DNA of 64,000 nt, taken from a virus. Below are positions 1 to 64,000 of this stretch, piece after piece (position 1 is the stretch's first letter; every line of letters begins with the position of its first letter). Location of the stretch: positions 18,458 to 82,457 of the IMG/VR virus record IMGVR_UViG_3300027302_000005; one strand, 5' to 3'. The translations under genes and the position numbers were made by a program. The notes under the pieces were generated by a model, which saw only the letters and a list, made by a program, of their open reading frames with translations, did no database searches and was not told where the DNA came from.

Positions 1-189
1 TGGGTTGTTGATTATAAGTATGAAGTATGTACCAACATTTTTCAGCGTAAGTCTGACGGGAAGTATTTTGCTCAAGACCGTACTCGCTCTGGAAGCCACT
101 ATTCTGACTACTATTATGAAGACCCCGAAGACTTGTACGAAGTGGTGAAGCAAGAAGTTGTCAAGCATGAATGGAAAATGGTGAAATAA
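1..189 (+). CDS. 3' end of an unidentified phage gene (partial)
   Basis: The frame is open from the first base to a TAA at 187-189, giving 62 residues that run off the left edge. The visible part is rich in Tyr, Asp and Glu (YYYEDPEDLYE) and has no motif I recognise. The stop abuts the ATG of the exonuclease gene at 190, so the two are probably co-transcribed. True start and length cannot be seen. Confidence 0.6.
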   Translation, partial: WVVDYKYEVCTNIFQRKSDGKYFAQDRTRSGSHYSDYYYEDPEDLYEVVKQEVVKHEWKMVK

Positions 190-1200
190 ATGTCTCGTGT
201 GCTGCTTGACGATGAGTTGTTCTCATCAATTGATTTGTCTAAACGTACAGTGGTGATTGATGCTGACACTTTGTTGTTTCAAGCAGCCGTTTGTCAGCAA
301 AAGACAACCTACCTTGTAACACACAATCAGTCTGGCAACGGTGGGTGGTTTGTAGAGAACAAGAGGCAATTCAAGGAATGGCTACTAACTGAAGAAGCTG
401 AAGGGTTTACTGAAGAGGATTACACACTCTCACCTGTCACGACATTGCATGGCGAGATTAGCTACGCTTGCCACACGTTCAAACAACGTATTGAAGAGGT
501 TGTCCGTAACACTGGTGCAGACGATTTCCGTATCTGTATTCAAGGAAGTGATAATTTTCGAAAACACAAGGAATCTAAGTACGTTCGCTACAAGGCAAAC
601 AGGTCAGGTGATAAGCCAATTTTGCTAAAAGAGCTTGCTGAATGGGTGAAGGTGAAGTACAAAGATAAGTGTCTTGTATCTAAGGGGGAGGAAAGTGACG
701 ATGTTGTGACACGATTCTCTTACTGGTTCCTGAAGCAAGCAAAATCTCGTGACCAATACAAAGCTGTTATTGCTTTTGTTGATAAAGATATTGCAGCCAA
801 TCATGTCGGGTGGAGCTACAACTACAACAAACCTGAAGACGGGGTGTGGTGGAATAGCAAGAAAGATATGCAATTCAATCACTGTATGATGGTGCTAACA
901 GGAGATGCAGCAGATAACGTTACAGGACTTGGTAAGCTATCACCTCAGATTATTGAGAAATACAGCCTGCGCTCTACCAAAGGGGTTGGTAAGGTTAGTG
1001 CTGAAGCTATTCTTTCTGGCGCTGAAACTGAAAAAGAAAGGTGGGAAAGGATTATTGAAGCTTACAGAGCTTCGTGGCCTGAAGACGGAATGAAACGTCT
1101 TGAAGAAATGAACTGGTTTATGTGGCTTCGTCGTACAGAAGAAGAAGATTTCTGTTTAGATAAGTATCTTACTAAAATTGGAGTAGAGATGAATGTTTGA
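190..1200 (+). CDS. 5'-3' exonuclease / flap endonuclease (PIN-FLAP family)
   Basis: Phage 5' nuclease of the T5 D15 / T7 gp6 class, expected to remove RNA primers and 5' flaps during DNA replication. VVIDADTLLF (residues 21-30) supplies the first acidic ligands. GEESDDVV (166-173) and AFVDKD (195-200) supply the middle ones. GDAADNV (238-244), followed by KGVGKVSAEAIL (264-275), is the D-x-x-D-N plus helix-turn-helix DNA clamp typical of the family. The 336 residues are a normal length. The ATG directly follows the preceding stop, and the last 8 bases overlap the next gene. The family is seen in the sequence; the replication role is inferred from the family. Confidence 0.9.
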   Translation: MSRVLLDDELFSSIDLSKRTVVIDADTLLFQAAVCQQKTTYLVTHNQSGNGGWFVENKRQFKEWLLTEEAEGFTEEDYTLSPVTTLHGEISYACHTFKQRIEEVVRNTGADDFRICIQGSDNFRKHKESKYVRYKANRSGDKPILLKELAEWVKVKYKDKCLVSKGEESDDVVTRFSYWFLKQAKSRDQYKAVIAFVDKDIAANHVGWSYNYNKPEDGVWWNSKKDMQFNHCMMVLTGDAADNVTGLGKLSPQIIEKYSLRSTKGVGKVSAEAILSGAETEKERWERIIEAYRASWPEDGMKRLEEMNWFMWLRRTEEEDFCLDKYLTKIGVEMNV

Positions 1201-1531
1201 AACAATCGAAGAAACGCTACACACGTTTGAAGATGGCCTAGACTTAGCAGATGTCCTTGCTGTCCTACAACAAATCCAAGCTGAAACCCAAGGGAAATAT
1301 ATCAGTATTGATATACGGACTAATGAATACACAGACTATGATTACGTTGTACACCAGATTCAAGTGATCGGTACTCGTCTTTCTACAAAAGAGGAAGAAG
1401 AACGAAACCGAAAGCGTTATGCTGAATACCTGACTGGCACTCTTGAGTCAACGGTTAGGAACCTAATCGACACAGATGCAGAGATTGCTAAAACTGTATT
1501 GGAGAAGCTACAGAGTGATTATTTCAAGTAA
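1193..1531 (+). CDS. hypothetical protein, acidic, 112 aa
   Basis: Not recognised. It is a charged, mostly helical-looking protein with an EEEERNRKR stretch near residue 67 and no Cys clusters or membrane segment. The ATG lies inside the 3' end of the exonuclease gene (8-base overlap), with GGAG a few bases upstream, so translational coupling is likely. Position suggests a replication-linked accessory role, but nothing in the sequence proves it. Confidence 0.7.
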   Translation: MFETIEETLHTFEDGLDLADVLAVLQQIQAETQGKYISIDIRTNEYTDYDYVVHQIQVIGTRLSTKEEEERNRKRYAEYLTGTLESTVRNLIDTDAEIAKTVLEKLQSDYFK

Positions 1532-1769
1532 TAAAGTGTATGTAGCACGTACACTTGACGGGAAAGATATTGTTGCTCGGAAGGTGAATGTTTCTGGTGA
1601 TGCAACGTTGTGGGCTTGGTTCCACAAGCAATCTCCCGTCTCACCAGCATTGCCAGAGAATGTTCTGAAGCTGCAAAGTGAGATTGTTCAAGGGACATTC
1701 CGAGAAGGTTGGTGTACTGAGACGGTTTATGATATTGTGGATGAAAATAAAGGAGAGGAAATTGACTAA
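1515..1769 (+). CDS. hypothetical protein, 84 aa, GTG start
   Basis: The frame is open from an ATG at 1476, but that start would overlap the previous gene by 56 bases and has no ribosome site. A GTG at 1515, preceded by GGAGAAG at suitable spacing, is a better start. The product begins VIISSNKVYVARTLDGK and contains a WAWFHKQ stretch. No family recognised. It ends 8 bases inside the next gene. Confidence 0.6.
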   Translation: MIISSNKVYVARTLDGKDIVARKVNVSGDATLWAWFHKQSPVSPALPENVLKLQSEIVQGTFREGWCTETVYDIVDENKGEEID

Positions 1770-2358
1770 AAAGAAAGAACAAGAAGATAAGTTTTATTAC
1801 GAACCTTGGAATGATACTGCTATCTGGAAAACCAAAGCAGAGTTTTTCAAGTATATTCGTGGTACTTTGCGTATGGGGTGGAAAAGGTATCCTTTAAAAA
1901 TTGAATACCGTAATTCCATGACCATCCCCAACTTTGAAGGAAGTGGTGTGACGAATCCTAAAGTAAAGAAAGTTGGGCAATGTGACATCTGCAAGAACTG
2001 GTTTGCTCAGTCGGCTCTGGAATCAGACCATATCAAACCTTGCGGTACAATTCGAGATTGGGAGACAGCGGGGCAGTTCCTCCATAACATGTTTTGCGAT
2101 AAATCCAATATCCGTCTTTTGTGTCAGGTTTGCCATGGCCATGTCACTTACGCAGAACGAATGAAAATGTCAATGGAAGATGCCATTATCGAGAAACAAT
2201 GTGTAGCCTTTGGTAAGCTCTCAGCTTCAGACCAAGCTGCCAAGTTTCGTGAAGTTGGGATAGACCCAACCGAATACAGCACCAAGGAAAAGCGTAGGGA
2301 TAGGTGGCGTGAACATCTTAAATCTTTAGACAAAGAGAAGAGTTATGAAAATCATTGA
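1762..2358 (+). CDS. HNH-fold nuclease domain protein with zinc-binding cysteines
   Basis: A TTG start at 1762 follows a near-perfect AAGGAGAGG ribosome site; the upstream ATGs have none. The 198-aa product has C-x2-C (CDIC), then LESDHIKP, then a paired NIRLLCQVCHGH segment. This is the DHI..P / C-x2-C-H pattern of phage HNH nucleases that often sit beside replication exonucleases. It may act in recombination or DNA processing. Unlike the homing endonucleases in this window it has no NUMOD or AP2-like tail and is embedded tightly in the operon (8-base overlap upstream, 14-base overlap downstream), so I regard it as a resident gene. A purely structural zinc protein is the alternative. Confidence 0.7.
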   Translation: MTKKKEQEDKFYYEPWNDTAIWKTKAEFFKYIRGTLRMGWKRYPLKIEYRNSMTIPNFEGSGVTNPKVKKVGQCDICKNWFAQSALESDHIKPCGTIRDWETAGQFLHNMFCDKSNIRLLCQVCHGHVTYAERMKMSMEDAIIEKQCVAFGKLSASDQAAKFREVGIDPTEYSTKEKRRDRWREHLKSLDKEKSYENH

Positions 2359-2551
2359 CCGACAGATATTCCCGTTATCTGTGTTAAAAGATTGTTACAC
2401 TGTTGCTAGAACTGACAAGAAGATAATGGAATTGCTTGGGCTTTCTACAGACATTCCATTACCAAGTAATCAGCGCATCTATCATTTCTGTTTATATGAG
2501 CAAGGGATTGTTGTTGCAGAGCTATATCAATTTGATGACAAAGAGGACTGA
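2345..2551 (+). CDS. hypothetical protein, 68 aa
   Basis: Small protein of unknown function, starting with MKIIDRQIFP and ending in an acidic DDKED tail. The ATG overlaps the 3' end of the HNH-type gene by 14 bases and has an AGAGAAG ribosome site. No motif recognised; assigned as a gene because it fills the gap in the operon exactly. Confidence 0.6.
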   Translation: MKIIDRQIFPLSVLKDCYTVARTDKKIMELLGLSTDIPLPSNQRIYHFCLYEQGIVVAELYQFDDKED

Positions 2552-2559
2552 GACACAAT

Positions 2560-3504
2560 ATGAAAATTGAACAACCTGAATGGGTGCAAGAATACTTCCA
2601 TCTTATTGACAACGGCTTCAGTCAACGGGGGGCTGCTGCTGTACTAGGTATTCCACGAACTACAATCCAAGACTACTTGAAACGTGTTGAACGTAACAAA
2701 GAGATGGCAAGCAATACCAAACCTAAAGGAATGCGCGTGCTTCTCGTGGATTTGGAGAGCGCACCAACTTTAGCTTACGTGTGGCGACGTTGGAAGCAGA
2801 ACATCGGTAGTAACCAAGTTGAGAAAGAAGGGAGCTACATGCTCACAGCAGCTTGGAAATGGCTTGGTGAAGATGAGATGCACTGTGCTTTCGCCAAAGA
2901 CCCGGTTGAGGGGGATGATAGCAATATCTGTGCATTGTTATATGAAGCTATTGAAAACTCAGACGTGATTGTGGCTCACAATCTCAATGGGTTCGATTAT
3001 CCAATCCTGAATGCTCGGATGATTCAGAACGGCTTCCCGCCAATGAAAACCGTCAAGAAGGTTGATACGCTTGCAATTGCAAAGAAGAACTTTCGATTTA
3101 ACACGAACAAGTTGGATGACTTGGGTAAGTATCTGGGTGTTGGACGTAAGATTGAGACTGGTGGGTTTGAGCTTTGGCACAAGACAATCAAAGGAGACAA
3201 TGAGGCATTCTGTCAGATGATGGACTATAACAAGCAAGATGTTCTGTTGCTTGAGCAAGTTTATCTAAAGCTTCGTGCCTTTGACACCAATCCAGCAGCT
3301 AATGCTGGCCACTACTACGAAGATAACCTTAGTCGCTGTCCTGTGTGCGGAAGCAGTGAAGTTGTGGAAACAGGAAACAATGTCTACACACCCGTAAGCC
3401 GCTTTGCTGAGATGATTTGTAACGATTGTGGGCATCGTAGCCGTCAACGACACAATATCAGTGACATCGAGAAGCGCAGAGGAATGCTCATCACACCTAA
3501 ATAA
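2560..3504 (+). CDS. DEDD 3'-5' exonuclease (RNase H-like) with N-terminal HTH and C-terminal zinc ribbon
   Basis: The exonuclease core carries LLVDLES (D64, E66), VAHNLNGFDYPIL (140-150, middle Asp) and YNKQDVLLLE (223-232, final D of the Y-x3-D motif), i.e. all three DnaQ-type motifs. Residues 20-42 (FSQRGAAAVLGIPRTTIQDYL) look like a helix-turn-helix. CPVC (260-263) and CNDC (287-290) form a zinc ribbon. The combination suggests a nuclease directed to particular nucleic acid structures; proofreading for a phage polymerase encoded outside the window is another possibility. It is followed by a 190-base gap containing a hairpin and a promoter, so it probably ends a transcription unit. Confidence 0.8.
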   Translation: MKIEQPEWVQEYFHLIDNGFSQRGAAAVLGIPRTTIQDYLKRVERNKEMASNTKPKGMRVLLVDLESAPTLAYVWRRWKQNIGSNQVEKEGSYMLTAAWKWLGEDEMHCAFAKDPVEGDDSNICALLYEAIENSDVIVAHNLNGFDYPILNARMIQNGFPPMKTVKKVDTLAIAKKNFRFNTNKLDDLGKYLGVGRKIETGGFELWHKTIKGDNEAFCQMMDYNKQDVLLLEQVYLKLRAFDTNPAANAGHYYEDNLSRCPVCGSSEVVETGNNVYTPVSRFAEMICNDCGHRSRQRHNISDIEKRRGMLITPK

Positions 3505-3540
3505 AGTCCAATTTTCTGTACACTACCCCCTAAAACAGCA

Positions 3541-3568
3541 CATAATGGTCAATAAAGAGGCCATTATG
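3541..3568 (+). terminator. hairpin between transcription units
   Basis: CATAATGGTC (3541-3550) pairs with GGCCATTATG (3559-3568), a 10-bp stem with one G-U pair and an 8-base A-rich loop. No clear T-run follows, so it is at best a weak intrinsic terminator or an RNA-processing site. It lies between the exonuclease stop and the promoter at 3632. Confidence 0.4.
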
Positions 3569-3631
3569 CTGCTTCATCTATCGAACATATCCCTTCGATA
3601 TGCCCCATCTGTAAATCTTTTCTCAAAGCTG

Positions 3632-3660
3632 TTGACACATATCTTCCTTTTCAGTAAACT
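3632..3660 (+). promoter_or_regulatory. sigma-70-type promoter for the 3694 operon
   Basis: A consensus -35 TTGACA (3632-3637), a 17-base spacer and -10 TAAACT (3655-3660) lie 34 bases upstream of the ATG at 3694. It is one of a series of TTGACA promoters in the window, indicating use of host sigma-70 polymerase for these genes. Confidence 0.7.
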
Positions 3661-3693
3661 CCCCTTATCGAAACAAACAACGCGAGAAGAACA

Positions 3694-4050
3694 ATGTACA
3701 CAATCTCATTCTCAGCAACATTCCCTGAAGATTTCTATCAAGAAATCAAGACAACATTTCTTGAGAAGAAGCTATCTTGGCGAAGCATTGATTCTGTTGG
3801 GTTGACAATGTGGCAATCAATGGCATTTCGTCGATTTGCAAATCACCGAGACAGCTATTACATTGGTGGAAACTACGGAGAGAAGGACACAACACTATTT
3901 CAAGATGCTAATTGTTGTGTTACAATGACCTGTACAATTCCGGCAGAATACAATGAGGAATTTAAGATGCTGTTACAACAGTTCCTTATTAGTTGTGCTG
4001 ATGATTTTGATCTCTATGTGAACAAAGGGGAAGAATATGAACAAGTTTAA
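3694..4050 (+). CDS. hypothetical protein, 118 aa
   Basis: First gene behind the promoter at 3632, with GCGAGAAGA as ribosome site. No recognised domain; the protein is rich in aromatic residues with a DANCCVTMTC segment near residue 71. It overlaps the next gene by 14 bases. Confidence 0.65.
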   Translation: MYTISFSATFPEDFYQEIKTTFLEKKLSWRSIDSVGLTMWQSMAFRRFANHRDSYYIGGNYGEKDTTLFQDANCCVTMTCTIPAEYNEEFKMLLQQFLISCADDFDLYVNKGEEYEQV

Positions 4051-4672
4051 AGTCGGGGATAAGGTGGAACTGAAGCACGACACTTACGGCTTTCTAGCAA
4101 AGGCTGGATTTCGTATGGGCAAGGTGTATACAGTTAAAGAGGTGGACACTGAAACTGATCGGGTATATGTCAAAGAAACTCTTGGTTGTATACATTACAC
4201 TCATTTTGAACTTTACAAAGAACCAACTCAGGAGAAACAACCAATGAAAACCAAACACATCCCTTTCAGTGAAGATTCATGGACAAAGAACAGAACGTGT
4301 AGCGTATTCTGGAAGCCTACGAATACAGTGATTCTCTATTTTAACCGTTGGTTAGATGGGCATGATAGCCGATTCATTGGTGTGTGTAAAGCAACTGAAT
4401 CAGAATACTGTGCAACAACTTTTAGCCAGTACGACTTTTCCAACATGGAACTGGAAATCCCCGTAACAACCAAGCGTATTCCGTTTGATGCTAGTCGGAA
4501 AGATGCGAAGGTGCTGCTTGCTCATGCAAACAGTCGGGTTGAATTGATTGAATGGGTACAGATGGAAAAGAGTAGCGTTGTAGTCGGGGTTACTGAAGAT
4601 AAGCTAGATTGCGGTGGGTTTTTCACCGCAATATATCACCCTAATGATCTTGAAATGGAAATTGAAGAATAA
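4037..4672 (+). CDS. hypothetical protein with N-terminal SH3-like GDKVELK segment, 211 aa
   Basis: Residues 1-60 (MNKFKVGDKVELKHD, then GKVYTVKEVDTETDRVYVKE) resemble the small SH3/KOW-like beta barrels common in phage early proteins. A similar opening recurs in the gene at 4901 (MNDFKVGDIVVW) and within the gene at 11438 (LKIGDKVWVDEGG), suggesting a shared domain. The remainder is unrecognised. The stop and next ATG overlap by one base (TAATG). Confidence 0.65.
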   Translation: MNKFKVGDKVELKHDTYGFLAKAGFRMGKVYTVKEVDTETDRVYVKETLGCIHYTHFELYKEPTQEKQPMKTKHIPFSEDSWTKNRTCSVFWKPTNTVILYFNRWLDGHDSRFIGVCKATESEYCATTFSQYDFSNMELEIPVTTKRIPFDASRKDAKVLLAHANSRVELIEWVQMEKSSVVVGVTEDKLDCGGFFTAIYHPNDLEMEIEE

Positions 4673-4908
4673 TGTCTGACACAATTTCCTTTACATTGCG
4701 ACATCACATACAGTATGATGTTGTCAATGCAACAGCGTATGAACGTGATATTATTCTAGCTGAATTGAATGGAAAGAAAGTTGAACAACAATTCAATTCA
4801 ACAGTGGAAGCTCTTATTTGGTTGGTAGAACAAACCACTGGAAAAAATGTTAAAATCAAACATTATTTCAGTGGCCCTTTTAAGCAGGAGAAGAAAGAAG
4901 ATGAATGA
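4672..4908 (+). CDS. hypothetical protein, 78 aa
   Basis: Unrecognised small protein, MSDTISFTLRHHIQYD at the start and a lysine/glutamate-rich end. Coupled by a one-base overlap to the gene before and an 8-base overlap to the gene after. No motif found. Confidence 0.6.
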   Translation: MSDTISFTLRHHIQYDVVNATAYERDIILAELNGKKVEQQFNSTVEALIWLVEQTTGKNVKIKHYFSGPFKQEKKEDE

Positions 4909-5458
4909 CTTCAAGGTTGGGGATATTGTAGTTTGGAATGGAATGTGTGGTGACAAAACATTTGAAATTGGTAAAAAGGGAAAGGTTATGGAGTATTACA
5001 CTACACATGACGTAGATTTTTTAAGGGTTGATGTTGCTGGATACCAAGACTCTTACTTTGCTTGGCGTTGGGATTTGGTTTCACCAGAAACTACGATTTC
5101 AACCACTGTTGAAACAGAGCAACCCACTGAAACCAAAGCTACACAAACAGGTGGAAGCACACCAAACCAATATCGTCTTTCTATCAACCTCCCTTTGACA
5201 GAAGATCGTACACAATACGTTGATGTTGATCTTGAAGCAATGGATGTTATTGATGCTTTGGATTTGTCTGGTAATCTGAAAGATGTTCAGAAAGCCTTGT
5301 TCCGTATGGGGAAGAAAGATGGAACGCCAGAAACATATGATTTCAACAAGTGCATCTTCTTCTTGTTGCGGGAGATGAAGAAACGTGGCATTATTAGTCA
5401 TGGGAAGTTTTGGGAAGCTACTAAAGCTATTGATGAAGTGCTGAGTAAATGTGAATGA
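4901..5458 (+). CDS. hypothetical protein with SH3-like N-terminus, 185 aa
   Basis: The frame is open from an ATG at 4847, but the ATG at 4901 follows AGGAG/GAAAGAAG and gives the usual 8-base overlap with the gene before. The product starts MNDFKVGDIVVWNGM, like the gene at 4037, then has a Thr/Glu-rich linker (about 60-85) and a helical C-terminal half of unknown function. The two genes may be diverged relatives. Confidence 0.65.
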   Translation: MNDFKVGDIVVWNGMCGDKTFEIGKKGKVMEYYTTHDVDFLRVDVAGYQDSYFAWRWDLVSPETTISTTVETEQPTETKATQTGGSTPNQYRLSINLPLTEDRTQYVDVDLEAMDVIDALDLSGNLKDVQKALFRMGKKDGTPETYDFNKCIFFLLREMKKRGIISHGKFWEATKAIDEVLSKCE

Positions 5459-5724
5459 AAACCTATAATTACATCCCCTACCAAGAGTATTGTCCGATTG
5501 ATTGCACTGTAGAATATCGTCGGAAATACAATGTTGGGGATGTGTTCGAGAATAAAGCTAAGTGCTTGTCATGCGGGGATGTGATTACATCAAAGCATGT
5601 ACATGATTTTGTCTGGTGTAGTTGTGGGAAGTTGGGTGTTGATGGGGGTAGCCACTATGCTAAGCGTAATTTCCAGAATGTTGATGGGTGGGAAGAGATG
5701 TCTGTTGCATATGAAAATGTGTAA
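5455..5724 (+). CDS. small zinc-ribbon phage protein, 89 aa (DUF7695-like)
   Basis: A conserved block CLSCGDVITSKHVHDFVWC followed by SCGKLGVDGG is typical of a small cysteine-rich protein seen in many large phages (DUF7695 as I recall it). The C-x2-C and C-x-C pairs should bind one zinc. Function unknown. The start overlaps the preceding stop by 4 bases (ATGA). The end of the gene coincides with the promoter at 5705-5733. Confidence 0.65.
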   Translation: MKTYNYIPYQEYCPIDCTVEYRRKYNVGDVFENKAKCLSCGDVITSKHVHDFVWCSCGKLGVDGGSHYAKRNFQNVDGWEEMSVAYENV

Positions 5725-5733
5725 TGGTATAAT
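5705..5733 (+). promoter_or_regulatory. promoter with extended -10, upstream of the MazG-like gene
   Basis: TGGTATAAT (5725-5733) is a perfect -10 with TGn extension. TTGCAT (5705-5710) is a weak -35 at 17-base spacing. The next ATG is at 5767 behind AGGAGAAAG. This should start a second message for the nucleotide-metabolism genes. Confidence 0.65.
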
Positions 5734-5766
5734 TATTTTCCGGTACGGTGAAATAGGAGAAAGTTA

Positions 5767-6279
5767 ATGCGGAAGTATGGGCTAAAAGAATTTGAAGAGG
5801 ATATTGCTTTCTTCAACGAAGCATGTGGTGTGGCGTCTTACGATGAAGACAGTAAGCCAGAAGATGTGTATCAAGGTGTTCTAAGGCAATACAACATCAT
5901 TCAAGAAGAACTGAATGAACTCAAACATGCTGCTGAAACACAAGACGAAACAGAAATGTTGGATGCTGTTGTCGATGTCCTATTCACATCCTTACGGTTG
6001 GTTAGTCTACTTGATAAGCGTTACAATATAATGGCTGGATGTAAAGCTGTTGCAGAGAACAACGCTTTAAAATATACAAGCAGTAAAGATAGAGCGAGAC
6101 AGTGGCAGATGACTAAGAAAGAGAAAACGATTGACTGTGAATTAGTTGAAACTAACGTATTTACAGGCTATGATTGTGGAACGGACTATGACACCTACTA
6201 TTGCATCAAGAACGCAAAAGGTAAGGTGCTGAAGTATGAAGGATTCCCTCAGGTTGATTTAAGCGTTATGAGGAACTGA
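5767..6279 (+). CDS. MazG-like nucleotide pyrophosphohydrolase
   Basis: All-alpha NTP-pyrophosphatase. IIQEELNELKHA (about residues 46-57) followed by EMLDAVVDVLFTSLRL (about 64-79) matches the EExxE ... ExxD metal-binding signature. This family hydrolyses (d)NTPs or related nucleotides to monophosphates and in phages may cleanse nucleotide pools or lower host (p)ppGpp effects. The C-terminal 60 residues (DCELVETNVFTGYDC) are an added unknown segment. It sits directly behind the promoter at 5705 and upstream of thyX and nrdAB, consistent with a dNTP-pool role. Confidence 0.8.
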   Translation: MRKYGLKEFEEDIAFFNEACGVASYDEDSKPEDVYQGVLRQYNIIQEELNELKHAAETQDETEMLDAVVDVLFTSLRLVSLLDKRYNIMAGCKAVAENNALKYTSSKDRARQWQMTKKEKTIDCELVETNVFTGYDCGTDYDTYYCIKNAKGKVLKYEGFPQVDLSVMRN

Positions 6280-6282
6280 AAA

Positions 6283-6471
6283 ATGTCATTTGATGGGTTT
6301 ACCGGAGCAATGCTTGTGCTGCTTGCGATGTTTTTCCTGATGTTGGGGTTTGCTTTTAGTGAAACTGCAACCCTAGATGACTGTGTTTCTATGGGTAAAA
6401 CACGCATTCAAGGAAAGGTTTACATCTGTTATCCAGAACAACGGAAAGAGAATAATGCAACAGAAAACTGA
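6283..6471 (+). CDS. small membrane protein, 62 aa
   Basis: A single strongly hydrophobic segment (GAMLVLLAMFFLMLGFAF, about residues 8-25) is followed by a hydrophilic tail with two Cys, which could place the tail in the periplasm as an uncleaved anchor. No family recognised. Confidence 0.55.
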   Translation: MSFDGFTGAMLVLLAMFFLMLGFAFSETATLDDCVSMGKTRIQGKVYICYPEQRKENNATEN

Positions 6472-6652
6472 AATTGACAACGAATTGGTTGGTTGGCTAT
6501 ATGCTGAAGCTATGAATCTTTGTGCTGTAGCCAATCGTGTTGAAAATACATGGTTCAGAGAATCTCCGCAGATGAAAGATGACGTGGCTTCGCTACGGAA
6601 CATTCTGAACCAGTTTAATATGATTCTTTACGGGAAGAAATATGATGCGTGA
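6455..6652 (+). CDS. hypothetical protein, 65 aa
   Basis: The frame is open from 6377, but the ATG at 6455 follows GAAAGAG and overlaps the previous gene by the usual short distance. The product begins MQQKTEIDNELVGWLY and looks helical. No function recognised. Confidence 0.6.
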   Translation: MQQKTEIDNELVGWLYAEAMNLCAVANRVENTWFRESPQMKDDVASLRNILNQFNMILYGKKYDA

Positions 6653-6812
6653 TTTCATTGACGTATATGTTGGAAAAGATGTAATGTGGTTTGGTTGTCG
6701 CTGTGTTGTTACAGAGATTATTGAACATATTGGGGGCAACCATGAAGTATCGCTATCGCTCAATGGGCGAGTGTATTGGGATTATCTTAGTGAGCTTGAA
6801 GAGGTGGAATAA
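6642..6812 (+). CDS. hypothetical protein, 56 aa
   Basis: A short ORF (MMRDFIDVYVGKDVMWFGCR at the start) that exactly bridges 6642-6812. Its ATG overlaps the previous stop and its TAA lies 1 base before the next ATG. The beta-rich sequence ends YWDYLSELEEVE. No family recognised; believed real because it leaves no gap in the operon. Confidence 0.55.
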   Translation: MMRDFIDVYVGKDVMWFGCRCVVTEIIEHIGGNHEVSLSLNGRVYWDYLSELEEVE

Positions 6813-6813
6813 A

Positions 6814-6954
6814 ATGGCTGAGACAAAACGCATCATTGTGAGAATTACCCTACCAGATGAAAGCGGCTGGACGTTGGAAGATGTCTGCGACGAATTAGAA
6901 TCAGCCCTTTCTGATGTTGCTGACTATACAGGTGCTGTGGTGGAGTTTAATTAA
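6814..6954 (+). CDS. hypothetical protein, 46 aa
   Basis: The ATG at 6814 follows GAGGTGGA. The product MAETKRIIVRITLPDESGW continues into an acidic helix (LEDVCDELESALSDV). The frame is open further upstream from 6691, but that part is the shadow of the 6642 gene. Function unknown. Confidence 0.55.
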   Translation: MAETKRIIVRITLPDESGWTLEDVCDELESALSDVADYTGAVVEFN

Positions 6955-7104
6955 TTGGGAAGAACAATCCGTAAATCTGAGATTGATGAATACATTTCAG
7001 AAGCAGAGGCACGAAAACAAGTCAAGCTGAAGAAGCAGGCTACCAAGGAAACACGCAACAAGCGTAAAGAGAAGAAACAATATGACACAGACATTGAACA
7101 ATAA
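6955..7104 (+). CDS. hypothetical basic protein, 49 aa, TTG start
   Basis: A TTG directly after the preceding TAA, with GGTGGAG about 9 bases upstream, opens a 49-codon frame that is very rich in Lys/Arg (KKQATKETRNKRKEKK). It could bind nucleic acid or be a short linker gene. It overlaps the next gene by 23 bases in another frame. The alternative is that the stretch is only a leader. Confidence 0.4.
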   Translation: MGRTIRKSEIDEYISEAEARKQVKLKKQATKETRNKRKEKKQYDTDIEQ

Positions 7105-7471
7105 CGATATTGTTGTAGAACAATGTTGGTATGACAAGGCTAGTGCCTATCGGGAATGTCCTACTGGTTGGCAACACATTGCAAAGCAAGTGGAAGCCGT
7201 GTTGCTTGCTGAAGGGTGTGATGTTGAACAGATGAAAGAGAAGTTTGGTGAGTTGCGTGTCTACTACATTGAACCGCCAGAATGGGATGATTTGACACAG
7301 GATGGATACGAAGATAAGCTTGTTCAGATTGACACATTGATTGAGATAGCCGATCATGTGTGCCAGCGAACGTGTATGGTTTGTGGAGAAACTGGCGAAG
7401 AGCGGGTACACTTTGGTTGGATTGAAGTGTTGTGTGATGAACATTGGAATGAATTGAATAAGGGGAATTAA
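7082..7471 (+). CDS. hypothetical protein with C-x2-C zinc motif, 129 aa
   Basis: Has GWQHIAKQVEAVL and KFGELRVYY in the middle and CMVCGETGEE...VLCDEH near the C-terminus (about residues 98-121), a small zinc knuckle. This pattern recurs in uncharacterised phage proteins. The ATG at 7082 has AGAGAAGAAA upstream. Two bases separate its stop from the TTG start of thyX. Confidence 0.6.
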   Translation: MTQTLNNNDIVVEQCWYDKASAYRECPTGWQHIAKQVEAVLLAEGCDVEQMKEKFGELRVYYIEPPEWDDLTQDGYEDKLVQIDTLIEIADHVCQRTCMVCGETGEERVHFGWIEVLCDEHWNELNKGN

Positions 7472-7473
7472 GA

Positions 7474-8127
7474 TTGTACAATTTCATTAAAGTAAGGGCT
7501 ATTGGTGTTACACAACCACTGGTAGATTTCATTCCCAACAGTGAAGGGATTATTAGCTACGCAGCGCGTGTAAGCGCCCCTAACAACCAGACAAACTTTG
7601 AGACAGCAGATAAGCTACTTGGTTATTGTGCTAAAAATGCACATTGGAGTGTTTTTGAAACGTGTAGCATCACAATGGAAATTGAAGCTCCTCGTGACAT
7701 TTGCCGCCAGATTCTTCGACATCGAAGCTTTAGTTTTCAGGAATTTAGCCAACGTTATGCAGAAGCTGCTAAGTTTTGTTATCGGGATGTTCGCCTGCAA
7801 GACCACAAGAACCGACAGAATAGTATTGCAACTGACGATGAAGAACTGAAGGCTTGGTGGAATGAGGAACAGGAATGGTTGATTGGTCACATCTCTCGCC
7901 TGTATGAAGATGCTATTGCTAAGGGTATTGCAAAGGAAGTGGCTCGTGTTCTCTTGCCAGAGGGGTTGACAATGAGCAAGATGTACATGCAAGGAAGTGT
8001 ACGTAGTTGGATGCACTACATCAACCTACGTTCAGATAACGGAACACAACTGGAACATTGCGATGTGGCACTGAAAGCAAAAGAAGAATTTATCAAATTG
8101 TTCCCATCTTTGGAGAAGTTTGTATGA
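7474..8127 (+). CDS. thyX: flavin-dependent thymidylate synthase ThyX
   Basis: Makes dTMP from dUMP with methylene-tetrahydrofolate and FAD. The diagnostic ThyX motif R-H-R-x7-S-x-R-Y is present as RHRSFSFQEFSQRY (residues 82-95). The 217 residues are the normal size. It begins with TTG at 7474 behind AAGGGGAA; no ATG is available. It ends in an ATGA overlap with the next gene and lies in a dNTP-synthesis run with nrdA and nrdB. Confidence 0.95.
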   Translation: MYNFIKVRAIGVTQPLVDFIPNSEGIISYAARVSAPNNQTNFETADKLLGYCAKNAHWSVFETCSITMEIEAPRDICRQILRHRSFSFQEFSQRYAEAAKFCYRDVRLQDHKNRQNSIATDDEELKAWWNEEQEWLIGHISRLYEDAIAKGIAKEVARVLLPEGLTMSKMYMQGSVRSWMHYINLRSDNGTQLEHCDVALKAKEEFIKLFPSLEKFV

Positions 8128-8495
8128 CACGGTTAGTTAGTTTTAAGAACATCAGCCTGAGTGACCTCATAAGGTGTCCCGGTTATGACGGAACTGAAGC
8201 AAAGACAAAAGAACTGTTGTGGCAGCTTGGTGTAGATACGAAGCATGAAATAGAAATTTTAGTGGTTCAACACAGAAATATGCAGAATCAAGTAGTCACT
8301 TGTGAATACTACATGGGACGGGAACGTACCGACCGTGAGTACATTCAATCAGGACATGCCAGTATTGAAGCATTGTATGCCAGTAAACCTGATGCAGAAT
8401 TGCAGAAGGACATGATTAAGATGAGTCGGCAAGGGCAAGGAAGTAGGGAGTTTAAGATTAACAAGAGCGATAAGAACAAGGGGATGGATGAATGA
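8124..8495 (+). CDS. hypothetical protein between thyX and nrdA, 123 aa
   Basis: The ATG at 8124 overlaps the thyX stop by 4 bases, and its own stop overlaps the nrdA start by 4 bases. No recognised domain. The C-terminal 30 residues are basic and Ser/Gly-rich (MSRQGQGSREFKINKSDKNK). Strict coupling to thyX and nrdA suggests a role in nucleotide metabolism, which is inference from position only. Confidence 0.6.
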   Translation: MTRLVSFKNISLSDLIRCPGYDGTEAKTKELLWQLGVDTKHEIEILVVQHRNMQNQVVTCEYYMGRERTDREYIQSGHASIEALYASKPDAELQKDMIKMSRQGQGSREFKINKSDKNKGMDE

Positions 8496-10357
8496 CAATG
8501 AAAGGGAATAATTCGGTTGTAGAATATAACGGCATCATCATTGACAACTCACGAAACAACATCATCCCTGAAAAGGGATTGGCAATGCTGACAGCTAAAG
8601 GGTTTTACAAGAAAGACCATGAGGATAGCCCGCAACAGTCATTTGCCCGCGCAGCAGCGTGTTATTGCTTCGGGGATTATGAGTTCGCACAACGCATCTA
8701 TGATTATGCAAGTAAGCAGTGGTTTACAAATGCAAGTCCTGTTCTGAGTAATGCTGTAGATGTTGATTGGCCTACATTCACTAAGGAACAGTTTGAAGAA
8801 GCAGGTGACTGGTTGGAACGGAATGTTGAACCAGACGGGATGCCAATTTCTTGCTTCCTTGTCGAAATTCCTGATAACAAACGCGGGATTGTAAACAGCC
8901 GTACTGAAACAGCTTGGTTGTCTATGATGGGTGGGGGAGTTGGGGTGTATGCAGCCAACCGCTCTCCAGATGAGAAGAGTACAGGAGCAATGTCTCATCT
9001 TCGTGGATATGATGCTGATACGCTCTCATACAAGCAGACAGCAAGCCGACGAGGGAGCATTGCAGCGTATCTTGATGTAACACATCCTGAGATTATGCAA
9101 TTCATTGAGATGCGTAATCCTGTAGGTGGAGATGCAAACAAGAAATGCTTCAATCTTAATAACGCTGTAAATATTCCAGATTCGTTTATGGAAGCTGTTA
9201 TCAATGAACAAGAATATGAGCTAGTTGACCCCAAGCATGGCCCTACAGGGCGTAAGCTGAAAGCAACTGAAGTGTTCGAGAAGATTCTTGAAATGCGTTT
9301 TGAAACGGGTGAGCCGTATATTCATTTTATTGATACGACTAATCGTTCATTGCCGAATCAGATTAAGAATCCGCTATACAAGGTGAAACAGTCCAATTTA
9401 TGCAGTGAAGTGACGCTAATGACTTCAGAGAAGCGTACAGCAGTTTGTTGTCTGTCTTCTCTGAATCTTGAGAAATATGACGAATGGAAAGACACTAATA
9501 TTGTAGCTGACCTTGTTCGCTACCTTGACAATGTACTGGAATACTTCATTCGTCTTGCACCTCCTGAATTGCAGAAGGCTGTCTATTCTGCATCAAAGGA
9601 GAGGGCTATTGGTTTGGGAACTCTCGGTTTCCATTCCTACTTGCAAAGTAAGCTGATTCCGTTTGATAGCGGTGGATACAACAGTGCTGCACAACAGACA
9701 AGCATCATCTACGGACGAATCAAGCGCGAAGCTGAAGCTGCTTCTATGCAATTGGCTCTTGAACGTGGTGAGGCTCCAGATTGTGTTGGTAGTGGGTTCA
9801 GGAACAGTCATTTGTTAGCGATTGCTCCTAACGCTTCATCTGCCGATATTGTTGGTGCAAGCCCAAGCGTTGAGCCTTGGAGTAGTAATGCTTTCAATAG
9901 TCAAGGACGTGCTGGCTCATTCCTTATCAAGAACAGGTATCTTGAACGGGAGCTTGAGAAAGAAGGAATGAACACCAAGGAAATCTGGGATAGCATTATT
10001 GCTAATGAAGGTAGTTGTCAGCATCTAAAAGGGTTGTCTGAAGAAGTGAAGGCTGTATTCAAAACCTTTGAAGAGATTAACCCAATGTGGGTGGTGGAGT
10101 TGGCAGCTATTCGACAGCAGTTTATCTGCCAGAGCCAGAGTATTAACATCAAGGTTCCTAGCGATATTACACTGGAAGAGATGGCCGATATTCACATTGC
10201 TGCATGGAAGAAAGGGTTGAAAACGTTGTACTATTGCCGATCTAAAGCTGCTAATAAGGCTAGTGTCGGGACAGGGCAAGAAACCCCACTGAATGCTGTT
10301 CCAGTACGACAGAAGATTGAGTATGATGAGACAACCTGCCTTTCGTGTCAGGGCTAA
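8492..10357 (+). CDS. nrdA: ribonucleotide reductase class I, large (alpha) subunit
   Basis: Reduces NDPs to dNDPs with NrdB. All catalytic landmarks are visible: C121 (PISCFLVEI), the thiyl-radical Cys C304 with E306 (SNLCSEV), the second redox Cys in AVCCLSSLNL (319-320), the Tyr pair in LKTLYYCRS near the C-terminus and the swivel cysteines of the terminal CLSCQG. At 621 residues it is shorter than E. coli NrdA (about 760), and I see no N-terminal ATP-cone, so dATP feedback inhibition may be missing, as in other phage enzymes. NrdB follows after 11 bases. Confidence 0.95.
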   Translation: MTMKGNNSVVEYNGIIIDNSRNNIIPEKGLAMLTAKGFYKKDHEDSPQQSFARAAACYCFGDYEFAQRIYDYASKQWFTNASPVLSNAVDVDWPTFTKEQFEEAGDWLERNVEPDGMPISCFLVEIPDNKRGIVNSRTETAWLSMMGGGVGVYAANRSPDEKSTGAMSHLRGYDADTLSYKQTASRRGSIAAYLDVTHPEIMQFIEMRNPVGGDANKKCFNLNNAVNIPDSFMEAVINEQEYELVDPKHGPTGRKLKATEVFEKILEMRFETGEPYIHFIDTTNRSLPNQIKNPLYKVKQSNLCSEVTLMTSEKRTAVCCLSSLNLEKYDEWKDTNIVADLVRYLDNVLEYFIRLAPPELQKAVYSASKERAIGLGTLGFHSYLQSKLIPFDSGGYNSAAQQTSIIYGRIKREAEAASMQLALERGEAPDCVGSGFRNSHLLAIAPNASSADIVGASPSVEPWSSNAFNSQGRAGSFLIKNRYLERELEKEGMNTKEIWDSIIANEGSCQHLKGLSEEVKAVFKTFEEINPMWVVELAAIRQQFICQSQSINIKVPSDITLEEMADIHIAAWKKGLKTLYYCRSKAANKASVGTGQETPLNAVPVRQKIEYDETTCLSCQG

Positions 10358-10368
10358 GGAGAATAAGA

Positions 10369-11361
10369 TTGTCAGTGTTTAAAGAAAGTGCTTCATACCG
10401 CCCATTCACATATCCTTGGGCAATGGAAGCAAGTAAGAAACATGCAGTAGAGATGTTCTGGGATGTGCATCAATTAGATTTACAAGATGACTTGCGTCAG
10501 TACAATACAGTTGGTGGACTCGCTACAAAGAATGTAAGTCACGAAACAAACAAGTATATCATTGACCAGTTGCTTTGTGTATTTACTGAAATGGACAAAA
10601 CCGTTGCAAGCGGATATATTCAGTTGTTGCCATACATTAAGAACAATGAAGCTCGTACTTGGTTCTTGACAGCAGCGCAGCGAGAGACGGTTCATCAGCG
10701 TGGATATGCCTTGGCTGCTGAGACGTTTGGATTCTCTGATAAGGATTGGAGTAAGTTTGCTGAATACGCTGAAATGCGTGAGAAGCTAGATGCAATGACT
10801 GCTGAAAACCTGAATGGACGAGACGAATATAAGGCTGCTGTCATCTTGGCTACAATTCTGCTAGGGGAGGGCATTGGCTTGTTTGGTGCGTTTGCTTGTT
10901 TGTTGAATTACAAGCGCCAAGGTTTGATCATGGGCTTTAATGATGTCAACCAATGGTCGTTAAGCGACGAACAAGACCATGTGACGCAAAACATTCGCTG
11001 GCTGGAAGAGATGCGTAAGGACTTGACTGAAGCTGAGAATTGGCAACTTAACAAGGTTATTCGTCAAGTTGTACATCGCTTTGTTGAAGCTGAACATCGT
11101 TTTATTGAACTTGTCTACTCTCTTGGTCAACAAGAAGACATGACAGAAGAACAGTTGAAACAATACATCACATTCTTAGGTCAATTGCGGTTGTTCCAGT
11201 TGGATTTGCTGAGCCTTGAGGAAGTTCCTACGAATCCGCTTGATTGGATGGAGTGGATGTTGTCTGCCGGTAAACATGATGCTTTCTTTGAGAAGCGCGT
11301 TACGGACTACTCTCATCGTAAACTAGATGGGAAAGTGGATTACAGTAAATACCGTAAATAA
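10369..11361 (+). CDS. nrdB: ribonucleotide reductase class I, small (beta) subunit
   Basis: Supplies the tyrosyl radical to NrdA. Iron ligands and radical site can be placed: D76 (FTEMDK), E106 and H109 (RETVHQ), Tyr113 four residues after the His, E167 (GEGIG), E201 and H204 (SDEQDH). The start is a TTG at 10369 with TAAGGAGAA upstream; an in-frame ATG at 10345 lies inside nrdA. 330 residues is somewhat short but complete. Confidence 0.93.
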   Translation: MSVFKESASYRPFTYPWAMEASKKHAVEMFWDVHQLDLQDDLRQYNTVGGLATKNVSHETNKYIIDQLLCVFTEMDKTVASGYIQLLPYIKNNEARTWFLTAAQRETVHQRGYALAAETFGFSDKDWSKFAEYAEMREKLDAMTAENLNGRDEYKAAVILATILLGEGIGLFGAFACLLNYKRQGLIMGFNDVNQWSLSDEQDHVTQNIRWLEEMRKDLTEAENWQLNKVIRQVVHRFVEAEHRFIELVYSLGQQEDMTEEQLKQYITFLGQLRLFQLDLLSLEEVPTNPLDWMEWMLSAGKHDAFFEKRVTDYSHRKLDGKVDYSKYRK

Positions 11362-11395
11362 CTTGTTGACAAGCACAAGGATGTGCTGTTATGCT
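11362..11395 (+). promoter_or_regulatory. promoter with overlapping dyad, upstream of the 11438 gene
   Basis: TTGACA (11366-11371) and TATGCT (11390-11395) are 18 bases apart. The -35 lies in a perfect inverted repeat CTTGT-TG-ACAAG (11362-11373), and the spacer holds a second one, AGCACA-AGGA-TGTGCT (11372-11387). Either could be an operator. About 42 bases of leader precede the ATG. Confidence 0.55.
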
Positions 11396-11437
11396 TCACT
11401 TACTTTAACAGACAAGCCGAATGGTTGGAGAATTGAC

Positions 11438-12001
11438 ATGAACAAACCTAAACTGAAAGACATCGGTATTACCACAGAAAACTACCGGGAACATCTGAAA
11501 ATTGGTGATAAGGTATGGGTGGATGAGGGTGGAGAGAGTGTTGCTACTGTTGTGGAGTTCGATGATAGGGTTAAAACTGACCTCAAAGTTAAGGTGGATG
11601 GGGATTGCGATTCGTGGCCTTGGTTGTATAACATCCACCTCATTGACAACGAAGCACCTGAAAGCCATGATACCACTCAATTCAAAGCAATGAAGATTCG
11701 TATCAAAGATGAAGAACATTCTCGTCTTGTGCAGGAGACACTGTTTGGGATGGGGTGTGGGTGGGATTATGACAGTAAAACGGTGAAACACACAGGCGAA
11801 GAGGTTCTCTGGGTAGATGATGGAACTATCTCTTACTCTGATATGAGTAGTTTCAATGAGTTTCCAAATAAGGAGATGGAACTTGTCACTTCCTACTCTC
11901 TTCGGCCTATACCGAAGTCAGAAAAAGACTTGCAAATTGAAGCCCTGCAAAAGCAGATTGAAGCTTTGCAAGAACAACTGAACGAACTGAAAAATGACTA
12001 G
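11438..12001 (+). CDS. hypothetical protein, SH3-like N-terminus and C-terminal coiled coil, 187 aa
   Basis: The ATG at 11438 follows TTGGAGAATTGAC. Residues 20-50 contain LKIGDKVWVDEGG like the genes at 4037 and 4901. The last 30 residues (LQIEALQKQIEALQEQLNEL) form an obvious heptad coiled coil, so it probably oligomerises. Function unknown. It overlaps the next gene by 8 bases. Confidence 0.65.
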   Translation: MNKPKLKDIGITTENYREHLKIGDKVWVDEGGESVATVVEFDDRVKTDLKVKVDGDCDSWPWLYNIHLIDNEAPESHDTTQFKAMKIRIKDEEHSRLVQETLFGMGCGWDYDSKTVKHTGEEVLWVDDGTISYSDMSSFNEFPNKEMELVTSYSLRPIPKSEKDLQIEALQKQIEALQEQLNELKND

Positions 12002-12284
12002 AGAAGAACTTTCTTCACATCTTCTGTCCCTTGGGTGGGAGATGTCACATTTCGGTAATCTATCCACTCTTGTAACACAAGTGGGGAGACATGGATTGCC
12101 AGTTGTTGTAAAATACACTATCCGCTTCACCAAGGTTAGTGCTATAATTTACAAGGAAGACGTAGAAGCTCCGTTGACACTTGGTTGGTTTCAACGTAAC
12201 ATCCGGCTAGGAAGCAGTAAGCTGATTGGCATAACGCCTAGAGAGGATGGGAGTGTTTGTATTGGTGGCGTTGTTATTAAATGA
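11994..12284 (+). CDS. hypothetical protein, 96 aa
   Basis: Starts MTREELSSHLLSLGW; beta-rich middle (VVVKYTIRF), then GWFQRNIRLGSSKLIG. No family recognised. Coupled by overlap to the preceding coiled-coil gene. Confidence 0.6.
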   Translation: MTREELSSHLLSLGWEMSHFGNLSTLVTQVGRHGLPVVVKYTIRFTKVSAIIYKEDVEAPLTLGWFQRNIRLGSSKLIGITPREDGSVCIGGVVIK

Positions 12285-12299
12285 CTAGAGAGAAGAATC

Positions 12300-12563
12300 A
12301 TGCTTGAAGCAGTGTATTTGGTAGGGTGTGTTGTATTTGTTGGTATCTATGGATACTGGTGTCAGACACACATTGAGAACAAAGCCTTGATGTTCTTTGC
12401 TTCTCTGGTTGGTGGGATGATTATTGGGACAGCTATTCATGTTGTTCTGGTTGATTCAGTCAACAACACAAACACAGATGTAGGTTTTTGGATGGAAGCT
12501 GCAAAGATGCAGATTATTGACATTGAACAGGAAGATCGTTCAGTTTTTGAAGCAGGAAATTAA
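12300..12563 (+). CDS. small membrane protein, 87 aa
   Basis: Two hydrophobic segments (about residues 3-18 and 31-52, the second ALMFFASLVGGMIIGTAIHV) suggest a two-pass inner-membrane protein with an acidic C-terminal tail. A role in superinfection exclusion or host-membrane effects is possible but there is no specific evidence. Confidence 0.55.
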   Translation: MLEAVYLVGCVVFVGIYGYWCQTHIENKALMFFASLVGGMIIGTAIHVVLVDSVNNTNTDVGFWMEAAKMQIIDIEQEDRSVFEAGN

Positions 12564-12581
12564 AAGAGAGTGGTGAAGGAA

Positions 12582-12701
12582 ATGTTTGAAATGATGCGGG
12601 TGGAGACGCTACAATCCTTTGTAGCGTTTTCTATTACAGTTGTTGTCGCTATGGCGATGCTTTGGTTGTTCTACAATAATGACAACGACAGGTGGCCGTA
12701 A
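12582..12701 (+). CDS. possible single-pass membrane peptide, 39 aa
   Basis: An ATG behind GTGAAGGAA opens 39 codons with one transmembrane-like segment (FVAFSITVVVAMAMLWLFY). The reading frame contains the terminator hairpin at 12606-12632, so its translation would be limited to read-through messages, or the ORF is not a gene. It converges with the leftward late block. Confidence 0.35.
   Translation: MFEMMRVETLQSFVAFSITVVVAMAMLWLFYNNDNDRWP
12606..12632 (+). terminator. intrinsic terminator of the left rightward operon
   Basis: ACGCTACAA (12606-12614) and TTGTAGCGT (12619-12627) form a perfect 9-bp stem with a TCCT loop, followed by TTTCT. No T-run exists on the opposite side, so it works only for rightward transcripts. 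It stands just before the convergent late block. Confidence 0.75.
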
Positions 12702-12702
12702 A

Positions 12703-13116
12703 TCATGGCAACTTAGGATTACTCACGTTCATTCTAGTCTCTAGCACTTGAATGCGTTGACTCACTTCGCTTATCTTCCCTTCATGCTCTTTGATGTTGG
12801 TTAGTCCATCTTTAGCTATGAACAGACCGAGAGCGGCAACAATACTCACTGTCACCCCACCTACAGCGAAAGCTCCCTTCAACCATCCCATCCCTTGATC
12901 TATCTGTTGTTTCTTCTTGTCGTAATCTTCCCTGAGCTTATCCACTTCCTTGGACAAGTTGTCGTGCTTTTCATTGTAGACAATAGCCTTGTCAATCTTG
13001 GTTTGAATATCCATCAGCACTTTCTGGATACCATTCAACACCACATCGTTTGTCCCTTTCTCAGCTTCCAGCCTTGTAACACGATTAAGAATATCTTGTT
13101 GTTGCTCAGGTGTCAT
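12703..13116 (-). CDS. coiled-coil membrane protein, 137 aa (possible lysis accessory)
   Basis: Residues 1-70 are a long amphipathic helix (LNRVTRLEAEKG ... VDKLREDYDKKKQQ), residues about 77-100 a transmembrane segment (GAFAVGGVTVSIVAALGLFIA), and the tail is again helical. The layout resembles XhlA-type lysis accessory proteins. It overlaps the two-TM holin candidate by 11 bases and follows the endolysin, so a lysis role is likely from context. It is the last gene of the leftward late block. Confidence 0.6.
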   Translation of the reverse strand: MTPEQQQDILNRVTRLEAEKGTNDVVLNGIQKVLMDIQTKIDKAIVYNEKHDNLSKEVDKLREDYDKKKQQIDQGMGWLKGAFAVGGVTVSIVAALGLFIAKDGLTNIKEHEGKISEVSQRIQVLETRMNVSNPKLP

Positions 13117-13408
13117 TTGATTCCATCCCTCTTGTCTTGGTTTCCGTATTCTTAGTCATTACGTAAGAGACGCTGCTTCCAGTAATCAACAAACCAATAA
13201 TCCACAACAACGTTTCATTCAGTGTAGAATATACAAACTGAAACTGAATAGCAGGAACACCAATACTAAGGCCAACGATAACACCTAACATTGTGAAAGA
13301 GACAATAGCGGCAACCAACACACCTATTACATATCCAAGACGTTTTGTACTAGGGAAAGATGTCTTTGCATCTGACATTGCTTTCTGAATAAACTCAATC
13401 CATTTCAT
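13106..13408 (-). CDS. holin-like protein, two transmembrane segments, 100 aa
   Basis: Two hydrophobic stretches (LGYVIGVLVAAIVSFTMLGV, about 24-43, and LLWIIGLLITGSSVSYVM, about 67-84) with a charged C-terminal tail give the size and topology of a holin. It overlaps the GH19 endolysin gene by 4 bases. The family is not certain; position beside the endolysin is the main argument. Confidence 0.65.
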   Translation of the reverse strand: MKWIEFIQKAMSDAKTSFPSTKRLGYVIGVLVAAIVSFTMLGVIVGLSIGVPAIQFQFVYSTLNETLLWIIGLLITGSSVSYVMTKNTETKTRGMESNDT

Positions 13409-14052
13409 TTCTTTTTATTCTCCGATAGCAAATCAGCCAATATCTTCTTTCTCAATGTTTCACGTTCTGGGTGACCAAGAGCAGCACTTCCGTTAATCCC
13501 TTTTGTAACAGATAACCAATTGCCAGCATCTACACTGGCATTCAACAACCTGCTTTGCCACCACCAAGCCCCACATAGAACGGCATACCAAGGCTCTTCC
13601 AGAAACTCAGGATGTTGAACTACATCGACACCAGAAGCTTTGAAGAAAGCTTTATAGTTGTCCTTGAACGTCAGATGGCAAGCCCCTCTTCCCCTGTATC
13701 TATACCCATCACCAGACTGTTCATCTCCGTTGCCATATTTATTGGCATATACACGGTTGGCAATGTTAGCCGGTTTCCCGGCATACAGCTTGGCTAGATA
13801 AAGAGAGGGAAACTTACTTGGGAATACAGCCATAAGTCGCTCAGGGGACGTGTAATTGGTGTTCTCTACCAACCTAGTCCACCCCATTGTCTCATGTCCA
13901 AACTGCCCTAAAAAGGCAGATAGACGCTCTGGCGTGGCATTGATTCCATCCTTAGTTAGAAGCTGATTGAAGGCTGCTACATAGTCTCTGGTTTCCTTAC
14001 ATTTAGGGAACCAACGTTTCAGTTGTTCTTCGGTTAGTTGAATTGCTGTCAT
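13405..14052 (-). CDS. endolysin, glycoside hydrolase family 19 (chitinase-like)
   Basis: Cleaves peptidoglycan at lysis. AFLGQFGHETMGWTRLVEN (residues 46-64) carries the catalytic Glu54 and the second acid Glu63. YRYRGRG followed by HLTFKDNY is the typical GH19 substrate-cleft block. It has 215 residues, a single catalytic domain, no signal peptide and no wall-binding module, so it needs a holin for release. It is followed by holin-like and coiled-coil membrane genes. Confidence 0.9.
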   Translation of the reverse strand: MTAIQLTEEQLKRWFPKCKETRDYVAAFNQLLTKDGINATPERLSAFLGQFGHETMGWTRLVENTNYTSPERLMAVFPSKFPSLYLAKLYAGKPANIANRVYANKYGNGDEQSGDGYRYRGRGACHLTFKDNYKAFFKASGVDVVQHPEFLEEPWYAVLCGAWWWQSRLLNASVDAGNWLSVTKGINGSAALGHPERETLRKKILADLLSENKKK

Positions 14053-14073
14053 GTTGTATGTTCCCTATTTATT

Positions 14074-15153
14074 TTAATAACCGATTGCAAACCAAGTGAT
14101 AGCTCTACCGTTGCTTCCAGCAACAACCTTATCTGCATGAAATACAAAAGAGGATGCACTCATTGTACGCAACGATATAATCATTTCGCAATCAGATTGA
14201 TTAGCCACGTTGTACAGGGTTGGTGTTACAACAAGGCAAGCTGTCGGGAAAGAAACAGGAAGGTTGATAGTGGTTTGCTCACCATCTGTAAAGTTACTTC
14301 CCTTGTCATACACTCCCCATTGCAGAATCAATCCACCGGGGAGCTTCTGATACCCGTTAGTTGTCAATCCTTGCTGACCAGAGTCATTGAAGAAGCCAGT
14401 GAAGGAGCCGGGAGTCATAAACTTGGTTGTGCTTGTCCCTGTCTTGGCATCAGCAATAGAAGCAGTCTTTGCAACAAGGTTGGTGGCCAGCTTCAAGGAC
14501 GTAACGTATGCCAAGTCGTCAGCACCAGCATTCACTTCAGCCTGTGTAGCAATCTCACTAATACCAGCAGTAGTCTCAGTGGCTTGTCCTGTCTTAGCAT
14601 CAAACTGACTCTTACGGACGGCATGATTACCACTTGTTGCAGTACCAACCAAGAATGTCTGACTGCTATTCCCTGCCTTTGGGGCAAATGTAGCATCACA
14701 TTCAGCAATCGAATATACAGAGAGATTAGAACGTGCTGCTGTTACATTAGACAATCCAGCCAAAGTTCCATAATTGGTAATATGACTTGTAAGGGCTGAA
14801 TTAACAGTGGAAGCAGCACCATAATCATCAAAAGCACGAGTCCAATATCCTGTTTCAACGTCAGGGGTTTTGTTAGTGCCTGTCTGAATCGCTTTATAGA
14901 CGATTCCGTTATATTGAACATAGCTTGCATACCCGGAAGCATATTGGTATTCAGTAGTGCTGTCCCACTCACTAACCCCCATCTGGTAGGAATAAGCAAT
15001 CCCTTTATCTTGACGATTCTGAATCCAGTTCATGTATTCGTTAGCTGGTTTCTCAACAACCCAACCAGTTTGTTTCTTTACATCACTAGGAACAGAAATA
15101 CTTCCAGCTTGCGCCCACTGAATGCTAATATCGGGCTTACTAATTTTAGCCAT
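14074..15153 (-). CDS. tail fibre with gp53-like C-terminal receptor tip
   Basis: 359 residues. The N-terminal 110 (IQWAQAG ... GWVVEKPANEY ... NRQDKGIAYSYQMG ... IQTGTNKTP) is shared with the adjacent 148-aa protein and probably attaches to the baseplate or another fibre. The middle is Ala/Thr/Ser-rich repeat-like. The C-terminus (GYQKLPGGLILQWG ... AITWFAIGY) is the small trimeric tip domain found at the ends of many phage fibres, so this is the best candidate for the host-receptor binding protein. Confidence 0.8.
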   Translation of the reverse strand: MAKISKPDISIQWAQAGSISVPSDVKKQTGWVVEKPANEYMNWIQNRQDKGIAYSYQMGVSEWDSTTEYQYASGYASYVQYNGIVYKAIQTGTNKTPDVETGYWTRAFDDYGAASTVNSALTSHITNYGTLAGLSNVTAARSNLSVYSIAECDATFAPKAGNSSQTFLVGTATSGNHAVRKSQFDAKTGQATETTAGISEIATQAEVNAGADDLAYVTSLKLATNLVAKTASIADAKTGTSTTKFMTPGSFTGFFNDSGQQGLTTNGYQKLPGGLILQWGVYDKGSNFTDGEQTTINLPVSFPTACLVVTPTLYNVANQSDCEMIISLRTMSASSFVFHADKVVAGSNGRAITWFAIGY

Positions 15154-15170
15154 TATTTAGTTCTCCCATA

Positions 15171-15617
15171 TTACCAAGTAGCCAACGCAGCGCGTTTCCA
15201 TGTGTTAGTGGCTGTACAGACATAAATATAATCTGAATCGACAGCCCAATCACCAGATGTTCCTGTAGCAGAAGCAGAAGCTGGAGCAGCGACCCATTTC
15301 TTCCCATACAATTTCCAATAAGCTGTTTCAGACGCTGGATTCTTGTTGGTTCCGGTTTGAATAGAAACGTATATATTTCCACTGTACGTTACAAAGCTGC
15401 TTCCATTCTGATATTCAATACTACTATCCCATTCAGGAATCCCTTGCTGATACAGATAAGCAATAGACTGGTCTTGACGATTCTCTACGTAGTTCCACCA
15501 CTGGACAGGAGGTTTTTCAACAATCCAACCAAGCTCGATTTTTGCGTTTGTAGGGGAGGCCACATCCCCTCCCGATGCCCATTTATACGTCAATGACGGA
15601 CGAGTTTCTTTTGCCAC
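15171..15617 (-). CDS. short tail-fibre-related protein, 148 aa, paralogue of the fibre N-terminus
   Basis: Nearly its whole length matches the first 110 residues of the downstream fibre (GWIVEKP, NYVENRQDQSIAYLYQQG, IQTGTNKNP, then YW), ending in a small domain with DWAVDSDYIYVCTATNTWKR resembling carbohydrate-binding modules. It may be an adaptor between baseplate and fibre, or a truncated duplicate of the fibre. Confidence 0.7.
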   Translation of the reverse strand: MAKETRPSLTYKWASGGDVASPTNAKIELGWIVEKPPVQWWNYVENRQDQSIAYLYQQGIPEWDSSIEYQNGSSFVTYSGNIYVSIQTGTNKNPASETAYWKLYGKKWVAAPASASATGTSGDWAVDSDYIYVCTATNTWKRAALATW

Positions 15618-15640
15618 TTTATTATTCTCCTAATCCGTTA

Positions 15641-17164
15641 TTAAACGAAAGCAAATCCAGTACGAGTAGACGGGGTTGTAAACTTCTTTCCGATACTGCT
15701 AATCACCCATCCACGCTTCACACCACCTGCTGCCAAAGCTCCTGTGTGTACAACAGTTACAGCTTCGGACAGGCATTTACCAGAGGTAATAACACCTGTG
15801 TTATGTGTAGCAACTAGCGTTCCGTCAATCCAGAACTGAACACTCCCATCTGTATTAATCTTAATTCGCAACGCTCTGAAAATATCAACAGCAGCGGTAA
15901 CAGCCGTGACAGTTGTTTCAGTTGTAGCATCAGAACCAGATTTACATTGCCAGTATGTAGATGTGTTGTCAGTGAAGAAATAGGCGGCTGATCGGTCATT
16001 GCTAGATGTGGAATCAATACTTGCAAACGGGTCAGCAGCATAGGAAGCATGTCCACCTGTTGTAGCAGCACTGTAATACCCATTATAGAAGAAACCGAAT
16101 CGCTGTTCAAAATTGTTTCCAGCAGTCGGTACGTTTCCATACAGTGAGGCAAACATAATGGTCTGGAAGGTTGCCCCTGTTGTCCACACGGTATCGCTCA
16201 GATTCAGATTTAATAAATCTGGCCTGCGAATCAAGGATGCGGAATATGTAGTGGATGACGTATTGGAATACAGAGCTACTGCCCCAATTGCCTTTTCATA
16301 TCCGCTAATAGCTGCGAAATCTGTTTGATAGAAGTTTGTTGAATTGGAAGCAGGAGTGATATAAGGCCCATCACCAAACGGGGTTGTTCTGTTTACAAAG
16401 TGGTAGATACCTTCTATTGTGGTAGAAATATTAGTTGTATTGCTACTTACAAGAGAATCTACATAGCTCTTAACTGCCCCTTGAGTTGGATACAATGTAT
16501 TGCTTGTACCGAGAGACGTAGAAGAATCTTTGTTAGCAGCATTCTCAGCTACATACCCGATGTTGTTCTGACCAATAGCCCAATTAGCTTGAGTGTTGCC
16601 GGGAGTGTCAATCAGTGCTCGTACTGTATCGCCCACTTCAACAGTTTGTGCAGTGGGGAGAGTGCCAGCTACGCTGATAGTCCAAATATCCCCTTTCTTG
16701 ATAGCGCCAGCGGTTCCAGAGCCACCAGACGAAGGATAGGAGCCACCAGAAGCATTGAAGTTTCCACGGTCATTCCACAGGCCAGTGATAACGCTATCAG
16801 CGTAGGCTCTGTCACCAAGGGGGTCTAGCACCCAAGCAGAGCCGTTATAGCCAATCAACCGTCCACTATTAACATCCTTAACAAGCCAGCCATTCTGAGG
16901 GGTGTAGAACGTCCATCCAGCGTCAAGATACACAGCCAGCTTTGTAGATTGTCCACTCCATGCGCCGGAAGCACCAGCAGCAACGATGTATCTATCGCCG
17001 GATGTAGGGGAAACGGGTGGAGAGGAAAGCGTATAATCCTTGACAGAACATTGCATCAGTGTGTCAATGCGTTTAAGGTTGGCATCCATGCCAGTGTTCC
17101 AGCCATCTTCCCCGGCTGTCCAAGCGTATTGAATCCCGTTATTGGGAAGAGTTGTAGCTGCCAT
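15641..17164 (-). CDS. tail fibre/appendage protein with DUF2793 domain
   Basis: 507 residues. Residues 30-120 contain GDRYIVAAGASGAWSG, YLDAGWTFYTPQNGWLVK and LIGYNGSAW, the DUF2793 signature found in phage structural proteins. The rest is a Ser/Thr/Gly-rich beta structure with a LamG-like stretch (DGSVQFWIDGTLVATH) near residue 450, suggesting sugar binding. It lies between DUF2612 and the two short fibres, so it is likely a host-contact appendage. Confidence 0.75.
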   Translation of the reverse strand: MAATTLPNNGIQYAWTAGEDGWNTGMDANLKRIDTLMQCSVKDYTLSSPPVSPTSGDRYIVAAGASGAWSGQSTKLAVYLDAGWTFYTPQNGWLVKDVNSGRLIGYNGSAWVLDPLGDRAYADSVITGLWNDRGNFNASGGSYPSSGGSGTAGAIKKGDIWTISVAGTLPTAQTVEVGDTVRALIDTPGNTQANWAIGQNNIGYVAENAANKDSSTSLGTSNTLYPTQGAVKSYVDSLVSSNTTNISTTIEGIYHFVNRTTPFGDGPYITPASNSTNFYQTDFAAISGYEKAIGAVALYSNTSSTTYSASLIRRPDLLNLNLSDTVWTTGATFQTIMFASLYGNVPTAGNNFEQRFGFFYNGYYSAATTGGHASYAADPFASIDSTSSNDRSAAYFFTDNTSTYWQCKSGSDATTETTVTAVTAAVDIFRALRIKINTDGSVQFWIDGTLVATHNTGVITSGKCLSEAVTVVHTGALAAGGVKRGWVISSIGKKFTTPSTRTGFAFV

Positions 17165-17179
17165 TATTATTTTCCATCC

Positions 17180-17953
17180 TTATTGTAAATCTGCAATATA
17201 CCCACCAACATCGGGGTCGGCTGCTGGCGTTCCATAAGAGCCTCCATAACCATATCCATACCCGCCATCTAGCGTACTTAATGTAGAAGCATTAGGGTCT
17301 TCATAGAAACCAAAGTAATCTTCTTCAAAGAATACATAATCAACCGCTACACCGATAGGAATAGGGATGATACTTCCTTGCTCACTAAGCCCTTTAAGGA
17401 AATAGGCTTGGAAGTCAGTAAGGTTGTTCTGTACCTCAAGCGTTATATGAGCAAAAGGTTGTTCAACCAGCGTCGTATTGGCATTACCTGTAACAAAGTT
17501 AATCCCGCTGATAATAGCTTCAGGTGTTGCTCTGGTTGTATTGGCAATAATACGAGCCTTAATCAAAAACCTATACGTTTCATCATCAACTTCAGCACTA
17601 GCCCCTTCTGACTGATTAACGCTACGAAACAAACCACCAATCGTGCTATCAGATATTGTTCCGAAAGTTTCAGCAGCCGTTGCCCCATCAAATCCAAAAT
17701 AAGGGAAAGCATCGTAATTCACCAATGTTCTGGGTTGACCAACAATATCACCGATCAAATCGAGTTGTGCGCCTGTGGCAGTTTCAATACTACGCAACTG
17801 CATTAGGTCTTTATAAACCCCTTGAAGCTCATTCAAGGAATCCATAATCAGTTTAAGATAGGCATCAAAGACAGGCTTGTTCTTAAACTGTTCCGTCACT
17901 CTCCCTCTGCCTTGAGACAAATAATCAACTTCGGTAAAAGCATTAGTAGCCAT
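17180..17953 (-). CDS. DUF2612-type tail/baseplate protein
   Basis: 257 residues. ATGAQLDLIGDIVGQPR (about residues 57-73) is the hallmark of DUF2612 / tail protein I-like baseplate components that follow baseplate J. The C-terminus is Gly/Tyr-rich (GGYGYGYGGSYG). It probably links wedge to fibres. Confidence 0.8.
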   Translation of the reverse strand: MATNAFTEVDYLSQGRGRVTEQFKNKPVFDAYLKLIMDSLNELQGVYKDLMQLRSIETATGAQLDLIGDIVGQPRTLVNYDAFPYFGFDGATAAETFGTISDSTIGGLFRSVNQSEGASAEVDDETYRFLIKARIIANTTRATPEAIISGINFVTGNANTTLVEQPFAHITLEVQNNLTDFQAYFLKGLSEQGSIIPIPIGVAVDYVFFEEDYFGFYEDPNASTLSTLDGGYGYGYGGSYGTPAADPDVGGYIADLQ

Positions 17954-17970
17954 GTTGCTTTTCTCCGTTA

Positions 17971-19422
17971 TTAACTATTGACAACAATATCAGCAAGAGT
18001 GATAGTGGCTCGTTTATAATAATCTACAGTGACATTGGTAGTTGCAACAGGTGGGTTGACATCGTCCACCTTCAAAGATGTTACATAGTGACCAGCAACA
18101 GTGTTGATTGGTGTGTAGAGACGGCTGTATATAACATCATCACCAATTCTCAATCCATCAATATAGTCTTTGATAGCTTGCTTAATCTGGTCATCGCCAT
18201 TAACAGGATAATCAGCATCTGTGGTTACATCTACTTCAATATAGATGGGCAGATCGGTAGGGCGATCAAACGAAACATCATGGCTCACACCTTGACTGTC
18301 AACAACACTTTCTGTCACTGTACCATAGCTCAAGATACCGGCAGGTTTGTTGTCCCAAATGGCTTGAGCAATATCAATAGTGCTACCACCTAGAACAATA
18401 GGGTAGAATGAGTGAGCAGGAACACCAATCCCATTGGTTGTATCTGTTTCATTTTCATAAATGATGACTTGTTCAACACCATCAATTTTAAGAATGGCAG
18501 CGTAGATAGCTTCGTATGTATTCACACTGTCTTGGAACTTAGCCAAAGCATATCGTGTACGCAGTTCACTATCTGTCTCAATGTTTGTCCCTTCCACAGC
18601 AGCCGAAGGGTTGGTAACTGTATCCCAACCAATAACAGGAGACTGAATGCTCTGGATTGTATTAGCAGCTTGGCTATTAGGGCCAGTTTCAGTGCAGGTA
18701 GCACTAACACTCTTCTTAACTTTACTGATGTCCCAATCTGTACCAACATCGAATGTACAAGTGTATCCCTGATTAACTTCCTGAATCAGTGCTTCGCTAT
18801 CAACAAGCGTTGCAATCAAGTAAGTGTCATGGTTTGTATTAACTTCGGTGATTATAGCGTTGACAATCTCCGATTCAGTAGCAGAAGAATCAGAAGTAAT
18901 AGAAACAGTAACAGGAGAAGCATTGATACCAGAAATCTGATAGGTAAAACTATAAACCGTAGAGTTGGCAACAGTTGCCGGAGAAATCTGTACAGCAACA
19001 CACAACCCTTCATCCAGAGTGATTTCACTGTCAGTGCTAAATACTTTCCCCGTAGAAGAAGAACGAACATTACTATCAACAGGGATGATCGTGCCGTAGT
19101 CACCATAACATACAAGCTCCGCTGTAGATGCTGTAGCACTCTTACGAGCCACACCACCAGTTAATGTGATATTCTCTAAGGCATTCCCTGTGGCTTCATT
19201 AATGTCATAAGCCGCATATACATCTTGGGCTGCTTCCCACAAATCAGCAATAGGGGCGGCAAACAAATTAATGTATCGACCAAGAACAGATGTATCGCTT
19301 GTATTAACAATATCCCCCGGCTCGACAAGAGAAGCAAACTCGCTTTCCGCTTTAGCCTTCAGTTCCGCAATAATATCATTCAGGCGTTTTACTGAAAAGC
19401 CTGTGCTAGAAAGTCCAGCCAT
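17971..19422 (-). CDS. baseplate J-like wedge protein
   Basis: 483 residues, the usual size for baseplate J. The N-terminal helix region (LNDIIAELKAKAESEF), LFAAPIADLWEAAQDVYAAYDINEATG and a later DSELRTRYALAK (about 278) correspond to the conserved J-family segments. Forms the wedge that joins hub and fibres. Flanked by the gp25-like protein and DUF2612 as in Mu- and P2-type tails. Confidence 0.9.
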   Translation of the reverse strand: MAGLSSTGFSVKRLNDIIAELKAKAESEFASLVEPGDIVNTSDTSVLGRYINLFAAPIADLWEAAQDVYAAYDINEATGNALENITLTGGVARKSATASTAELVCYGDYGTIIPVDSNVRSSSTGKVFSTDSEITLDEGLCVAVQISPATVANSTVYSFTYQISGINASPVTVSITSDSSATESEIVNAIITEVNTNHDTYLIATLVDSEALIQEVNQGYTCTFDVGTDWDISKVKKSVSATCTETGPNSQAANTIQSIQSPVIGWDTVTNPSAAVEGTNIETDSELRTRYALAKFQDSVNTYEAIYAAILKIDGVEQVIIYENETDTTNGIGVPAHSFYPIVLGGSTIDIAQAIWDNKPAGILSYGTVTESVVDSQGVSHDVSFDRPTDLPIYIEVDVTTDADYPVNGDDQIKQAIKDYIDGLRIGDDVIYSRLYTPINTVAGHYVTSLKVDDVNPPVATTNVTVDYYKRATITLADIVVNS

Positions 19423-19449
19423 TGTGTTTCTCCTTTCTTGTTATCTTTT

Positions 19450-19818
19450 CTATGCCGTAGGGACGATATTGAATGTTTGTGTTGCTGTAATAGCTCCGTT
19501 CTCTGTCCTCACTTTAAAAGAACAAGAGAACTTCCTATCTGTAGAAATGGACGAGGAATATGACAAGATTTGCAAAGCATCTGGTTCTTTCAATATCTGT
19601 TCTTGCAGCAAAGCATCTACAGCAGCTTTGGAACGATTCTTACCAAACACTCTATTCCACCAATCCACACCTAACGTATTGTCCATAAACCACTCCCCTT
19701 GGAATGTATTTAAGCGGATACGAATACGTTGTGCCAAATCTTCAGCACCAATACTGGTTACAGAGCTTTCACCACCAGTGAAGCTAATATCGCCACTGTC
19801 ATCTAATTTAATATCCAT
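19450..19818 (-). CDS. gp25/W-like baseplate wedge protein
   Basis: The start is set at the ATG with AAGGAG 7 bases upstream (MDIKLDDSGDISF); a frame extension to 19854 has no ribosome site. LAQRIRIRLNTFQGEWFMDNTLGVDW (about 31-56) is the conserved core of the gp25 / P2 W / DUF2634 group, with lysozyme-like fold known for T4 gp25. 122 residues, typical. Expected to bind sheath and J protein. Confidence 0.85.
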   Translation of the reverse strand: MDIKLDDSGDISFTGGESSVTSIGAEDLAQRIRIRLNTFQGEWFMDNTLGVDWWNRVFGKNRSKAAVDALLQEQILKEPDALQILSYSSSISTDRKFSCSFKVRTENGAITATQTFNIVPTA

Positions 19819-19828
19819 GTGTTTCTCC

Positions 19829-20596
19829 TTAGACAACAGCAACCGTATTGCCATTCCACGTAAATACAGGGCTTGTCACAACACAGCTTGTTGATGCACT
19901 GATTGCCACTAACGGCGAAGTGATAGTTGCGGATGTTACAGCGTTAATCGCCGCAATTGGTGCGGTAATTGTTGCCAGTGTCGTGGCTGTAGCATATATT
20001 GCCGGTGCAGAAACAGTGGCAGATGTTGAAGCCGTGACATTCACAGTGGGGGCGATAGCTTCAATCTTCACAGGAGATGTTATTTTTATTTCCCCTGTAG
20101 GCTTCATCCGTATTTCACATTCATTGTCTGCCCCAATGTTATGGACAATAACAGCATCTTGTGTTGAATGTGGGAGAGTACGATTGGTTTGCTTATTGAT
20201 TGACAATCCAAACGGGTGAATACCGGGGATAGCTACAGCATCTCTCTTGTCAAAACGTCTGTAATCATTAGGCGGTTGAACTGTTCCATCACCAGATTTG
20301 AATACATCCATACTGACTTGGCTGAACATCAACCACACCGTATCACCCGCTTTAACAGGGAATGTAAAAGCACTTGTGCTGCTGGATTGGAATATCAACG
20401 GGACAGAGAGGATAGTGGGATGTTCTTCATCCTCAGTCCAGTCAGGGAAAACCATATTCACCATTGGCTTGACATCAACACGACATTCTTCTTCGTTTCT
20501 AACACCCATCACAATACCGGGCATAGCTGTATATACGCCACGCATTTGGTATTCAAAGAAGGCTTTCATTGCGCTTTCAAAAGTCATGTCTGTCAT
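19829..20596 (-). CDS. baseplate spike, Gp138-like OB domain plus triple beta-helix
   Basis: 255 residues. Residues 20-115 (GVRNEEECRVDVKPMVN, FPVKAGDTVWLMFSQ) match the Gp138/gpV N-terminal OB fold. From about 170 there are short repeats rich in Thr, Ala, Ser and Ile (ITSPVKIEAIAP, VNVTASTSATVS, ITAPIAAINAV) of the kind that form the triple-stranded membrane-piercing needle. Its start overlaps the hub gene by 4 bases. Confidence 0.8.
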   Translation of the reverse strand: MTDMTFESAMKAFFEYQMRGVYTAMPGIVMGVRNEEECRVDVKPMVNMVFPDWTEDEEHPTILSVPLIFQSSSTSAFTFPVKAGDTVWLMFSQVSMDVFKSGDGTVQPPNDYRRFDKRDAVAIPGIHPFGLSINKQTNRTLPHSTQDAVIVHNIGADNECEIRMKPTGEIKITSPVKIEAIAPTVNVTASTSATVSAPAIYATATTLATITAPIAAINAVTSATITSPLVAISASTSCVVTSPVFTWNGNTVAVV

Positions 20597-21582
20597 TGCT
20601 TTTCTTCTGCCTCTACGCTATCACCCCAAAGTTCCATATACCATTCTTGCCCGCGAGTATCACCTTTGAAATTGACAGAGCGGACACGATAGAAGTTGTC
20701 GAATTGCTTATCGTCCGTAACAACCTTGAATAAGCTATTTGGCCTCACTTCAGGATTTAACAAAGCTTTAGCTCTTAGGCCATATCGGACAACGCGCAGC
20801 TTGCTAATCTTTCTAGGTGTTCCATCTTTCTTTAAGGAAGGTTTCTTGGATGGAAGGAACAACTCATCCTCTTTATCCAAGGCTTGCCCAACACTCTTAC
20901 TCACTTCTTCGCTGTCAATGAATGGGATGTCGAGAAGCCCACTGTCCTTACTAAGAACAATAGCTCTTTCATATTCCCCACCATTCAATCCGTAGCGGTC
21001 AGTGACAAGCAGGTTTCCATCTACAATCTTCCATTCAATTGCATATGTCTTTGCAATCTCGTCCAATACTTGCTTACCAGTGCCGTAAGCGGGGTAGCCG
21101 TACATACACTTGAGAGAGAGCCAATCCCCTTTAGCTGGCTTGTTGTAAGACAACGACAAGTCGGAAGCAATCTTGGCAATCACATTCTCAAGATAAATAT
21201 CTTCAGGGAAGGAATAGTTGATTTTCTTGATAGCCAGCTTTGTATAGTCAAGAGCCAATTCAAACGTAGTGATTCTGTCGCTTCCTTGGCGAGTGGTGCG
21301 GATATTGAGAACATCACCATTGACAATGGTTTTAATGTTCCCTTTATATCCAGCATCTAATGTAATACTTCCCCACCTTGTACCAATGCTTTCAATTGTA
21401 CTATCTTGCAGGTTGTAGATGGAGATGGTTCCACGATTGGTTTTCTCTTTATTGTCTACATACAACTCAATATCAAACTGAATACGTAAGTCTTTAAGCT
21501 GGACAATATCCCCATTGACAGGGTTTTTGAATGTAAGGAGATAGTCTCTATCCCACTGAATGTTTTCATAAGTGGTAGCCAT
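20593..21582 (-). CDS. baseplate hub protein (gpD / late control type)
   Basis: The ATG at 21582 with AAAGGGGAGA upstream is preferred to an upstream start at 21600. 329 residues. DIELYVDNKEKTNRGTISIYNL near the start and the YPAYGTGKQVLDEIAKTYAIEW block (about 170-190) fit phage hub proteins that thread the tail tube to the spike. It stands between the plug-like protein and the spike gene. Confidence 0.75.
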   Translation of the reverse strand: MATTYENIQWDRDYLLTFKNPVNGDIVQLKDLRIQFDIELYVDNKEKTNRGTISIYNLQDSTIESIGTRWGSITLDAGYKGNIKTIVNGDVLNIRTTRQGSDRITTFELALDYTKLAIKKINYSFPEDIYLENVIAKIASDLSLSYNKPAKGDWLSLKCMYGYPAYGTGKQVLDEIAKTYAIEWKIVDGNLLVTDRYGLNGGEYERAIVLSKDSGLLDIPFIDSEEVSKSVGQALDKEDELFLPSKKPSLKKDGTPRKISKLRVVRYGLRAKALLNPEVRPNSLFKVVTDDKQFDNFYRVRSVNFKGDTRGQEWYMELWGDSVEAEEKQ

Positions 21583-21600
21583 ATTCTCCCCTTTATACAA

Positions 21601-21918
21601 TTAACCAAAAAACCCAAGAAGGAAGTTATCAGCCCAAGATTTTATTGTTGTTTCATTTTCTTCAACATTGTCATTCAGCTTTGCAAGATAAAGACAACCG
21701 TTTATTCCCACTTCATACATCTCAGGTGAGAAGATGTTATAATCACTAACAACTTTCTTACTGTCAAGGACAACAGTCCCGTCTTGTAAAGTGATTGTGA
21801 CGTAGTAATACTTGCTTCTGAAGTTGTAGTTGAAAGTTAATGTACAGGCTACATTGTTGAGGCTAGTAGAATATGTAAATGATGGAAGGTTGTACAGTGG
21901 AAGCAATGTGATGTTCAT
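21601..21918 (-). CDS. baseplate plug-like protein (DUF6983-like), 105 aa
   Basis: Small all-beta protein (LTFNYNFRSKYYYVTITLQDG) in the position, between a Dit-like protein and the hub, where baseplate plug proteins of this tail type lie. Assigned from size, fold impression and synteny; no catalytic feature. Confidence 0.6.
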   Translation of the reverse strand: MNITLLPLYNLPSFTYSTSLNNVACTLTFNYNFRSKYYYVTITLQDGTVVLDSKKVVSDYNIFSPEMYEVGINGCLYLAKLNDNVEENETTIKSWADNFLLGFFG

Positions 21919-21919
21919 A

Positions 21920-22735
21920 TTAATCCCTTATCATTCCCGGTGCTGACCTACTGCCTGTATATTTAAACTTCTTCTCTTGCTGCCTACGCAACTCTTCTTC
22001 AGCAGCAGCGTTTCTATCTATCTGTGGTTGGTGAGCTTCTTGGTTTGTTTCAGGAGCAGCATCCGTTGTCTTTCCCTTATCTCCAACCTTATTACCCTTG
22101 CCGTCAGTAGCAGACCCCTGACCAGCAACAGTAGAAGGGATAATCTTTTCAGCATTAGCCTGAACAACTTTAACTTTGACAGTTTTAACTTGTTCAATGC
22201 TGATGTTAGGATAGATTGCATACCCGCTGTCAGGAGAGGTATCAAAAGACAAATCAGTAATGACACAATTCTCATAGCGTGTAATTTCGCTATCATTCCC
22301 AGTAAGAGTGTAGGCAAGAACAGTGACAAGCTCTTTATCTCGTTGAATACGAATCAACCTGTCCCTGACAACAAACATTGCAGCCTTGACAGAACTATTG
22401 TCTTTCGTAGCTGCATAATCTTGTGGAGCTTGAGCATCAGAGAATGATGGATTAAGATTACTGTCAATCACCCCCATTGAATCAAAACGAGGGGTTCCTT
22501 GATTGTAATACGGAACAGCAGCATTAGCTGCATCTTTCAAAGGATTCCAGAAGTTGTAATCACTCACCACTCCTTGAATCTTCAGCTTGATATTTTCAGT
22601 AACAATGTTGTCACTGATTTTAGTTCCATCTTCAACGGGATGAGACGTTACACTTCCTTGATAAGATTCAGAGAAAGAGAGAATGCTATCAAACAAGATA
22701 ACATCATTGTTTTGTGTTTTTATGACGTAAATCAT
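21920..22735 (-). CDS. Dit-like distal tail protein
   Basis: 271 residues. SHPVEDGTKISDNIVTENI followed by KIQGVVSDYNFW (about 31-62) is the conserved pattern of Dit-like N-terminal domains in phages of this tail type. FVVRDRLIRIQRDKELVTVL (about 121-140) continues it. A Gly/Lys-rich linker and an EEELRRQQEKK helix end the protein. Sits directly after the tape measure. Confidence 0.7.
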   Translation of the reverse strand: MIYVIKTQNNDVILFDSILSFSESYQGSVTSHPVEDGTKISDNIVTENIKLKIQGVVSDYNFWNPLKDAANAAVPYYNQGTPRFDSMGVIDSNLNPSFSDAQAPQDYAATKDNSSVKAAMFVVRDRLIRIQRDKELVTVLAYTLTGNDSEITRYENCVITDLSFDTSPDSGYAIYPNISIEQVKTVKVKVVQANAEKIIPSTVAGQGSATDGKGNKVGDKGKTTDAAPETNQEAHQPQIDRNAAAEEELRRQQEKKFKYTGSRSAPGMIRD

Positions 22736-22753
22736 GCTGTAGCATTCTCCTTA

Positions 22754-24787
22754 TTAACTGTAAATCCCTAACCCGCCGACACGAAGGACACTTCCCACAC
22801 CAACACCAAACTCACGCATGTCTCCATTCTTCAATGCGTCAGCAGCTTGTGCAGGGAGGTCATTGAAGTTGATATTGAAGTTCATTATTGAGCTTTGCGG
22901 GTTTGTCAGTCTTTCAGAAATCTTTGGCTTATTTTGCTCATTGAACTTCTGAAACATTTCTTTAACTTGCTCAGGTGTCTTTCCGCTTGGCGTATTACCA
23001 TTCATTTCCATTGACTGATAAATCTTCTTCTGAACTTCACCAGAATTATAGTTGAAAGAGTTTTTATCGAAGAAAGGATTAATCCCTCTTTTCATTTCTT
23101 CCCACCCATTCAACACTTTCAGAATAAACGTATCCCAAAGAATCATGGCATATTCAATATCAAGCTGCCACCCATGAACCCAATTATCTTCGCCATTCAT
23201 GTAGTCAGCTACGGATTGGGCTACATATATCAACCCGCCCATTAAGCCAACCAGCCTAGCCATTGGCGGAATAGCACCCCACAGCAGTTTGGTAAACTGA
23301 TTCATGGAACTAATAGCACCGCCAATCCCTTGTGTCTTGAGAAGTACAAATGCTGCGAGTAGGCCGCCTGTTCCGAAGAACCCTGCCAAGAACCCTTTTA
23401 TATCTTCCTTATTGTTTGATATAACAGTTCCAAGCTCTTTAAGTCCTTTTATAACAAGCAGCAACCCTTTGAACAACGGGGTAAGAACTGAAACAAGTTT
23501 AGTAAGGGCTCCGAACATCTCTGTCAACAACTCATCCAAGCCGCTTTCCATCATTACTTTGGAAAACTCTCGCATTTTGTTGTTGAAACGTTCTTGTGCA
23601 GCAGCAGACATTTTAAGCTGTTTCTGGAACTCAGGAGATGCTAGGGCAAAATCCCCCATAGCTTGCATTGCCTTAACAACAACGTCAGTGCCAACCTTCC
23701 CGTTTTCCATCATCTTGAACAGACCTTGTACATCTGTTCCAGCAGCCTGAGCGAAGTATTGCATCACACCAGCAGCATGTTCACCCAACTGCCCCTTCAG
23801 TTCTTCACTACTTACTTTCTGCTTGTTGAACATCTGTTCAATAGCTTTGTTAGCAAGATTGATCTTTTCAGCACTCATCCCCAACAAACGGAAATAACTT
23901 TGAGCGCCCTTAAAGCTCTTTTGAAGAACTTCAGTACTAAACTGTTCCTTGCCAGACATGAACATCTTGGCATAGCTCTGACCCATATCAAGGATAGAGA
24001 TACCGAGTTCATCTGCTGTCTGTTTTACGAACTTTAGATTCTGATTGAATGTTGCAGTATCACCGGAGATTGCCTTGAGCATATTCTCCATCTGCATCAT
24101 TTCACGACCAGTTGCAATCAGTTCTTTGATTGCATACCCGCCAGCAACAGCATTAAACAATCCCATACCCGTTGGAAGCATAGGGCGAAGGAAGGCAGCA
24201 GGGCCAGACTTAGCAATGCCAGATGCTCTCCCCCAATACCCTACATACTGATTAGATTCATATCCGTTTCCACGAGGGCGGCCAGCATTCTCTCTAGCCC
24301 CACCATATCCAGCACCTGTCTGACTAATAGCACTTGATGGAACTTGTCTAAATCTACTAATTCCTGCTGTAGCAGCTTTCAACCTTTCAAAGTTAGCAGC
24401 AAGCAACATGATTGCTTGTGCATATTCAGCTACTTCATTCTTTCTACCAGTGATAGCTTGATGAAGTTTGAAGATGGAAGAAGCAAACCTATCAGCCCAC
24501 ATCTCAGATTTCTGAGCTTGTCCACTAACAGCAACTTGCATGTTGTTCAGGTGAGTGACGCTTTTCTCAATACCATCCATCCACTTCGTAACACCCTTGG
24601 TGTCAGTCATCTTCTGGAATGATTTGAATTGTGCTGTCAGCCCTGTAAGCTGATTCTTGAGCTTTCCTGTTTGTATTGCTGCTTCTTTCAGTTGTACTTT
24701 TAAATCAGCAATCTCAGCACGGAACGCTGTCAACCCTTCCTTGTCTACTTTAAAACCTACAGTAGCAAATAGCTTTGCCAGTTCCAT
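22754..24787 (-). CDS. tail tape measure protein
   Basis: 677 residues. Helical N-terminus (LKVQLKEAAIQTGKLKNQL), then the tape-measure domain (FVKQTADELGISILDMGQSY, FRLLGMSAEKINLANKAIEQ, SSEELKGQLGEHAAGVMQYF) and hydrophobic segments around residues 435-520. By the usual rule of about 0.15 nm per residue this predicts a tail near 100 nm, which is an estimate. It is preceded by the frameshifted chaperone gene, as expected. Confidence 0.92.
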   Translation of the reverse strand: MELAKLFATVGFKVDKEGLTAFRAEIADLKVQLKEAAIQTGKLKNQLTGLTAQFKSFQKMTDTKGVTKWMDGIEKSVTHLNNMQVAVSGQAQKSEMWADRFASSIFKLHQAITGRKNEVAEYAQAIMLLAANFERLKAATAGISRFRQVPSSAISQTGAGYGGARENAGRPRGNGYESNQYVGYWGRASGIAKSGPAAFLRPMLPTGMGLFNAVAGGYAIKELIATGREMMQMENMLKAISGDTATFNQNLKFVKQTADELGISILDMGQSYAKMFMSGKEQFSTEVLQKSFKGAQSYFRLLGMSAEKINLANKAIEQMFNKQKVSSEELKGQLGEHAAGVMQYFAQAAGTDVQGLFKMMENGKVGTDVVVKAMQAMGDFALASPEFQKQLKMSAAAQERFNNKMREFSKVMMESGLDELLTEMFGALTKLVSVLTPLFKGLLLVIKGLKELGTVISNNKEDIKGFLAGFFGTGGLLAAFVLLKTQGIGGAISSMNQFTKLLWGAIPPMARLVGLMGGLIYVAQSVADYMNGEDNWVHGWQLDIEYAMILWDTFILKVLNGWEEMKRGINPFFDKNSFNYNSGEVQKKIYQSMEMNGNTPSGKTPEQVKEMFQKFNEQNKPKISERLTNPQSSIMNFNINFNDLPAQAADALKNGDMREFGVGVGSVLRVGGLGIYS

Positions 24788-24799
24788 GCCCTTCTCCTA

Positions 24800-25067
24800 T
24801 TATTCTTTTTGGCTACGTCGCCTGCTGTCATCTCTCAATGCAGCATTAACATCCATCATTTCCAGCATGTCATAAAAGTCGGGAACGCTATACACTGTCT
24901 GTAATTCGTGATACGTACAGTATCTTTCTTCAGCAGACAAGAGATTGAGAATACGAACATCTACTGTGAACTTTTCTTCAATCTCTTTGTATAAGCGTTT
25001 TGTACCTGAATCAATTTCAGATTCGCTAGTGTTTAAGCCCCGATGCCTAAACCTAGCTTTGAAAAAA
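24800..25067 (-). CDS. tail assembly chaperone, -1 frameshift extension (GT-type)
   Basis: After the gpG-like ORF there is an open -1 frame with no start codon, running to a TAA at 24800-24802. It reads LLSAEERYCTYHELQTVYSV, then PDFYDMLEMMDVNAALRDDS in its second half, the usual helical T-domain placed just before tape-measure genes. The shift probably occurs at a run of six T (25062-25067): tRNA-Phe on TTT can slip back one base and continue with TTC. The frame overlap is bounded upstream by a TGA. The fusion would be about 207 residues (120 + 87). The site is not a perfect two-tRNA heptamer. Confidence 0.75.
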
Positions 25068-25422
25068 CATCAGAGAAGTTAACTTTCAACACTTCCTTAA
25101 TCAAGTCAAACAGCACACCATACCGTTGTGCAAACTCCTGATCAAAGTTGATGGCCATTGTTCCCTTACTGACATTGCTCACCAATTCTTTAATCAGTGC
25201 CACGACGTCCACTTTATCCATTTGTCCAATCAAGACATTAATCGCTTCACCAAGGACAGCATCTTCGCTACCATCGCCTTGTGCGGCCTTCTGCAATTCC
25301 ATGAATGCAGGGCCAAGTAGCTTAACCAGCTTCACTTCAATAGCCAGTCCCTTGGTTGCCACAAAAGGTGTAATCTTATAGTCAACGCCACCCAGATGAA
25401 CATCTACTTGTTCAAGAGCCAT
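25033..25422 (-). CDS. tail assembly chaperone (gpG-like)
   Basis: 129 residues. Starts MALEQVDVHLGGVDYKITPF and has an LIGQMDKVDVVALIKELVSN helix, a pattern usual for the first tail chaperone of contractile phages. It ends NFSDVFSKLGLGIGA; the T-rich stretch coding DVFS is the likely frameshift site that yields the long form. Coats the tape measure during tail assembly. Confidence 0.8.
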   Translation of the reverse strand: MALEQVDVHLGGVDYKITPFVATKGLAIEVKLVKLLGPAFMELQKAAQGDGSEDAVLGEAINVLIGQMDKVDVVALIKELVSNVSKGTMAINFDQEFAQRYGVLFDLIKEVLKVNFSDVFSKLGLGIGA

Positions 25423-25445
25423 TCTTATTTACCTCAGTTAAATTG

Positions 25446-25880
25446 TTAGTATAGCAAATCAGTAAGAGCAGTGAATTGTAGTGCATTAACTACAAAACTC
25501 CATTCTGTTTCTGTTGCATCATTATCTCTGACCAAATCAGGTGCAGACATAATATATCCAGTCGATGATATATTTGGTTTTTGCATGTCAGTGGCATTTG
25601 CACCACTAACTTCAACTCGGAAGAATGAGTTGGCGTTTACTTCGGACGAAGCATATAGGTCTTGCAAGATAGCATTTGAAATGCTTGTTTGCAGAAGTTT
25701 GACAGTTAGGCGAAAGGGTCGAGTGAATTGTCTCACTCTTGCAGAATACACGGGGTCTATTCCATCAATATTCTTGAAAGAGTCTGTCCCGCGATTCACT
25801 CTAATGGATGTAACGCCTGTTAAGACGTAGCCAGCAATTCTCACTTCATTCTGTGACGGGTCATAAACTACTGAAGTCAT
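25446..25880 (-). CDS. tail tube-like protein, third paralogue, 144 aa
   Basis: Compact beta protein (VTSIRVNRGTDSFKNIDGID ... RPFRLTVKLLQTSISNAILQ) aligned by pattern with the two larger tube-type proteins at 25877 and 26473 (NVERD/INRVD, then SxxND, then a xWxF end: TEWSFVVNALQF). Likely a terminal tube or initiator ring. Start overlaps its neighbour by 4 bases. Confidence 0.6.
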   Translation of the reverse strand: MTSVVYDPSQNEVRIAGYVLTGVTSIRVNRGTDSFKNIDGIDPVYSARVRQFTRPFRLTVKLLQTSISNAILQDLYASSEVNANSFFRVEVSGANATDMQKPNISSTGYIMSAPDLVRDNDATETEWSFVVNALQFTALTDLLY

Positions 25881-26440
25881 TTTATCACCCTGATTGCAGC
25901 ATCCACATAATTACGACTGATATTAAAAGTTGATTGCATTGCTGAAGCAATTGCAAGAGCCTCTGTAACACCAGATAAATCTTCGGCATTCCCGCCGATT
26001 AAACATTCAACATCGTTACACATGAATGTCCATTGTCTTGTAGCTAGCGATTGTCCAAACTCAAGTTCAGGCAGTGCTTCAATCCAAACATCCTTGGCAA
26101 AGAACATTGTTGTTCCGCTGTTGTCTTTAACAATCAATGGAAGATATTGCATTGCGCTAATGTTTGAACCATAAAGTAGTTTTTGAACACCAGAAAGGAA
26201 ATCATTGCTTTCACTGGATTGTTCAAGAAACACATCCACTTTCCATGTGCTGTATCGCTGTTGTGTAATGGATACAGTTCCATCCATTGCTCGTTTACTT
26301 GTATAAAGCGGGTCAACACGATTGATACGCACAACATTGTCAGCACTAAAGCCAGATATGTTGATTCCAGCAAATGTTATTCCAACATCACTTGGGGAAT
26401 ATGTGTACACTCTTGTTCTCCTATATAAAGAGTAGGGCAT
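25877..26440 (-). CDS. tail tube-like protein, second paralogue (DUF3277-like), 187 aa
   Basis: Shares TYSPSDV near the N-terminus, INRVDPLYTSKRAMDGTVSI, SSESNDFLSGVQKLL and the RQWTFMCNDVE block with the 175-aa protein upstream (TYSPSDV, GSASNDILTLL, RDWVFHCTQMED). The ATG is embedded in a perfect hairpin, AGGGCA-AGGA-TGCCCT (26435-26450), which may lower its translation relative to the main tube gene. Confidence 0.65.
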   Translation of the reverse strand: MPYSLYRRTRVYTYSPSDVGITFAGINISGFSADNVVRINRVDPLYTSKRAMDGTVSITQQRYSTWKVDVFLEQSSESNDFLSGVQKLLYGSNISAMQYLPLIVKDNSGTTMFFAKDVWIEALPELEFGQSLATRQWTFMCNDVECLIGGNAEDLSGVTEALAIASAMQSTFNISRNYVDAAIRVIK

Positions 26441-26450
26441 CCTTGCCCTG
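26435..26450 (-). promoter_or_regulatory. hairpin overlapping a start codon
   Basis: On the coding strand AGGGCA and TGCCCT form a perfect 6-bp stem with loop AGGA. The ATG of the 26440 gene and its AAGG ribosome site are both inside it. Likely a translational brake, coupling this gene to ribosomes coming from the major tube gene. Confidence 0.4.
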
Positions 26451-26472
26451 TATTATTATTCCCTAGAAGCTA

Positions 26473-27000
26473 TCAAGCCTGCCATTCAGTAGGAACAGTT
26501 CCACCAAGCAGTTGGATAGCAGCAACATCTTCAGCAGAGATGAGCGAGTTACCAGCGATAATATCTTCCATCTGAGTGCAGTGGAAAACCCAATCACGGT
26601 TGTTCAAGCTGTTACCGTATTGGCTGTTAGGCACAACACCGATGTATGCTTCCTGAGCAAAGGCAACAGAACGACCAGAGCCATCCTTCACAGTGAGAGA
26701 GAACAAGCCATCGCTATTCTTGCTTGCACGGTCATTAGCGTACAGCAGGGTGAGGATGTCATTAGAAGCACTCCCTTGACCCAAGGAAACAGTAACCTTA
26801 CCGGAAGTGTTAGCCTTATAGACGCGAGTAGCAATGTTATCAACACCAGTAACGTGTTCGTAAGTTTCACTATCACGTTCAACATTAATGTGACTATCTT
26901 CAGCATAACCGGCAATGACATGAATCAGGCCAGTGGATTCTTGAGAGATAACAACATTAACATCAGACGGAGAATATGTAGAAGTACGAGTAGAAGCCAT
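26473..27000 (-). CDS. tail tube protein (DUF3277-type), 175 aa
   Basis: Directly follows the sheath, as tube genes do. Residues show TYSPSDVNVVIS, INVERDSETYEHVTGVDN, VSLGQGSASNDILTLLYAND and RDWVFHCTQMEDII, the pattern I associate with DUF3277 tail tubes of KPP10/PAK_P-like phages. Most likely the major tube subunit because of its position and strong AGGAGAA ribosome site. Confidence 0.75.
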   Translation of the reverse strand: MASTRTSTYSPSDVNVVISQESTGLIHVIAGYAEDSHINVERDSETYEHVTGVDNIATRVYKANTSGKVTVSLGQGSASNDILTLLYANDRASKNSDGLFSLTVKDGSGRSVAFAQEAYIGVVPNSQYGNSLNNRDWVFHCTQMEDIIAGNSLISAEDVAAIQLLGGTVPTEWQA

Positions 27001-27016
27001 TTATTATATTCTCCTA

Positions 27017-28312
27017 TTAAGCCGTCACGGTGCCGGTGATACCATCCACATACAGGATAGCGCCAGCAAGACGAGCAGTGAACGTAACATCCGGCAATAC
27101 GCGAGTAGCCCGGACAGCAGACGAGATGTTGAGAACGTTCGGAACAGAAACAATCGGAGCAGGCGAATCAGCCAAGCCACCAACTTGTACACCTTCTGCC
27201 AGAGCGCGACGAATCTCAGCTTCAATAACAGCAGTACCTTTACTGGTGTAGCTAATCTTCTTGCTGTTAATCTGCTGGAACCAAATCCCTTCTTGGATAC
27301 GAGCCTTCAGCCAGAATACAAACACCATCACATCAATCCATTCGCTGCTACTGACTTTGCCACCAATCACGACATCACGGCCACCAATAGAGGCTTCGTA
27401 TGTAGAGCCATTCTTGTTCTTGATGTAATTGGCTTCGGACGAAGAGAGCGTATCCGCTGTAATACCGGAAAGCGTCTTATAGCACCAGTGGTTAGAGCCG
27501 GGTTGAGCAGGAGCGAAATAACCAACCCAAGCACATTCAATGAAATTGGTATCAGCAGAAGCATTCCAGATATAGAACGTGTTGTCGTAGTTCAGAGCCT
27601 TAATCTGGCTGAAAATATCAGACGTAGAAGAAGTTTTCACAGCACTAGCTTGGCTAGAGAAAACATACATCTTTTCCAGCACTTCAACAGCAGCAGCAAT
27701 ATCCAGCACATCAGCATCAACATGAGATTCAGTAGACAACATGAACCAAGTATCATTGACATTCTGAACAGCAGTGATTGTGTCAGCCCATTCTTCCGTA
27801 GCAGCGTCATTAGCAGCCGACAGATTGGCGCTAAGCCCCTTCAGTTCATAGCCAGTACCAGACACAGACGGAGCGATTGTCAGAGTGGTTGTACCACCAG
27901 TAGTGATACCAGTAACACCAGCAGAAACAATAGCAGCCTTCAGACCAGTAACAATCTCAGCAGCTGTGGCAGAAGAATCAGCCGTGAAGCTAATGCTTTC
28001 CCCTTCCAAAGTGAAAGAGTAGGTGGCGTCATTAACAACGGTCGGCGTAATCGTAACCAACGGAACTTGACGACGACCTACAACAATCTTGTCCAAGCCT
28101 TGATCTTGAGCAAAATACTTCTGAGCAGCCTTATACACATTGCTAGTAGAAGCAAAATCTGCACCAACTTCAGCAACACTGTTGTATTCTTTAGCACGTT
28201 CAGCAAAAGCTGTGTGGGCGGCAATAAAGCAAGGGACTGCAAACGAAGCCCGCTGCACTGTAGCAGTTTCACGACTAATCGTGACGCTAATCAAATCATT
28301 AAGAACAGTCAT
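27017..28312 (-). CDS. contractile tail sheath protein (DUF3383-type)
   Basis: 431 residues. Starts with LNDLISVTISRET and has YFAQDQGLDKIVVGRR (about 66-81), a beta domain around 85-170 and a C-terminal region LAEGVQVGGLADSPAPIVSVP, all typical of DUF3383 sheaths. Presence of a sheath establishes contractile (myovirus) morphology. Confidence 0.85.
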   Translation of the reverse strand: MTVLNDLISVTISRETATVQRASFAVPCFIAAHTAFAERAKEYNSVAEVGADFASTSNVYKAAQKYFAQDQGLDKIVVGRRQVPLVTITPTVVNDATYSFTLEGESISFTADSSATAAEIVTGLKAAIVSAGVTGITTGGTTTLTIAPSVSGTGYELKGLSANLSAANDAATEEWADTITAVQNVNDTWFMLSTESHVDADVLDIAAAVEVLEKMYVFSSQASAVKTSSTSDIFSQIKALNYDNTFYIWNASADTNFIECAWVGYFAPAQPGSNHWCYKTLSGITADTLSSSEANYIKNKNGSTYEASIGGRDVVIGGKVSSSEWIDVMVFVFWLKARIQEGIWFQQINSKKISYTSKGTAVIEAEIRRALAEGVQVGGLADSPAPIVSVPNVLNISSAVRATRVLPDVTFTARLAGAILYVDGITGTVTA

Positions 28313-28326
28313 GTTCTATCTATCTC

Positions 28327-28899
28327 CTAATAGTTAAATGTTACAGGCAACGTACCGTCTACATTGTTGGCTTCAGTTAGTGTTCCCTTTACGGCTCCAT
28401 CGTCGATGGACTGGAACGTAATCGTGGAATGTTTATCGTAAGCCAGCGATACATCCACTGTGAAAACAGAATAGAAATCTGTTTCTCTTTTTTGTTGTGA
28501 ACGCTTGTTTCCACTCACACGTAGAACACTTAGGCCGTTATCAGCAAACAACTGCCGATAATAAACACTTCGCATTCTTTGACAGAAATCTTCTGCGTAA
28601 TTGGCTGCATTAGTATCACTGCCACCTGACTGTTTATCCTTTCCAACAAATACAAACCTTACCAATCCTTCATATGTTTGGCACATGGTTGTTGTTCTGT
28701 TTGAGTTGTGAATAATCACACTCTCATAGGACATACCAACTGGCGTTTCACTAACAACAAATATATGGCAATAGGGGGAGGCAGGCTCAACACCATTCTG
28801 CATATCAAGATAAGCTGTAATGCCGGACAGTGTAGAAGTGAATGCTGTATAGATACTATCTTCAATGGAAGTGAATGTACTGTTTGTCACTTTAGACAT
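28327..28899 (-). CDS. neck / tail terminator protein, 190 aa
   Basis: Located between the connector genes and the sheath. Has YCHIFVVSETPVGMSYESVI and VRFVFVGKDKQ strands and a helix NAANYAEDFCQRMRSVYYRQ, consistent with neck or tail-completion proteins (LIC_12616-like). Assignment from position and fold impression. Confidence 0.6.
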   Translation of the reverse strand: MSKVTNSTFTSIEDSIYTAFTSTLSGITAYLDMQNGVEPASPYCHIFVVSETPVGMSYESVIIHNSNRTTTMCQTYEGLVRFVFVGKDKQSGGSDTNAANYAEDFCQRMRSVYYRQLFADNGLSVLRVSGNKRSQQKRETDFYSVFTVDVSLAYDKHSTITFQSIDDGAVKGTLTEANNVDGTLPVTFNY

Positions 28900-29270
28900 T
28901 ATGCTTTCTCCTTACGAACAGCTAATGCCATATAATGATCTAGCACATTAAGATTATAGAGATTCACTTCCCTAACTTCGTACACATCACCATTCCAAGT
29001 AACTTCATCCCCTTTCAGCAATCCACTGCCTTCTTGACTTGTACGTACAGATTGTGAGATTCCATTAGTCAGGATGATAATACTGTTCTTGCTTCTATCC
29101 CCTTCAGGAAGAAGTTTAGTCATCTTTCCTTGAATGTTATTCTGAATGTTACAAGAGATTGTGAACGTTGAAGCTGTTCCATCAAGCCATCTACCATTAA
29201 CGTAGCTTCCAGCCCGTCTGGTAAATGTGTAATTGCTCTTCCCTACGCATAAAAACAACGGAGTTGTCAT
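28899..29270 (-). CDS. head closure (stopper)-like protein, 123 aa
   Basis: All-beta small protein (NYTFTRRAGSYVNGRWLDG ... EVTWNGDVYEVREVNLYN). Size and place between adaptor and tail terminator match stopper proteins. Overlaps the next gene by 1 base and the previous one by 4 bases. Confidence 0.55.
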   Translation of the reverse strand: MTTPLFLCVGKSNYTFTRRAGSYVNGRWLDGTASTFTISCNIQNNIQGKMTKLLPEGDRSKNSIIILTNGISQSVRTSQEGSGLLKGDEVTWNGDVYEVREVNLYNLNVLDHYMALAVRKEKA

Positions 29271-29800
29271 TTAATATCCACCTCCTTCTTTCGTTTGCCG
29301 TAGGCATCTCGATTAACTATCCTTGCTGTAATGCTGTCGTACATTAAGCTTGTTTCACGTAATACACGAGTTTCAGGTGACTTCATGTCTAATGTCAATT
29401 CAGAGTTTAGCGGGAACTGAGCGTCGTCAATACTGGTCTTTACTGTTTGTACAAGGCCAGCGCCAACCCTGAGCATTTCCTTTTCTACTTTGCCCAGAAA
29501 CGATAGCTTGAATATGTGTGGTGCAACCCCTTTGATATAAGAAGCTGCATCTGGAATTGATTGGGTGAAGAATGGGCGAGGAGGGGAGAAGCCCCTTGGT
29601 GCAGCAAAACCAGTCTCTTGCATCCAAGCTACACTTGCTACATACATCCCTTGTCTGCTATCACCAGCAGGATATTTTTCTTCGTTAATAAATCCGTATT
29701 CAATTTCTTTCTGGTTAAGGTCTTGCAGACGTTTCCACAGAGCATCAAGCTCTTTGAAATCGGTTGTCACTTCATAACCAAGTTTTGTACTCTTAGCCAT
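29267..29800 (-). CDS. tail completion / HK97 gp10-like protein, 177 aa
   Basis: Contains GYEVTTDFKELDALWKRLQD, GFAAPRGFSPPRPFF and a C-terminal VLRETSLMYDSITARIV; the PPRPFF plus xLxxSI pattern is common to HK97 gp10-like and minor tail proteins. Located in the connector cluster. Confidence 0.65.
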   Translation of the reverse strand: MAKSTKLGYEVTTDFKELDALWKRLQDLNQKEIEYGFINEEKYPAGDSRQGMYVASVAWMQETGFAAPRGFSPPRPFFTQSIPDAASYIKGVAPHIFKLSFLGKVEKEMLRVGAGLVQTVKTSIDDAQFPLNSELTLDMKSPETRVLRETSLMYDSITARIVNRDAYGKRKKEVDIK

Positions 29801-29814
29801 TACATAGCTCCCAA

Positions 29815-30279
29815 TCAGAAGCCAGAATATGAACCAGTTTCAACCCAAGTTTCTTTCTCAAGGTAAGATGGAGCGCCATCATCGTTAGTAACACCACGAT
29901 AAACTTTAGGTGACAATGTATCCGTATCGTTCATATTATCTTGCATGTCACTACGACTAATACCACCGGCGTAAGGTGTGAACTCAACATCGTAAATAGC
30001 TGGATTACTAATTGCCAGCTTCAGGGCTTGCATGTAGTTGTTGAATGTATCAGCACCATAGACTTCACACTGATAAGCACGTTCACGGCGCATCTTGGCA
30101 AGAGAGAACAGGATGATGGGCATCAATTCTCGTGCTGTACGCTTCTCATTGTTGTTGTTCTTATCCAAGTAATATTGATATGTTGCGTCATCAAGAAATA
30201 CAAGAGATGTATCTGTATCACCTACAGCGATTCTGAGTCTATCCACTGCACTCGTAGCCGGAGAACCCGTGTACGCCAT
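29815..30279 (-). CDS. head-tail adaptor-like protein, 154 aa
   Basis: SAVDRLRIAVGDTDTSLVFL followed by DDATYQYYLD and the helix ARELMPIILFSLAKMRRERAY is the usual pattern of adaptor (gp6-like / DUF4054) proteins. It is the first connector gene after the capsid, separated from it only by an HNH gene insertion. Confidence 0.7.
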   Translation of the reverse strand: MAYTGSPATSAVDRLRIAVGDTDTSLVFLDDATYQYYLDKNNNNEKRTARELMPIILFSLAKMRRERAYQCEVYGADTFNNYMQALKLAISNPAIYDVEFTPYAGGISRSDMQDNMNDTDTLSPKVYRGVTNDDGAPSYLEKETWVETGSYSGF

Positions 30280-30303
30280 TGTATTTCTCCTGTTATTATG
30301 TTT

Positions 30304-30374
30304 CTATTGTTCAAATACACTTCTTTCAAACATACTTGTTAAAATGTTCTTGAACAATAGCCCCCGAAGGGGCT
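30304..30374 (-). repeat. inverted repeat and TTCG hairpin beside the HNH insertion
   Basis: CTATTGTTC (30304-30312) and GAACAATAG (30352-30360) are a perfect 9-base inverted repeat. Immediately next to it, AGCCCC and GGGGCT (30359-30374) form a tetraloop hairpin (TTCG on the coding strand). Together they end the HNH gene segment and may be a processing or termination signal between it and the adaptor gene. No T-run is present on the coding strand. Confidence 0.45.
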
Positions 30375-30378
30375 AAAG

Positions 30379-31089
30379 CTAAATTGTTTGTTTGAAGTCC
30401 TCCATGAACTTTTTACAAAGTTCCTCAGTAACTTCGTTATCTGGCAGTCTTCCGTGTTTTTCGATAAACGAATTGACAAGCTGTTCTCTAATAACTCTTG
30501 CCGATTCTATATCTTTGAAAAACCCTACCACATATTTTCTTTTTGATTTTAACGAAATTTTTAAAACATACCCATCTCGTTCTGTGTAGTCTAATCCGAT
30601 TACACCAAATTTGTTCCTACACCCTCGGTTTAGGCAGTTAGCAACCCTATTCACGAACCTACAATTCTCTGGTGTATAGTTACCGTCGTTGTCAATTCGG
30701 TCGATTTGCAACCCCTCTACATATCCAGCAGAAAAGGCCCAATCCCTAAATGTTTCAAACTTACTCCACTCGTCACATAGAGTGATTCCTTTTGCAGTAT
30801 ATGTCTTGTGTTGCGGGTGCACTTTAAAGCACCTGATACGGATATTTCTATACATATCATGCAGTTTAGTACCACAAAGTCCGTGTGAGGTATTATCTTT
30901 AAGTCCAATATACTTCCCACATCCACAAGTTTTTGTGTTACCACTTGTGAGATTGTTTGCTGGTACAATTGTTTTGTTCCCACAAGAACAGATACATTCC
31001 CAAGCAATCCGTTTACCAATGTTGAAATCTGCCCGCTTAATTACGAGCAGATTTCCATACTGCTTACCTGTCAAATCCACTACTTGCAT
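30379..31089 (-). CDS. free-standing HNH homing endonuclease, 236 aa
   Basis: Inserted between the capsid and adaptor genes. The N-terminal zinc segment CICSCGNKT...CGCGKY (about 30-60) is followed by LHDMYRNIRIRCF, LCDEWSKFETF, and the HNH core LQIDRIDNDGNYTPENCRFV (about 130-150). The C-terminus (KSKRKYVVGFFKDIESARV) is an AP2-like DNA-binding segment. The ATG at 31089 has AGAGGTGG upstream; a GTG three codons earlier is the alternative. It has its own promoter (31116-31143), so it behaves as a mobile gene. Confidence 0.85.
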   Translation of the reverse strand: MQVVDLTGKQYGNLLVIKRADFNIGKRIAWECICSCGNKTIVPANNLTSGNTKTCGCGKYIGLKDNTSHGLCGTKLHDMYRNIRIRCFKVHPQHKTYTAKGITLCDEWSKFETFRDWAFSAGYVEGLQIDRIDNDGNYTPENCRFVNRVANCLNRGCRNKFGVIGLDYTERDGYVLKISLKSKRKYVVGFFKDIESARVIREQLVNSFIEKHGRLPDNEVTEELCKKFMEDFKQTI

Positions 31090-31115
31090 TATGTCCACCT
31101 CTGATTAAAAAGATG

Positions 31116-31143
31116 AATATAACACAAGTAGATTCATTGTCAA
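31116..31143 (-). promoter_or_regulatory. promoter for the HNH endonuclease
   Basis: On the leftward strand TTGACA (31143-31138), a 16-base spacer and TATATT (31121-31116) lie right after the capsid stop codon and 27 bases before the HNH ATG. Confidence 0.65.
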
Positions 31144-31151
31144 CCTATAAA

Positions 31152-32186
31152 TCAGGTCGAGCTATAGAGACGGACAACAGCAGCCGGACGGCGAGCAACA
31201 GCCAGCAGGTTCATTTCCGAACGGATGATGACAGAGCCATCAATCGGGTCGCGGTGAGTAAACAGATAAGACTCTTGACCTTGGGTATTTATCGTGCTCA
31301 TCGTGTTAGCCGGAGCGGCATACACACCGAACACATCCATAGTACCAGCAGGAACAAGGCGTGCTTCGTTAGCGGTCATAAACGCAGTGCCACCGAAGTC
31401 AGAACCACGATATTCGATGAAGCGTACACCACCGTATTCAAACACGCGAGTACCCATCGGCAGATTGCTCTCCAGACGCTGACGCAGCGGCTCTTGAGTG
31501 GACGAGTAGTAGGTGTAGGCAGCTTGCACCTTGGCGTGCTTAATCAGGTTGCTGAAGAAGCCCGGAGAGCAGAAGGCGATAAAGCCAGTAGCCACTTCAC
31601 CACCTGCTTGCAGGTTGTCGATGATGTGGGCAATACCTTCTTCCACTTTACCCATGATGTCAGTGGTGGACGTACCAAACACGAAATCAATTTCCTTACG
31701 GGTGATACCAAACTCAGTATAGAAGTTGGTAGAAATCGTACCGTTCGGGGCGTAGATCGTGCCGTCAGCCAGCAGTTGAGCAAACGCCTTTTCCTTCAGT
31801 TGCATATGCGACATACGGATACGTTCGATCTTACGAGCCAGAGCCAACCCTTCTTGTTCAGCTTGATCGACAGTGCCGTAGGCAGAGCGAGAAGCAATAT
31901 CTTCCGGCTTCAGAACATCATCCAGCGGGAAGTGAGGAACGTTGAAGGAATACAGCTTACGCACATAATCCTTAGAAACGTTGTTACGTTCACCACGAAT
32001 CCGGTCAACCATAACAGCGCCAGACTTGGTGATTTGTTCCATGCTAACAGTGGAAGTGGTGACACCTTCAGTAGCGGGGAAAATACCAGATTGAGTGATA
32101 ATACCCCACTGGTTAGGAATCAGATTAATTTCCGGTGTGCGGTCGATGATCTGAAAAGCATCGGTGTAAGAGCGAACTACGGCCAT
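31152..32186 (-). CDS. major capsid protein (lambda gpE family)
   Basis: 344 residues. The sequence DRIRGERNNVSKDYVRKLYS ... VPHFPLDDVLKPEDIASRSAYG ... EKAFAQLLADGTIYAPNGT and the terminal block HRDPIDGSVIIRSEMNLLAV are the familiar gpE-type capsid pattern. Preceded by decoration protein and protease-scaffold as in lambda. This stretch uses a higher-GC, biased codon set than its neighbours, as expected of a highly expressed gene. Confidence 0.92.
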   Translation of the reverse strand: MAVVRSYTDAFQIIDRTPEINLIPNQWGIITQSGIFPATEGVTTSTVSMEQITKSGAVMVDRIRGERNNVSKDYVRKLYSFNVPHFPLDDVLKPEDIASRSAYGTVDQAEQEGLALARKIERIRMSHMQLKEKAFAQLLADGTIYAPNGTISTNFYTEFGITRKEIDFVFGTSTTDIMGKVEEGIAHIIDNLQAGGEVATGFIAFCSPGFFSNLIKHAKVQAAYTYYSSTQEPLRQRLESNLPMGTRVFEYGGVRFIEYRGSDFGGTAFMTANEARLVPAGTMDVFGVYAAPANTMSTINTQGQESYLFTHRDPIDGSVIIRSEMNLLAVARRPAAVVRLYSST

Positions 32187-32205
32187 TACCTATATCTCCT
32201 TATTA

Positions 32206-32907
32206 TTAGATTTGAGCTTCAGCGATAATGCCGACAGCAGCCATTTGAGCGTAGATAGCATCCTTCTCAGGAGTGGTATCAATCGAACTACCCAGAGTGA
32301 GGGCATTCTTGGCAACAATGGCAGGGCCACGCTCCAGAATCAGCACAGTGGTATCAGTGGTGGCAGCAACAGAAGTATCGCCATAAGCACCGACAGTTCC
32401 GCCAATGTAGATACCGGCAAACACGTTGCTTCCATCGGTTGCGTTGTTTTCCAGAATCTTGTACTTTTCAGTGCCGGACACAGTGATGGTGAAAGTGTCA
32501 CCAACGATGAAATCGGTAGAGCCGTCAGCCAGCGTGAAGGCCAGACCAGCGCCAACGAAAGCCGAAGCTACGTTACCAGTGCCAACCAGCGCACCATTTT
32601 GGTTGCGAATTTCAAAAGCACCAGCGTTGCTGGCAGCAGCGGTAATACGCAGGGTGTAGGTACCGATACGAGCATGAGAGGAAACAGTGATGCTTCCCAT
32701 CGCGCCGTTACCAGTGTTACCAGAGCCAGCTACGGCAGCAGCAGCGCCGCTAACCAGAGTTTTACCCAGAACAGTACCGGGGGTGTAAGTCTTCAGGGAC
32801 GCTTCATAAGCGGTTACAGCCTTGCGGCAGAAGCCAGCGTTAGGCTCAAACTCGTACTTGACGACATTGCCAATACGTGTACCTTCAGTGGCAATCAATG
32901 CAGCCAT
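32206..32907 (-). CDS. head decoration protein (gpD-like) with inserted beta domain
   Basis: 233 residues, larger than lambda gpD (110). The ends match decoration proteins (TEGTRIGNVVKYEFEPNAGF at the start, ILERGPAIVAKNALTLG near the end). The central 100 residues (GSITVSSHARIGTYTLRITA ... SGTEKYKIL) look like an inserted immunoglobulin-like or bacterial-surface-type beta domain, probably displayed on the capsid. Same codon bias as the capsid gene. Confidence 0.75.
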   Translation of the reverse strand: MAALIATEGTRIGNVVKYEFEPNAGFCRKAVTAYEASLKTYTPGTVLGKTLVSGAAAAVAGSGNTGNGAMGSITVSSHARIGTYTLRITAAASNAGAFEIRNQNGALVGTGNVASAFVGAGLAFTLADGSTDFIVGDTFTITVSGTEKYKILENNATDGSNVFAGIYIGGTVGAYGDTSVAATTDTTVLILERGPAIVAKNALTLGSSIDTTPEKDAIYAQMAAVGIIAEAQI

Positions 32908-32928
32908 GTTTATTCTCCTTGTTTGTTA

Positions 32929-33381
32929 TTACTTAGGTGCGTACTTGGCTTTCAGGACAGCCGACGCTTTGTCTTCTTGCACCGGCTCAGCATCGCCACC
33001 AGTGATTCCTTTTTCGGCAAAAGCCTTTTCTTCCTCAACAGCCTTGGATTGCAGGGATGCAACAACTGTAGCGAAAGCAGCATCATCAAGACCGGACAGC
33101 GAGGCATGGAGAACCTTGGCTTGATCTTGGTCAACAACAGCTTCCAGAGCAGCAAGACGCTTGTTAGACGCTTCCTGAGCAGCGGCAGTTTGCATTTGAG
33201 CAATCTGAGCCTGAGCATCAGCAACAGCCTTTTGCAGTTCAGCAGCTTGAGCCTGAGCAGCTTCAAATGCTTCATTCTGAGCATTCAGAGCGGCAGCCAG
33301 TTCGCTATTCTTTGCTACAGCAGCTTCCAGATCAGCTTGCAGCGAAGCAACAGCTTCTTGTTCAATGACATCAGTAGTCAT
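32929..33381 (-). CDS. internal-start scaffolding protein (Nu3-like) within the protease gene
   Basis: In frame within the protease gene an ATG at 33381 (MTTDVIEQEAVASLQ) follows AAAGGGGAAAA about 11 bases upstream. From there the 150 residues are almost entirely Ala/Gln/Glu heptad helix (LEAAVAKNSELAAALNAQNE), typical of a scaffold. In lambda the scaffold Nu3 is made from an internal start of gene C; I infer the same here. Confidence 0.6.
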   Translation of the reverse strand: MTTDVIEQEAVASLQADLEAAVAKNSELAAALNAQNEAFEAAQAQAAELQKAVADAQAQIAQMQTAAAQEASNKRLAALEAVVDQDQAKVLHASLSGLDDAAFATVVASLQSKAVEEEKAFAEKGITGGDAEPVQEDKASAVLKAKYAPK

Positions 33382-34257
33382 GTTTTTATTTTCCCCTTTA
33401 GATTTGAAAGAGAATCGCATAGGTTTCTCCACTAGGTCAGCTAGATAGTTACTAAAATCTTCTCGTGTCATCACCTTATCGGCAAATCCAATATCAACAG
33501 CGTCTTTAGCCATCAACACTTTTGCTTGAGTAGACTTAACAACACCTACGTCGATTCCCGTCATATCCGCAACATACTCAGTAAACTGTTGATATAGAGC
33601 ATCGACTTTATATTGGATGTCAGCCAAGAAATCTTCTCGGAAACTACCATCCTCTTTGAAAGGAATCTTACTATCACCTGCATAAATATAAGTGTCTTCA
33701 ACACCCATATTGTTCATGGCTTTATTCATATTCCTAAGTTTTACAACAACACCAACGCTTCCTAATTCAGCGTCAGGATTGGCAACAATTTCATGTGCAG
33801 CGACAGAAAGACCAAAGGCAGCAGAAGCACTTAATCCGTCAACATAGGCAACCAGATGAATACCTTTCTGGTCTGCTTGTTTGCGAAGATAACGACCAGT
33901 TTCCATCATCCCATAAGCTTCGCCACCCGGACTGTCAACATCCATTACAATTGTCTTGGCTCCCATACTAGCAAGTTTATCAAAGTCATCTACGACTTGC
34001 TGATAAGAGCTATTTTGTTCACCGCACATTGCTTCATATTCAATATAAGTGAGTGGGCCTTTTACAGACAGCACTCCCACTTGCGTTTCAGCAACATATT
34101 GAACACTTCGTTCTTTTGGTTTCTTTTCCAACTGTACAGCAAGCTCTGCATGATTATTTCGATCATCCAGATAAGTAAACACTCGCTCAAGAGATGCCGG
34201 AAGCATCAAATGAGGGGTGTTGTACAACTTGTTAGTCAAGCGTAACAACTTCCCCAT
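32929..34257 (-). CDS. head maturation protease (S49/ClpP fold) fused to scaffold
   Basis: 442 residues. Residues 55-260 are a SppA-type serine protease: DVDSPGGEAYG (106-116), the nucleophile region DGLSASAAFGL (140-150, Ser145) and GSVGVVVKL (167-174, catalytic Lys region). Residues 290-442 are a coiled-coil Ala/Gln-rich scaffold. Equivalent to lambda gpC-Nu3: it drives capsid assembly, then cleaves the scaffold. Between portal and decoration genes, as expected. Confidence 0.88.
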   Translation of the reverse strand: MGKLLRLTNKLYNTPHLMLPASLERVFTYLDDRNNHAELAVQLEKKPKERSVQYVAETQVGVLSVKGPLTYIEYEAMCGEQNSSYQQVVDDFDKLASMGAKTIVMDVDSPGGEAYGMMETGRYLRKQADQKGIHLVAYVDGLSASAAFGLSVAAHEIVANPDAELGSVGVVVKLRNMNKAMNNMGVEDTYIYAGDSKIPFKEDGSFREDFLADIQYKVDALYQQFTEYVADMTGIDVGVVKSTQAKVLMAKDAVDIGFADKVMTREDFSNYLADLVEKPMRFSFKSKGENKNMTTDVIEQEAVASLQADLEAAVAKNSELAAALNAQNEAFEAAQAQAAELQKAVADAQAQIAQMQTAAAQEASNKRLAALEAVVDQDQAKVLHASLSGLDDAAFATVVASLQSKAVEEEKAFAEKGITGGDAEPVQEDKASAVLKAKYAPK

Positions 34258-34276
34258 TATTGTATTTCTCCTTTAT

Positions 34277-35755
34277 TCATCCCTTGTTTTCAGCGTTAAG
34301 GCTACTATTATCGTCCTCTGCTACAGAATCAGAAGTTCCGTTACCGGCTCCCTTATCCATACCATCCCCGCTTCTTGATGTGGGCTTACCAAGCAAGACA
34401 TTCAATTCTTCTTGGTCAATATCATCTTCAACTTCATCAGGAAGTCCCAACACTTCAGCAATGTAATTAACATTCTTGGCAGTGGGTGTAATCAGCCCGA
34501 CAGCTTTGATTCGCTGGATAGCTTTACTGAATGCTTCAAGGTCAATCTCATCCAAATCCCCATAAACAAACTTAGGCATTTCTTCATCACGCCATCCGTT
34601 CATCTTGTACAACCAAGGAATCAGGTCATTATTGAGCGTGTCTTGAATCTCTTTCAGACGGGCTTCAATGCCCATAGCCAACAGGTTGGTTTTAGAATCA
34701 GCAAGGGAATAACTCCCAACACCATCCTGCCCAAGCCGCATAACGTCACTAAAGAGAGCAGTAAGAATCTTGTTGTCGTATCTGGTAATCGCTTGAGCAA
34801 TATATTGTGCTGTCGTATTATCTACGGAAAGAAGCTCAAAATCGAACATTTTGTTCTTCCCTTCATCATACATGAGCGGCATAACAATACCTGTTTGCTC
34901 ATTCATCTGAAGGTTGCGAACCATGTTCTTATAGTAGGTATAGACTGCTTGGTCGGCCTCACTAGCATCATCAGCCATAAACTTGGGATGCAGCCAGACA
35001 ATCGGAACACCGTTAATGTTCTTGCTATAACCAACAGCTTCAATCTCTTCCAATTCTTTACGGAAGCGATAAGCAATGTAGCAATTGGACAAAGGAGATG
35101 TCCCTTCTGGATTATCCTTCGTAGCATCTGTACGGAACAACATGAACCTGTCACGAGGGATGAAGATTGGTGTCCCTGTGGGTTGATAACGAATATAGTC
35201 ACCGTTGTTGACAATGGTCTGTTCAAGCCCAATCAGTTCTCGCCCATCCTCGCTGAACACCCACTTGGTAATACTATCTTGACTTCGTGGAGCAAGCTTA
35301 CGTAAGCCAACAAACCCGTCATTATATTTACTACCATTGGCGTAGCGCCTACGATAAGGAACCTTCTCGATTACGGCATGTCCATATGTAAATACTGTAG
35401 TAACTTCCTTGATAAACTCAAGCCAACTTCCTTGCATATCGTTCATACAGGATTCAATAAACTCTGCACGAAGTTTCTGTTGGTCTGTTGCATCTTCACA
35501 TGCTTCAACATCCCACTTGACACGACTAATCATTAGTTCGTATGCTTTAAGGGCGGCAGAGATTGTTGTATCTTTACGCATTTCCTTGTAGGTTTTAATG
35601 CTGGTAGGCCAGCGAAGTTCTCGTCTAGCCTCTTCAAAGATAATCCCGCTGCTGACATTCAAGCCGCTATAGCCGATTTCAGTCATCTTCATTCGGGGGA
35701 TTGGAGCGCCATCAGAACTAAGCTGAGTGAAATCTTCTAGCTCTTTTTCAGCCAT
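34277..35755 (-). CDS. portal protein (DUF935 / Mu gp29-like)
   Basis: 492 residues. KDTTISAALKAYELMISRVKW (about 60-80), FTYGHAVIEKVPYRRR (about 122-137), IFIPRDRFMLFRTDATKDNPEG and the LLSVDNTTAQYIAQAITRYDN segment are characteristic. Forms the dodecameric DNA entry ring at the capsid vertex. Follows terL and precedes the protease. Confidence 0.85.
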   Translation of the reverse strand: MAEKELEDFTQLSSDGAPIPRMKMTEIGYSGLNVSSGIIFEEARRELRWPTSIKTYKEMRKDTTISAALKAYELMISRVKWDVEACEDATDQQKLRAEFIESCMNDMQGSWLEFIKEVTTVFTYGHAVIEKVPYRRRYANGSKYNDGFVGLRKLAPRSQDSITKWVFSEDGRELIGLEQTIVNNGDYIRYQPTGTPIFIPRDRFMLFRTDATKDNPEGTSPLSNCYIAYRFRKELEEIEAVGYSKNINGVPIVWLHPKFMADDASEADQAVYTYYKNMVRNLQMNEQTGIVMPLMYDEGKNKMFDFELLSVDNTTAQYIAQAITRYDNKILTALFSDVMRLGQDGVGSYSLADSKTNLLAMGIEARLKEIQDTLNNDLIPWLYKMNGWRDEEMPKFVYGDLDEIDLEAFSKAIQRIKAVGLITPTAKNVNYIAEVLGLPDEVEDDIDQEELNVLLGKPTSRSGDGMDKGAGNGTSDSVAEDDNSSLNAENKG

Positions 35756-35782
35756 AAGGCTTCTCTCCTTTTTGTTAGTTGA

Positions 35783-37114
35783 TTATGCAAAACCAAACCT
35801 TGATGTTGATGTAGTTTCAGGAAGTGAGAATGTTGGAATTGATATTCCAGTTGCTAGCATGGAGAATCCATCTCCGCATGTGTCCACAATATCATCGTGG
35901 ACTCGCCTGCTACCATCAAAGCCTTCTAGTTCTTGGATAAAGGCATCATTCCATTCACCGGCTACAATCTTGACATTTCCAGATTCACATGCTGCACAGA
36001 ATGGGGCAAAACGTTGAACTTTAGACTTAGATGTATGTTTTGACTTAGCATAAAATCCATGTTCAGCAAGATCACGAACTAATGTGGAGGCATATTGCTT
36101 ACCCGCGCTGCCGGGGTCTTGAGGTACTACAATAAGTACGTCATCTCCGTCTTGTCTTGCGGTTTCAAGAATCCGTTGAAACACTTCACCATGCCTAGCT
36201 CTAAATCTTACAACATCCTCAACATAGTAATTTCCGTACTTGTCTTTCGATATTAAAGTTCCAACTGTCCAGTCAGGGTCAGGCATTAGTTCAGACGGAA
36301 CACTTCCGCTAATATCCCATGCTCTTACTTTCTTTGTGATATTTACAGGGGGGAGGGGTATAATTTCACACCACTCTTTCTTCCAATATCCCGTCCCTTC
36401 AGCCGACACATTCCAGTTGCCCCACAGAAGCCTAGCTTTTTCAACCCTACCAAGAGCTTCAAGCCATCCAACATATTCAGGCTGATTTTCCATAAGAACT
36501 GGATTATCGTAGCATGTGGCATTAATGAAAGTGAAGCTCATCACAAGCTCACGCTTCACTTTAAACTGTTCCATCAACTCTTCGGGTGTGTCGGCATAGT
36601 AGTTAGTATTGTCTCTACGGACAAAATACCTTATCTGGCCACACCTTTCTTCGATAGGATACCCTTCCTCATCAAGCCACCAACTAATCCACTTCTTCAC
36701 CCATGAGCTAGAATCTGGGTTCATTGTGCAACGGACTCTTGGCTTCACTTCTGGACAACTCGGATTACGGAGGCGGGAGAGAATGTACATGAACATTTCT
36801 TCTTCGTACTGAACGCACTCATCAATAAGTGCTTCAGATATTTCCATACCTTGCCAGTTGTCTTTATCTTTTAAATGTTCAAAGTGCCTAAGATATATCT
36901 CAGCACCAGACGAGAAAACAAACTTGTTTTCCATGCTTTTATAGCGAACCTTCGGGTCAACCCGCTTGAATAAGTCCATCGCCTTATCAAGCAATCCACC
37001 CGGCCCTTTTAACTGTGTAGTAGTTCTTCGGGTAAATACCCCACGGAAATTCCTATGATGAATGTGTTGCAGAAAGTCCATTACACCCAAGTATGACTTG
37101 CCGCTACCTGCTGC
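35783..37114 (-). CDS. terL: terminase large subunit, exon 2 (rest of ATPase and nuclease)
   Basis: Exon 2 begins in the Walker A motif (AAGSGKSYLGVMDF) and holds 443 residues. ALIDECVQYEEEMF (Walker B region), RVRCTMNPDSSSWV (coupling motif), RAWDISGSVP with later DPDWTVGTL (nuclease, first acid) and HDDIVDTCGDGF (final nuclease acid) are all present. The packaging motor and headful nuclease of the phage. Joined to exon 1 (37390-37482) it gives 474 residues; without splicing the protein would lack its ATP-binding loop. Confidence 0.9.
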   Translation of the reverse strand, partial: AAGSGKSYLGVMDFLQHIHHRNFRGVFTRRTTTQLKGPGGLLDKAMDLFKRVDPKVRYKSMENKFVFSSGAEIYLRHFEHLKDKDNWQGMEISEALIDECVQYEEEMFMYILSRLRNPSCPEVKPRVRCTMNPDSSSWVKKWISWWLDEEGYPIEERCGQIRYFVRRDNTNYYADTPEELMEQFKVKRELVMSFTFINATCYDNPVLMENQPEYVGWLEALGRVEKARLLWGNWNVSAEGTGYWKKEWCEIIPLPPVNITKKVRAWDISGSVPSELMPDPDWTVGTLISKDKYGNYYVEDVVRFRARHGEVFQRILETARQDGDDVLIVVPQDPGSAGKQYASTLVRDLAEHGFYAKSKHTSKSKVQRFAPFCAACESGNVKIVAGEWNDAFIQELEGFDGSRRVHDDIVDTCGDGFSMLATGISIPTFSLPETTSTSRFGFA

Positions 37115-37389
37115 CTTTCAGTTTTAGAGACGCTACCCTCTTTCCACCATTTATGATGTTGTCGGACTATATCTTCATACCGTTAGGTATGCCCCCCGTT
37201 TCGATGTCGCTTGACACCTACTGGCTTACACTCATCGGCCATAGTCTCTGCACGTTCTTAGTAGTCACTTCGTAACTCTTACCTACGCTTGGGTAGACTA
37301 AGCTTCGCTCAGGATTGCCCTCGACTTTACGTTAGGGTTTCCCTGAATTAGAGGGGTTTTTGTTTTTACAAAACAGGAGGCGCTTATTC
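37115..37389 (-). ncRNA. group I self-splicing intron in terL
   Basis: 275 nt, no ORF. Removing it joins ...VFFGG to AAGSGKS exactly in frame. The last exon base is U and the last intron base is G. GGUGGU at the exon end can pair with GCCUCC just inside the intron (P1, with the U-G splice pair). GGGAAACCC (P5-like), AAUCCUGAGCGAAGC, GACUA (37246-37242) pairing with UAGUC (37169-37165) as P7, and a CAUACC-UAAC-GGUAUG hairpin (P8) between P7 strands are classic group I core elements. Unspliced message meets a UAA within 6 bases of the exon end. Confidence 0.9.
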
Positions 37390-37482
37390 ACCACCAAAAA
37401 ATACAATGTCGGCTTTAGAAGTAATAAACATTTCCTGCTTACGACTTTTCGGGCCAATCACTTCTTTAGTTTGTTTAGTCAT
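37390..37482 (-). CDS. terL: terminase large subunit, exon 1
   Basis: 31 codons from an ATG with CAGGTGG upstream: begins MTKQTKEVIG and ends KADI-VFFGG. VFFGG is the conserved lead-in to the terminase Walker A loop completed by exon 2. A promoter (37513-37540) precedes it. In unspliced RNA the frame stops one codon after the exon. Confidence 0.88.
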
Positions 37483-37512
37483 ATCCACCTGCTGTTATTA
37501 TCCTATAAAAGC

Positions 37513-37540
37513 AGAATAACACCACTTTCCTACTTGTCAA
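37513..37540 (-). promoter_or_regulatory. promoter for terL and downstream head genes
   Basis: Leftward TTGACA (37540-37535), 16-base spacer, TATTCT (37518-37513), about 30 bases before the terL ATG. Gives the head operon an entry point independent of the upstream late message. Confidence 0.6.
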
Positions 37541-37718
37541 TACCCTTTACGCAATCAATATCCGTATTATTTCTTTGGCAATAGTCTTCCCACTGTTTGT
37601 GGGCAGGGATTTGCTTCCCTAGGATTGGTTGTTCATTATTACTAACAACACAACCATTCATTATCATTGCCAACCAGACAACTGATACCATTTTCCATTG
37701 CATAACATACTGTCCCAT
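37530..37718 (-). CDS. small lipoprotein, up to 62 aa
   Basis: MQWKMVSVVWLAMIMNGC (start at 37703 within the frame) is a lipoprotein signal peptide ending in a lipobox-like M-N-G-C. The mature part is only about 40 residues with a second Cys pair (DYCQRNNTDIDC). It overlaps the 3' end of the cysteine-protease gene in another frame, as spanin and lysis-type pairs do. Which of three ATGs is used is uncertain. Function unknown; outer-membrane anchoring is likely. Confidence 0.5.
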   Translation of the reverse strand: MGQYVMQWKMVSVVWLAMIMNGCVVSNNEQPILGKQIPAHKQWEDYCQRNNTDIDCVKGIDK

Positions 37719-38035
37719 TTATAAGGGAGAAGAGATGGTGTGGCTGGATTTGAATATCTGTTATCCAGAATGAAAGCACCTTTATCTGTGTTAACGTACA
37801 ATACACAATGCCCTTCATTTGTCTCAGTAAAACAAATACACAAACCAAGCTTATCGCTATCCCAACCAATCTCTAACAACCTTGCTCTCTTCAGCAAGGC
37901 ATAATCTTCACAATCACCATATTTTCCAGCAATTGTCCAATAATCTGGCAGCGAATACTGTTCTAAATCCTTTTTGTATTCTACTGACTTATTCACATCC
38001 CTGTGAATCTTTGCAGCAACATCGTACTTATTCAT
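37664..38035 (-). CDS. transglutaminase-like cysteine protease (BTLCP type), 123 aa
   Basis: GKYGDCEDYALLKRARLLE (38-56, catalytic Cys42), EGHCVLYV (75-82, His76) and FILDNRY (88-94, Asp91) form the Cys-His-Asp triad of the bacterial transglutaminase-like cysteine proteinase group. Known bacterial relatives work in the periplasm, but no signal peptide is visible here. It lies between the TerS candidate and terL with an overlapping lipoprotein gene, an unusual position for an enzyme. It could process a capsid, tail or host-envelope protein. Confidence 0.8.
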   Translation of the reverse strand: MNKYDVAAKIHRDVNKSVEYKKDLEQYSLPDYWTIAGKYGDCEDYALLKRARLLEIGWDSDKLGLCICFTETNEGHCVLYVNTDKGAFILDNRYSNPATPSLLPYKWDSMLCNGKWYQLSGWQ

Positions 38036-38052
38036 AGATGTTGCTCCTTACG

Positions 38053-38418
38053 TCAGGCTTGCTTTACGAGATACGGAGTGAATTCAAATCCTACTTCCGT
38101 ATTATCTTCGTTCTCAAGCTCTTTACCACCATTCTCTTTCTTGAGCTTTTCAATGGTGTAGCGTTGCAGCTCTTGACGATCAACTTCTTTCAAGCTATTC
38201 ATCATTGTGCTGACAATCCATTGAGCATTCTTGGTACGTTCTTTCATAGGTTCATTGGTATCTCGCATAGCCGCGATAATCAAGTCCATTGCTTCAGGGG
38301 CTACGTTACCAAGCTTACGCGCTACCATCGTATTAGAAGCCCTACCAAGGGGCTTCTCTTTCAATGTCGGGCGTCCGCCTTTATTGGATGAGACAATAAC
38401 TTCGTTATTCTCTTCCAT
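38053..38418 (-). CDS. candidate terminase small subunit, 121 aa
   Basis: The ATG at 38418 with AGAGGTGGACA upstream is chosen over a GTG at 38427. NKGGRPTLKEKPLGRASNTM at the start resembles the GRPTKY/KE lead of many small terminases, followed by helices (APEAMDLIIAAMRD, QWIVSTMMNSLKEV). Located two genes before terL. Sequence evidence alone is modest. Confidence 0.55.
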   Translation of the reverse strand: MEENNEVIVSSNKGGRPTLKEKPLGRASNTMVARKLGNVAPEAMDLIIAAMRDTNEPMKERTKNAQWIVSTMMNSLKEVDRQELQRYTIEKLKKENGGKELENEDNTEVGFEFTPYLVKQA

Positions 38419-38434
38419 ACTGTCCACCTCTTAT

Positions 38435-38776
38435 TTACATTGTTTCTTCTGTCTGAAGATATTCACCGTAAGTCTCAAGCCACTGAGACGTATCTGAGAT
38501 ATAATACGATGACAGATTAGACGGAAGCGTTGTCCCATACATGCGACACAGAAAATGCACACCGTCCAGATAAATCCAATCTGCATTGGGGTCGGGGTTG
38601 TTGGGGTCTGGAACTAATGGAACACCAATAGGGTCAAACCCTTCTCCCCAAAACTTCCCATATCCATTAGAATGGATAAAGCTGTAGTTGCTACCTTCTT
38701 GCAACTCAAATCCAGCGGCAACAATAGCAGCATCCGCTGTAGCTTTATTTGGAAAAATATAATAGCCATCAATCAT
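38435..38776 (-). CDS. hypothetical structural-region protein, 113 aa
   Basis: MIDGYYIFPNKATADAAIVA at the start and a Pro-rich PDPNNPDPNADW in the middle. No family recognised. It overlaps the preceding 418-aa gene by 4 bases and probably is its partner (chaperone or accessory fibre). Confidence 0.55.
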   Translation of the reverse strand: MIDGYYIFPNKATADAAIVAAGFELQEGSNYSFIHSNGYGKFWGEGFDPIGVPLVPDPNNPDPNADWIYLDGVHFLCRMYGTTLPSNLSSYYISDTSQWLETYGEYLQTEETM

Positions 38777-40029
38777 GGTATGTATCGTCCTAGTTGTGCC
38801 AAACGTTGAGGGGATAGCGAGTTTTTATAAATCTCAAGTTTCAATATAGGGTTGGAGAACTGATTACCAAATGTTCTTGTACTCCCTATGTATAACGTAA
38901 CTGCTTGTGTTGGCCTTGTAGCGGAACTACTGTTAATGTACTTACCATCTACAGATAATCTGGAAAGACCACGAGAAAATCCAGCAGCAAGAGTGTCAAG
39001 TCCTTTACGAGCAGGAAGGGTTGCTAGAACTGTTATACCACTAGCAGAATTTTGCGTATTCATTTCACCAGAAGCAAAGTTAAAATAAACTTGACCAAGA
39101 TTTCCAGCATTGAATGCCATAGCAAATAATGAACCAGTGCTATTGGCTGGATACGGAAGAATCGCGTAGTCGGCTACAATGGATGTATTATTGGAATCGA
39201 ACCGCGAAATGTTTGCTGCCGGAATAGACAACGAATCGGCGGTGAGGGTTACTGTTCCAGAAGTTGTAACAATTACAGGAGGTAGCGATCTAGCAGATGT
39301 TTGCTGAATGTTAAACCACCAAAACCCCTTGGCTGTATCTCCTGCATATGTTGTCGTAGTCGAAGGAACACCAGTATCACTACACCCCACAATTGACATC
39401 GTACCTGTGGCGGTAGCAGCAGCAATTGCTGTAGCATAAATCTCAACAAACCCATTCCTATCATAAATCCCACAGGGAATGTTTGACGGATTAGAAAAGA
39501 TTGTTTTGTTTGTCAAATCAAAGACAACAGTTTCTCCAGCAAATACACTGTTTGTAGTCTTGAACAGGATAGCAACATATCGCCTTCCTTCTGCTTTCAC
39601 AACTCCGTGAATGCAATACACAGCACCACTAGATGCAGATTGCGTTCTACTTACTTCATGCACTGCTGTTGTAGCAGTCTCACTAATGAAATAGGCACTC
39701 AGTCCAGACATAGGGGAAGCTATTGTAGTTCCCGGTACAGTATATCCTGTTTTAGTCCAAGAAGAATTAGAGGGAGTGTTACTTTGAGTCCACCTAGAAA
39801 TAACTGCAAACTCTGGTTTATAGGCCCATCCGATACCGGGTGTCCAAGTAATCGGCATTGTATCCGATGCCAGATTAGTCAAACTGCCGTCTGCATTCCA
39901 GCGGTAGCGTGTTTGTGAACGAGAGAATGTTGCACCTAAAGCAGTAAGAATTGCAGGTGCATCACCTGACTTGGTAAAATCAATAACAATTTCTTGAGGA
40001 TTTTCAGCAGTCAGGTATTTTACATCCAT
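38773..40029 (-). CDS. virion fibre/appendage protein with lectin-like C-terminus, 418 aa
   Basis: Begins MDVKYLTAENPQEIVIDFT; the middle reads as beta-sandwich repeats (FVEIYATAIAAATATGTMSI). The C-terminus (ADYAILPYPANSTGSLFAMA, then YIGSTRTFGNQFSNPILKLE) resembles concanavalin-like domains in phage head or tail appendages. Part of a run of three coupled structural genes (38773, 40030, 40644) far from the tail module, so a head fibre is possible. Confidence 0.6.
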   Translation of the reverse strand: MDVKYLTAENPQEIVIDFTKSGDAPAILTALGATFSRSQTRYRWNADGSLTNLASDTMPITWTPGIGWAYKPEFAVISRWTQSNTPSNSSWTKTGYTVPGTTIASPMSGLSAYFISETATTAVHEVSRTQSASSGAVYCIHGVVKAEGRRYVAILFKTTNSVFAGETVVFDLTNKTIFSNPSNIPCGIYDRNGFVEIYATAIAAATATGTMSIVGCSDTGVPSTTTTYAGDTAKGFWWFNIQQTSARSLPPVIVTTSGTVTLTADSLSIPAANISRFDSNNTSIVADYAILPYPANSTGSLFAMAFNAGNLGQVYFNFASGEMNTQNSASGITVLATLPARKGLDTLAAGFSRGLSRLSVDGKYINSSSATRPTQAVTLYIGSTRTFGNQFSNPILKLEIYKNSLSPQRLAQLGRYIP

Positions 40030-40623
40030 TTAGTCCACCACTACAGAAAGGGTTAGTTTTTGAATATCGCTGGTAGTAGAAGGGGTGATTGCTGCTTCAG
40101 TAACAAGAGCTGCATATACAACGCCGTTTGTAGTACCACTGATAGGCATAGCCGCAGGGCCACTGTTATATACAGACTGGATACCACTTCCACCACCAGC
40201 ATTACCAGTAGCGGCATTGACTAGGCTAACAACCCCAATACGTTTTGCCACATCATTCTTGTGAAGCACGAAACCTGTCTTATCAGAAATCGTAGATGCT
40301 GTCGGGTTAGCATTAAACAACCAGAGAGTGAGGTTTGTAGAGCGATTATCAATCAAATCACAAGAAGCATATTGCAGAAGCCCAGATTCAATACCTGCAC
40401 GCAATACACCATTGAGTGTAAGCAACCCACCAATACAATCATATGCGCTGTATGCGGCAGCAGTGTTGGTAATGGATGTTACAGAAACACGATTAATCTT
40501 TCCGCTATTATACGACTCAACATAAACCTGACCATTTGCTCCAACTTTAAGCTGTCGGGTTTGATCGTCCGGGTCACGGATTATGCTCATTTCATTTTCT
40601 AGTTTAGAAGCGTCAACGCTCAT
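40030..40623 (-). CDS. structural protein, 197 aa
   Basis: Opens with EMSIIRDPDDQTRQLKVGANGQVYVE and continues as Ala/Thr/Ser-rich beta structure. This kind of capsid-associated or fibre-base protein appears beside appendage genes in several large phages. Its stop abuts the ATG of the 418-aa gene. Function inferred only from context and composition. Confidence 0.55.
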   Translation of the reverse strand: MSVDASKLENEMSIIRDPDDQTRQLKVGANGQVYVESYNSGKINRVSVTSITNTAAAYSAYDCIGGLLTLNGVLRAGIESGLLQYASCDLIDNRSTNLTLWLFNANPTASTISDKTGFVLHKNDVAKRIGVVSLVNAATGNAGGGSGIQSVYNSGPAAMPISGTTNGVVYAALVTEAAITPSTTSDIQKLTLSVVVD

Positions 40624-40643
40624 AATCCCTATTCTCCTAATAA

Positions 40644-41312
40644 CTATGTGGCAGCACGAGGCTGCAATGTATATTTGATAAAGAATCCGCCAACTTTCAC
40701 TGTGGCGTTATCGTCTGACAAGATGTATATCTCACCCGGATTATTCAACGTCAATTCATTACCAATATAAAAGCTGGTGATTGCGTGAACCTTATATGTT
40801 CCAGAGGCTTTGTAGATAAGGGGAGAGGATGCTACAATTGTGTATGCGTTCGGGTCGCTAACACCTAAATGAAACTCTACACGAGCCTCCTGATTGTTAG
40901 CATTGGTTGTGATGTCAAACTCGATACGGAAATCAACCGTATCTCCGATTTGAAACTCACTGAAACTAAGCTGATTGGTAGATGTGTTCCAAATGTCTGT
41001 AATGTATTTTGACTGATAGACGCGATTTGTGTACTGTCCCAATCCATCATTAGTGAGCTTCTTGGCCACGTTAGGAACAACTACCAAAGGGGTAGATTGT
41101 GTTGCTGTATCGTTGTAATCAACCCACCCGTGCCATTGCCTTGAGATGTTATCAGGTAACACCATCTTTACACGTTTGTTTGTAGGGGAAACTGGAACAA
41201 ATTCATTTGGTAAATGAGCAACAACTGTGTTGCTACCATCCCCATCTACAATAACAATTTCATCATTTGAATTGACAGGCCAGCATGTCGATTCCTTAGT
41301 TGTATCAACCAT
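40644..41312 (-). CDS. structural protein, beta-rich, 222 aa
   Basis: Starts MVDTTKESTCWPVNSNDEIV. The central VDFRIEFDITTNANNQEARVE with later GNELTLNNPGEIYILSDDN suggests a jelly-roll type domain, as in head fibres or trimeric tips. The first gene after the split tRNA, whose CCA end lies 22 bases upstream of its ATG. Confidence 0.55.
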   Translation of the reverse strand: MVDTTKESTCWPVNSNDEIVIVDGDGSNTVVAHLPNEFVPVSPTNKRVKMVLPDNISRQWHGWVDYNDTATQSTPLVVVPNVAKKLTNDGLGQYTNRVYQSKYITDIWNTSTNQLSFSEFQIGDTVDFRIEFDITTNANNQEARVEFHLGVSDPNAYTIVASSPLIYKASGTYKVHAITSFYIGNELTLNNPGEIYILSDDNATVKVGGFFIKYTLQPRAAT

Positions 41313-41334
41313 GCTAAAATTCCTGTATTTTGAT

Positions 41335-41383
41335 TGGTGCTGTCTATCCGATTCGAACGGATGTGGGATTTCTCCGCTGGATT
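41335..41383 (-). tRNA. 3' half of a split class II tRNA, probably Leu(UAA)
   Basis: Leftward strand: TCCAG (anticodon stem), a 14-nt extra arm that can form GGA-GAAA-TCC, T arm ATCCG-TTCGAAT-CGGAT (perfect 5-bp stem, standard loop), acceptor strand AGACAGC, then A-CCA encoded at 41338-41335. The acceptor strand is exactly complementary to GCTGTCT of the 5' half 415 bases away. The long extra arm and A73 fit tRNA-Leu. Confidence 0.65.
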
Positions 41384-41385
41384 AC

Positions 41386-41781
41386 CTACCTTTCCCTTTT
41401 AGAATTAGTATTCCTGTTCTTGAATGTAGGGGTGAGTGAGTGGCAATTAGGGCAGAGTATTCTTAGATTCTCTAATGTGCAATTTTCAGCATCGCCATCT
41501 ATGTGATCTATTTCTGTTAAAATAGAACCATCGGAGTGGCGCTTATCCCACCCACAGACCTCACATTGTGTCCCCCTAGTGGAATGCAGATATTTTCTTA
41601 CAAAGCTTTTTAATTGCTTGGTTTTACCTTTCCAGCCAACTAAGTTCCCAGACAACCACTCCTTAATGTTACTTTCGTATCTGTGATCCGCTTGGCAAGC
41701 ATTACTACAGTAGATGTTCTTATTCCCATAAGATTTAGGTACAAAAACATTTCCACAGCTTAGGCACGTGAAGTGGTTCAT
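41386..41781 (-). CDS. HNH endonuclease inserted in the anticodon loop of a tRNA gene, 131 aa
   Basis: Zinc-finger start CLSCGNVFVPKSYGNKNIYC...C, then C-EVCGW, the HNH core LTEIDHIDGDAENCTLENLR and ILCPNCHSLTPTFKNRN: the common phage HNH form. Its ATG is 17 bases after the tRNA 5' half (separated by a run of 11 A), and its TAG ends 2 bases before the 3' half. The insert is 415 nt, of which 396 are ORF, leaving no room for a ribozyme core outside the gene. The ribosome site is poor (AGAG, 12 bases away). Confidence 0.85.
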   Translation of the reverse strand: MNHFTCLSCGNVFVPKSYGNKNIYCSNACQADHRYESNIKEWLSGNLVGWKGKTKQLKSFVRKYLHSTRGTQCEVCGWDKRHSDGSILTEIDHIDGDAENCTLENLRILCPNCHSLTPTFKNRNTNSKRER

Positions 41782-41798
41782 ATTTTTTTTTTTCTCTA

Positions 41799-41835
41799 TT
41801 AAAACCAGTGCAATCGGCCACTATGCGAAGACAGC
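41799..41835 (-). tRNA. 5' half of a split class II tRNA, probably Leu(UAA)
   Basis: Leftward strand: acceptor GCTGTCT, TC, D arm GCA(T)...(T)TGC with A14, G18-G19 and A21 in place, A26, anticodon 5' strand CTGGT and then TTTAA. Completing the loop with AA from the 3' half gives TTTAAAA, the standard tRNA-Leu(UAA) loop, with one U-U mismatch at 31-39. Confidence 0.65.
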
Positions 41836-41905
41836 GAAATACCCCAGTCTTATCGGCGACGAGGTGGTGCCACGATTCAAGACCGTAGGTAATGAATCAA
41901 CAAAT

Positions 41906-41935
41906 AAAAAACCCCAACGTAAGCCTACGCCAAGA
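41906..41935 (-). terminator. intrinsic terminator of the structured RNA unit
   Basis: TCTTGGCGTA and TACGTTGGGG (41935-41912) form a 10-bp stem with several G-U pairs and a GGCT loop, followed directly by six T and ATTTG on the leftward strand. It ends the non-coding unit before the tRNA 5' half. Confidence 0.7.
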
Positions 41936-42370
41936 GGGAGGGGCCATCTATCTTAAAATAAAGTGTGCTGCGCTCAACCGTTGCTTCCAGCGGTTCCATG
42001 TCAATTGCTACAATCGGTGTAGCCCACGCAGCAAAGAGAGAATGAGAGCTGCGACCGGGAAACACCCAATCCATATACACCTCTCATTATATACAAGCCA
42101 TTTAATTATTTAATTAAAATAATTGTATTCGTATGGCTTGGCCTGAATACTCGGAGTTTAGACAGGTCTTGCTAGGCTTCCCACTTCCCGTTACCTTTGA
42201 TTAAAGTGAGTTCGGCTTCTCACTAGGAATTTGTTGCACGGCGGTAGTCAGCATCCTCGCGCTGATACACTACAAGAGTGTTCTGGCGACTTTCCCAACT
42301 ACAGTCCGGCAACAAGCAGCACCACAACCTTCCGTGAATGTTATATTGTAACACAAAAGATGCTGCCTAC
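41912..42370 (-). ncRNA. structured non-coding RNA, about 460 nt, class unknown
   Basis: No ORF. GTGCTGC (42322-42316) and GCAGCAC (41971-41965) pair to close a domain of 358 nt. Inside are hairpins ACACT/AGTGT (42281-42267), TCAGC/GCTGA (42265-42248), AGTGAG/CTCACT (42224-42205), AAGCCAT/ATGGCTT around an AATTATTT/AAATAATT stem, CGCAGC/GCTGCG (42053-42027), GCTACA/TGTAGC (42023-42007) and AACCG/CGGTT (41995-41976). AATGAGAG can pair with CTCTCATT, which overlaps the CGCAGC hairpin loop, a possible pseudoknot. It has its own promoter and terminator. Position next to a tRNA recalls the large ornate phage RNAs (ROOL, GOLLD); I cannot assign it. Confidence 0.7.
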
Positions 42371-42376
42371 AAGACA

Positions 42377-42404
42377 GTTATAACATACTGTTCCAGTTTG
42401 TCAA
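42377..42404 (-). promoter_or_regulatory. promoter of the structured RNA
   Basis: Leftward TTGACA (42404-42399), 16-base spacer, TATAAC (42382-42377), starting 5 bases after the stop of the zinc-protein gene at 42409. Transcription should begin near 42370. Confidence 0.65.
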
Positions 42405-42408
42405 CCCC

Positions 42409-42612
42409 TTATTCACTATACTTTGTAAATTTATTTCCAAAGCAAGCCAAAGGTTCTGTTAGATGTTCCAATTGGTACTCATGCCAATCCTTCGGATGGA
42501 AAGAAGCTGTACGACAAGTAGAACACATATCTTCAGGTGTTCCATCAGGCAGCTTTCTGGCCAATTCAGCCGGGAATAGTTTGTTATCACAACAGACACA
42601 TCGTCCTGACAT
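42409..42612 (-). CDS. small zinc-ribbon protein, 67 aa
   Basis: C-x2-C pairs CVCC (5-8) and MCSTCR (about 29-34) form a zinc ribbon of the type found in many uncharacterised phage proteins (start MSGRCVCCDNKLFP). A co-regulator or structural role cannot be decided. Lies after the spanin genes in the late operon. Confidence 0.65.
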   Translation of the reverse strand: MSGRCVCCDNKLFPAELARKLPDGTPEDMCSTCRTASFHPKDWHEYQLEHLTEPLACFGNKFTKYSE

Positions 42613-42615
42613 AAT

Positions 42616-42921
42616 TTATTTCTCCAATTTATTATTGTTGTTTTTAGACATATCGCTGTATGTCTTAACGATTTGTTCCAAGCTTCCGCTGTATTGCAAT
42701 AGCTGTTCTATCGTAACACGATAGGCTACAACAACATCTCCATCACTGCTATCTTTCCCAATCTTGCTTATTTCCAGAACTGGTCTAGAAACCAATGGTG
42801 GAGAAGGGATAGCTGTAGCAACATATACTGGCTTGCATGTAGAGCAAGCTGAAACAGTTCCGGCAAAGAACACAACACCGAGAAGAGGTTTGAAACTCCG
42901 TTTAAAACAATTTCCATTCAT
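42616..42921 (-). CDS. outer-membrane spanin subunit (Rz1-like lipoprotein)
   Basis: The ATG at 42921 follows GAGGAAG. SFKPLLGVVFFAGTVSAC (about 9-26) is a lipoprotein signal with lipobox V-S-A-C; the mature protein is short with IPSPPLVSRPVLEI. Together with the upstream coiled-coil anchored protein it makes an Rz/Rz1-type pair that fuses inner and outer membrane at lysis. Shows that the host is Gram-negative. Confidence 0.75.
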   Translation of the reverse strand: MNGNCFKRSFKPLLGVVFFAGTVSACSTCKPVYVATAIPSPPLVSRPVLEISKIGKDSSDGDVVVAYRVTIEQLLQYSGSLEQIVKTYSDMSKNNNNKLEK

Positions 42922-42928
42922 ATCTTCC

Positions 42929-43282
42929 TCATTTCCAATCTGCTGTAGCAGCATTGTCTTTCAAATACGTCATAGCTTCAACACAAGAAGAAGGTTTCTT
43001 TACAGACAACATCTTCTTCACAACAACAGAATTATTCTTTTGTTGCTGTTCCAGTTGTGTGTTTAATGCTTCCATTTGCTTTTCATTCTGTTCTGTCCTA
43101 GAAGCTATGCTTTGAAGCACGATTCTTTGCTGTTCAGCATTAGCTCTTGATATAACAAGCTCACCTTCCAGCTTCAGGCTATGCCTATGTACTACCCAAC
43201 CATAAGCTAGTGACGAACACAATAGGGCTATGTAACAAATACGAATCCAACCAATCTTCTTAATCAGTTCTAGCCACAACAT
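42929..43282 (-). CDS. inner-membrane spanin subunit (Rz-like)
   Basis: Start at the ATG with GAGGTGGGG upstream (MLWLELIKKIGWIR). One N-terminal membrane helix (ICYIALLCSSLAYGWVV), then a periplasmic coiled coil (SRTEQNEKQMEALNTQLEQQ) and the C-terminal SSCVEAMTYLKDNAA block usual in Rz-like spanins. 117 residues. Neighbouring Rz1-like gene follows after 7 bases. Confidence 0.75.
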   Translation of the reverse strand: MLWLELIKKIGWIRICYIALLCSSLAYGWVVHRHSLKLEGELVISRANAEQQRIVLQSIASRTEQNEKQMEALNTQLEQQQKNNSVVVKKMLSVKKPSSCVEAMTYLKDNAATADWK

Positions 43283-43643
43283 ACCCCACCTCACTGAACA
43301 CCTTCTCAAACACATCCCATCTGTTGTACATTTCGTCCTGTGTTTTCAACACAAACATACAAACATACTTATCATCAATGTACAACAAGATTTTCTCTAC
43401 GAAGTCCCATAGACAGTCGCTGCTGCCACGAATGATTTCAATTCGTGCTTTGTTGTGTTTGATACGAAGTTTAAACAACACAGACTGTATGGCATCGGAG
43501 AGTATTCCGTTCCATTCAGTGTAGCATTCTGGAAACAACAAGTTCTTCCCTTCTTTCCAGACAATGTGTTCCTTTGTCTTGTTGTTTGTTTTTACACACA
43601 ACACAATCTTATCTTCTTGTACACTGTAAGAAAGAGTTTTCAT
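43260..43643 (-). CDS. hypothetical protein, first gene of the leftward block, 127 aa
   Basis: Begins MKTLSYSVQEDKIVLCVKTN; no domain recognised. It is directly behind the late promoter at 43674-43702 and overlaps the spanin gene start by 23 bases. Confidence 0.6.
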   Translation of the reverse strand: MKTLSYSVQEDKIVLCVKTNNKTKEHIVWKEGKNLLFPECYTEWNGILSDAIQSVLFKLRIKHNKARIEIIRGSSDCLWDFVEKILLYIDDKYVCMFVLKTQDEMYNRWDVFEKVFSEVGYVVARTD

Positions 43644-43673
43644 TTACTTCACCTATAAGTAGTATCTAAACGG

Positions 43674-43702
43674 AATGTAACATCCCTTTTGCTATCTGTC
43701 AA
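43674..43702 (-). promoter_or_regulatory. leftward promoter of the spanin/late block
   Basis: TTGACA (43702-43697), 17-base spacer and TACATT (43679-43674) on the leftward strand. The -35 is centred in an inverted repeat GCTAT-TGACAG-ATAGC. About 30 bases of leader precede the ATG at 43643. Confidence 0.65.
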
Positions 43703-43877
43703 TAGCTTATTTTTATACAAACACAAATTTCTATAACTTTAATTTCTTTATTAAAATAATTATACTAAACAACTAAAAGCAAAGGCGGGCTTGGTTGGCT
43801 GAAAAGCCAAACAAAACGCCCTACTCTAGTCATACCTTTAGTAGCATCTCTAATTCTACACTTATAGCAACATTGTG

Positions 43878-43905
43878 TTGACTTTGGTGCGGTGTGGTGT
43901 ACAAT
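43878..43905 (+). promoter_or_regulatory. rightward promoter of the early block
   Basis: TTGACT (43878-43883), 16-base spacer, TACAAT (43900-43905), both 5 of 6 to consensus. A leader of about 145 bases lies before the helicase-like gene and may encode a 33-residue peptide. Confidence 0.6.
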
Positions 43906-43948
43906 TTGAGCATGAAGGGTAGATTGTTGCTACCTGTTGTGGATTGTC

Positions 43949-44050
43949 ATGCGACATATGCTATCTCAAGAATATGAAAAAGTTCAACAAATTCAGCGTG
44001 TTAAAAACGGTTTGTTAGATAACATATCCTTCCAACACGCTATTAACTAG
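43949..44050 (+). CDS. possible leader peptide, 33 aa
   Basis: ATG at 43949 (MRHMLSQEYEKVQQIQRVKN) to a TAG at 44048-44050, 9 bases before the next ATG. The ribosome site is weak (GTGGA). The composition is protein-like and the frame fills the leader, but at this length it could be chance. Confidence 0.35.
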   Translation: MRHMLSQEYEKVQQIQRVKNGLLDNISFQHAIN

Positions 44051-44059
44051 AGGTAAAAA

Positions 44060-45361
44060 ATGACTAACAAAGTAGAGATTTTAGATGCAATCATGTCTTC
44101 TGGTAAGACTACTGCTATCTTGAACTGGTTTGATAACAACCTAAACCAAAGGTACATCTACGTAACACCACTGCTGTCGGAAGCTGAAGGAAGAATTGCT
44201 GATACAGAGTATGGTTGTAAGTATGCTAAGTTCTACAGTCCTGAACATGCTACAACAACCTATTTCGATGAAGATGGTGTTGAACGTATAATCAGTGGGA
44301 AAGGTGTAGACTTCCTGAGACTGCTAAAGGAAGGAAAGAATGTAAGCTGTACACATGCTTTGTTCTCAGAGATGACAAAGCACCATCTTGACTGGATTAA
44401 GTCACAGAAGTACATTGTTGTACTGGACGAAGAGCTAGATGTAATCTCTGGTCTTGATGGATTCACTAAGACAGACAAAGAGTTCCTGCTTGACAACAAC
44501 ACAATCTCTATTGATGAAGAGAATGGTAAGGTTAGTTGGATAAAGCAAGTACCTAACAATGGATTCAAGTATGGGAAGTTCAAATGGTTGTGTGATGAGG
44601 GGATGTTGTATGCAGCCAAACGTTCACAACACATGATGGTGGTGCAGCTTCCGATTGAACTGATTGCTGCCGCTGAACGGTTCATTGTCCTAAGTTATTT
44701 GTTCAAGGGGAGTGTATTTGATAAGTTCCTACAACTTCACAAGATTGATACAGCAGATTTCACTGATGTTGTTGTGGATAGTAGGGGCGTGAAGGAACGG
44801 ATTGCTTCACTGATTGAAATTGTTGGGTTTGAACACACAAGTAAGTTCCGAACTGGCTCTTTGTCATACAATTGGTATGATGAGTCTAATAATAAGTTGA
44901 AACCGATTGAGAATGCTATTACTGGCCTTGGTAGAAGTTTAGGAATGAAAGCAGAAGATGTGATGTACACATTCCCTAAGACTTATGCCTATCCTTCAAG
45001 AAGCAATAGTAGAAAGATTTCAGCTAAAGGCTACAAGCCAGAGAGCATTATCAAAGGAGTGAGAGATGAATACGGTAACACTGTAATCAATAAGTGTTGG
45101 GTGGATTGCTCTTGTCGTGCAACCAATGAGCTTGCCAACAAGAAGTTGCTTGTACACTGCCTGAACCGCTATCCTAATGCTGTTGTGCAGGCTTTCTTGC
45201 AAGACTATGGATATGGTATTGACGAAGACAACTTTGCTTTGTCAGAGATGTTGCAGTGGATGTTCCGTGGATGCGTACGCAAAGGTGAGAAAATGTATGT
45301 TTGCATTCTCAGTAAACGTATGCTAGGATTGTACAATAAATGGCTGGAGAGTATTAAATGA
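44060..45361 (+). CDS. phage helicase-like P-loop ATPase, 433 aa
   Basis: DAIMSSGKTTAILNW (about 9-23) is a Walker A loop and YIVVLDEELDVI (about 117-128) a DE-type Walker B, in the arrangement of DEAD-like phage helicases. FRGCVRKGEKMYVCIL near the C-terminus resembles helicase motif VI. Probably acts on phage DNA early in infection. First main gene of the early block; the ribosome site is AGAGGT. Confidence 0.7.
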   Translation: MTNKVEILDAIMSSGKTTAILNWFDNNLNQRYIYVTPLLSEAEGRIADTEYGCKYAKFYSPEHATTTYFDEDGVERIISGKGVDFLRLLKEGKNVSCTHALFSEMTKHHLDWIKSQKYIVVLDEELDVISGLDGFTKTDKEFLLDNNTISIDEENGKVSWIKQVPNNGFKYGKFKWLCDEGMLYAAKRSQHMMVVQLPIELIAAAERFIVLSYLFKGSVFDKFLQLHKIDTADFTDVVVDSRGVKERIASLIEIVGFEHTSKFRTGSLSYNWYDESNNKLKPIENAITGLGRSLGMKAEDVMYTFPKTYAYPSRSNSRKISAKGYKPESIIKGVRDEYGNTVINKCWVDCSCRATNELANKKLLVHCLNRYPNAVVQAFLQDYGYGIDEDNFALSEMLQWMFRGCVRKGEKMYVCILSKRMLGLYNKWLESIK

Positions 45362-45513
45362 GTAGCATCAAACAACGCACCAAAGCAAAACGTATGCGAA
45401 TGTGGGGATGGCGTCAGTTGTACACGATCAACCCATATGACATGGGTAGAGATTTTCGTACATTTGTTGGGTATACAAATGGTTGGCATGACACAGAAGG
45501 GTGGGGGTATTAA
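45358..45513 (+). CDS. hypothetical basic protein, 51 aa
   Basis: The ATG overlaps the helicase stop (ATGA); the frame ends exactly before the next ATG at 45514. N-terminal half very basic (MSSIKQRTKAKRMRMWGWRQ), C-terminal half rich in Gly, Trp, Tyr. No family recognised. Confidence 0.55.
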   Translation: MSSIKQRTKAKRMRMWGWRQLYTINPYDMGRDFRTFVGYTNGWHDTEGWGY

Positions 45514-45750
45514 ATGAATACTTGTAAAAACTGTAAGTTCTTTGGAGAAGAAATTGTTACATATGATGGAGAAGATTGGGAAGAAGTGAAATCAGAGTTC
45601 CATGAGTGTGAACGAATCTACCATTGCAAAGATATGCGCTCTGTTTTGCAATATCAATCTAAAGCTGTTGTGGTTGATGGAGGCGGTTATTTCGCTGCTT
45701 TGCGTGTTGCTGAAGATTTTGGATGTATTCATTTCGAGGAAACAACATGA
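45514..45750 (+). CDS. hypothetical Cys-rich protein, 78 aa
   Basis: MNTCKNCKFFGEE carries a C-x2-C, with further Cys at CERIYHC (about 31-38). Similar short phage proteins bind zinc, function unknown. Overlaps the next start by 4 bases. Confidence 0.6.
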   Translation: MNTCKNCKFFGEEIVTYDGEDWEEVKSEFHECERIYHCKDMRSVLQYQSKAVVVDGGGYFAALRVAEDFGCIHFEETT

Positions 45751-45986
45751 ATGATCTTACTGACCTGAACGATATTGAGTTTGCTATCTTTGCTGCTGAC
45801 GAGGAACATGATAAATACATGCGGAAGATGCAAGAAGAACGTACTGCTATTGAGATGATGATTGAAACTGCAACTAAATGTGGGATGTTGCATGAAGTTG
45901 TTACAACATTTGCATATGATTTTGCATCTAACGGTAAGAATGTATGTGAGGCTGTCAATACAGCACTTTATGAATGGGATTGTTGA
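45747..45986 (+). CDS. hypothetical protein, 79 aa
   Basis: Start at ATG 45747 (ATGA overlap) rather than upstream 45723. Acidic helical protein (DLNDIEFAIFAADEEHDKYM). No family recognised. Confidence 0.55.
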   Translation: MNDLTDLNDIEFAIFAADEEHDKYMRKMQEERTAIEMMIETATKCGMLHEVVTTFAYDFASNGKNVCEAVNTALYEWDC

Positions 45987-45987
45987 A

Positions 45988-46158
45988 ATGAACCTAAACA
46001 AACTAAACATGATGGAAGAAGGGTTGGAGAAGATCGCACAAGTGCTATCTGAGCAATACCATGAAAGTGTTACACCGATTGACATCCTTTATGCTATCAG
46101 TCATCTTATTGAAGCAGAGGATTTTGATAGGATTGCTAGGTATATAGCGGAGGATTAA
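45988..46158 (+). CDS. hypothetical protein, 56 aa
   Basis: The ATG at 45988 (MNLNKLNMMEEGLEKIAQVL) follows GGGATTGTTGAA. The long upstream extension of this frame is the shadow of the previous gene. Starts with MNLN like the next gene; both are small helical proteins and may be diverged copies. Confidence 0.5.
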   Translation: MNLNKLNMMEEGLEKIAQVLSEQYHESVTPIDILYAISHLIEAEDFDRIARYIAED

Positions 46159-46159
46159 A

Positions 46160-46345
46160 ATGAACCTTAACCAGAAGATTAAGCTGTATCAAGCACTAAG
46201 GGATGCTACCGAGGTACTGGATGAGATTTGCGATAAGTCCGTTTCCATTTATCTGGTACTTTCGGTGCTGTCTGATATGGGCTGTGGAATGGACAACGAC
46301 AACTATGTTCAGATGATTGATTTTATAGAAGGGCAGGAAAATTAA
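46160..46345 (+). CDS. hypothetical protein, 61 aa
   Basis: MNLNQKIKLYQALRDATEVL at the start; helical, acidic. One base separates it from the gene before; the next ATG follows its stop directly. Ribosome site GCGGAGGA. Unknown function. Confidence 0.55.
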   Translation: MNLNQKIKLYQALRDATEVLDEICDKSVSIYLVLSVLSDMGCGMDNDNYVQMIDFIEGQEN

Positions 46346-46555
46346 ATGAGCGCACTATTCTTGTACAACACACCTCTAGGTTATGGCTACCGATACAAGC
46401 ACATAACAGATACGCCTTCCGATAAGGATGAATACCGCCCTATGTACACTGAAGATGAACTTGAGCAAATGCGTGAGAATAAAATTAAGAAGAAGATTAA
46501 GAAACTTCTGAAACGTCTTGAAGAGCTTGAATTGGAGTTGCAACAATATGACTAA
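46346..46555 (+). CDS. hypothetical protein with C-terminal coiled coil, 69 aa
   Basis: The last 30 residues (NKIKKKIKKLLKRLEELELE) form a strongly charged coiled coil, suggesting oligomerisation or nucleic-acid contact. The N-terminal part is rich in Tyr. Overlaps the next gene by 8 bases. Confidence 0.55.
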   Translation: MSALFLYNTPLGYGYRYKHITDTPSDKDEYRPMYTEDELEQMRENKIKKKIKKLLKRLEELELELQQYD

Positions 46556-46865
46556 CTTACTGTTGAAGTTTCATGCAAGTAAGGAAAACCTTCCAGATAA
46601 CGGGCAAGCGGTAGTATACCTCTGTCAAGGTCGTTCGTTCGGCATCTCAGATGTTTCACTAGCGTCTTGCACAGTGTATTATCTAGCTACAGACGGAGAA
46701 TCATCTTGGTGCATTAATGATGGCGATACGTTTGGTGATAATGACGTTGTTGGTGTCTACATAGGTCATAAAGATGCTACACAGCAAAACATTTGGTGGA
46801 TTGACGAGGAAGAATACTGGCAGCAATTTGATGTAGCTGATGCAGAATTGGAGCAGGTGAAATGA
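46548..46865 (+). CDS. hypothetical protein, 105 aa (DUF551-like impression)
   Basis: ATG at 46548 within the end of the preceding gene. SKENLPDNGQAVVYLCQGRS at the start and WWIDEEEYWQQF at the end recall small phage proteins of the DUF551 sort (opening W/S-LP-x-G-x-V). I hold this only as an impression. Confidence 0.5.
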   Translation: MTNLLLKFHASKENLPDNGQAVVYLCQGRSFGISDVSLASCTVYYLATDGESSWCINDGDTFGDNDVVGVYIGHKDATQQNIWWIDEEEYWQQFDVADAELEQVK

Positions 46866-47059
46866 AAGACAATGGTGTTAAGCGTCATTCAAAAACAAGA
46901 TGTTCATATCAGTGCCGGTATTACCAAGATGGTCCTGTTATGTCAATCTGTAACAAGTATCACAAGCATCTGCAATACGGCGGATCAATTCCGCCACTTA
47001 TGACACAAGAATGCCTTGATTCGCTGAAGTCGGAAAATGAAGATGACAGACCAACATAA
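46862..47059 (+). CDS. hypothetical Cys-rich protein, 65 aa
   Basis: CSYQCRYYQDG ... SICNKYHK ... TQECLDSL gives four Cys likely to bind a metal. Overlaps neighbours at both ends. No family recognised. Confidence 0.55.
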   Translation: MKDNGVKRHSKTRCSYQCRYYQDGPVMSICNKYHKHLQYGGSIPPLMTQECLDSLKSENEDDRPT

Positions 47060-47180
47060 CTACGGAAAATGGTTATTTATGATGGAATATTGCAAGACAA
47101 ACGGATGGTCTCCATCTGATAGTTATTATTGGAGTAGGGCTGAAGAGGCTTACTACATCTCCGTAGGATTGCTGAAATGA
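47043..47180 (+). CDS. microprotein, copy 1 of a paralogous pair, 45 aa
   Basis: MTDQHNYGKWLFMMEYCKTN continues to DSYYWSRAEEAYYISVG. The same sequence recurs at 50849-50983 with about 80 percent identity at protein level. Starts inside the previous gene and ends in an ATGA overlap with the next, so it is translated in the operon. Function unknown; the aromatic pattern YYWSRAEEAYYIS is conserved. Confidence 0.6.
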   Translation: MTDQHNYGKWLFMMEYCKTNGWSPSDSYYWSRAEEAYYISVGLLK

Positions 47181-47416
47181 CCATCACAAACACTCTATAC
47201 CAATGTGCCAAGCAACAATCATTCCAGCCCCTGCTAAAGCATCGACAAGAGCTTGAAATTGCTTTACAACTTCTTCTTGCTGTTGGTGACAAAGCGAAAG
47301 AATATAACGAACCAGTTGACATCTGGCTCCATGTAGAATACATTGCAGATCGTTGGATGTGTTCTTCCAGAATTGCTTGGTTGTTGAAACAATTGGATGA
47401 GAATGAAAATGTCTAA
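47177..47416 (+). CDS. hypothetical protein, 79 aa
   Basis: Helical protein (LKHRQELEIALQLLLAVGDK) with W-x-HVEYIADRW near residue 50. Coupled by ATGA overlap to microprotein copy 1. Unknown function. Confidence 0.55.
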   Translation: MTITNTLYQCAKQQSFQPLLKHRQELEIALQLLLAVGDKAKEYNEPVDIWLHVEYIADRWMCSSRIAWLLKQLDENENV

Positions 47417-47624
47417 AAAGTTCTATGCTGTACATCGTGAAACAGGTGAGAGGTGGAAACCTTGTAAGGATAGTAGTACCGAGCATGAATACATTGTAAT
47501 GTACGACACTGGTTATTTTGCTGTTGTGAAGGATTACGGGTGGGATGGACTCACCATTCAAGCATTGGATACAAAGGTTTGGAAGGTTATTTGGAAAGAT
47601 AAAGATGAATGGCTTAGAGGATAA
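47409..47624 (+). CDS. hypothetical protein, 71 aa
   Basis: ATG at 47409 (MSKKFYAVHRETGERWKP) inside the end of the previous gene; ATGs at 47397 and 47403 are alternatives. Beta-rich, ends DEWLRG. The HNH gene follows after one base. Confidence 0.5.
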   Translation: MSKKFYAVHRETGERWKPCKDSSTEHEYIVMYDTGYFAVVKDYGWDGLTIQALDTKVWKVIWKDKDEWLRG

Positions 47625-47625
47625 A

Positions 47626-48219
47626 ATGAAGAAACCGAGAGAGCTTCCTTCACAGCAAGATTTATTAAAACTGTTTTATTACGATAACGGTTTAAAGTGG
47701 AAAGAAGGTAGAAAAGGCAGCAAGCTGTGCAATAAAGATGGAGATGTTGTTGGTTGTGTTGGTAACGAAGGTTATGCCATGATAAACGTGTTTGGTGTTA
47801 CTTATATGTTAAGTAGGATTGTATACCAGACAGTTAACGGTAATCTGACCACTGATCTTGTTATAGATCACCTTAACAGAGATCGTAAAGATAATAGGAT
47901 TGAGAACTTGAGGGCTATTACCGAGAAGAATAATCTCAGAAGTAAAACTATGTACTCTAATAACTCAACAGGAGTTACAGGAGTAAGTTCACAAGCCTAT
48001 AAATACATGAAAAAAGATGGAACAGAGGTTGAACATCAATATTACACCGCCCATTGGCAAGACCCTTCAGGTAAGACGAGATTAAAGTGCTTCAGTATAT
48101 CTAAATACGGGAAAGAAGAGGCGTTTCATCTAGCTTGTGAATACCGACAAGCAATGATAGAGTCTCTTAAAAATTCTGGAGAGTGGTATGATGAAACACA
48201 CGGGAGTATGAAATGTTAG
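47626..48219 (+). CDS. HNH homing endonuclease with AP2-like region, 197 aa
   Basis: LVIDHLNRDRKDNRIENLRA (about 80-99) is the HNH core. STGVTGVSSQAYKYMKKDGT and SKYGKEEAFHLACEYRQ are the AP2-like DNA-binding tail usual in phage HNH_3 enzymes. Inserted among tiny early genes, next to dCMP deaminase and a 17-codon remnant (48213-48266). ATG at 47626 behind AGAGGA. Confidence 0.85.
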   Translation: MKKPRELPSQQDLLKLFYYDNGLKWKEGRKGSKLCNKDGDVVGCVGNEGYAMINVFGVTYMLSRIVYQTVNGNLTTDLVIDHLNRDRKDNRIENLRAITEKNNLRSKTMYSNNSTGVTGVSSQAYKYMKKDGTEVEHQYYTAHWQDPSGKTRLKCFSISKYGKEEAFHLACEYRQAMIESLKNSGEWYDETHGSMKC

Positions 48220-48266
48220 TATTGAAGTACTGTGACGAATGTGGAAAACCGACAAATGAAGCCTAA
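48213..48266 (+). pseudogene. 17-codon remnant or leader with C-x2-C
   Basis: A short frame MLVLKYCDECGKPTNEA overlaps the end of the HNH gene and the start of the deaminase gene. It looks like the N-terminus of a zinc protein cut short, perhaps by arrival of the HNH gene. Too short to be sure. Confidence 0.25.
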
Positions 48267-48684
48267 ATACCTCCAAGCCTTCATGGACATGACCGAACGC
48301 TTTGCTCAAACATCTGAAGCCACAAGGCTTAAAGTAGGGGCTTGTATCATCAAGAATGGCAACCCCATTGCTTTTGGTGTTAATGGGACATTGCCGGGGT
48401 GGGAAAGTAATACGTGTGAAAGCCAATCTGGTGAAACATTGCCAGACATTGTGCTACATGCTGAAATAAATGCCTTGAACAAGCTGCGGAAGATCAGTGA
48501 AAGCAGCAAGGATGCTACGTTGCTTGTAACACACTCCCCTTGTCTACGCTGTGCTCACGAAATTGTTGACAGTGGAATCAAGCATGTGTACTATAAGCAT
48601 CAGTACAGAAGCTCTGACGGAATAGAGCATCTTTTGAAGCACGGGATTGATGTGATACAACTTGCTACACATCTAGAGAATTGA
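48256..48684 (+). CDS. deoxycytidylate (dCMP) deaminase
   Basis: Converts dCMP to dUMP, the substrate of ThyX. Zinc site HAE (68-70, LHAEINAL) and PCLRC (95-99) are intact; 142 residues, normal. Start ATG 48256 with GTGGAAA upstream. Shifts the pool from C to T and is linked functionally with thyX and nrdAB in the left block. Confidence 0.88.
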   Translation: MKPKYLQAFMDMTERFAQTSEATRLKVGACIIKNGNPIAFGVNGTLPGWESNTCESQSGETLPDIVLHAEINALNKLRKISESSKDATLLVTHSPCLRCAHEIVDSGIKHVYYKHQYRSSDGIEHLLKHGIDVIQLATHLEN

Positions 48685-48685
48685 C

Positions 48686-49195
48686 ATGAACATCTTCATC
48701 ACCAACGAATGCCCTATGCAATCAGCCACAGATCACTGTGACATTCACTTACGAAAGCAGTTAATCGAAAGTTGCCAATTGCTATCAACAGCACATCATT
48801 TCCTTGATGGCGAGACAATAGCGATGAAGCCCACACACTACAATCATCCCTGTGCTGTATGGGCGCGTAAGACCTCTGGTAATTACAAGTGGCTCTATCA
48901 ACATTATGTTGCTTTGTGTACGGAATACACGTATCGTACTGGCAAGGAACATGCTTCCAGTAGGTTTATCGGTGTTTTGAGTAAAGTTCCTGAAAACATC
49001 TTGCAAGAACGTCAGACATTCTTTGCAAAGGCGATGCCTGACGAACACAAAGCTATCCCGAATGTTCCATTGGCGTATCAGAGTTATCTGAATGTGAAGT
49101 TTAAAGATTGGCAGACACGTACAGACAAGAAGCAGATGCCTGTGCAGTGGACTAAGCGTAATATTCCTAGTTGGTATGTTGGAGAGAATAAATGA
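48686..49195 (+). CDS. DenV/Pyr_excise-related phage protein, 169 aa
   Basis: The layout DHCDIHLRKQLIESCQLLST, NHPCAVWARKTSGNYKWLYQ and EYTYRTGKEHASS is a widespread phage family that databases label pyrimidine-dimer DNA glycosylase-like. Whether it has glycosylase activity is not established to my knowledge. Its stop overlaps the CmoA-like gene start by 4 bases, so it belongs to the same translational unit as the modification pair. Confidence 0.65.
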   Translation: MNIFITNECPMQSATDHCDIHLRKQLIESCQLLSTAHHFLDGETIAMKPTHYNHPCAVWARKTSGNYKWLYQHYVALCTEYTYRTGKEHASSRFIGVLSKVPENILQERQTFFAKAMPDEHKAIPNVPLAYQSYLNVKFKDWQTRTDKKQMPVQWTKRNIPSWYVGENK

Positions 49196-49845
49196 CATTT
49201 GCATTTTGTAACATTGCAAACTCTTTTGATGACCATATCTCGAAGTCAATTGAAAGTTACAATATATTGTTTAGTAATGTTACTTCTTTGGCTGATTTTT
49301 TTGTATTAAAAAACACCGTTATTGTAGATGTGGGCTCATCAACAGGTAAGTTGCTTCATTCACTGAAGCATAAGTATACAGAATATAAAATTAAATTCGT
49401 TGGTTACGAATGCGAGGAGGTTTTCTATGAGTATTACGATGACGATATAATAAAAAAACAAAATGCTCTGCTATACAACGAGAGTAATGTTTGTTTTTGC
49501 ACATGCATATTTACATTGCAATTCTTACCTATCGGTGAGAGAATGAACATATTGAATAACATATACAAGTCTCTTCTGCCGGGAGGGGGTTTTATAATTG
49601 CGGAGAAGACGAACAGTGGAAGTTATTTTGATAAGATTTTCCAAGAAATTTTAATTGAGGACAAAAGAAAGCACTTCACTGATGCTGAGTTATTAGATAA
49701 AAATCTCTCATTACGAACTATGATGAGAACTGTTAGCAACAGTGATATGGTCACTATGCTTAATCTTGCCGGTTTTATAGACGTAGATATATTCTATAAA
49801 GACAAGGCATTTACCGGATATGTTTGTCGGAAGGGTATATTATGA
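49192..49845 (+). CDS. CmoA-like carboxy-SAM synthase homologue
   Basis: 217 residues. The order IANSFDDHISKSIESYNILF (8-27), TVIVDVGSSTGKLL (SAM loop, 42-55), CIFTLQFLPIGERMNILNNI (105-124), LLPGGGFIIAEK (128-139) and the late SNSDMVTMLNLAGF match E. coli CmoA (FD..I..S..GY, DLGCSLG, NFTLQFL, LNPGG...SEK, TDS...L.KAGF). CmoA makes carboxy-S-adenosylmethionine from SAM and prephenate for tRNA U34. The region of CmoA Arg199 reads KNLSLRTMM here, so that Arg is not aligned exactly. The overlap with a cytosine methyltransferase suggests the product is used on DNA, not tRNA. Confidence 0.8.
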   Translation: MTFAFCNIANSFDDHISKSIESYNILFSNVTSLADFFVLKNTVIVDVGSSTGKLLHSLKHKYTEYKIKFVGYECEEVFYEYYDDDIIKKQNALLYNESNVCFCTCIFTLQFLPIGERMNILNNIYKSLLPGGGFIIAEKTNSGSYFDKIFQEILIEDKRKHFTDAELLDKNLSLRTMMRTVSNSDMVTMLNLAGFIDVDIFYKDKAFTGYVCRKGIL

Positions 49846-50849
49846 AAGTTGTGTCGCTGTTCTCTGGCTGTGGTGGGAGTAGTCTGGGATATAAGATGGC
49901 TGGTATGGAGGTTATGTGTGCTGTAGAGTTTATTAAAAGTGCTGCAGATTGTTATAAGGCTAATCACCCAACAACACCCATACTGGTAAAAGATATACGC
50001 CACATACGTGGTATAGACATTCTTGATGTTGCTGACTTGCAAGTAGGAGAACTTGATATTTTAGATGGAAGCCCTCCTTGTGCATCCTTTTCCGCCGTAG
50101 GCAAAAGAGAAAAACTCTGGGGCAAGGTGAAACAATACTCTAACACTAACCAACGAGTAGACGACTTGTTCTTTGAATATATCAGGATTGTAAATGAGTT
50201 AAAACCTAAAGTTGCGATTGCAGAAAATGTAAAGGGTTTAACTCAAGGCAAGTCAAAAGTAGTTTTGCAACAAATTCTTGACGAATTTTCAAATGTAGGG
50301 TATACACCTAACTTCAAAGTAATGAAAGCGTGCGATTTCGGAGCGCCGCAGGTAAGGGAGCGTGTAATTATTGTTGCAACAAGAAATGATATTCAATGCT
50401 CACCCTTTGTGTACCCAGAACCAACTCACAAAAAGGAACAATACGTGAGTGTTAAGGATGCAATATCTGATATTGTTAATAGTGTAGAGGAGGTAGAACT
50501 GCTGCTAGATGCTGGAAAGAAATACGCTAACATGCAGAAGTGGGACGAAATACCACGCCCCGGAATGTACCACCCTGTAAGATTTAATGTAGGTAAGAAT
50601 AGGTGGGACTACCCGAGTTACACAATAACGTACAACGACTCTAAACTAAACGCTGCCGGTCTTTGTCATCCATTTGAGAAGCGTAGGCACACCGTAGGAG
50701 AGATGAAAAGACTGATGGGATTCCCTGATTCATACGTGCTTCTAGGAACTTGGCAGGAACAAGTAGAGAGGCTTGGACGTAGTGTTTGTCCTCAAGTTAT
50801 TTGCGCTGTAGCCAAGCAAGTTGAGGACATCTTAAAGGAGAAAGTCTGA
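49842..50849 (+). CDS. cytosine-C5 DNA methyltransferase with motif X Asn-to-Arg change (candidate carboxymethyltransferase)
   Basis: 335 residues, start ATG 49842 inside the CmoA-like stop (ATGA). Motif I SLFSGCGGSSLGY (5-17), motif IV DGSPPCASFS with catalytic Cys80, motif VI AENV (127-130), motif VIII QVRER (170-174) and the RLMGFPD segment are intact, so it should be active. Motif X reads LGRSVCPQV: Arg313 replaces the Asn that is nearly invariant in G-N-S/A-V. That Asn contacts the cofactor; an engineered Lys at the same place in M.MpeI gave use of carboxy-SAM. Target sequence unknown. No restriction gene is near, so protection of phage DNA is likely. Confidence 0.9.
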   Translation: MKVVSLFSGCGGSSLGYKMAGMEVMCAVEFIKSAADCYKANHPTTPILVKDIRHIRGIDILDVADLQVGELDILDGSPPCASFSAVGKREKLWGKVKQYSNTNQRVDDLFFEYIRIVNELKPKVAIAENVKGLTQGKSKVVLQQILDEFSNVGYTPNFKVMKACDFGAPQVRERVIIVATRNDIQCSPFVYPEPTHKKEQYVSVKDAISDIVNSVEEVELLLDAGKKYANMQKWDEIPRPGMYHPVRFNVGKNRWDYPSYTITYNDSKLNAAGLCHPFEKRRHTVGEMKRLMGFPDSYVLLGTWQEQVERLGRSVCPQVICAVAKQVEDILKEKV

Positions 50850-50983
50850 TGATAGAACACAATTGCAGTAAATGGCTGTGGATGATGGAATACTGTAAGA
50901 CAAATGGTTGGCCACCAGCAGACAGTTATTATTGGAGTAGGGCCGAAGAAGCTTATTATATTTCTGTAGGGGCAATGAAATGA
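50849..50983 (+). CDS. microprotein, copy 2 of a paralogous pair, 44 aa
   Basis: MIEHNCSKWLWMMEYCKTNG then DSYYWSRAEEAYYISVG; the paralogue of the gene at 47043. The copies flank the HNH, deaminase, DenV-like, CmoA-like and methyltransferase genes. Starts in a one-base overlap with the methyltransferase stop and ends in ATGA with the next gene. Confidence 0.6.
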   Translation: MIEHNCSKWLWMMEYCKTNGWPPADSYYWSRAEEAYYISVGAMK

Positions 50984-51225
50984 GAAGCACCAAGACTGTA
51001 ACAACACTAAAATGTGACATCTGCTGTCAGGAAATCACTGAAGAAGATAATTGTGATTCTCTTAGCGTGATGTTATCTGGTGGTGATCGGGATGTCTCCC
51101 CAGCCTATGTTTATTACAAATTGGACAGGATTGATATTCCTTACGGTAGAAGTGGAATGACGGACATTTGTAAGAAATGTCTAATTCCACGATTGAAGAA
51201 ATGGATTAATGAAAATGACAAATAA
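50980..51225 (+). CDS. hypothetical zinc-binding protein, 81 aa
   Basis: CDICCQEITEEDNC (about 12-25) and DICKKCLIPRLKKW (about 61-74) form two knuckles of a zinc ribbon; the middle is beta-rich. Similar to bacteriophage proteins annotated only as hypothetical. Confidence 0.6.
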   Translation: MRSTKTVTTLKCDICCQEITEEDNCDSLSVMLSGGDRDVSPAYVYYKLDRIDIPYGRSGMTDICKKCLIPRLKKWINENDK

Positions 51226-51379
51226 CGATAAGATTGCCGACCTTGAAGCTCACATTGAACATCTGGAAGATGTACTGAAGCGAATCGCTGACATGGCACA
51301 TGATGCTTCTGGTACTTGTGGAGAAACGTTCAAAGATGTATATTGGGACATCCGTAACTTGGCTTATGAGGAATACTGA
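51215..51379 (+). CDS. hypothetical coiled-coil protein, 54 aa
   Basis: MTNNDKIADLEAHIEHLEDV continues LKRIADMAHDASGTCGETF. Starts inside the preceding gene and its TGA overlaps the next ATG. Helical, unknown function. Confidence 0.55.
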   Translation: MTNNDKIADLEAHIEHLEDVLKRIADMAHDASGTCGETFKDVYWDIRNLAYEEY

Positions 51380-51606
51380 TGAGTACACTTGAGTTTACAT
51401 ACGCTGAAGTTAGAAATCTAATCCAAGGTAAGTTTGATTTCCGTAAATGTCTTGAATGTGACGGTAGAGGTTGGGTTTGGGTTGATGGAGACATTGGTGA
51501 AACTGTTGCAGGGCCACAAGAAACAGAAGATAAGCAAAGGTATTACAGAGATTGTTGTGATTTCTGTGAAGGGCTTGGTGGATATTTAAAGGTGGATGAC
51601 AGATAA
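51379..51606 (+). CDS. hypothetical protein with DnaJ-like CxxCxGxG zinc motif, 75 aa
   Basis: CLECDGRGWVW and DCCDFCEGLGGYL carry two CxxC-x-G-x-G repeats like a minimal DnaJ zinc domain. Such phage proteins may bind unfolded proteins or RNA. Stop and next ATG overlap by one base. Confidence 0.6.
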   Translation: MSTLEFTYAEVRNLIQGKFDFRKCLECDGRGWVWVDGDIGETVAGPQETEDKQRYYRDCCDFCEGLGGYLKVDDR

Positions 51607-51824
51607 TGCAACAATTCTCTTGTGGCCATTGGGCTACAGATATTGACGACAACGGCATTTTAGTAGCCCTGAAGGCACATGATGTAGATGAAGTGAATGG
51701 TGGGTATGTCAATGCTATCCACTACGCTACATATTGTACTGATTGTTATAATTATGCTGACAAGATGGGGCATGTGTTACATACAGATGAAGAAGAGATG
51801 GCTTGGATACGAGGAGAACATTGA
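51606..51824 (+). CDS. hypothetical protein, 72 aa
   Basis: Starts MQQFSCGHWATDIDDNGILV, with CTDCYNYADKMGHVLH in the middle: three or four Cys/His that could hold zinc. No family recognised. Confidence 0.55.
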   Translation: MQQFSCGHWATDIDDNGILVALKAHDVDEVNGGYVNAIHYATYCTDCYNYADKMGHVLHTDEEEMAWIRGEH

Positions 51825-51826
51825 AA

Positions 51827-51985
51827 ATGAAACCAATAGTTGATGACGTAATCAAGCAATATAACATCCGCTTGTACAACGGAAGCTGGTATGTTACGGA
51901 AAAACAATTGCGGAAAGTGCTTGAAGAAATGATTGAAGATGTGTATATTGAAGGAAAGATTGATAGTGAAGAGGATGTGCAATGA
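51827..51985 (+). CDS. hypothetical protein, 52 aa
   Basis: ATG 51827 (MKPIVDDVIKQYNIRLYNGS) is preferred to one at 51803 inside the previous gene. Helical, acidic C-terminus (KIDSEEDVQ). Overlaps the next gene by 4 bases. Confidence 0.5.
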   Translation: MKPIVDDVIKQYNIRLYNGSWYVTEKQLRKVLEEMIEDVYIEGKIDSEEDVQ

Positions 51986-52287
51986 GTAGCCATGAAATTG
52001 ATACAATTGTCCTTGGTGTTCCTTGTACAATTCAATATGATTATCAGCCGTATGAAGCCCCTGAACGTGGGCCTGAAGCACAATATCCCGGATGTCCAGA
52101 ATCTGTGTATATTGTAGATGTGCTTGTCGGTGACATCAGCGTTTGGGATTGGTTCGATGGCGATGATAATATGATGGAGTGTTTGGAAGATGTTGTGTAT
52201 GAATACAGGATAAATCAGTGCAAACAAGCATTGGAAGATAAGGCTGAATCACGGCAATCTGATTGGGAAGATGGGTGGATGGATTAG
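51982..52287 (+). CDS. hypothetical protein, 101 aa
   Basis: MSSHEIDTIVLGVPCTIQYD followed by PYEAPERGPEAQYPGCPESV; the P-x-E-P-E-x-G-P pattern recalls small phage proteins of unknown role. C-terminal half acidic and helical. Last gene before a promoter and structured leader. Confidence 0.55.
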   Translation: MSSHEIDTIVLGVPCTIQYDYQPYEAPERGPEAQYPGCPESVYIVDVLVGDISVWDWFDGDDNMMECLEDVVYEYRINQCKQALEDKAESRQSDWEDGWMD

Positions 52288-52318
52288 TTGTTGACATGAG
52301 CAACAAACGTGGTACACT
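52288..52318 (+). promoter_or_regulatory. promoter with inverted repeat over the -35 box
   Basis: TTGACA (52291-52296), 16-base spacer, TACACT (52313-52318). The -35 lies inside TTGTTG-acatgag-CAACAA (52288-52306). Starts the message with the structured leader at 52383-52452. Confidence 0.55.
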
Positions 52319-52382
52319 TAGTCCATGAACAAAGGACAGAACCAAGGACAGCACTAGGAACCAAGGAATGAGGCGCTAGATC

Positions 52383-52452
52383 GGTACATTTTACAAATGT
52401 TCCCAGAGCCTGACTGGATAACAGGCAACTTTATCTCTTGAGAGAATGTACC
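52383..52452 (+). promoter_or_regulatory. structured 5' leader able to hide the ribosome site
   Basis: GGTACATT (52383-52390) and AATGTACC (52445-52452) pair perfectly (8 bp), closing a domain that ends 1 base before the ATG at 52454. Inside are GCCTG/CAGGC and TCTC/GAGA hairpins, the last covering the GAGAG ribosome site. A competing local hairpin, ACATTT/AAATGT, uses the 5' strand of the closing stem. This mutually exclusive layout is that of an RNA switch. Confidence 0.55.
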
Positions 52453-52453
52453 A

Positions 52454-52756
52454 ATGACTGAATATGTTGACACACTTCTATATCAAAATCAGCAGCTTCT
52501 TGTAGCGGCTGCTGTAAGTCTTAAAAAGCATGAAGCTACGAACTTCCCTAAGCATGTTATCACTAAATGGGTGTGTCAGGATGTGGAATATGCTTCATTA
52601 TTGAATTGCATCTGTAACATTGGTATTTTCACATACTATCCAATTATTGATATTGTAAATCTCGATCTTTGGTTAGAAGAAATTACTACAAACGATGCAG
52701 CAGACATTCACGACTCTATCATTAGACAACTAAACAACAACCGGAGAAACAAATGA
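52454..52756 (+). CDS. hypothetical protein under a structured leader, 100 aa
   Basis: MTEYVDTLLYQNQQLLVAAA at the start, helical throughout. No family recognised. The first gene of the phoH message and directly under the leader element, so its synthesis is probably controlled. Confidence 0.6.
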   Translation: MTEYVDTLLYQNQQLLVAAAVSLKKHEATNFPKHVITKWVCQDVEYASLLNCICNIGIFTYYPIIDIVNLDLWLEEITTNDAADIHDSIIRQLNNNRRNK

Positions 52757-53133
52757 ACACACTCACTATTGAACAACCTGACATTGTAGCTTTTACAATG
52801 GCAATCCAACAAGCTATTCTTGAGGGTTATCGCCTATCAGAAGTGTCTGACTACGCTCCACAGAACATTGGATTTGTTTATGTAACCACAATGTTTAAGG
52901 AAGAAACCCAAAACATGCCGATTGGTAATTTGACATTGGGTGTGTCTGTAAATGTTGAACAAGCAGTTGAACAACTCAAGGAGCTTGAAGAAAAAGTAGG
53001 TGACATGTTGGAGCGTGATGAAAAGTTCCAGATTGAAGCTGAAAAGATTGTTGCTCAGGCTATGACGGTTGAGCCAGCTATTGTAGCGCCAAAACAAACA
53101 CAACGTCGCAATACACGAGGAGGGAAGCAGTAA
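52753..53133 (+). CDS. hypothetical protein, 126 aa
   Basis: N-terminal part TIEQPDIVAFTMAIQQAILEG; then a coiled-coil stretch (VEQLKELEEKVGDMLERDEK) and a basic tail (KQTQRRNTRGGKQ). May bind nucleic acid with the tail. Overlaps neighbours by 4 and 1 bases. Confidence 0.6.
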   Translation: MNTLTIEQPDIVAFTMAIQQAILEGYRLSEVSDYAPQNIGFVYVTTMFKEETQNMPIGNLTLGVSVNVEQAVEQLKELEEKVGDMLERDEKFQIEAEKIVAQAMTVEPAIVAPKQTQRRNTRGGKQ

Positions 53134-53336
53134 TGGCTTACAAAAGTGTTAAGTTTTCTTTAGAGATTACAGTTGGTACACTCAACGAAGAGATTCAAAC
53201 AAAAGAAATGGTTGATGAGCTTAGTAAAGCACTGGCTGGAGGTATTGGACAGTTTGCAAAAGATATGGCGACTGGAACTGATGGTCAAGTTATTGGCTCA
53301 GTGAAGATTCTTGAACAATCTGAAGATTGGGAATAA
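53133..53336 (+). CDS. hypothetical protein, 67 aa
   Basis: MAYKSVKFSLEITVGTLNEE, then a helix (MVDELSKALAGGIGQFAKDM). Not recognised. One-base overlap with the previous gene. Confidence 0.55.
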   Translation: MAYKSVKFSLEITVGTLNEEIQTKEMVDELSKALAGGIGQFAKDMATGTDGQVIGSVKILEQSEDWE

Positions 53337-53339
53337 ATT

Positions 53340-53612
53340 ATGCCACACATCCTTGATGACGAGATTACACAAGCTCTTGTATCCGTAGGAGAAATCCTTC
53401 GTTCTCAACACTCATGGAGCATTGAAGGGGATATGACAACACCCACCTCTCCTACTGGAACATTCGTATCCGTCCTCAAGGAACATTTAGCTTTCTTGCT
53501 GGATGAAAACATTATAAAGCTCTTGTTGAATGCAAAAGCTGATGCTATGATGGCTGAAGCAATAGCATTGAAGAAGATTGCTTGCCCTGAATGGTTGGAT
53601 GAAGCAGACTAG
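53340..53612 (+). CDS. hypothetical protein, 90 aa
   Basis: Acidic helical protein beginning MPHILDDEITQALVSVGEIL. No motif recognised. The ATG at 53340 has GGGAATAA upstream. Confidence 0.55.
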   Translation: MPHILDDEITQALVSVGEILRSQHSWSIEGDMTTPTSPTGTFVSVLKEHLAFLLDENIIKLLLNAKADAMMAEAIALKKIACPEWLDEAD

Positions 53613-53620
53613 GAGAAGAA

Positions 53621-53908
53621 ATGATTACATACACAACATACATCAACTGGCTTGTACAAGCTTACAAATACTATTTCCTAGATGATGCTGATTGGCCCGA
53701 TAGCGAGTGGGATTATTGGTCTAGGATGTTCAAGGCTAATTGTTTGGAACTAGATGAAAAGCAGTTTGCTGTTATTCACAGAGAAGAGTTTACTGGAGCA
53801 AGTTTGTTTTGGTTGAGGAAGGATGAATATCCCTCTGAAGTATTGGATATAATCTCAATCTCGAAAGTGATAAAAAACTATCAACAATCAGTGAAGGAAA
53901 CCCTATGA
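53621..53908 (+). CDS. hypothetical protein, 95 aa
   Basis: Tyr/Trp-rich (YINWLVQAYKYYFLDDADWP), ribosome site AGGAGAAGAA. The stop overlaps the phoH start by 4 bases. Unknown function. Confidence 0.55.
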   Translation: MITYTTYINWLVQAYKYYFLDDADWPDSEWDYWSRMFKANCLELDEKQFAVIHREEFTGASLFWLRKDEYPSEVLDIISISKVIKNYQQSVKETL

Positions 53909-54669
53909 GCAACAACGCAAGACGTTACACACAGAAAGTGAAGCCCCAGAACGGTCAATCACGACAACAGAAGGGGGAACAGGGGATTGCTCAGGACAAT
54001 ATGAGCCAGTCTCAAGACTTCAACCTTAGCTGGTTCAAGCCTACACCAACACAACAACAGATTGTCCGTAGTATTCAGTACAACCTACTGACAGCCGTAC
54101 AAGCCTCAAGCGGATGTGGGAAGAGTACAACAGCTATCTGGACAGCTTTGAAACTATTGAAAGAAGGGCAATATAAGAACATCGTGTTTGTGAAGTCTGC
54201 TGCTGAATATGGTGACGATCAGATCGGTTTCTTAACTGGCGACCAGAATACGAAGCTTCAGGCACATTTTGAAGTGATGCGAAGTATCTTCCACGACTTC
54301 ATGTCTCCTACAAAGCTAGAATACGAAGAGAAGCGTAAGCGTATTACATTCACTGTGCCTAACTTCATTGCTGGTAAGACATTCTACGACAGTATTATCA
54401 TTATTGATGAAGCACAAACATTGTCTCCGATGACAATGAAGATGCTACTGGAACGTGCTTCTGACACCAGTAAGTTTGTTGTACTTGGGGACAAGAAACA
54501 GACCTACGCTCATCGTAAGCGTGTAGACGGCTTTACTGATTTTGTTTCCAAAATCGTAGATAAAAATGGGTGCTGCTTGGAAGAGGACATGAATGTTATT
54601 TATATGACTTCAGATGACAATATGCGTGGAAAGCTGAGCAAGCGCGTTCTTGAAATTTATGGGGGATGA
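53905..54669 (+). CDS. phoH: PhoH-like P-loop ATPase
   Basis: 254 residues. PTPTQQQIVRSIQ, Walker A SSGCGKST (68-75), FVKSAAEYGDDQIGFLTGD, Walker B IIIIDEAQTLSP and VVLGDKKQTY correspond step for step to phage PhoH proteins. An RNA-linked or starvation-related ATPase in bacteria; its role in phages is undefined. The N-terminal 45 residues are a Gln-rich extension. Followed by a ClpP-like protease gene with an overlap of hardly a base. Confidence 0.9.
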   Translation: MSNNARRYTQKVKPQNGQSRQQKGEQGIAQDNMSQSQDFNLSWFKPTPTQQQIVRSIQYNLLTAVQASSGCGKSTTAIWTALKLLKEGQYKNIVFVKSAAEYGDDQIGFLTGDQNTKLQAHFEVMRSIFHDFMSPTKLEYEEKRKRITFTVPNFIAGKTFYDSIIIIDEAQTLSPMTMKMLLERASDTSKFVVLGDKKQTYAHRKRVDGFTDFVSKIVDKNGCCLEEDMNVIYMTSDDNMRGKLSKRVLEIYGG

Positions 54670-54670
54670 T

Positions 54671-55393
54671 ATGTACACAACTATTAAGACTACAAAGCAC
54701 TATTCCCCGTCTCGTAAAATGGGAAGTGAGATTGGTAATGGATACGTAAACCCGTTTGTTGTCTCTGCCGAACAACAAATCAGCATGAAGTTTAAGTGCC
54801 GACTGTACGGCGAGTACACAAGTAGTGAAGATTTCATTCATACACTTGAAGTGCTGGAACAGGCAGAAGAAAATGACCTCGTAGAGCTTCATATCTGTGG
54901 CCCCGGTGGAAGTTTGGATGCTGTTGTAACATTGCTACATGCTATGGATAAGTGTAAGTGTCCTGTTCATGTTTGTGCTACAGGAAATCTTAGCAGTGCT
55001 GCTACATTGCCAATCTTGTCAGCAAGCAGCTACGAGTTACACCAGTATACTGACTTCATGTTCCATTCTGCCAGTTTTGGTGTACCATATCAGAAGACAC
55101 ACGACGCATTTGACCAAGTTGTTCACAACAAAAAGCATTGCGAATATGTCTTGCGAGATGCCTATGAGTTTTTCTTTACGGAAGACGAGCTTGATGCTAT
55201 GATGAACGGGAAGACATTCTGGATGGATGCAGAAGAGTTTACCGAACGTTACGAAAAGAGAAATGAACTGATGGAAGCTGAAATGAACAAGATTCGAGAA
55301 TCTTTGAAAGAACAAGGTTCTGATGGAAAACATGACCAAATAAAACAACGCAACGTTGTAAAACTTGAAGATATTGTCTATCCTGAAGACTAG
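54671..55393 (+). CDS. ClpP-like serine protease, 240 aa
   Basis: ClpP/crotonase fold: LHICGPGGSLDAV (73-85), CATGNLSSAATLPIL (102-116, nucleophile Ser109), FMFHSASFG (129-137, His132). Start ATG 54671 behind GGGGGATG. This early ClpP-like protein is distinct from the S49 head protease. The C-terminal helix region is highly charged. It may act on a host or phage regulator; substrate unknown. Coupled to phoH. Confidence 0.8.
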   Translation: MYTTIKTTKHYSPSRKMGSEIGNGYVNPFVVSAEQQISMKFKCRLYGEYTSSEDFIHTLEVLEQAEENDLVELHICGPGGSLDAVVTLLHAMDKCKCPVHVCATGNLSSAATLPILSASSYELHQYTDFMFHSASFGVPYQKTHDAFDQVVHNKKHCEYVLRDAYEFFFTEDELDAMMNGKTFWMDAEEFTERYEKRNELMEAEMNKIRESLKEQGSDGKHDQIKQRNVVKLEDIVYPED

Positions 55394-55433
55394 CACAGAC
55401 AAGCCAAGGACGGCTTCATTACTGGAGAATGAT

Positions 55434-55730
55434 ATGGGTATGTATTACTGGGCTGAAATTGTTGTTGGACTTCCCTATGACGAAGTTGATGAGGAAGTTA
55501 AAGAAAAAGTGATGGATGAGCAATATCATCCTGTTCAAGACCTCTCCCCTTATTACGATGGCGGTGGAGAAGGGCTGTTCGGTATTTCAATTCGTTGTAG
55601 TGGGGATTATTCTTGGACAGAGATTGAAGATTTGGGTGATTTGGATTGTGATATTGAATCAGCTAAACGAGACTTCACTAACCTGACGGGGCTGAAGCCG
55701 CGAGTGTATCTAACAACACGAGGAGGCTAG
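55434..55730 (+). CDS. hypothetical protein, 98 aa
   Basis: ATG at 55434 behind TGGAGAA; the frame extends upstream into the ClpP-like gene without a ribosome site. MGMYYWAEIVVGLPYDEVDE, then acidic and Gly-rich (PYYDGGGEGLFG). Its leader has a small AGCC-AAGGAC-GGCT hairpin. Confidence 0.6.
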   Translation: MGMYYWAEIVVGLPYDEVDEEVKEKVMDEQYHPVQDLSPYYDGGGEGLFGISIRCSGDYSWTEIEDLGDLDCDIESAKRDFTNLTGLKPRVYLTTRGG

Positions 55731-55731
55731 T

Positions 55732-56055
55732 ATGTTGCATACGTCTTTCACATCAATCAAAGGAATGCTTGAATATAATCAAGCTATCATGTGTGCTTTA
55801 GAAGCCTTATGGGAATATGAAGCTGACAAATGGAACAATTGTGAACAAACAAAGGACAAGCTCTGTGACCCGGCATTCTACAACACGCAATACGACGAAG
55901 AATTGCAGATGTTCATCATTCCTTGTTGGTTGTCTTGTGAAATCAATTATGGAGAGGATGGGTGGGCAGACAACGACCCCTACGTCCCATACACAATTGA
56001 AATCCCTGTGCAAGATGTTGAACAATACCTGAAAGAGAATTATGGATATGAGTGA
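55732..56055 (+). CDS. hypothetical acidic protein, 107 aa
   Basis: MLHTSFTSIKGMLEYNQAIM; C-terminal half WADNDPYVPYTIEIPVQDVE. Ribosome site CGAGGAGG. No family recognised. Confidence 0.6.
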   Translation: MLHTSFTSIKGMLEYNQAIMCALEALWEYEADKWNNCEQTKDKLCDPAFYNTQYDEELQMFIIPCWLSCEINYGEDGWADNDPYVPYTIEIPVQDVEQYLKENYGYE

Positions 56056-56272
56056 GAAGTTGAGTTTCATCTACCACGACTATGCTGAAGACGATGTGTT
56101 TATTGAAGTGATTAGGAATAGCAACAAATACACAATCGGAAGCATCTCCCCTTCTGTGACAGGAGAACGCCTGTTGTTCACACCTGCTGATGGTGTTTGC
56201 TTCTCTTTAGAAGAGCTTTCAGAAATAGCGTGTAAGATGAGAGGGAAGGGATGTGAACATTCAGTTTGTTGA
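56048..56272 (+). CDS. hypothetical protein, 74 aa
   Basis: ATG 56048 (MSEKLSFIYHDYAEDDVFIE); an ATG two codons earlier is the alternative. Beta-rich. Overlaps the gene before by 8 bases and the one after by 20 bases. Confidence 0.55.
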   Translation: MSEKLSFIYHDYAEDDVFIEVIRNSNKYTIGSISPSVTGERLLFTPADGVCFSLEELSEIACKMRGKGCEHSVC

Positions 56273-56474
56273 GCAAGACTTAGGTAGTAGATTCTGCTAT
56301 GGTGTATGGACTGGCCAACAGTACCGTATTGGTGAGATTGTCTTTGACGTTTCATGCGGATGGGTGTATGTTACAGAGGGGGAGAATAACGGATACTTCA
56401 CCTCGCCATTCATGCGGGCCATAGCTGATAAGCTGGATGAACTGAATGCTAAATTGTTTGAGGAAATGAAATGA
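56253..56474 (+). CDS. hypothetical protein, 73 aa, GTG start
   Basis: GTG at 56253 behind GAGGGAAGG. The product NIQFVEQDLGSRFCYGVWTG resembles in layout the preceding one (beta half, then a helical end), so they may be tandem relatives. Function unknown. Confidence 0.5.
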   Translation: MNIQFVEQDLGSRFCYGVWTGQQYRIGEIVFDVSCGWVYVTEGENNGYFTSPFMRAIADKLDELNAKLFEEMK

Positions 56475-56776
56475 CCAAACCAATTGAAACAATCACCCTA
56501 TCTTTTGATGAATACCAGCAAGCAAAGGAAGAAAAGAAAATCCTTAGCAAGTATTTCTATGTGAATTGCTTGGGACAATATGTATTCATCAAGACACGTA
56601 GTAGGGCAGCAGCACAAGCGTACATTGACGAGGAGTGTGGCAAGGGGAAGTATACGGTGAGGACGTATAGTCAGGATGGCGCTGCTTCTGGTGATGCAAC
56701 GTGCCGTGCAAGTGCCACACGTAAGGGTCAACACGTAGCTAACACATCCTTTGGGATTCCACACACACTACGATAG
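56471..56776 (+). CDS. hypothetical protein, 101 aa
   Basis: MTKPIETITLSFDEYQQAKE, then a basic YIDEECGKGKYTVRTYSQDG and a Thr/Arg-rich end (TCRASATRKGQHVAN). ATGA overlap with the gene before. Not recognised. Confidence 0.55.
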   Translation: MTKPIETITLSFDEYQQAKEEKKILSKYFYVNCLGQYVFIKTRSRAAAQAYIDEECGKGKYTVRTYSQDGAASGDATCRASATRKGQHVANTSFGIPHTLR

Positions 56777-56787
56777 AGGAAGAAAGT

Positions 56788-57015
56788 ATGTCTAAATACA
56801 CGTATTACCGAAAACACAAGCTGAATGGCAAGAAGACAGATATTACAGACGAAATCAATGGGATGATGAACATCAATGAATATCTGTTGGCTATGACACC
56901 GAAGCTAACAAAGCTGATTGATGAATTACATGACACTGTTACAGATGGAAGTTTGACAGATCAGGATATTGTGTTCAAGATTAAACATCTGTTCAGGGAA
57001 TTTGAACAAGAATAA
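56788..57015 (+). CDS. hypothetical protein, 75 aa
   Basis: Basic N-terminus (MSKYTYYRKHKLNGKKTD), helical acidic C-terminus. Ribosome site AGAGGAAGAAAG. Last gene before the promoter and dyad at 57071-57113. Confidence 0.55.
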   Translation: MSKYTYYRKHKLNGKKTDITDEINGMMNINEYLLAMTPKLTKLIDELHDTVTDGSLTDQDIVFKIKHLFREFEQE

Positions 57016-57070
57016 TTTCTCACATCCGCTACATCCAGCGTATTTATACGCCCTCCTTCATAAAATAAAA

Positions 57071-57113
57071 GCACGCACTGTTGTTGACAACAATAAAACG
57101 TGTGTGCTACATT
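57071..57113 (+). promoter_or_regulatory. promoter with nested dyads (likely operator)
   Basis: TTGACA (57084-57089), 18-base spacer, TACATT (57108-57113). The -35 is centred in TTGTTG-A-CAACAA (57081-57093), itself enclosed by GCACGCAC ... GTGTGTGC (57071-57107). Two nested inverted repeats over a promoter suggest binding of a dimeric regulator. Confidence 0.55.
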
Positions 57114-57176
57114 CCCTTCTGTAAGTTCAACAAACGATTGCTATATAGCCGTCACACCTGCGTAGGAAAACACAAC

Positions 57177-57371
57177 ATGACTGAATCTGTAATACAATTG
57201 CAACGACAGCTTGCACGAGCGAATGAGAGGGGTGGGAGAGTGGAACGGCAGCGGGATGAACTGCTGGCAGCACTACGGGCAATGGCGCTAGCTGATAGCT
57301 GTGGTGAAATAACTCCTGAAATAATGATTCAGGCATCCGATGCCATCGCCAACGCGGAGAAAACTAAATGA
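57177..57371 (+). CDS. coiled-coil protein, 64 aa
   Basis: ATG 57177 (MTESVIQLQRQLARANERGG) after GTAGGAAAAC; heptads run to RDELLAALRAMAL. The frame upstream of this start is only the leader. Probably a small oligomer; function unknown. Confidence 0.55.
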   Translation: MTESVIQLQRQLARANERGGRVERQRDELLAALRAMALADSCGEITPEIMIQASDAIANAEKTK

Positions 57372-57571
57372 CAACATACGTTCTAGCATTGCTTCTATCC
57401 TCTCTGTACGTCTGGGGAATAGTAGCAAGTGATACATATCTTACAATGAATACGACGTTGGAACGAACTCCTATATTAATGGCTTCATTCCTGTGGCCTA
57501 TAGCTGTAGCAATAGCTATTGTACGAATTGTAATATATTTTGTGTTTAGGAAAGAGAAACAACATGACTAA
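57368..57571 (+). CDS. two-segment membrane protein, 67 aa
   Basis: MTTYVLALLLSSLYVWGIVA and ASFLWPIAVAIAIVRIVIYF are hydrophobic helices with a short loop and a basic KEKQHD tail, giving a two-pass membrane protein. ATGA overlap with the gene before, 8-base overlap with the next. Confidence 0.6.
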   Translation: MTTYVLALLLSSLYVWGIVASDTYLTMNTTLERTPILMASFLWPIAVAIAIVRIVIYFVFRKEKQHD

Positions 57572-57869
57572 TCGAAACATCTCTGAAATTATCAAGAATG
57601 CTGAGTTGTTGTCAGAACAGATGGAAGCATTGGAACAACAGAACGATGACCTACAGGGTATGCTCAATATAGCTATTTGTATGTTGTGTTCTAACAAAGC
57701 TACACTGAAGAACAGGTTGAATGCTGACAATAAGTACGTATATTGGCTCGATGTGGAGTCTCTGGATCGAGAGATTGCTGGGAGCTTTGGTGAATACGAC
57801 AGTCCGTATCAAGCTGTGTATGGGGCTATTACGGAATATCTTGATATGGTTGAAAGGGGAGAAGTATGA
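57564..57869 (+). CDS. hypothetical coiled-coil protein, 101 aa
   Basis: Start ATG 57564 (MTNRNISEIIKNAELLSEQM); an N-terminal coiled coil (EQMEALEQQNDDLQGML), then YWLDVESLDREIAG. No family recognised. ATGA overlap with the next gene. Confidence 0.55.
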   Translation: MTNRNISEIIKNAELLSEQMEALEQQNDDLQGMLNIAICMLCSNKATLKNRLNADNKYVYWLDVESLDREIAGSFGEYDSPYQAVYGAITEYLDMVERGEV

Positions 57870-58162
57870 GTAGCAAATTCCACTTCTTCCGTATGAATGG
57901 TAAATGGTGGTGTAGCAGCCCTTATAATTCGTCGACTCTTGAGTGTTCCGTCTTAGCTTTTGGCAATACTAGAGAGGAGGCATATTCAATGTTGATTGAA
58001 AAGATGGGATGTGTGTCATTTACACCGCCACCCTCATCTCCAAGAGCGAGACAACTGAATAAACAGTGGGAAGAGGCTGAACAGCGTCAGCGTTATGGTA
58101 CGCATCGTCCTTGGTCTTCTCTGGATTGTGCTGCACGTAATGGTGGATGTGGGGGGGTGTGA
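57866..58162 (+). CDS. hypothetical protein, 98 aa
   Basis: Begins MSSKFHFFRMNGKWWCSSPY, ends Gly-rich (CAARNGGCGGV). Contains FGNTREEAYSMLIEKMG, like small phage proteins of the HicB-like fold, though no catalytic or partner gene is seen. Unknown function. Confidence 0.5.
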   Translation: MSSKFHFFRMNGKWWCSSPYNSSTLECSVLAFGNTREEAYSMLIEKMGCVSFTPPPSSPRARQLNKQWEEAEQRQRYGTHRPWSSLDCAARNGGCGGV

Positions 58163-58163
58163 A

Positions 58164-58472
58164 ATGTATAGATATACGACAGAGCAACAGCTTCGCAATG
58201 AAATATCAGTTGTGTGGAGTGGGTTGAAGGGTGCGGAAGCATATTCAGATATGCTACTAGGTATTATCAAGGACATCTACGACTTGTATGTTCACGTTGG
58301 TATTCCATCAGGTGTCTGTATGTGTGGCGACAGCATGAATGGTCATGCTTCTCCTCTCACATGCGGACACTCTCCTTGTGATTCTGGAGAGTATTATATG
58401 GAGAGCTTGATACGAGAAAAAGTGGAACCACTGTTGACTAAGCATGACTTGATGGAAGCAAATAAGCCGTAA
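58164..58472 (+). CDS. hypothetical Cys-rich protein, 102 aa
   Basis: ATG 58164 (MYRYTTEQQLRNEISVVWSG). CMCGDSMNGHASPLTCGHSPC (about 52-72) has four Cys and two His, probably one zinc. Last gene before the terminator at 58498. Confidence 0.6.
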   Translation: MYRYTTEQQLRNEISVVWSGLKGAEAYSDMLLGIIKDIYDLYVHVGIPSGVCMCGDSMNGHASPLTCGHSPCDSGEYYMESLIREKVEPLLTKHDLMEANKP

Positions 58473-58497
58473 CATCTAAAACAATTGTTTAATTTAT

Positions 58498-58536
58498 AAA
58501 GCCAGCATGTAATGTGTTTGGCTTTTTTTTTTTTTA
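58498..58536 (+). terminator. intrinsic terminator
   Basis: AAAGCCA (58498-58504) and TGGCTTT (58519-58525) form the stem, followed by a continuous run of T to about 58535. A strong terminator closing the 57177-58472 message. Confidence 0.8.
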
Positions 58537-58549
58537 TTGGAAAAGTAAT

Positions 58550-58777
58550 ATGACATACAATGTATTGGAAGAACGTAACAAATGGAAATATCAGCTTGAG
58601 GAAGGGACATTCGATCTAAGTCAATTGTATTGGTTGAATGAATATAAGGCCAATAGGGAGGAAGAAGCAGGACGGACAGATTTTAGGATGAACAGGCAAA
58701 TAGAGATGATGTGTGAGTATATTATGTGGTTGGAGAAGCGAATTGAAGACGTGAGATTTAATGGAGACGCTGTATGA
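58550..58777 (+). CDS. hypothetical protein, 75 aa
   Basis: ATG 58550 (MTYNVLEERNKWKYQLEEGT), just after the terminator; frame upstream is the T-run. Highly charged, helical. ATGA overlap with the HNH gene. Starts MTY like the HNH gene, probably coincidence. Confidence 0.5.
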   Translation: MTYNVLEERNKWKYQLEEGTFDLSQLYWLNEYKANREEEAGRTDFRMNRQIEMMCEYIMWLEKRIEDVRFNGDAV

Positions 58778-60003
58778 CTTATTGTACATGGAGAGATATT
58801 GAAGGGTGGAACAATCGTTATATGGTGAGTGATAGCGGCAGGGTTTGGGATAAGAAGCACTGGAAGGATGTTAGTGTTTTAAAGTCAGGTCTCAAAGGAA
58901 ATGACTATTACTACGTAAATCTTAGCGATGATTCTACTGGAAAGAGGAAACTTGTCAGAGTGCATAGACTTATGGCTGAGGCGTTCCTTCCTAGAACCCC
59001 CGAAGAAAGAGAAACAAAGAATATTGTAGACCATATCGACCGAGATAGGTTCAATAATCACATCTCTAATCTAAGATGGGTGTGCCGTAAAGGGAATCAA
59101 CGTAACACTAAGCGAACCAGATATAACGAAGCTGGTGTACCTTTAGCGGAAGTGATTGAGAGGAAGTTTGGTTCTGTACAACCTCACCTTGGAAATATAT
59201 ACAGCAGAGTGAATAACGGTTTGTGTCTTGAAGATGCGTTATTTGAATATGAATACAAACTGGAAACAGGGGAGGATTATTCAAAATGGCTATCCTACAT
59301 CGAACAGAAATATGAGTGCTATGGAACCAAAATATCAATGCAAGAACTTGTTGAAGAGAAGGGTTTGGTAGAAGAGGATGTTGTTACCAAAACTAGAAGT
59401 GGGTGGACTGTTGAAGAAATAATGAGTGGTCATAAATGGTATGACGGAAAGTATAGCTTTGTCACAACCAACTCATCTTGTACTGGTACTTGGTGGCCAA
59501 CAAAGGCTAGGTGCATGTCTGCCATGAAGATTGGTGACGGGATATGGGACAGGGCAGCTACTGATGCTGACGGTAGATTAGACATCCTTGCAGCTAAGAA
59601 AGAGGTGGAGAATCTTTATAAAAAGGAATGGGTGATTAACGGAATTACTTATTTCGATAGTTTTGAAGGGTTGTGCAGAAAGTTTAATAAAGATTACAGT
59701 GCAGTCAATACTAGGAGGATGCGCCAAGGAATGACTTTGGAAGAGGCTCTTACGACAGAACCTAAACGTATTAATTACTACATACTGGATGGGGAGATAA
59801 GATTACCAAGTGGTGAAACACTGACTTTTGTTAATGAAAAAGTGAAACCAATTCACTTAATGCAGAAACTAAACCTATCTAGTAGGTATTTCAATGGTAA
59901 GAATAAACAAAATAGAGAGGAAATTGGCTGTGCAGTAAAAGCTCTAATTGAGACACTGAATTACTTTGATGCAGATACATCCAACCTTTCTGTAGCGTTG
60001 TAA
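58774..60003 (+). CDS. HNH homing endonuclease with NUMOD4 domain, 409 aa
   Basis: WRDIEGWNNRYMVSDSGRVW (residues 6-25) is NUMOD4. VHRLMAEAFLP then NIVDHIDRDRFNNHISNLRW (about 83-102) is the HNH_3 core with N-x-NT end. The long C-terminal 270 residues have repeat-like NUMOD/helix-turn-helix segments (ISMQELVEEKGLVEEDVVTK, FEGLCRKFNKDYSAVNTRRM). A free-standing mobile endonuclease at the end of the early block. Confidence 0.85.
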   Translation: MTYCTWRDIEGWNNRYMVSDSGRVWDKKHWKDVSVLKSGLKGNDYYYVNLSDDSTGKRKLVRVHRLMAEAFLPRTPEERETKNIVDHIDRDRFNNHISNLRWVCRKGNQRNTKRTRYNEAGVPLAEVIERKFGSVQPHLGNIYSRVNNGLCLEDALFEYEYKLETGEDYSKWLSYIEQKYECYGTKISMQELVEEKGLVEEDVVTKTRSGWTVEEIMSGHKWYDGKYSFVTTNSSCTGTWWPTKARCMSAMKIGDGIWDRAATDADGRLDILAAKKEVENLYKKEWVINGITYFDSFEGLCRKFNKDYSAVNTRRMRQGMTLEEALTTEPKRINYYILDGEIRLPSGETLTFVNEKVKPIHLMQKLNLSSRYFNGKNKQNREEIGCAVKALIETLNYFDADTSNLSVAL

Positions 60004-60033
60004 TTATTTAATAAATTAATATGCTCGCTTATG

Positions 60034-60070
60034 AATCCTCTTACACTTTTTGTACGGGGATTTTTTTTTT
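60034..60070 (+). terminator. intrinsic terminator at the end of the early block
   Basis: AATCCTCTTACA (60034-60045) pairs with TGTACGGGGATT (60051-60062), with one mismatch and one G-U, loop CTTTT, followed by eight further T. It lies 30 bases after the HNH stop. Confidence 0.75.
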
Positions 60071-60470
60071 GTAGAAAATAATGAAGATAATTTGTAATTC
60101 ACTAGGGATGTCTGGTGAAATATATCTTGATTGGTATTTCAAAATCTCAAAAAGTAGCTGTATGCGTTAAGTGAAGTCCAGCCCCACCCCTAGAAAAAGC
60201 CCTATCTTTGCCGTATATCTAACCCCGTTTTGAATGTCACATAACGGTTATTATGTTAAGTACCATTTCAAAGTGTTTCAATTGCAGGTTTTACCGCTTG
60301 GCGATGCCTTTGTTGGTCGATCTTACACCCTGATTGCAAGGATAACCCGTCTCGTGATTCTTGTGGGGAGGATGCCGATTGATGAACGGATGCCGACTAT
60401 GGACACATACACGATACGTGATTACTCCTATATAGGGTGCCAGTTTAACAAATAATTGGTTTTGATAGTC

Positions 60471-60650
60471 TTTGACAATAGCAAATAAGAATCTACTCAC
60501 ACTTTGACAATAATCGAACAATCGAATTGACATGCTCCTGACAATACCCAGCCAATGCAATTGACAATACTTTGACACTCTTAAAACTATTCGACAATCA
60601 TCAAACAATTCGATACTGATAACACTATTCGACACTTATCAAACAATAAA
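60471..60650. repeat. iteron-like array of (T)TYGACAATA motifs
   Basis: TTTGACAATA at 60471 and 60503, TTGACAT at 60527, TGACAATA at 60539, TTGACAATA at 60561, TTTGACAC at 60571, TTCGACAATC at 60589, TTCGACAC at 60628. A longer unit CTATTCGACA...ATCAAACAAT is repeated at 60587 and 60625 (period 38). All copies face the same way. Iterons of an origin or binding sites of a phage protein are possible. Confidence 0.55.
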
Positions 60651-60845
60651 ACCTTATACAAAATCTATGCCAATCATTGATTCATAACGAAAAAGAATTG
60701 TAATCCTTCCGTTGGTTATTTTATAACCTATATCTTAAACAATTGATTGACTTATATTCCCTGTCACCACAATAACAAAAATCTATTAATCGGTCGCATT
60801 CCATAGAATAATTTCATACCTTGATCGACAACAAACCAAACCCAA

Positions 60846-60862
60846 TTGGCACGAAATTAGCG
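60846..60862 (+). promoter_or_regulatory. sigma-54-like promoter motif, imperfect
   Basis: TTGGCACGAAATTAGCG: -24 GG and -12 GC at correct distance; TAGC in place of TTGC. Confidence 0.4.
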
Positions 60863-60880
60863 TATAAAAGCTTAGCCTTT

Positions 60881-60897
60881 TTGGCACGTTATTTGCA
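60881..60897 (+). promoter_or_regulatory. sigma-54-like promoter motif, perfect
   Basis: TTGGCACG-TTAT-TTGCA matches the RpoN consensus TTGGCACG-N4-TTGCW at every defined position. Faces right. Confidence 0.55.
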
Positions 60898-61118
60898 GGA
60901 TAAACTCGGTAATTGTAAACAATTGTTAAAATCAAAAAGCATACCAATACAAACGTATATTAATGTCCTATTTCCACATAAAACAAGAAAACCAAGGGAA
61001 AGGGAAAAACGAACAGGCTCAGGAATGGCCCTAGAAGGCGATTCTAGGCGGGGAGAGGGGGAGACGTATAAAGGTACTCCCCACTAGCCGATCGTCGATT
61101 TTATGCGATTTTGCCTAG

Positions 61119-61135
61119 TTGGCATGGTATTTGCT
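61119..61135 (+). promoter_or_regulatory. sigma-54-like promoter motif
   Basis: TTGGCATG-GTAT-TTGCT, one difference from consensus, followed by GGGGAGAG. Points towards the 3' end of the leftward cluster, so its transcript would be antisense to that cluster. Confidence 0.5.
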
Positions 61136-61190
61136 AGGGGAGAGAACTACAGCGTGGAATGTGACAGTAGACAATGTAAAATCAGGATAT

Positions 61191-61213
61191 GAAAAAGCCC
61201 CGTAAAGGGGCTT
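61191..61213 (-). terminator. terminator of the leftward right-hand cluster
   Basis: On the leftward strand AAGCCCC-TTTAC-GGGGCTT followed by TTTC (the complement of GAAAAA at 61191-61196). It starts 26 bases after the stop of the 61239 gene. The rightward strand has a weaker T-run, so it may be bidirectional. Confidence 0.75.
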
Positions 61214-61238
61214 GTTGGGGCTTTTAAGCGGTATTCTG

Positions 61239-61685
61239 CTATACGCTCTCCTCTCTCTTAAACATCAATCGTACTGCCTCAGTGTTAGCGCGCATTCCTG
61301 AAACATCACACAAGCCGAATTCATTCTCTCCCCCTTCGACAATCGCCCAATGCCCGCCAGTAAAGGGGAGTGATTCAAGGAAGTCATTCAATTCTCGTTC
61401 TTCCTGTTCTTCTAACCCGCTCCAATCGTCGTTAATCATAGCGGACAAGTAATGCTCTGATATTTCATATTCATACCAGTCCCAACCGGACAACAATAAA
61501 ACCTCCTCGTTATCGACACTTTCCAGCGTCTCTCCCGTATCGTCGTCGATTAATTCCAATGATTCAGCGCGATTGTTTTTCCCTTGCTTAATGACTGTAT
61601 ACCAGTCATTAAAGTCTTTTCGCGCCTCCTGTTCACATTCAAAAGTGAACGTCCCTACATTTCCCACAACAAGAATAAAGCCCAT
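61239..61685 (-). CDS. hypothetical acidic protein, 148 aa
   Basis: ATG 61685 behind AAAGGGGAA. FTFECEQEARKDFNDWYTVI near the start and LNDFLESLPFTGGHWAIVEG towards the end. Very acidic, a feature of DNA-mimic proteins, though nothing else supports that. Last gene of the leftward cluster. Confidence 0.6.
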   Translation of the reverse strand: MGFILVVGNVGTFTFECEQEARKDFNDWYTVIKQGKNNRAESLELIDDDTGETLESVDNEEVLLLSGWDWYEYEISEHYLSAMINDDWSGLEEQEERELNDFLESLPFTGGHWAIVEGGENEFGLCDVSGMRANTEAVRLMFKREESV

Positions 61686-61687
61686 AA

Positions 61688-61816
61688 TCAATTCCCCTTT
61701 TTCAGTTTTAGATACCGTTTCCCATCCTTCGACGCAATAACCGGCTTTTGTTGCGTCTCTTGCAAAGCTTGCATTAAAAGCAGGGTTTGCGCCTTGTCGG
61801 CTTTAGATTGTGACAT
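61688..61816 (-). CDS. hypothetical basic protein, 42 aa
   Basis: MSQSKADKAQTLLLMQALQE to KRYLKLKKGN. The ATG overlaps the stop of the gene before (TAATG) and the stop lies 2 bases before the next ATG. Fits the operon tightly; function unknown. Confidence 0.55.
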   Translation of the reverse strand: MSQSKADKAQTLLLMQALQETQQKPVIASKDGKRYLKLKKGN

Positions 61817-62157
61817 TATACAATCCCCCTGCCGACAATAACTGTCTCATAATTATCATCCGCCCATTTAATAACAATACCTGAAAAGAATGTCTCTGTG
61901 AGAATACCATCCCATTTTATTAATGGGTCTAATTCATCAATCAAGCAATGACCAAAAGGGATATGCGGTTCGCTAGGCTTTTCAATCCTGACAAAATCGC
62001 CAAGATAATATACCTCCCCTTTATATCTCAGGAATTGCGCCATTTGCATATCATCGGAGCCATATTCTCCGAGATAATCAAAATCCTGATATTCCTGTTC
62101 TGTGAGGTTAAATCCGTAAATCAGTTCACGGGGTTTGTTGTTTGTTGTGATTTGCAT
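61816..62157 (-). CDS. hypothetical protein, 113 aa
   Basis: ATG 62157 behind GAGGGGTG; a GTG three codons upstream is the alternative. LTEQEYQDFDYLGEYGSDDM then FVRIEKPSEPHIPFGHCLID. No family recognised. Confidence 0.6.
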   Translation of the reverse strand: MQITTNNKPRELIYGFNLTEQEYQDFDYLGEYGSDDMQMAQFLRYKGEVYYLGDFVRIEKPSEPHIPFGHCLIDELDPLIKWDGILTETFFSGIVIKWADDNYETVIVGRGIV

Positions 62158-62169
62158 GTTATTCACCCC

Positions 62170-62427
62170 TCAAAAATTAACAGGAACAAAGCGCGACAAT
62201 TCAGCATCACTCATATATTCCGTAGATTGAAAATCAAGCGCGCTTAATAGTGTTTCAGAATGCCAAACACCATCATACTGTTTGCGATAGCCTATCCCAG
62301 TATGACGCGCCATAACACAGGCCGCGCCACGTTCTGTTGTGGCCATTACAGCAAAGCGGGAAACATTGCCGTAATTCAATTCACCACAAAACATATCCGT
62401 CAGGATAATATAATAAACCTGTTTCAT
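62170..62427 (-). CDS. hypothetical protein, 85 aa
   Basis: ATG 62427 behind GGGAGTG, instead of the frame start at 62481. MKQVYYIILTDMFCGELNYG, then FAVMATTERGAACVMARHTG. Not recognised. Confidence 0.55.
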   Translation of the reverse strand: MKQVYYIILTDMFCGELNYGNVSRFAVMATTERGAACVMARHTGIGYRKQYDGVWHSETLLSALDFQSTEYMSDAELSRFVPVNF

Positions 62428-62428
62428 G

Positions 62429-62677
62429 TTAATACACTCCCAAAAGCTTTGCTTTTGTTGTCGGGGAAAGGATAACGCCAAGCTTTACTAATTCATGCGC
62501 CACCACTTGTGCCACTTGCAGATAGTCGGCATTTGCAGTCTGTTTATAGGCTTGCAAAAGCCTGCCCATACGCAAGATTTTAGCCTGCTTTGTCTCTGAA
62601 ACATTTAAATCTATCCGCCCATTAAGGAAAGGCAGGATAACGCATGCCGAGGATACAACGAGAATATAAATCAGCAT
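62429..62677 (-). CDS. membrane-anchored or secreted protein, 82 aa
   Basis: An N-terminal hydrophobic segment (MLIYILVVSSACVILPFL) serves as signal or anchor; the rest is helical and basic (ILRMGRLLQAYKQTANADYL). Unknown function. Confidence 0.55.
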   Translation of the reverse strand: MLIYILVVSSACVILPFLNGRIDLNVSETKQAKILRMGRLLQAYKQTANADYLQVAQVVAHELVKLGVILSPTTKAKLLGVY

Positions 62678-62730
62678 TTTATAATGCCCCCTTGTCTGTT
62701 GTCTGAATACATTCTAAAACACTTGATTAA

Positions 62731-62765
62731 ATGCCCTAGGATGTATGCCCTATAAACTAGGGCAT
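62731..62765 (-). repeat. three copies of GCCCTA forming alternative hairpins
   Basis: ATGCCCTA at 62731 and 62745, TAGGGCAT at 62758-62765. Either upstream copy can pair with the third (8 bp perfect for 62745/62758). It lies between the 62773 gene and the 62429 gene, in the leader of the latter. Confidence 0.45.
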
Positions 62766-62772
62766 AGACATT

Positions 62773-62916
62773 TTATAAAGGAATAATAATAAATCTTATC
62801 CCTTTGCCGTATTTCTTAGTTAATAGTCTTTTCCAACCATTAACACTTGAAGAATGGCAAGAGATAACTGCTACTTGCTCCACTCCCACCATTGCATAAA
62901 GCTTGGTGTCACTCAT
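62773..62916 (-). CDS. hypothetical basic protein, 47 aa
   Basis: MSDTKLYAMVGVEQVAVISC to the basic KRLLTKKYGKGIRFIIIPL. The start, behind CGGGAGTG, overlaps the previous stop by 8 bases. Unknown function. Confidence 0.5.
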   Translation of the reverse strand: MSDTKLYAMVGVEQVAVISCHSSSVNGWKRLLTKKYGKGIRFIIIPL

Positions 62917-63034
62917 AATCAACACTCCCGAACACTGCAAAGTAAATCAGAATCAAAGCACAAGCACAGACAAACGGCTGACCAGTGAAAAAGCCAAACC
63001 AGAAACCAGCTAATGCAATCAACCCGCCAAACAT
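62909..63034 (-). CDS. small membrane protein, 41 aa
   Basis: MFGGLIALAGFWFGFFTGQP, then FVCACALILIYFAVFG: two hydrophobic segments fill the protein. ATG behind GGGGAGAAA. Likely an inner-membrane peptide. Confidence 0.5.
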   Translation of the reverse strand: MFGGLIALAGFWFGFFTGQPFVCACALILIYFAVFGSVDYE

Positions 63035-63036
63035 GT

Positions 63037-63372
63037 TTATTTCTCCCCTACAATGTAAACAGGTTTCAAATCACACAGGGCGCACATATAGGCGTTGTCT
63101 GTGCAATCACATACTACCTCACCACCATCTGACGCATTACCGTAAAGAAAAGTAATGCCGCCAAGAAAGTTATTAGCCTTATCCCGCACCCAAAACATGT
63201 CGCTCCCTGTTGTGGCCATTGCACCAAGGATACACTCCATATCGCTAGACTTTTTAACCGTAAAGCATTCACCGTCGTAAACGCTTATAGTGTGGCCATT
63301 GGCTAAGATTGTTTCGACAATCTTAGAGATAATGGCGAATTCGCCATAAGTCATGTATTCAGGCTTTTTCAT
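63037..63372 (-). CDS. hypothetical protein, 111 aa
   Basis: ATG 63372 behind AGGAGTGG; a GTG three codons upstream is the alternative. MKKPEYMTYGEFAIISKIVE; CDCTDNAYMCALC near the C-terminus could bind a metal. First gene of the leftward cluster. Confidence 0.55.
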   Translation of the reverse strand: MKKPEYMTYGEFAIISKIVETILANGHTISVYDGECFTVKKSSDMECILGAMATTGSDMFWVRDKANNFLGGITFLYGNASDGGEVVCDCTDNAYMCALCDLKPVYIVGEK

Positions 63373-63759
63373 TTTGTCCACTCCTAGCCTTGTCGGCTTG
63401 TTTGCTTGGTATGTGAATACTTTAGCATGTTTTTAGTCTTATGCTCACCAGTGCGTGACTGTTTTGTATCTGGATTGTAAACGTCTTTTCTGTCCCTCTC
63501 CTTATATAGCATTCACCATATTACACAATAGACACAAAGCAAGCCTATCAGTGTACAAGTGTTCACCCAGGCACTCTCTGTCTATATATGCCTGTTGTCT
63601 GTATCGTCTGACCATGCAAAGCAATTGACGGACAATGGCAAAAGCTAATTGCTGTACACTTGTCTGATAATTGATACTGGCAAGGGTATGCGGAAAATGT
63701 GGGGATACCCTCTAAGGTATAGGCATTTTCATACTGATACCCCTATGGGTATACCTCCC

Positions 63760-63944
63760 GACAAAAATCATGCCAACTTTGGCGTGAAAAGTAAAAAGCC
63801 GTGATCTATATTTTTATGGGCCAAGGTACTACCAAAAGGCAAACGCGCCTTAAAACGGCTTGTAGAGCGTTTTGGATGGTTTTAACATCTTGCGCCATTT
63901 TACTTGTTGGCACAGGGCTTGCATTAGACAAGAATCATGCCAAG
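63760..63944. repeat. 17-base direct repeat GACAARAATCATGCCAA
   Basis: GACAAAAATCATGCCAA at 63760-63776 and GACAAGAATCATGCCAA at 63928-63944, one mismatch, 168 bases apart. Read on the leftward strand each is TTGGCATGATTYTTGTC, resembling sigma-54 sites but with GT in place of the -12 GC. Confidence 0.5.
63907..63923 (+). promoter_or_regulatory. sigma-54-like promoter motif
   Basis: TTGGCACA-GGGC-TTGCA, one difference from the RpoN consensus, facing right towards genes outside the window. Confidence 0.5.
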
Positions 63945-64000
63945 TCTGACGCAGTTTTGTAACAAATGCAATTGAGAATGTTTCGCGCTAGCACATTAGG

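Follow-up and report, generated by a model that had tools for sequence, protein, structure and literature searches.

A probable two-gene DNA-carboxymethylation cassette of the CmoA-CmoX kind in a contractile-tailed phage

A cytosine modification system has been described in Synechococcus phage S-B43 (Yang et al. 2025; PMC12783734). The phage CmoA (SpCmoA) makes carboxy-SAM (Cx-SAM), and CmoX (SpCmoX) makes 5-carboxymethylcytosine (5cxmC) at GC motifs. Arg350 of SpCmoX contacts the carboxylate of Cx-SAM (PDB 8YF3, titled as a DNA cytosine C5-carboxymethyltransferase in complex with Cx-SAM). Wild-type SpCmoX takes Cx-SAM only, and the R350N mutant takes neither cofactor. CmoY then caps 5cxmC with glycine; the carboxymethyl group serves as the attachment point for this step and is not the final product. 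S-B43 virion DNA contains 5-glycylcarboxymethylcytosine (5gcxmC) and no 5cxmC. Resistance to HhaI digestion was shown for the S-B43 homologues (PMC12783734).

We found a similar pair of genes in a phage record from IMG/VR. Judging from sequence, predicted structure and analogy with S-B43, the two genes very likely form a CmoA-CmoX cassette for DNA carboxymethylation. A sequence-only reading of this DNA had called the natural pairing of the two genes striking. The pairing is real, but the system had already been published in December 2025 (PMC12783734), and the pair is a further example of it, not a new discovery.

Gene order and the phage record

The window, the whole 64,000-base stretch that we analysed, runs from base 18458 to base 82457 of a virus record of 82,457 bases. 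Four plus-strand genes lie head to tail, encoding a dCMP deaminase, a PF03013 protein, a CmoA homologue and a C5-cytosine methyltransferase (Table 1). The deaminase gene ends one base ahead of the ATG of the PF03013 gene, which overlaps cmoA by ATGA in the same direction. The junction between cmoA and cmoX is ATTATGAAAG, with a 4-base overlap, ATGA. Both open reading frames and their coupling thus agree with the sequence-only reading. The methyltransferase region also has a longer mechanical open reading frame, starting at TTG 49824. Promoter-like matches in the region were not commoner than in shuffled sequences.

Table 1. Features of the putative operon, in window coordinates
Feature	Coordinates	Strand	Details
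dCMP deaminase homologue	48232..48684	+	matches to PF00383 and phrog_174
PF03013-family protein (pyrimidine-dimer glycosylase-like; phrog_624)	48686..49195	+	
CmoA homologue, putative carboxy-SAM synthase, 217 aa	49192..49845	+	ATG 49192, TGA 49845
CmoX homologue, putative DNA cytosine-C5 carboxymethyltransferase, 335 aa	49842..50849	+	ATG 49842, TGA 50849
ATGA start/stop overlap	49842..49845	+	couples cmoA to cmoX

The dCMP deaminase gene is a probable member of the same operon, with a probable role in nucleotide supply, and homologues are present on nine other fetched CmoA/CmoX loci. A PF03013 homologue (35% identity) is found on another CmoX contig (locus L084, 3458-4006). Two HNH homing-type endonuclease genes (HNH_3 with AP2 or NUMOD4 domains; window 47545-48219 and 58774-60003) are likely to be mobile genes, and one of these is just upstream of the cmoA-cmoX operon.

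The record encodes contractile-tail proteins (sheath, baseplate J), a family-A DNA polymerase, ribonucleotide reductase and ThyX. The terminases of Pseudomonas phages COT4 and M5.1 share 57% identity with the one encoded here. Terminase relatives measure 96-101 kb; the record, at 82.5 kb, is small beside them and may therefore be incomplete, with genes missing. Apart from the methyltransferase of the pair, the record has no PF00145 gene. A second DNA methyltransferase gene, of the N6/N4 type (PF01555, E=3e-33), lies at 5183-5935 of the record, upstream of the window. Over all 82,457 bases, CpG is scarcer than expected (observed/expected 0.67) and CA/TG more frequent (1.26). This may reflect deamination of a modified CpG cytosine, and host effects may also contribute. 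Use of the GC dinucleotide is unremarkable (1.06) and therefore says nothing about a GC recognition motif.

The methyltransferase and the possible end product

We found that the methyltransferase resembles SpCmoX more closely than any other protein of solved structure. It matched PF00145 (E=1.8e-64). By sequence, the best solved structure was SpCmoX 8YF3 (E=5.1e-61, vs 4.9e-27 for M.HaeIII), and 8YF3 was also the best fold match of the predicted model (pLDDT 90; E=6.7e-32 vs 1.4e-24). Its motifs include SPPC with Cys80, ENV (128-130), Q-x-R-x-R (170-174) and Arg313 in motif X (GRSV); Cys80, ENV and the arginine in place of the motif-X asparagine are all where the sequence-only reading had put them. 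Arg313 occupies the position of HhaI Asn304 and of SpCmoX Arg350, and an arginine is invariant there in 35 diverse relatives. The Cx-SAM-binding and catalytic residues of SpCmoX have counterparts in the window protein (F7, E29, F30, D51, S77-C80 and R313). Based on these matches and residues, the protein is very probably a CmoX, a member of the Cx-SAM-using family.

In the proposed mechanism, CmoA would make carboxy-SAM from SAM and prephenate, and Arg313 of CmoX would grip the carboxylate of this cofactor. CmoX would flip the cytosine out, Cys80 would attack C6, and the carboxymethyl group would be moved to C5 to give 5-carboxymethylcytosine in phage DNA. This base would shield the DNA from host nucleases. 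Both reactions and the role of the arginine were shown for the S-B43 homologues; our own basis is the genes present, their residues and folds, and the co-occurrence of the two families, from which, by analogy, we infer carboxymethylation by this phage. The earlier proposal that the phage makes both its own cofactor and a methyltransferase adapted to it is right in kind, matching the biochemistry and structure of the homologous S-B43 pair.

We found no CmoY-like ligase: there was neither a PF00733 match nor a match to a CmoY profile in six frames of the whole 82.5-kb record. The record also yielded no ParB-domain partner. With no such ligase found, modification may stop at 5cxmC. Our tentative suggestion is that free 5-carboxymethylcytosine is the finished base here, and that the ligase-less two-gene cassette gives more negatively charged DNA; S-B43, the one system characterised so far, adds the glycine cap. 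S-CRM01 and many IMG/VR loci likewise have cmoA-cmoX and no CmoY-like gene on the fetched stretch. Pairs lacking a ligase are in themselves nothing new, since the published survey, which included IMG/VR, counted 2,251 ligases beside 5,615 CmoX (PMC12783734).

However, 5cxmC might also be only an intermediate, to which an unrecognised, off-record or host ligase attaches an amine, much as CmoY does with glycine. We regard this as a real possibility, held with some doubt; it would refine the main reading. S-B43 virion DNA, with its 5gcxmC and no 5cxmC, is a precedent, and of the 166 fetched loci with one or more of the three genes, 85 carry a CmoY-like gene. The ligases in the published survey are diverse (PMC12783734), and genes may be missing from a record of this length. 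Against this stand the lack of PF00733 and CmoY-profile matches on the record and the other pairs, in S-CRM01 and IMG/VR, without a CmoY-like gene on the fetched stretch.

The synthase and its shifted arginine

The CmoA homologue matched phrog_4752 (E=2.8e-40) and NCBIfam TIGR00740 (E=3.6e-21), a model that describes the bacterial tRNA enzyme. The best solved matches by sequence were 1im8, 4iwn and 4gek. The predicted model (pLDDT 89) had the same CmoA entries as its best fold matches (4gek/4iwn, TM 0.87-0.89), E. coli CmoA among them. Tyr23, Asp46, Gly48, Phe111, Glu138 and Lys170 are kept. Several points count against the main reading: the protein is 35% identical to SpCmoA, its 76 bits fall below the TIGR00740 equivalog cut-off of 193 bits, Asp117 of E. 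coli CmoA is replaced by Asn, and the co-occurrence sample described below partly shares ancestry.

Arg199 of E. coli CmoA forms a salt bridge with the cofactor carboxylate (PMC3663124). In the window CmoA this residue is Asn171, and Arg175 and Arg179 stand 4 and 8 residues further on. The sequence-only reading had given the divergence of this region as a caveat. The change is there, but as a worry it is largely answered: active SpCmoA also lacks Arg199, with Glu in its place plus Arg203 and Lys207. SpCmoA has a kcat of 2.33 per s and works at ten times the rate of E. coli CmoA (PMC12783734). After this comparison we rejected the idea that loss of Arg199 means an inactive CmoA.

We found that a basic residue in this region is general among phage CmoAs. 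All 155 aligned sequences, which form 62 clusters at 70% identity and so represent far fewer than 155 independent cases, have Arg or Lys at 199, 203 or 207. Position 203 is basic in 118 of the 155, usually with Glu199 and Lys207. Another 22 have an acidic residue at 199, a non-basic residue at 203 and Arg or Lys at 207, and 15 have Arg or Lys at 199, Glu at 203 and a non-basic residue at 207. A basic residue at 199 never occurred together with one at 203 or 207. In the window CmoA model, residues 171 and 175 are on one helix (164-177), with 179 just beyond. We infer that the carboxylate clamp has shifted along the lid helix by one or two turns; judging from the alignment, Arg175/Arg179 probably replace Arg199. 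This shifted arginine is a structural point absent from the main text of PMC12783734.

Gammaproteobacteria generally have CmoA, and the nearest terminase relatives of this phage infect Pseudomonas. The window CmoA could thus be degenerate, with Arg199 lost and Asp117 changed, and CmoX could draw Cx-SAM from the host enzyme, as SpCmoX does when it is alone in E. coli (PMC12783734). We consider this very unlikely. The cmoA frame is intact, and the fold of its product is confidently predicted. The protein retains the SAM-loop, FTLQF and lid-helix Lys residues, and in the active S-B43 CmoA the arginine has shifted in the same way.

Co-occurrence across phages and comparison with known systems

CmoA and CmoX relatives were gathered from IMG/VR and phage records, and a control set was seeded with three C5-methyltransferases without the motif-X arginine. 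When the window CmoA and CmoX were each used as a single-sequence pattern to scan IMG/VR, no relatives came up; alignment queries did find them. In the first collection, 165 of 166 CmoX-family sequences had Arg at the HhaI Asn304 position. The remaining one had Asn, and no CmoA was on its short fetched stretch. In the methyltransferase-seeded IMG/VR sample, cmoA was within 3 kb of 117/128 Arg-type methyltransferases vs 1/13 non-Arg ones (Fisher p=2e-10, nominal because the sequences share ancestry; loci were fetched by methyltransferase only, not by CmoA). This bears out the co-occurrence that the earlier reading had suggested looking for. All named Arg-type phages examined (S-B43, S-CRM01, PaBG, Mcat8 and TurkishDelight) had a CmoA-like neighbour; Melnitz (Leu), Fpv5 (Met), CL131 and Elbi (both Asn) had none.

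Staphylococcus phages PhiSepi-HH3 (L004 3980-5679) and vB-SscS-F1 (L008 3962-6480) have CmoA beside a C5-methyltransferase with Gly-Gly (VVGGVIN), not Gly-Arg, in motif X. Should Cx-SAM be the cofactor of these enzymes too, they must grip its carboxylate in another way. In Methylophilales phage Melnitz (L168 1-5113), motif X of a CmoX-like C5-methyltransferase carries Leu (GLMV). This stretch lacks CmoA but has a gene for a RimK-like ATP-grasp protein some 3 kb upstream.

Both proteins belong to large SAM-dependent families and C5-methyltransferases are common in phages, but it is most improbable that this one is an ordinary 5-methylcytosine enzyme beside a CmoA serving tRNA wobble modification or other methylation, given Arg313 (wild-type SpCmoX with the equivalent Arg takes Cx-SAM only), the joint occurrence of Arg-type methyltransferases and cmoA, and a record with no tRNA genes.

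The CmoA-CmoX cassette favoured here would bring the newly described 5cxmC system into a phage with a contractile tail and a terminase related to those of Pseudomonas phages, in a minimal version in which no ligase was recognised. Whether 5cxmC by itself protects phage DNA could be tested directly in this phage. What is still of interest is the ligase-less form and the shifted Arg of CmoA.

Like S-B43, the window phage has CmoA near a C5-methyltransferase with SPPC and the motif-X Arg, and keeps the named Cx-SAM residues; the methyltransferases are 40% identical and the CmoAs 35%. S-B43 is a cyanophage and has CmoY; the window pair has none, either between its genes or found on the record. The recognition region of the window methyltransferase has diverged from that of S-B43 CmoX, so the GC motif need not hold. 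Synechococcus phage S-CRM01 (NC_015569) has the same 4-base overlap of cmoA and cmoX, and the 6.7 kb fetched from it contain no ligase gene, but this is a T4-like cyanophage and its methyltransferase is 39% identical to that of the window. IMG/VR contig 3300022696_000140 (L010) has the closest methyltransferase found (57%) and an overlapping CmoA-like gene. Its CmoA differs in having Asp199/Ile203/Lys207, and no other nearby plus-strand window gene matched there at E 1e-5. Engineered M.MpeI N374K gains Cx-SAM use from a basic residue at the same Asn (cited in PMC12783734), but the residue is Lys instead of Arg and the enzyme is CG-specific. The E. coli CmoA/CmoB pathway for tRNA cmo5U34 shares the CmoA fold and family; it differs in its Arg199/Glu203 arrangement and in a partner that acts on tRNA, not DNA.
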